Source: Eubacterium sp.
Lineage (GTDB): Bacteria > Bacillota > Clostridia > Lachnospirales > Lachnospiraceae
Direction: 5' to 3'
Length of the DNA stretch: 13,768 nt
Assembly (NCBI GenBank): GCA_020844525.1
Contig: JAJGAH010000011.1
Location: 1 to 13,768 of the forward strand
This document shows, one piece after another, positions 1 through 13,768 of the stretch. The notes under the pieces were generated by a model. That model was given only the letters and a program-made list of their open reading frames with translations. It had not been told where the DNA came from and did not search any database. A program made the position numbers and the translations under genes. The stretch's first letter is position 1. Every line of letters begins with the position of its first letter.

Positions 1-548
1 ATTTCGGTGTGAAGTACAATATCATCCGTTCATTGAACCAGAGAGGCTGTGATGTGACGGTTTATCCTGCGTGGACAAAGGCGGAGGAGATTCTCGCTGA
101 GAATCCGGATGGCATTATGCTTACGAACGGACCGGGAGACCCGCAGGACTGTCCCGGAGAAATCCGTGAGGTGCGCAAGCTGTATGAGTCCGATGTGCCG
201 ATTTATGCGATCTGCATGGGCCATCAGCTTATGGCGCTTGCGGCAGGTTTCAATACAAAGAAGATGAAGTACGGACACAGGGGCGGCAACCATCCGGTCA
301 AGGACCTGGAAACAGGACGTGTCTACATTACATCGCAGAACCATGGCTATGTGGTGGATACGGATACCGTTGATCCGAAGATTGCGGAACCGGCTTATGT
401 CAATGTCAATGACAAAACAAATGAAGGTCTGCGCTACACGGGCAAGAATATATTTACAACACAGTTCCACCCCGAGGCCTGCCCGGGTCCGCAGGATTCT
501 GCTTATTTATTCGATAAATTCATCAGGATGATGGGAGGTAACCAGTAA
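1..548 (+). CDS. carA: Carbamoyl-phosphate synthase small (glutaminase) subunit, 5'-truncated
   Basis: Partial gene: the frame is open from base 3 and runs off the left edge, so the N-terminal domain is missing and the GTG at 9 is internal. What remains is the class I glutamine amidotransferase domain, which releases ammonia from glutamine and passes it to CarB for carbamoyl phosphate (pyrimidine and arginine synthesis). Visible are TNGPGDP, the nucleophile loop AICMGHQ (Cys codon at 213-215), the SQNHGY motif, and FHPEACPGP carrying the catalytic His (468-470) and Glu (474-476). AICMGHQ has Met where GxCLGHQ is commoner, a conservative change. The stop codon overlaps the carB start by one base (TAATG), which points to translational coupling. 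The identification is firm; the regulatory region is outside the window. Confidence 0.97.
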   Translation, partial: FGVKYNIIRSLNQRGCDVTVYPAWTKAEEILAENPDGIMLTNGPGDPQDCPGEIREVRKLYESDVPIYAICMGHQLMALAAGFNTKKMKYGHRGGNHPVKDLETGRVYITSQNHGYVVDTDTVDPKIAEPAYVNVNDKTNEGLRYTGKNIFTTQFHPEACPGPQDSAYLFDKFIRMMGGNQ

Positions 549-3500
549 TGTCCAGAGATATGAGCATAAAGAAGGTACTGGTAATCGGTTCCGGTCCGAT
601 CGTGATCGGACAGGCGGCTGAGTTTGATTATGCCGGCACACAGTGCTGCCGCTCCCTGAAGGAAGAGGGCGTGGAGGTCGTGCTTCTGAATTCCAATCCT
701 GCCACAATCATGACAGATGGCGATATTGCTGACAGTGTGTACATCGAGCCGCTGACAGTTGAGGTTGTCGAGCAGCTGATTCAGAAGGAGAAGCCGGACA
801 GCATCCTCCCGACAATGGGCGGACAGGCAGGTCTGAATCTGGCTATGGAGCTGGAGGACCGCGGCTTCCTCAAGAAAAACAACGTCCGTCTGATTGGAAC
901 CACCTCCCTGACGATTAAGAAGGCTGAAGACCGCCAGATGTTCAAGGACACGATGGAGAAGATCGGTGAGCCGGTGGCTGCCTCTGAGGTTGTACACAGT
1001 CTCGATCATGGAATCCGTTTTGCAGAGAAAATCGGTTATCCAGTTGTATTGCGTCCTGCCTATACACTTGGCGGGTCCGGCGGCGGCATCGCACACAACG
1101 AGAATGAACTCCGTGAGATTCTTGCCAACGGACTCCGCCTGTCCCGTGTCCATGAGGTTCTTGTGGAGCGCTATATCGGCGGCTGGAAGGAAATTGAATA
1201 CGAGGTCATGCGCGACAGCGCCGGGAATGTGATCACTGTCTGCAATATGGAGAATATCGACCCTGTCGGCGTGCATACCGGTGATTCCATAGTTGTTGCA
1301 CCTTCCCAGACACTGGCGGACAAGGAGTACCAGATGCTCCGTACCTCCGCGCTGAATATTATTACCGAGCTGGGCATTACAGGCGGCTGTAATGTTCAGT
1401 ACGCACTGAACCCGGACAGCTTTGAGTATTGTGTCATCGAGGTAAATCCGCGTGTGAGCCGCTCCTCTGCGCTGGCATCCAAGGCAACCGGATATCCGAT
1501 TGCAAAGGTTGCCGCCAAGATTGCCCTCGGCTATACGCTGGATGAAATTCCGAATGCAATCACAAAGAAGACCTATGCGAGCTTTGAGCCAATGCTGGAC
1601 TATTGCGTGGTGAAGATCCCGCGTCTGCCCTTCGACAAGTTTATTACGGCAAAACGTACGCTGACGACACAGATGAAGGCAACCGGAGAAGTCATGAGCA
1701 TCTGCACGAATTTCGAGGGTGCCCTGATGAAGGCCATCCGCTCTCTGGAGCAGCACGTGGATTCTCTGATGAGCTACGATTTCACCGGACTTTCCAGAGA
1801 ACAGCTGGTCCATGACCTGGCAATCATTGATGATATGCGCATCTGGAGAATTGCAGAGGCGGTCCGCAGAGGAATTCCCTTTGACCAGATCCATGCTATT
1901 ACGAAGATAGATCTCTGGTTCATTGATAAGATCGCCAGACTTGTAGAGATGGAGAATACGCTGAAGAGCGGGGCACTTTCCGTGGATATCCTCCGTGAGG
2001 CAAAGCGGATGGAATTCCCTGATTATCTGATCGCAAAGCTGAACGGCAGTCTCTCTGAAGAGGATGTGAAGCGCATGCGTCTGCAGGCAGGAATTACAGC
2101 CTCCTATAAGATGGTGGATACCTGTGCGGCGGAATTTTCAGCAGAGACTCCGTATTTTTACTCTGTCTATGGCGGGGAGAACGAGTCTGTACCTGCAAAG
2201 GGAAGAAAGAAGGTCCTTGTCCTTGGGTCCGGACCTATCCGTATCGGACAGGGAATTGAGTTCGATTTCTGTTCTGTACATGCAACCTGGGCCTTTGAAA
2301 AAGAAGGCTACGAAACCATTATTATTAACAACAACCCGGAGACAGTTTCCACCGATTTTGATATTGCAGACCGGCTTTATTTTGAGCCGCTGACACCGGA
2401 GGATGTGGAAAATGTCGTGAACATTGAGCATCCGGACGGGGCGGTTGTACAGTTCGGCGGTCAGACGGCGATCAAGCTGACGGAAGCCCTGATGAAGATG
2501 GGAGTTCCGATCCTTGGAACATCTGCTTCTGATGTTGATGCGGCAGAGGACCGTGAGCGCTTTGACCAGATCCTCAGGCAGACCGGCATTCCAAGAGCTT
2601 CCGGCGGAACGGTCTTTACGGCGGAGGAAGGCGTGAAGGTTGCCAACAAGCTTGGTTATCCAGTTCTGGTCCGCCCGTCCTATGTACTTGGCGGTCAGGG
2701 TATGCAGATTGCCATCAGTGATGACGATATCCGGAAATATATCGGTGTAATCAACCGGTATACGCAGGAGCATCCGATTCTGGTTGACAAGTATCTGGAG
2801 GGCACGGAAATTGAGGTCGATGCCGTTTGCGATGGAGAGGACATTCTGATTCCGGGCATCATGCAGCATATTGAGCGTGCAGGCATTCACTCCGGAGACA
2901 GTATTTCTGTCTATCCCGCAAAGGACCTTTCTCCGGAAATCAAGAAGAAGATCGAGACGGATACGAAAAAGCTCGCAAATGCCCTGCATGTCCTTGGAAT
3001 GATCAACATTCAGTTTATTGTATACAAGAACGAGGTATATGTCATTGAGGTGAATCCGAGATCCTCCCGTACGGTACCTTATATCAGCAAGGTAACAGGT
3101 ATTCCGATCGTGCCGCTTGCAGCGCAGGTAATTCTGGGGCACAAGATCCGCGAGCTGGGATACGAGCCCGGACTTCAGCCGGAGGCGGATTATATGGCAA
3201 TCAAGATGCCGGTATTCTCATTTGAGAAAATCCGCGACGCAGATATCAGCCTGGGACCGGAGATGAAATCCACCGGAGAATGCCTGGGTATTGCGAAGTC
3301 CTTTAATGAGGCACTGTACAAGGCATTTATCGGGGCAGGTGTGCGGCTTCCAAAGTACAGAAATATGATCGTGACCGTTCGTGACAGTGAGAAGGAGGAG
3401 ATTACACCGATTATCAAGAGATTTGAGAACCTCGGTTATAAGATCTTCTCAACAAGAGGAACTGCAAAATACCTCACAGATCATGGCGTACATGCCGTAC

Positions 3501-3769
3501 CAGTTAATAAGATCGAGCAGCCGAGCCCGAATCTGATGGATCTGATCCTGGGACACAAGATTGACCTTGTCATTGATATTCCGGAACAGGGCGCGGAGCA
3601 TTCCAGGGATGGTTTTGTCATCCGCAGAAATGCGATCGAAACCGGTGTGAATGTAATCACTGCCGTGGATACGGCAAGGGCACTGGCTACTTCCCTTGAA
3701 AACACAGACATCAAGGACCTTGAGCTGATTGATATCGCGAAGATTCTGAAGCGCGGAAATCATGCATAA
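548..3769 (+). CDS. carB: Carbamoyl-phosphate synthase large subunit
   Basis: This 1073-residue protein has the usual full length of CarB. It makes carbamoyl phosphate from bicarbonate, two ATP and ammonia channelled from CarA. The two homologous ATP-grasp halves are plain: the first opens with KKVLVIGSGPIVIGQAAEFD (about residue 8) and the second with KKVLVLGSGPIRIGQGIEFD (about residue 554). Each half then has the LNSNPATIMTD or INNNPETVSTD motif and an EVNPR motif. An oligomerisation region lies between them, and an MGS-like allosteric domain starts near residue 938 (MIVTVRDSEKEE, then FSTRGTAKYL). The ATG at 548 is preceded by GGGAGGT (533-539) and overlaps the carA stop, so the two are one operon. 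An intrinsic terminator follows directly. No truncation or frameshift is seen. Confidence 0.98.
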   Translation: MSRDMSIKKVLVIGSGPIVIGQAAEFDYAGTQCCRSLKEEGVEVVLLNSNPATIMTDGDIADSVYIEPLTVEVVEQLIQKEKPDSILPTMGGQAGLNLAMELEDRGFLKKNNVRLIGTTSLTIKKAEDRQMFKDTMEKIGEPVAASEVVHSLDHGIRFAEKIGYPVVLRPAYTLGGSGGGIAHNENELREILANGLRLSRVHEVLVERYIGGWKEIEYEVMRDSAGNVITVCNMENIDPVGVHTGDSIVVAPSQTLADKEYQMLRTSALNIITELGITGGCNVQYALNPDSFEYCVIEVNPRVSRSSALASKATGYPIAKVAAKIALGYTLDEIPNAITKKTYASFEPMLDYCVVKIPRLPFDKFITAKRTLTTQMKATGEVMSICTNFEGALMKAIRSLEQHVDSLMSYDFTGLSREQLVHDLAIIDDMRIWRIAEAVRRGIPFDQIHAITKIDLWFIDKIARLVEMENTLKSGALSVDILREAKRMEFPDYLIAKLNGSLSEEDVKRMRLQAGITASYKMVDTCAAEFSAETPYFYSVYGGENESVPAKGRKKVLVLGSGPIRIGQGIEFDFCSVHATWAFEKEGYETIIINNNPETVSTDFDIADRLYFEPLTPEDVENVVNIEHPDGAVVQFGGQTAIKLTEALMKMGVPILGTSASDVDAAEDRERFDQILRQTGIPRASGGTVFTAEEGVKVANKLGYPVLVRPSYVLGGQGMQIAISDDDIRKYIGVINRYTQEHPILVDKYLEGTEIEVDAVCDGEDILIPGIMQHIERAGIHSGDSISVYPAKDLSPEIKKKIETDTKKLANALHVLGMINIQFIVYKNEVYVIEVNPRSSRTVPYISKVTGIPIVPLAAQVILGHKIRELGYEPGLQPEADYMAIKMPVFSFEKIRDADISLGPEMKSTGECLGIAKSFNEALYKAFIGAGVRLPKYRNMIVTVRDSEKEEITPIIKRFENLGYKIFSTRGTAKYLTDHGVHAVPVNKIEQPSPNLMDLILGHKIDLVIDIPEQGAEHSRDGFVIRRNAIETGVNVITAVDTARALATSLENTDIKDLELIDIAKILKRGNHA

Positions 3770-3778
3770 GCAAAAAGT

Positions 3779-3819
3779 ACATCCGGTTTTTACCAAAGCA
3801 GTAAAGACCGGATGTTTTT
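3779..3819 (+). terminator. Rho-independent terminator after carB
   Basis: The arm 3779-3793 (ACATCCGGTTTTTAC) pairs with 3801-3815 (GTAAAGACCGGATGT) over 15 positions with a single G-T wobble, around a 7-base loop. A run of five T follows (3815-3819). It lies 9 bases after the carB stop and should end the car transcript. Confidence 0.9.
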
Positions 3820-3885
3820 CTGAAATGTAACGTATAATCAAAACCCTGTGAAGGGCGGATTACATAACATAAGAATAGATATAAA

Positions 3886-3960
3886 GTAAAAACCTGTAGT
3901 ATAAAAAACTGTAGTATAAAAACCTTTTGTATAAAAAAATATAGTATAAAAACCCTGTAG
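3886..3960. repeat. Degenerate 15-bp tandem repeat (TATAAAAACCTGTAG-like), about five copies
   Basis: Units of 15-16 bases follow one another: 3886-3899 (partial), 3900-3914, 3915-3929, 3930-3944 and 3945-3960. Each starts with TATAAAAA (the first is degenerate) and most end in TGTAG or a variant. The array sits in the carB-uppP gap, 75 to 149 bases before the uppP start. TATAAA resembles a -10 element, so the array could carry several weak promoters or bind a protein, but no well-spaced -35 was found. It may equally be a neutral slippage product. Confidence 0.75.
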
Positions 3961-4034
3961 AATAGAAATCGGATTCCAAGATCTGAAAACAGAAAAAAGT
4001 ATCACACCGGCTAAACCGGAAAGAGGAAAATGAT

Positions 4035-4934
4035 ATGATCATCACAATAATAAAAACAATCCTGCTTGGTATTGTGGAAGGCATAACGGAGTGGCTGCCC
4101 ATCAGCAGTACCGGACATCTGATCCTGTTCCAGCATATTCTGAATCTGGGAATGAGCAAAGCCTTTGTCTCAATGTTTGACGTCGTGATTCAGTTTGGTG
4201 CGATTATGGCGGTAGTTGTCATTTACTTCAAGAGGCTGTGGCCGTTTCATACCAGGAAGCATGAGCCTGCCAAAACGCAGTTTTCGAACCCGAAAACCGA
4301 AGGAGCAGCAGGCAGATTTCAGAGGTTTGCTGACCGCTATCTGTATATGGACAAAATTGTGCTGTGGCTGAAGATCTGTGTATCTGTCATTCCTGCCATA
4401 CTGATTGGATTTCCGCTGAATGACTGGATGGATGCGCACCTGTACAATCCCACTGTTGTATCTATAATGCTGATTCTCTATGGTATCCTTTTTATTGTGA
4501 TTGAGAATTGGAATAAAACCAGAGAACCACGGGTTTCCAAGGTCAGCCGGATTACCTGGAAGGATGCACTGTTAATTGGAATTTTTCAGTGCCTTGCAAT
4601 GATTCCTGGCACCTCTCGTTCCGGTGCTACAATTATCGGAGGAATTCTGATCGGTCTTTCCAGGACAACTGCGGCAGAATATACATTTTTCCTGGCGATA
4701 CCGACGATGCTGGGCGCCTCCGTGCTGAAGCTGGCCAAATTTGGTCTTGGATTTACGTCAATCGAAGCAGCTGTTCTTCTGCTGGGCTGTGTTGTTTCCT
4801 TTGTCGTATCTATTTTTGTCATCAAGTTCCTGATGAATTATATCCGCCAGCATGACTTCAAGGTGTTCGGATGGTACAGGATTGTTCTTGGTGCGCTGGT
4901 GCTGATTCTTGGAATTGCCGGTGTGCTGAGCTGA
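4035..4934 (+). CDS. uppP: Undecaprenyl-diphosphatase (UppP/BacA)
   Basis: Integral membrane phosphatase that converts undecaprenyl diphosphate to the monophosphate. It recycles the lipid carrier for peptidoglycan and teichoic acid synthesis and gives some bacitracin tolerance. Both family signatures are present: EGITEWLPISSTGHL near residues 15-29 and PGTSRSGATI with Arg195, followed by a Gly-rich membrane segment. Hydrophobic stretches throughout fit the polytopic fold. At 299 residues it is somewhat longer than most members; the extra length appears to be a charged loop of about 45 residues (roughly 65-110) after the second membrane segment. The start at 4035 has an AAGAGGA site (4021-4027) at good spacing. 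A GTATAC-containing direct repeat follows the stop. It may be cotranscribed with the next membrane gene, as no terminator lies between them. Confidence 0.96.
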   Translation: MIITIIKTILLGIVEGITEWLPISSTGHLILFQHILNLGMSKAFVSMFDVVIQFGAIMAVVVIYFKRLWPFHTRKHEPAKTQFSNPKTEGAAGRFQRFADRYLYMDKIVLWLKICVSVIPAILIGFPLNDWMDAHLYNPTVVSIMLILYGILFIVIENWNKTREPRVSKVSRITWKDALLIGIFQCLAMIPGTSRSGATIIGGILIGLSRTTAAEYTFFLAIPTMLGASVLKLAKFGLGFTSIEAAVLLLGCVVSFVVSIFVIKFLMNYIRQHDFKVFGWYRIVLGALVLILGIAGVLS

Positions 4935-4949
4935 CACAGAGGAATTACC

Positions 4950-4978
4950 TGTATACAGAGTAAGACATGTATACAGAG
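4950..4978. repeat. Direct repeat of TGTATACAGAG, 18-bp period
   Basis: TGTATACAGAG occurs at 4950-4960 and again at 4968-4978, in the 88-base gap between uppP and the COG2426 gene. Each copy contains the palindrome TGTATACA; the first reads CTGTATACAG, a perfect 10-bp dyad. The bases after each copy (TAAGACA and CAAACGACA) are also alike, so this is a two-unit tandem duplication. It could be a paired operator or simply a duplication. Confidence 0.6.
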
Positions 4979-5022
4979 CAAACGACATGAATTGATGAAT
5001 GCCAGATTAACAGGAGAGATCA

Positions 5023-5502
5023 ATGTTAAAAAAGTACCTGATTACATTTTTTATTTCTATGGTACCGATTGTGGAGCTGCGAGGTGCCATTCCGGTGGCT
5101 GCCAAAATGGGCGTTCCTATGCTGCAGGCATATATTATTGCGGTGATCGGGAATATGGTGCCGGTTCCGTTTATTTATTTTTTTGCAAGAAAAATACTGG
5201 AATGGGGCGCTGATAAAAAATATATTGGAAGGTTTTTCACCTTCTGCCTTGAAAAGGGACAGAAGGGTGGAGAAAAACTGAAAGAGAAGGCGGGAAAGGG
5301 ACTGTTTGCAGCTCTGTTTATTTTTGTGGGAATTCCGCTTCCGGGGACAGGCGCCTGGACTGGAACGCTGGCGGCAAGTCTTCTGGATATGGGATTTAAG
5401 GAGAGTGTAGCTGCCGTTATGCTGGGCGTACTCCTGGCTGGCGTGATTATGGGACTTGCCTCTGCGGGTGTGCTTGGCGCTGCAAGTCTGATTGCAGGGT
5501 AA
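5023..5502 (+). CDS. Small integral membrane protein, COG2426 / 'small multi-drug export' family
   Basis: A 159-residue, very hydrophobic protein with about four membrane segments and a basic cytoplasmic-looking stretch in the middle (around residues 65-98, with many Lys). It has the family features VPIVELRGAIPVA near the N-terminus and PLPGTGAWTGTLAASLL in the second half. The family is named for putative small multidrug export, but to my knowledge transport has not been firmly shown, so the function should be read as unknown. The start is set by AGGAGAG at 5012-5018. It lies 88 bases after uppP with no terminator between, so the two may share a transcript and both belong to the cell envelope. 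No frameshift or truncation is visible. Confidence 0.85.
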   Translation: MLKKYLITFFISMVPIVELRGAIPVAAKMGVPMLQAYIIAVIGNMVPVPFIYFFARKILEWGADKKYIGRFFTFCLEKGQKGGEKLKEKAGKGLFAALFIFVGIPLPGTGAWTGTLAASLLDMGFKESVAAVMLGVLLAGVIMGLASAGVLGAASLIAG

Positions 5503-5529
5503 ATATCCACCCATTCCGCAATCCTGCAG

Positions 5530-5558
5530 GTGACTTTTTCCTGAAATCATTTTATAAT
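5530..5558 (+). promoter_or_regulatory. Sigma-A-type promoter for pspA
   Basis: GTGACT (5530-5535) is separated by 17 bases from a perfect TATAAT (5553-5558), about 72 bases before the pspA start. The -35 matches TTGACA at four positions. No sigma-W type TGAAAC/CGTA pair was found, although the Bacillus counterpart is sigma-W controlled. Confidence 0.6.
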
Positions 5559-5630
5559 ATAGACAACTTATCAATATGAACGAAATATTGAAAATGTTGG
5601 TTTGAGGTAAAATCAGACGGAGGTTCATCT

Positions 5631-6320
5631 ATGGGGATTTTAAAGCGGTTTAAGGAAATCATGTCAGCAAATATCAATGCGCTTCTGGATAAGGCGGAGG
5701 ACCCGGAGAAGATGGTAGACCAGTATCTTCGCGAAATGCAGGAGGACCTTGGAAAGGTGAAGGCTGAAACTGCCTCTGTGATGGCAGACGCAGCGAAGGC
5801 GGAGCGGGACCTGAATGAATGCGATGCTGAAATCGCAAAGATGCAGAAGTATGCTGAGAAGGCGCTTCTTGCAGGAAACGAAGTCGATGCGCGTCAGTTT
5901 CTCCAGAGAAAGGCTCAGCTTTCCAGTGACAGAGCAGTCAAGGCACAGATGGCTGAAACCACAAAGGCAAACGCAGAGAAGATGCGTCAGATGCATGACA
6001 AGCTGTTGAAGGATATTGCAACGCTGGAACAGCGCAAGGATTCGATCCGTACAAAAATGGCTGCGGCACGGACGCAGCAGAAAATCAATGATTTGAACGA
6101 ACGGGTTGGCAGCATGAATGTCACAGATGGAGTCAGCGCATTCGACCGCATGGAAGCAAAGGCAGACCGCATGCTGGATGAGGCAAATGCCAGAGCGGAG
6201 CTGAACAATCCTTCCCCGGAAAGCAAAACCGTGGACGATCTCGTCTCCAAATATGATGAGGATGGCGATAGCAAGATTGATGATGAGCTTGCCAAAATGA
6301 AAGCAAAGCTGGGTTTATAA
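5631..6320 (+). CDS. pspA: PspA/IM30 (phage shock protein A, Vipp1) family protein
   Basis: A 229-residue protein of typical PspA length. It opens with MGILKRFKEIMSANINALLD and the amphipathic, DPEKMVDQYL-containing start of the family. Then comes an almost unbroken charged coiled coil (about residues 25-190) rich in Ala, Lys, Glu and Gln. Such proteins polymerise on the inner face of the cytoplasmic membrane and stabilise it under envelope stress. The start is supported by CGGAGGT at 5618-5624. The C-terminus is unusual: residues 206-229 contain DEDGDSKIDDE, close to an EF-hand loop. The next gene is an SPFH protein; in Bacillus the pspA-ydjGHI operon likewise pairs PspA with an SPFH protein (YdjI). 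A terminator-like hairpin separates the two here, so the second gene may be expressed at a lower level. Confidence 0.95.
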   Translation: MGILKRFKEIMSANINALLDKAEDPEKMVDQYLREMQEDLGKVKAETASVMADAAKAERDLNECDAEIAKMQKYAEKALLAGNEVDARQFLQRKAQLSSDRAVKAQMAETTKANAEKMRQMHDKLLKDIATLEQRKDSIRTKMAAARTQQKINDLNERVGSMNVTDGVSAFDRMEAKADRMLDEANARAELNNPSPESKTVDDLVSKYDEDGDSKIDDELAKMKAKLGL

Positions 6321-6360
6321 GTCTGCATACAAGGCGGACTGCTGTCTTTTAAAACATCGT

Positions 6361-6391
6361 CTCCGGTGGATCCGATCTGCCGGAGTTTTTT
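6361..6391 (+). terminator. Intrinsic terminator between pspA and the SPFH gene
   Basis: CTCCGG (6361-6366) pairs with CCGGAG (6380-6385). The stem continues inward through two G-T and three Watson-Crick pairs to a 3-base loop. Six T follow (6386-6391). A second, weaker hairpin lies just upstream (6320-6326 with 6334-6340, AGTCTGC/GCGGACT). It could end or attenuate the pspA transcript. Confidence 0.8.
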
Positions 6392-6418
6392 GAAATCAGG
6401 AGAAGTATGCCACACACA

Positions 6419-6425
6419 GGGAGGT
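6419..6425 (+). promoter_or_regulatory. Shine-Dalgarno site that sets the SPFH gene start at 6431
   Basis: GGGAGGT lies 5 bases before the ATG at 6431. An in-frame ATG at 6407 has only AGGAGA at 6398-6403, placed very close (3 bases), and the extra eight residues (MPHTGRYD) do not look like the family's N-terminus. The 6431 start is preferred. Confidence 0.7.
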
Positions 6426-6430
6426 ATGAT

Positions 6431-7438
6431 ATGGCATTTTTTGGACAACTGGCGGATGTCATCGAGTGGCAGCCGGACAATGACAGACTGCTGTTCTATA
6501 AATTTCAGAATAAAGAGATCAAGAAGGGAAGCAAACTGATCATCCATCCGGGACAGGATGCGATTTTTCTGTATAACGGACGGATTGAGGGAATTTTCAG
6601 GGATGAGGGAAGATATGATGTGGAATCCCAGATAATTCCCTTCCTATCCACGCTGAAGGGTTTTCGTTTCGGTTTTAACAGTGCGCTGCGCGCAGAGATT
6701 CTGTTTATCAATACGAGAGAGATCACGGATAAGTGGGGAACAAAGAACCCGGTCAATCTTCCGGCTCCGGGGCTTCCCGGAGGAATGCCCATTCGTGCCT
6801 TTGGAACCTTCAGCTGCAAGGTGTCGGATTACCAGATTCTGATCGACAAGGTAGCCGGTATCAGGGCGACCTACTCGCTGGATGATGTGAAGGAACGAAT
6901 TATGGGAAATCTGGACCAGCTGCTGATGAAGCATATTTCGATGGAAGGAAAGGACATGTTCCATCTGCAGGCATCTGCAGGCGAAATTGGCAGCGGTATT
7001 CAGAGTGATCTTGACTTCCAGATGGAAAAAATCGGCATCGCTGTCACGGATTTTACCATTGCCAATGTATCCTATCCTGAGGAAGTTCAGAATATGGCAC
7101 AGAAGGTTGCGGCGCAGAGCATGATTGGCGGCAATATGAATACCTATCAGCAGACAGCTTTTGCGGATTCTATGCGTGACGGCAGATCAGCAGGGTCTAT
7201 GGCAGGCAATATGGCTGGAATCATGGCGGGTATGACCATGGGAAAGAGAATGGCGGACCAGCTGACACCGGATGCACCTGTGACGCAATCTGTGCCGGAG
7301 ACATCTGCGGCACAAGCGGCTGCTCCGGATATGAATGGCAGCGCACAGGGCGGAAAAGCCCCTAATTTCTGCCCGAATTGCGGTCAGAAAATCACCGGGG
7401 GAAGATTCTGTCCGAACTGTGGTCAGAAGCTGTATTAA
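6431..7438 (+). CDS. SPFH-domain protein with C-terminal zinc ribbon (YdjI-like, 'virion core protein' family)
   Basis: With the start at 6431 this is a 335-residue protein beginning MAFFGQLADVIEW. The first 200 or so residues resemble the SPFH/band-7 domain of the YdjI (COG4260) family: an N-terminal beta-rich part (LIIHPGQDAIFLYNG) and a long helical part ending near EEVQNMAQKVAAQS. A Met/Gly/Ala-rich segment follows (about 243-270, SMAGNMAGIMAGM), which may be a membrane or oligomerisation helix. An Ala/Pro-rich linker comes next, then a zinc ribbon with two CPNCG knuckles (Cys314, 317, 327, 330). In Bacillus subtilis YdjI belongs to the pspA operon and takes part in recruiting PspA to the membrane; the same role is inferred here from the adjacency to pspA. 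Separate ydjG and ydjH counterparts are absent. nrdR follows after 29 bases, probably on the same transcript. Confidence 0.85.
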   Translation: MAFFGQLADVIEWQPDNDRLLFYKFQNKEIKKGSKLIIHPGQDAIFLYNGRIEGIFRDEGRYDVESQIIPFLSTLKGFRFGFNSALRAEILFINTREITDKWGTKNPVNLPAPGLPGGMPIRAFGTFSCKVSDYQILIDKVAGIRATYSLDDVKERIMGNLDQLLMKHISMEGKDMFHLQASAGEIGSGIQSDLDFQMEKIGIAVTDFTIANVSYPEEVQNMAQKVAAQSMIGGNMNTYQQTAFADSMRDGRSAGSMAGNMAGIMAGMTMGKRMADQLTPDAPVTQSVPETSAAQAAAPDMNGSAQGGKAPNFCPNCGQKITGGRFCPNCGQKLY

Positions 7439-7467
7439 TTTTCATATGCAGAACAGGGGAATGACAG

Positions 7468-7920
7468 ATGAAATGTCCATATTGTAATCAGGAAAATACC
7501 AGAGTTGTGGATTCCAGACCGGTTGAGGAGGATAATTCCATCCGGCGCAGAAGAGTATGCGATCATTGCGGCAAGCGCTTCACCACATACGAGAAAATTG
7601 AAAATATACCTGTCATGGTCATCAAGAAGGACCAGACCCGTGAAAAATATGATCGCGGAAAGTTATACAACGGTATTATGCTTGCCTGCAGGAAACGTGC
7701 AGTTTCTGTCAAGCAGATGAATGATCTCGTGGACCAGGTGGAAAACGAGATTTACAGCCGCGAGGATAAGGAGATTTCAAGCAATGAGATCGGAACAATG
7801 GTGATGGACCGTCTGAAGAAGCTGGATCCTGTCGCCTATGTCAGATTTGCCTCAGTATATCGGGAATTCAAGGATGCAAACACCTTCATGGAGGAACTGA
7901 AGAAGCTCCTTGACAAGTGA
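7468..7920 (+). CDS. nrdR: Transcriptional repressor NrdR
   Basis: A canonical 150-residue NrdR. The N-terminal zinc ribbon has CPYC (Cys3, Cys6) and CDHC (Cys31, Cys34) with the DSRPVEEDNSIRRRR basic stretch typical of the family. The rest (about 49-139) is an ATP-cone domain that senses ATP/dATP. NrdR represses ribonucleotide reductase genes by binding paired NrdR boxes. No nrd gene is in this window, so the targets must lie elsewhere. The start has AGGGGA (7455-7460) 7 bases upstream. The 29-base gap from the SPFH gene suggests readthrough from it. No terminator is evident afterwards. Confidence 0.97.
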   Translation: MKCPYCNQENTRVVDSRPVEEDNSIRRRRVCDHCGKRFTTYEKIENIPVMVIKKDQTREKYDRGKLYNGIMLACRKRAVSVKQMNDLVDQVENEIYSREDKEISSNEIGTMVMDRLKKLDPVAYVRFASVYREFKDANTFMEELKKLLDK

Positions 7921-8033
7921 TAAAAAACTGCCTGGCACATGCTGGTATCCGGATATTATATGAAACTGCCGGACAGAAAGCAGATAGAAGCAGCAGTCAA
8001 TTTTCAGGTGAATGAAAAGGCAGGTCAGAAAAA

Positions 8034-8531
8034 ATGGCATTTGTAGAAAACACATATCAGCAGCTGTCGCTGGTGGATTCCATGAACCGGCTCAGCGAAA
8101 GAGAACGAAAATTACTGGAACGTTCCTGGGCAAAGCCCTTTGGAGATCAGATTTTTCCCAGAATCGATGAAAAAAGATTTGCCGATTTTTATAGTACGAA
8201 AAGTCCGAGACCCAATACACCTGTCAATATTGTTCTTGGGGGCATGCTTCTGGAGGAGCTTCTGGACCTGACGGACGAGGAGATCATAGAGACACTGAAC
8301 TTTGATGTGCGTTTTCAGTACGCCCTGCATACAACTGCTTATGATATCCAGCCTTTCAGCACCAATACGTTTCGCCGTTTCCGGATCAGAAACGATGCAA
8401 ATACCAGGAAAACCGGAACAGACATACTGGGTGAATATATGCAGGAGATGATCAGAATGGTAGAGGATTGTGGTGACCCCAGGCTGAATCCCCTGCTCCG
8501 GCGCAAACGTGAGAAGGCAAAACAGATATAA
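8034..8531 (+). pseudogene. N-terminal fragment of an IS1182-type (DUF772) transposase, open frame
   Basis: A 165-codon frame whose first 140 or so residues look like the N-terminal DUF772 region of transposases that are common in Lachnospiraceae: MAFVENTYQQ at the start, then SRPNTPVN-type and DVRFQYALHTT motifs, then FSTNTFRRFR. Full-length members run to roughly 450-550 residues and carry a DDE catalytic domain, which is entirely missing here. The frame ends in a Lys/Arg-rich tail (LLRRKREKAKQI) unlike the family. No terminal inverted repeats or other transposase part are visible in the flanks, so this is probably a relic. The frame has no internal stops and a modest ribosome site (AGG at 8022-8024), so a short, possibly expressed protein cannot be excluded. 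Family assignment is from recalled motifs, without a database search. Confidence 0.7.
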
Positions 8532-8533
8532 TA

Positions 8534-8559
8534 ATTTGTGAACAAATAAAAATTTGTGT
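8534..8559. promoter_or_regulatory. Operator-like dyad and repeated TTTGTG upstream of the aminotransferase
   Basis: ATTTGT (8534-8539), two bases, then ACAAAT (8542-8547) forms a perfect 6-bp dyad. AATTTGTG occurs at 8533-8540 and again about 19 bases later. It lies just before a weak promoter candidate (TTGCAG at 8564-8569, 17 bases, TAATAT at 8587-8592), so a repressor or activator site for the aminotransferase is possible. The consensus does not clearly match Rex or Fnr. Confidence 0.3.
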
Positions 8560-8643
8560 TAAGTTGCAGGAATTGCGTGAAAATGTTAATATAGTCTGAT
8601 AACAATCTGCGGTCAGAATCAAAGAGAATGATCTTTGAAATCT

Positions 8644-8652
8644 GGAGAGGAG
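8644..8652 (+). promoter_or_regulatory. Shine-Dalgarno site that sets the aminotransferase start at 8658
   Basis: GGAGAGGAG lies 5 bases before the ATG at 8658. The in-frame ATG at 8628 has no comparable site and would place this purine-rich stretch inside the coding region. The 8658 start gives MRQYNKSSKLDNV, which matches where alanine aminotransferases of this group begin. Confidence 0.8.
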
Positions 8653-8657
8653 TACAA

Positions 8658-9872
8658 ATGAGACAGTATAACAAATCATCAAAGCTGGATAACGTTTTGT
8701 ATGATGTTCGTGGTCCGGTGGTGGCAGAGGCTGCCAGAATGGAGGAGGAAGGCAAGAAAATCCTGAAGCTGAATATCGGTAATCCCGCCACCTTTGGCTT
8801 TACGGCACCGGATGAGGTCATTCATGACATGATGAGCAATCTCTCAGACTGCGAGGGATATTCAGATTCAAGGGGCCTTTTTTCTGCGAGAAAGGCAATC
8901 ATGCAGTACTGTCAGCTGAAGAAGATCCCGAATCTTGACATCCGGAATATCTATACCGGAAATGGTGTAAGTGAGCTGATCAACCTGGCACTGCAGGCGC
9001 TATTGGATGATGGTGATGAAATACTGATTCCCGCGCCGGATTATCCGCTCTGGACCGCATGTGCGACGCTTGCTGGCGGAAAGGTTGTGCATTATATCTG
9101 TGACGAAGAGGCGGACTGGTACCCGGATATTGAGGATATCGAGAAAAAAGTGACCGACAAAACAAAGGCGATCGTTATCATCAATCCGAACAATCCTACC
9201 GGAGCTGTCTATCCCAAGGAGGTTCTGGAGGAAATTGTACGGGTTGCCCGTGAGCATCAGCTCATTATTTTCAGTGATGAGATTTACGATCGTCTGGTTA
9301 TGGATGGAATCGAGCATACATCGATTGCTTCTCTTGCACCGGATCTGTTCTGCGTCACCTTTTCCGGTCTTTCAAAGTCTCATATGATTGCAGGATTCCG
9401 TGTGGGCTGGATGGTGATATCGGGCAATGTAGAGATGGGAAAAGATTATCTGGAAGGTATCAACATGCTCTCGAATATGCGCCTTTGCTCGAATGTACCT
9501 GCCCAGTCGATTGTACAGACGGCACTTGGCGGATATCAGAGCGTAGAGGAGTACCTTGTTCCAGGCGGCAGAATCTATGAGCAGAGAGAATGTGTATACA
9601 ACCTGTTAAAGGATATCCCTGGAATCAGCGTTGTAAAGCCCAAGGCGGCATTTTACATTTTCCCGAAAATCGACACAGAGAGGTACAACATTACAGATGA
9701 TATGCGATTTGCCTATGATTTCCTGTACCAGAAGCAGGTGCTGATCGTACAGGGTACTGGCTTTAACTGGATTGCTCCGGACCACTTCAGAATTGTCTAT
9801 CTTCCACACAGAAGAACACTCCGGTCAGCCTGTGCGAAGCTGGAGGAGTTTTTACAGTATTATCATCAGTAA
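8658..9872 (+). CDS. alaA: Alanine aminotransferase, AlaA/AlaT type (PLP class I)
   Basis: From the 8658 start this is a 404-residue fold-type I aminotransferase of the same length and layout as E. coli AlaA. It interconverts pyruvate plus glutamate with alanine plus 2-oxoglutarate in the cytoplasm. Close AlaA-type motifs are NKSSKLDNVLYDVRGPV at the N-terminus, LNIGNPATFGF, the NGVSELI and PAPDYPLWTA substrate and cofactor segments, IINPNNPTGAVYP, FSDEIYDRL, and GLSKSHMIAGFR with the Schiff-base Lys240. ANVPAQSIVQTALGGYQS and the late QGTGFNW motif complete the match. Only a weak promoter candidate is visible upstream. Citrate synthase follows after 72 bases. A broader specificity (for example valine) cannot be ruled out from sequence. 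Confidence 0.92.
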   Translation: MRQYNKSSKLDNVLYDVRGPVVAEAARMEEEGKKILKLNIGNPATFGFTAPDEVIHDMMSNLSDCEGYSDSRGLFSARKAIMQYCQLKKIPNLDIRNIYTGNGVSELINLALQALLDDGDEILIPAPDYPLWTACATLAGGKVVHYICDEEADWYPDIEDIEKKVTDKTKAIVIINPNNPTGAVYPKEVLEEIVRVAREHQLIIFSDEIYDRLVMDGIEHTSIASLAPDLFCVTFSGLSKSHMIAGFRVGWMVISGNVEMGKDYLEGINMLSNMRLCSNVPAQSIVQTALGGYQSVEEYLVPGGRIYEQRECVYNLLKDIPGISVVKPKAAFYIFPKIDTERYNITDDMRFAYDFLYQKQVLIVQGTGFNWIAPDHFRIVYLPHRRTLRSACAKLEEFLQYYHQ

Positions 9873-9875
9873 TAA

Positions 9876-9921
9876 ATTGTCAAGTATCTGTCAGTGTGAA
9901 ACAGAAGGTCTCTTTGACAAT
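9876..9921. promoter_or_regulatory. Inverted repeat ATTGTCAA/TTGACAAT before citrate synthase
   Basis: ATTGTCAA (9876-9883) and TTGACAAT (9914-9921) are perfect 8-base inverted repeats 30 bases apart, filling most of the gap between the aminotransferase and citrate synthase. They could be a paired operator or close an mRNA hairpin; there is no T-run for termination. TTGACA at 9914-9919 looks like a -35 box but has no -10 at the right distance. Confidence 0.35.
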
Positions 9922-9944
9922 AAGAATGGGAACAGGAGGGTTAT

Positions 9945-11306
9945 ATGAGTTTTCAGACCAAAGTCACTCCGGAGATTGAAATGCTGGCAAAAGAGTGCCA
10001 TGACAACACCACTATTGCAAGGGAATTGTATGCAGAATACGATGTGAAGAAGGGACTGCGTGATGTGAATGGACAGGGCGTCCGCGCAGGTCTGACGAAT
10101 ATTTCCAACATCGTCTCCTTTAAAAATATAGATGGGAAAAGAGTTCCATGTCCCGGTGAATTATACTATCGCGGTATCAATATTCATGATCTCACAAGAG
10201 GATTTGTGAATGAAAATCGTTTTGGCTTTGAAGAGGCGGCATACCTGCTTCTGTTTGGAAAGCTTCCCGATCGGGATGAACTTGCTTCTTTCTGCAGACT
10301 TCTGTCAAATCAGAGGTCCCTTCCAAAGAATTTTGTCCGCGATGTCATCATGAAGGCTCCTGCAAAGGACATGATGAACACTCTTTCCAGAAGTGTTCTG
10401 ACCTTATATTATTATGATAAGAATGCGGATGATATCTCTCTTCCGAATGTTCTTCGTCAGAGTCTGAATCTGATTGCCGTATTCCCGATGCTTTCTGTAT
10501 ACGGATATCACGCGTACAATCACTATATAAAGGGAAAAAGCTTTTATATACACAATCCTTCACCTGAGCTTTCTACTGCAGAGAACATCCTCCGGATGCT
10601 TCGTCCGGATATGAAATATTCGGACCTGGAGGCAAAGGTTCTGGACCTGGCTCTGGTACTGCATATGGAGCACGGAGGCGGTAATAACTCCACCTTCACC
10701 ACACATGTGGTAACCTCCAGCGGCACAGATACATATTCTACGATTGCGGCTGCGCTTGGTTCCCTGAAGGGGCCAAAGCATGGCGGTGCAAACATTAAGG
10801 TTGTAAAAATGTTTGCCGATATGAAAAAGCATGTGAAGGATGTGACGGATGAGGATCAGATCCGGGATTACCTGAAGAAACTGCTTCATAAGGAGGCATT
10901 TGATCAGCAGGGACTGATCTATGGAATGGGCCATGCCGTTTATTCCGTTTCCGATCCAAGAGCGCAGATTCTGAAATCCTTTGTAGAAAAGCTGGCAGAC
11001 CAGAAAAACCGCCACAGGGATTATGTGCTGTATTCTAATGTTGAGAGACTGGCACCGGAAGTAATTGCGGAAGAAAGACATATCTATAAAGGTGTCAGTG
11101 CCAATGTGGATTTTTACAGCGGATTTGTATACAGCATGCTGGATCTTCCCCTGGAACTTTACACACCGATCTTTGCCTGCGCAAGAATCGTCGGCTGGAG
11201 CGCCCACCGGCTGGAGGAACTGATCAACGTGGACAAGATTATCCGTCCGGCTTATATGAATATATGTCCGATGGAAAAATATATTCCACTGGATCAGAGA
11301 GACTGA
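9945..11306 (+). CDS. gltA: Citrate synthase
   Basis: A 453-residue citrate synthase that condenses oxaloacetate and acetyl-CoA to citrate. In an anaerobe this probably feeds 2-oxoglutarate and glutamate synthesis and not a full TCA cycle (inference). The catalytic triad is readable: His279 in GPKHGGAN, His330 in GMGHAVYSVSDPRA and Asp389 in SANVDFYSG. The oxaloacetate-binding HMEHGGGNNSTF and the N-terminal GELYYRGINIHDL are also present. An N-terminal extension of about 45 residues precedes the core, making it somewhat longer than the commonest 370-430 residue forms. The start is set by AGGAGGG at 9934-9940. The preceding gene makes or uses 2-oxoglutarate and the next gene starts 12 bases after the stop. 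A 2-methylcitrate synthase activity is possible but there is no prp context. Confidence 0.93.
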   Translation: MSFQTKVTPEIEMLAKECHDNTTIARELYAEYDVKKGLRDVNGQGVRAGLTNISNIVSFKNIDGKRVPCPGELYYRGINIHDLTRGFVNENRFGFEEAAYLLLFGKLPDRDELASFCRLLSNQRSLPKNFVRDVIMKAPAKDMMNTLSRSVLTLYYYDKNADDISLPNVLRQSLNLIAVFPMLSVYGYHAYNHYIKGKSFYIHNPSPELSTAENILRMLRPDMKYSDLEAKVLDLALVLHMEHGGGNNSTFTTHVVTSSGTDTYSTIAAALGSLKGPKHGGANIKVVKMFADMKKHVKDVTDEDQIRDYLKKLLHKEAFDQQGLIYGMGHAVYSVSDPRAQILKSFVEKLADQKNRHRDYVLYSNVERLAPEVIAEERHIYKGVSANVDFYSGFVYSMLDLPLELYTPIFACARIVGWSAHRLEELINVDKIIRPAYMNICPMEKYIPLDQRD

Positions 11307-11318
11307 GGGAAGCTGAGC

Positions 11319-11906
11319 ATGGAAAGGCACAGGTTTTTGCGAAGATTTTATCCGGACCAGTGGGTGGCTTCCGCATATGGTATCAACTACCGGCAATGGT
11401 TTGAGAAGGGTTACAGGGCAGTTGCCTTTGACATTGACAATACGCTGGTCCCCCATGGCGCGCCGGCAGATGACAGAGCCATACAGCTGTTCCGGCAGCT
11501 GCATACAATCGGATTCAAGACCTGTCTTGTATCAAACAACAAGAAATCCCGTGTTGCCCCATTTGCGGAAGATGTTCATTCGGATTATCTGTGTATGGCC
11601 AACAAGCCGGCAGTCCGCGGATACCGGAAGGCCTGCGAAAGGATATCTGTCTCTCCGGACAAAACTCTGTTTATCGGTGATCAGCTTTTCACAGATGTAT
11701 GGGGTGCGAAACGTGCAGGACTTTATACCATCCTTGTCAGACCGATCAACCCAAAGGAGGAAATTCAGATTGTACTGAAGCGTCATCTGGAGAAACCAGT
11801 TTTGAAGGCCTATGCATCGGACTGTCTGTTGCAGAATCCGGAGGAGGCAAAGAACGATATCCTGAAGCCGCAGAATGACGCCCGGGAAACAGCGGGTAAA
11901 AAGTAA
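11319..11906 (+). CDS. YqeG family HAD-IIIA phosphatase
   Basis: A 195-residue HAD-superfamily protein of the YqeG type. Motif I is FDIDNTLV (Asp38, Asp40), motif II is LVSNNKK, the Lys is in MANKP, and motif IV is FIGDQLFTDVWGAKRAG. The N-terminal RRFYPDQWVASAYGI and the central VPHGAPAD fit YqeG. The substrate is not known for most members; related PGP-type enzymes act on phosphatidylglycerophosphate, which is only a possibility here. The C-terminal tail after about residue 165 is longer than the core family and probably disordered. It begins 12 bases after the citrate synthase stop, so the two are likely cotranscribed, with a weak AGGGAAG site at the junction. An efp gene lies downstream with its own promoter. 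Confidence 0.88.
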   Translation: MERHRFLRRFYPDQWVASAYGINYRQWFEKGYRAVAFDIDNTLVPHGAPADDRAIQLFRQLHTIGFKTCLVSNNKKSRVAPFAEDVHSDYLCMANKPAVRGYRKACERISVSPDKTLFIGDQLFTDVWGAKRAGLYTILVRPINPKEEIQIVLKRHLEKPVLKAYASDCLLQNPEEAKNDILKPQNDARETAGKK

Positions 11907-11914
11907 ATTACTTG

Positions 11915-11943
11915 TTGAAAATCAGTTCATTATTATATATAAT
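11915..11943 (+). promoter_or_regulatory. Strong sigma-A promoter for efp
   Basis: TTGAAA (11915-11920), a 17-base spacer and a perfect TATAAT (11938-11943) lie 59 bases before the efp start. Transcription would begin near 11950. It starts just after the YqeG stop codon, so efp is separately driven. Confidence 0.85.
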
Positions 11944-12002
11944 AAATCACGGTCTATTGCAAAAAATAGAAAGACACGCAGGAAATAAGGAGGTAACATC
12001 AC

Positions 12003-12566
12003 ATGGCAGATGTAGCAGCTGGTGAGTTTAGAAATGGTATGACACTTGAGATCGAGGGCAAGGTATGTCAGGTAATTGAGTTTCAGCATGTAAAACCTGG
12101 CAAAGGCGCTGCTTTCGTAAGAACAAAACTGAAGGACGTCATCAATGGCGGTGTTGTTGAGAAGACATTCCGTCCTACCGAGAAGTTCCCGGCAGCAAGA
12201 ATTGACCGTCATGATATGCAGTATCTGTACAATGATGGAGATCTGTACTACTTCATGGATCCGGAGACCTTTGATCAGGTAGCTGTCAACAGCGATACTG
12301 TTGGGGATTCCCTGAAGTTTGTCAAAGAGAATGAGGTTGTTAAGCTGAATTCCTATAATGGCAGTGTATTTGCAGTTGAGGCTCCCCTCTTTGTAGAGCT
12401 CGAGATTACAGAGACAGAGCCAGGCTTTGCCGGCAATACTGCACAGGGCGCAACGAAGCCTGCTACTGTAGAGACTGGTGCACAGATCAATGTACCGCTT
12501 TTTGTAAACCAGGGCGACAAAGTCCAGATTGATACCAGAACCGGTGAGTACCTCAAGCGTGTCTAA
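12003..12566 (+). CDS. efp: Elongation factor P
   Basis: A 187-residue EF-P of normal length, with three beta-barrel domains. It binds ribosomes stalled at polyproline and stimulates peptide bond formation. The N-terminal KOW-like domain carries the loop [12 protein letters not shown], where Lys34 is the position that is modified in many bacteria. The middle OB domain includes the [15 protein letters not shown] stretch, and the C-terminal domain includes [17 protein letters not shown], the family's typical end. Expression is supported by a TTGAAA/TATAAT promoter and a near-perfect AAGGAGGT (11987-11994) 8 bases before the ATG. No EF-P-modifying enzyme gene is nearby, so the modification type cannot be told. 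Two hairpins follow the stop. Confidence 0.98.
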
Positions 12567-12577
12567 TCAGATATAAA

Positions 12578-12642
12578 GATCACGGAGCCGTGTTCGGGTT
12601 CTGTGATCATTGCCATGCTGGCAGTTTTCTGCCTGCATGGCA
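12578..12642 (+). terminator. Twin hairpins after efp, lacking T-tracts
   Basis: Hairpin 1: GATCACGGAGCC (12578-12589) pairs with GGTTCTGTGATC (12597-12608) across 12 positions with two G-T wobbles and a 7-base loop. Hairpin 2: arms 12611-12624 and 12629-12642 (TGCCATGC and GCATGGCA outside, GGCAG and CTGCC inside, one T-T mismatch) close a TTTT loop. They are 2 bases apart. Neither is followed by a run of T, so they may act as a 3' mRNA end-protecting structure or as atypical termination. Confidence 0.55.
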
Positions 12643-12784
12643 GTCCTGTCCAGATTGAAGCAAATTTATCTGCTTTGTCTCTTATTTCTTCACAGTATTT
12701 TCTGATTTTTATTTCTCAATTATTATTTCTCATACATATCTGAATTATTTATCCGCACTTCATTTTTATATGCATCCGCAGTTT
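12643..12784. other. Gene-free T/C-rich stretch after efp
   Basis: There is no reading frame of note on either strand. The + strand is strongly T-rich, with TTATTTCT at 12682-12689, 12709-12716 and 12723-12730. I see no terminator, promoter or RNA gene in it. Together with the flanking hairpins and palindrome it forms a 520-base region between efp and the next gene. Confidence 0.6.
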
Positions 12785-13018
12785 CAAAAGATAAGCGCTT
12801 TTTTGAAATTGTCTTAAAATTCGAACATTTGCAGACATGCTAGAAGTACTTGGTGATGAGATTTTGCGTTGTTCAGAAAAAGTCAACTGTCTGAGCTGCA
12901 GAATGCAGCGAGTTTTGACTTTTTCTGAACGTCTTTAGCAAAATTGAAGAACCGTAGTACTTCTTGCTTGTCGAAACCGTGAGAATTTCAAGACAATTTC
13001 GCAATCATCAATCTTTTG
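12785..13018. repeat. Long imperfect inverted repeat, MITE-like or structured RNA
   Basis: Blocks pair in nested order. CAAAAGAT at 12785-12792 pairs with 13011-13018. GAAATTGTCTTAAAATTC at 12805-12822 pairs with 12983-13000 (17 of 18). GACATGCTAGAAGTACT at 12834-12850 pairs with 12956-12972 (15 of 17). ATTTTGC at 12861-12867 pairs with 12938-12944. GTTCAGAAAAAGTCAA at 12871-12886 pairs perfectly with 12915-12930. GCTGCA at 12895-12900 pairs with 12904-12909 around a 3-base loop. This is far more pairing than chance would give over a 234-base span. No protein is encoded in either arm, and no clear target-site duplication flanks it. Confidence 0.85.
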
Positions 13019-13086
13019 GTCCCAATATTATAGATATTTATAAAAAACAAAAAGTGAATAAATATATATAAGAGAGGAGAAACATT

Positions 13087-13749
13087 ATGAACTATTACAG
13101 ATGTATTTCTATCAGCAGCAGACTTCCGGAGGATTTTTTCAAAAATTATGAGGATGTCAGAAACAACCTGCGATGCCGGCTGATTCATGCAGAGAGAAAT
13201 CAGAGATTTCTCATTGATGTGCCGCATCGGAAATGGATGGATCTCGCCATTACGTGCGTATATGAAATTCATGAGAAAGACAAGCCGGACTGCGCAATAC
13301 AAATCCAGAATGCTCATCTCAGGCCCTGGGGTATTGAACCAGAACAGCTGATTCGTGATGCTCTGCAAAACTCATTGAAAACCAAAGATATTCTGTTCCA
13401 GCCGCTTGCCAGCTTTCTGGAAAGCGAGCTTGACGCAGATAGCGGAGAGCTTCCGGATTCCCCTCTTTATCTGCTTTCAAACCAGAGCAGACCATATGGG
13501 GCTGCCGTGATCGCCCTGCCTGGAATGACAGAGCGGATTGCAGAAAAGCTGGAATGTGATTATTTTATTATTCCAAGCAGTGTGCATGAATGCCTGATTC
13601 TTCCGGATGACGGCAATTATTCCGTATCAGAACTCAATGAGATGGTCAGAAGCATTAATCAGACAAATGTTGAGGAACAGGATGTATTATCCGACCATGT
13701 CTATATCTATAAAAGGCCGGAGACGGGGAGCTTTCATCCCAATAAGTAA
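13087..13749 (+). CDS. DUF5688-family protein, N-terminally short form
   Basis: A 220-residue protein of unknown function. Its body matches what I recall of DUF5688 proteins, which are common in Lachnospiraceae. The DFFKNYEDVRNNL start resembles their middle section, and then come DVPHRKWMDLAI, IQNAHLRPWGI and the C-terminal YLLSNQSRPYGAAVIALPG, FIIPSSVHECLILP and DVLSDHVYIYKR motifs. Many family members carry about 80-100 further residues in front, so this looks like a short or truncated form. It starts at an ATG with AGAGGAGA (13073-13080) 6 bases upstream, so the short form is plausibly real. No signal peptide or membrane segment is seen. It lies directly after the long inverted repeat. 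A clear promoter was not identified in the AT-rich 13020-13070 stretch. Confidence 0.75.
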   Translation: MNYYRCISISSRLPEDFFKNYEDVRNNLRCRLIHAERNQRFLIDVPHRKWMDLAITCVYEIHEKDKPDCAIQIQNAHLRPWGIEPEQLIRDALQNSLKTKDILFQPLASFLESELDADSGELPDSPLYLLSNQSRPYGAAVIALPGMTERIAEKLECDYFIIPSSVHECLILPDDGNYSVSELNEMVRSINQTNVEEQDVLSDHVYIYKRPETGSFHPNK

Positions 13750-13768
13750 AAGTAATAAGCAGAATGCC

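Follow-up and report, generated by a model that had tools for sequence, protein, structure and literature searches.

What is the long inverted repeat that lies near the end of the window, the 13,768-nt stretch of Eubacterium sp. DNA analyzed here? A nested inverted repeat had been described at positions 12785 to 13018, and it was found at that place, between the elongation factor P gene efp (12003-12566) and a gene encoding a DUF5688 protein (13087-13749). RNA folding of 12780-13023 gave -92.1 kcal/mol, compared to -54.3 kcal/mol (standard deviation of 4.3) for 200 shuffled sequences, none of which folded as well (z score of -8.8), and DNA folding of 12775-13028 gave a z score of -7.3; the fold is far beyond chance. 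Both the exact 16-bp inner arm (12871-12886/12915-12930) and the outer block with 17 of 18 matches (12805-12822/12983-13000) were confirmed. Alignment of copies defined a conserved core of 196 bp and weaker outer arms that extend to approximately 12776 and approximately 13029, for a total length of about 254 bp (Table 1). The alignments indicate that the unpaired interruptions of the stem are not random decay, because motifs conserved in other genera sit there. An open reading frame of 33 amino acids could be read within the hairpin (12837-12938), and a small protein was rejected as the role of the hairpin since the frame was not kept in other genera, as judged by eye rather than by a formal test.

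Table 1. Parts of the element and the evidence for each (positions in the window)
Feature	Position	Strand	Evidence
Hairpin core	12805..13000	+	22 own-genome copies (17 complete, 5 truncated at contig ends); identity to the window of 92 to 99% across the matching segment
Left outer arm of 29 nt; its terminal repeat is degenerate (family form ATGTCAGGGTCAAAAG)	12776..12804	+	Copy alignment; median pairwise identity 0.65
Right outer arm of 29 nt; its terminal repeat is degenerate (family form CTTTTGACCCTGACAT)	13001..13029	+	Copy alignment; median pairwise identity 0.67
Loop 1, 5′ side, ATTTGCAG	12827..12834	+	Columns mostly invariant in alignments A1 and A2
Loop 1, 3′ side, CGAAACC	12972..12978	+	52 of 88 elements from genomes outside model building have the motif somewhere in the core, with at most 1 mismatch
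CTTAG-type mismatch, 5′ side (CTTGG here; partner CGTAG at 12953-12957)	12849..12853	+	CTTAG recurs on both strands in other genera
Loop 2, 5′ side, GTT	12868..12870	+	Distance between GCGTT (or GTGTT) and the tip motif
Loop 2, 3′ side, GTCTTTA (family form nnnnTTA before GC)	12931..12937	+	TTAGC invariant in 8 rows of A2
Inner stem and tip	12871..12930	+	16-bp stem 12871-12886/12915-12930 around CTGTCTGAG (12887-12895) and CGAGTT (12909-12914)

BLAST was used to look for further copies in the own genome (G000; 2.53 Mb in 384 contigs, 69% complete). The search returned 96 rows, which resolved into 22 full-core copies, the window's included, and 14 short forms, plus older fragments. Median pairwise identity of the core was 0.96 among the 17 complete copies. 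The 14 short copies carried internal deletions that removed loop 2 and the tip, and one deletion junction was common to 9 of the 14. As these tipless copies with one junction lie at different places, spread in this genome may be possible without the tip. BLAST of 15 congeners found nothing except one weak match of 27 bases, and a covariance model detected divergent relatives in two of the 15, G015 and G008. The gap behind efp could be read in 13 congeners, 12 of which had no match to the hairpin model there. A different family member (L259) occupied the same gap in G015 in the opposite orientation, which could reflect either a hot spot or chance. The protein encoded next to the window's hairpin matched only positions 84 to 290 of the 290-position DUF5688 profile, and two congeners (L250 and L256) encoded a full-length-looking relative of 294 and 285 amino acids, respectively, directly behind efp. 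The 5′ end of the window's DUF5688 gene seems to have been lost beside the hairpin.

The ends of the copies suggested mobility. Copies in G000 and in G413, a genome of another genus, had the same 16-bp terminal repeat, ATGTCARGGTCAAAAG, which was degenerate in G000, while their stems were unrelated. Allowing up to two mismatches, the repeat occurred at 26 places in G000 and 67 places in G413, compared to 6 and 6 for the reversed pattern. When 38 copies from the two genomes were tested for target duplication, 18 had recognizable ends, and identity of their 9-bp flanks was 0.50 compared to 0.365 in 2,000 permutations, none of which was as high. Ten duplication lengths were tried; apart from 9 bp, there was a weak excess at 8 and 10 bp (P = 0.049 and 0.02, respectively) and none at the others. 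The clearest 9-bp duplications flanked L002 (9 of 9 positions) and L011 and L232 (8 of 9 each), and the window's own copy had no visible duplication (1 of 9). We conclude that the proposal of a MITE-like element is supported for G000, given the many copies, the shared terminal repeat, the flank matches that were clearest at 9 bp, and the congener efp gaps that lack the hairpin. By its ends and target duplication, the element is MITE-like in G000, but its interior, conserved and with its structure kept across many genera, is unlike that of a plain MITE.

In other genera, the stem was preceded by CA and followed by GT in 17 of 80 elements from 10 genomes, against a background of 0.3%. These signature ends were located 28 to 30, 40 to 50, or 92 nt from loop 1, and the arms reach up to approximately 90 bases beyond loop 1. 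A regular series of arm lengths, perhaps in steps of two helical turns, is not claimed, as the independent lineages were too few. Because several other genera bear this different mark at the stem ends, lineages have probably swapped outer ends and retained the hairpin.

A partner transposase bearing the terminal repeat was sought in one family, PF01609, which had four matches in G000, none of them flanked by the repeat, and no match in G413. PF01609 transposases were rejected as the source because none bear the ends of the element. The window itself contains a lone N-terminal piece (165 amino acids) of a DUF772 transposase at 8034-8531, presumably of the IS1182 type, with the rest of the gene absent; it was likewise rejected as the source, as there were no matching ends within the window. 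Carriage by phage was also discarded, since three hairpin patterns matched nothing in viral contigs. The terminal-repeat pattern was found in seven viral stretches, none of which matched the hairpin model. Two of these stretches (L225 and L228) had a single terminal-repeat end ahead of a gene that we take to be lexA.

Replication strand could be scored for 64 of 115 elements in all. A strong bias was found in G061 (12 of 13 elements), for which origin and terminus were placed by a dnaA-like gene and GC skew. The bias ran the opposite way in G375 (4 of 4) and overall was not significant (25 anti and 18 same outside G000). A general replication-strand rule was therefore rejected.

The hairpin proved to belong to a family that extends over many genera. 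Family-wide BLAST found weak relatives in two further genomes, and the aligned relatives had short motifs in common at unpaired places and stems that were unrelated yet complementary. A covariance model built from eight sequences matched at least 39 of 397 sampled Lachnospiraceae genomes and at least 35 of 334 genera (the own genus among them) at an E value of ≤0.01; these counts are lower bounds, as the search scored at most seven candidates per genome. Of the 39 genomes, 36 had a match at 1e-5 or better, and E values reached 7.5e-31 in genomes outside model building. TTTGCAG, with at most one mismatch and anywhere in the core, was present in 60 of 88 elements from genomes outside model building. 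The spacing between GCGTT (or GTGTT) and the tip motif was exactly 16 in 17 genomes and 15, 17, and 21 in one, two, and one genome, respectively.

Fusicatenibacter saccharivorans and Selenomonas ruminantium were among the named carriers of the hairpin or its tip. The tip pattern matched the own genome at 20 places and G133 at 4, and a longer tip pattern was found in 13 stretches of S. ruminantium. The exact tip pattern carrying the stem bases of the own genome had no match in the genome contig collection searched. The Selenomonas tip, with other loops further out, was present in the 13 S. ruminantium stretches and in one Selenomonadales stretch. The model matched all 13 S. ruminantium stretches at E values below 1e-7, with some of these matches confined to the tip. 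Its match to the Selenomonadales stretch was unconvincing (E value of 0.07). The S. ruminantium hairpins (L068 to L071 and L073 to L081) occur several per genome in some strains.

Compensatory change in the stems was assessed with 77 sequences. Because the alignment of these sequences was fitted to the model, the following figures for pairing and covariation are inflated: 92.8% of cells were paired, compared to 60.4% after shuffling, and the covariation score was 0.779, compared to 0.184 ± 0.006 for shuffled sequences and at most 0.132 for slid partners. Two-sided changes, a count raised by the fitting as well, were found in 54 of 59 pairs. All four Watson-Crick types occurred at 31 of 43 well-paired positions, which the fitting could not have produced. 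Before pairing, end marks, loop motifs, orientation, and strand were counted, 17 of the 104 rows of alignment A4 were removed (15 antisense readings and 2 rows of L136, a repeat of L115 and an antisense reading). Alignment A5 omitted 13 of 80 sources (five G000 copies, L084, L086, L088, L104, L131, L132, L136, and L172), and four were added. Across the family, loops and spacings are fixed while stems change freely.

How the arms stay complementary was addressed by counting changes among related copies. Four young copies in G413 had 11 two-sided Watson-Crick events, 7 single events, and 1 two-sided mismatch, with 0.03 double cells expected under independence. Similarly, six copies in G378 had 11 two-sided Watson-Crick events, 12 single events, and 1 two-sided mismatch, with 0.1 double cells expected under independence. 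With two more distant copies added to those of G413, the counts were 55 two-sided Watson-Crick events, 55 single events, and 18 two-sided mismatches. The 17 copies in G000 had 40 single cells and 7 double cells, all 7 of them Watson-Crick; the expected number of doubles was 0.32. Double events are about as frequent as single events among the young copies of G413 and G378, whereas selection on single mutations would be expected to leave far more singles, which suggests that one arm served as the template for the other, through template switching or repair of the hairpin. Selection for pairing, which the original prediction had raised in view of the differences between arms, fits the very strong covariation, but arm-to-arm copying would give the same pattern. 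Copying of this kind would also pair up the loops, and therefore either selection must act on the loops or the copying must pass over them.

The element could act as RNA or as DNA. By our own reckoning, and assuming equal base use, G-U pairs equal in value to Watson-Crick pairs would make up a third of cells. Among the 43 pairs in which Watson-Crick cells made up 85% or more, a selection that itself depresses G-U, there were 3,440 Watson-Crick, 62 G-U, 35 A-C, and 106 other cells (62 G-U of 3,643). Without selection, all 59 pairs (4,971 cells) gave 4,380 Watson-Crick, 247 G-U, 63 A-C, and 281 other cells, and 74 of the 247 G-U cells came from one near-constant U-G pair beside loop 2. In helices 1 to 8 without that pair, G-U made up 99 of 3,903 cells (2.5%).

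The position of the elements relative to genes was also scored. Among 29 scorable elements of 31 in G000, orientation relative to neighboring genes was (+,+) in 11, (-,-) in 5, (+,-) in 8, and (-,+) in 5; for 42 scorable elements of 80 outside G000, the numbers were 11, 18, 11, and 2, respectively. A simple gene caller placed at least half of the element inside an open frame of at least 100 codons for 1 of 31 elements in G000 and 10 of 80 elsewhere; with 11 of 111 elements thus overlapping open frames, "intergenic" is not absolute. The flanking genes at 10 loci were ordinary and mutually unrelated, with 17 of 19 proteins matching Pfam families, and no domain of a transposase, integrase, recombinase, or IS110-type recombinase was found among these 19 proteins. 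Rfam gave no match at gathering score for the window and none at an E value of ≤1 for 12560-13090, and a known RNA family was rejected. At the window's copy, there was no terminator-like site, and promoter-like sites numbered 1 compared to 1.9 in shuffled sequences, and thus a leader or terminator of the next gene was rejected. Because G-U pairs are rare, orientation is mixed, and Rfam has no match, a DNA hairpin fits better than RNA, and the element likely acts as DNA.

Taken with the unrelated neighbors at the 10 loci, these results do not support the earlier suggestion that the hairpin is a large structured RNA or a leader for the gene that follows. A structured RNA, acting in trans or in cis, could nonetheless ride on a mobile repeat, with the internal loops of its transcript binding a protein. 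Conserved internal loops and strong covariation would be expected of such an RNA. Moreover, G-U exceeded A-C when counted as events (57 compared to 33; P = 0.015), an excess to be read knowing that a covariance model itself favors G-U over A-C, and one-sided C-to-U changes in the tip preserved a U-G pair, as expected of RNA or of a single strand. Set against the scarcity of G-U in the stem, the lack of a fixed orientation to neighboring genes, the absence of transcription signals at the window's copy beyond chance level, and the lack of an Rfam match, this explanation is quite improbable. The site may also form a cruciform in DNA, as proposed at the outset. A related alternative is that the hairpin resembles a giant REP or attC site, with a site-specific recombinase or an HUH transposase reading it as folded single-stranded DNA, and that the terminal repeats of G000 are secondary. 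Conservation of structure with freedom of sequence, the polar CA/GT end mark, and the strand bias in G061 all agree with such reading. It is nevertheless doubtful, as a DDE enzyme is indicated by the 9-bp duplication seen in two genera, the strand bias is not general, and the 19 flanking proteins scanned included no recombinase.

The remaining alternatives concern how the parts of the element came together. The core had a median pairwise identity of 0.96 in G000, compared to 0.65 to 0.67 for the outer arms (17 of 22 full copies), and the corresponding identities in G413 were 0.96 and 0.81 to 0.83. Divergence of the outer arms is not explained by transposition of the whole unit, and thus the core either was homogenized or entered older palindromes. 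In the latter case, the core would be a separate element that inserts at the center of preexisting palindromes, among them the TGATGTCA palindromes of G000, where two coreless palindromes with the same ends were found (L233 and L234). We consider core insertion unlikely because the short copies in G413 read as deletion derivatives, the outer arms in G413 track the core more closely than those in G000, and gene conversion between copies would look identical. An ordinary MITE moved by a DDE transposase, with a long hairpin that is only the arms of a larger transposon brought together and an interior without a role, would account for the terminal repeat with its 9-bp duplication, for the dispersal of the tipless short forms, and for the many copies that lie mostly between genes. 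Such a MITE is an improbable full explanation, however, as many genera have the same loops at the same spacing even though their stems are unrelated, and these loops also occur with other outer ends. Loops in a functionless interior would not be expected to persist in this way.

The findings that carry our own explanation are the many copies, the unrelated neighbors where these were scanned, the terminal repeat common to two genera, the 9-bp duplication in part of the copies, the constancy of loops and spacings on stems that vary freely, and the joint change of the arms in young copies. We conclude that the hairpin in the window is a copy of a dispersed noncoding palindrome. This palindrome probably spreads as mobile DNA, moved in trans by a putative transposase, and its active form is likely a folded hairpin of DNA and not an RNA. 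We infer that a DDE-type transposase recognizing ATGTCARGGTCAAAAG would have moved the copies in G000 and G413. Complementarity of the arms would be maintained mainly through copying of one arm from its partner as the strand folds back, while selection would keep the loops unpaired, perhaps for reading by a putative protein. More tentatively, the family may be an undescribed class of chromosomal DNA hairpin of Lachnospiraceae and Selenomonas that is copied while folded, one arm writing the other, with the fixed loops serving as the address of a hairpin-reading enzyme. If so, it would be a mobile element inherited as shape and not as sequence.

Comparison with known systems places the family near several classes of repeat. 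MITEs, such as the Correia or NEMIS elements of Neisseria, are similarly short, noncoding, mostly intergenic, and dispersed, with terminal inverted repeats, and part of the window's subfamily also has the target duplication; the hairpin family differs in its giant-hairpin interior, loops and spacings conserved between genera on unrelated stems, outer ends that vary between genera, and coevolving arms. Integron attC sites keep structure while sequence drifts, the folded strand being what is read, and the hairpin family likewise keeps its structure as its sequence drifts. It differs from attC in being far longer, in having other conserved motifs, and in the absence of an integrase among the genes scanned. 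In bacteria, long perfect palindromes are generally regarded as unstable, and palindromic repeats are usually short or lack a conserved interior. Against this background stands a widespread family, found in about a tenth of the sampled Lachnospiraceae genomes, with long arms, conserved interior loops, and stems that change jointly in both arms. It offers a natural system for following how one arm is copied from the other and for studying both the reader of the loops and the tolerance of these bacteria to long palindromes.

REP elements too are dispersed extragenic palindromes with an unpaired end mark. The hairpin family reads 5′ CA-stem-GT(CC) 3′ and in this differs from the CGTC repeats, with their own order of tag and tail. 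According to one study, GTAG- and CGTC-tagged REP elements measure 20 to 40 bp, a size that excludes the 196-bp core (about 254 bp with arms), and CGTC repeats carry the CGTC tag at one end, have tails fitting CCA, and likewise lack a known transposase; the word "Firmicutes" is absent from its text (Di Nocera 2013, PMC3733652). STAXI motifs are repeated conserved structures for which single-stranded DNA was considered by the authors, described as pseudoknot repeats often near DNA-handling genes (Weinberg 2010, PMC2864571), whereas the window's element is a single hairpin with unrelated neighbors. In our literature search, with preprints outside its scope and few subscription papers, no title or abstract was found to describe the hairpin family. 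PMC8040213 reports 20 palindromic candidates not predicted as terminators, one of which may be the hairpin family.

Some family members and one further locus in the window had additional features. L116 (G267) and L131 (G354) had near-perfect stems that continued approximately 80 bp past the model ends, making them unusually long palindromes for a bacterial chromosome. The tip of L241 (G413) seemed, by eye, to hold an extra inserted hairpin. L186, L190, and L194 (G416) and L212, L214, and L216 (G015) formed a subfamily of approximately 190 to 200 nt with loop-1-like and CTTAG-type motifs and a different inner part. Finally, tandem 15-bp units of the TAAAAACCTGTAGTA type were found in the window at 3872-3961, ahead of the gene at 4035-4934.
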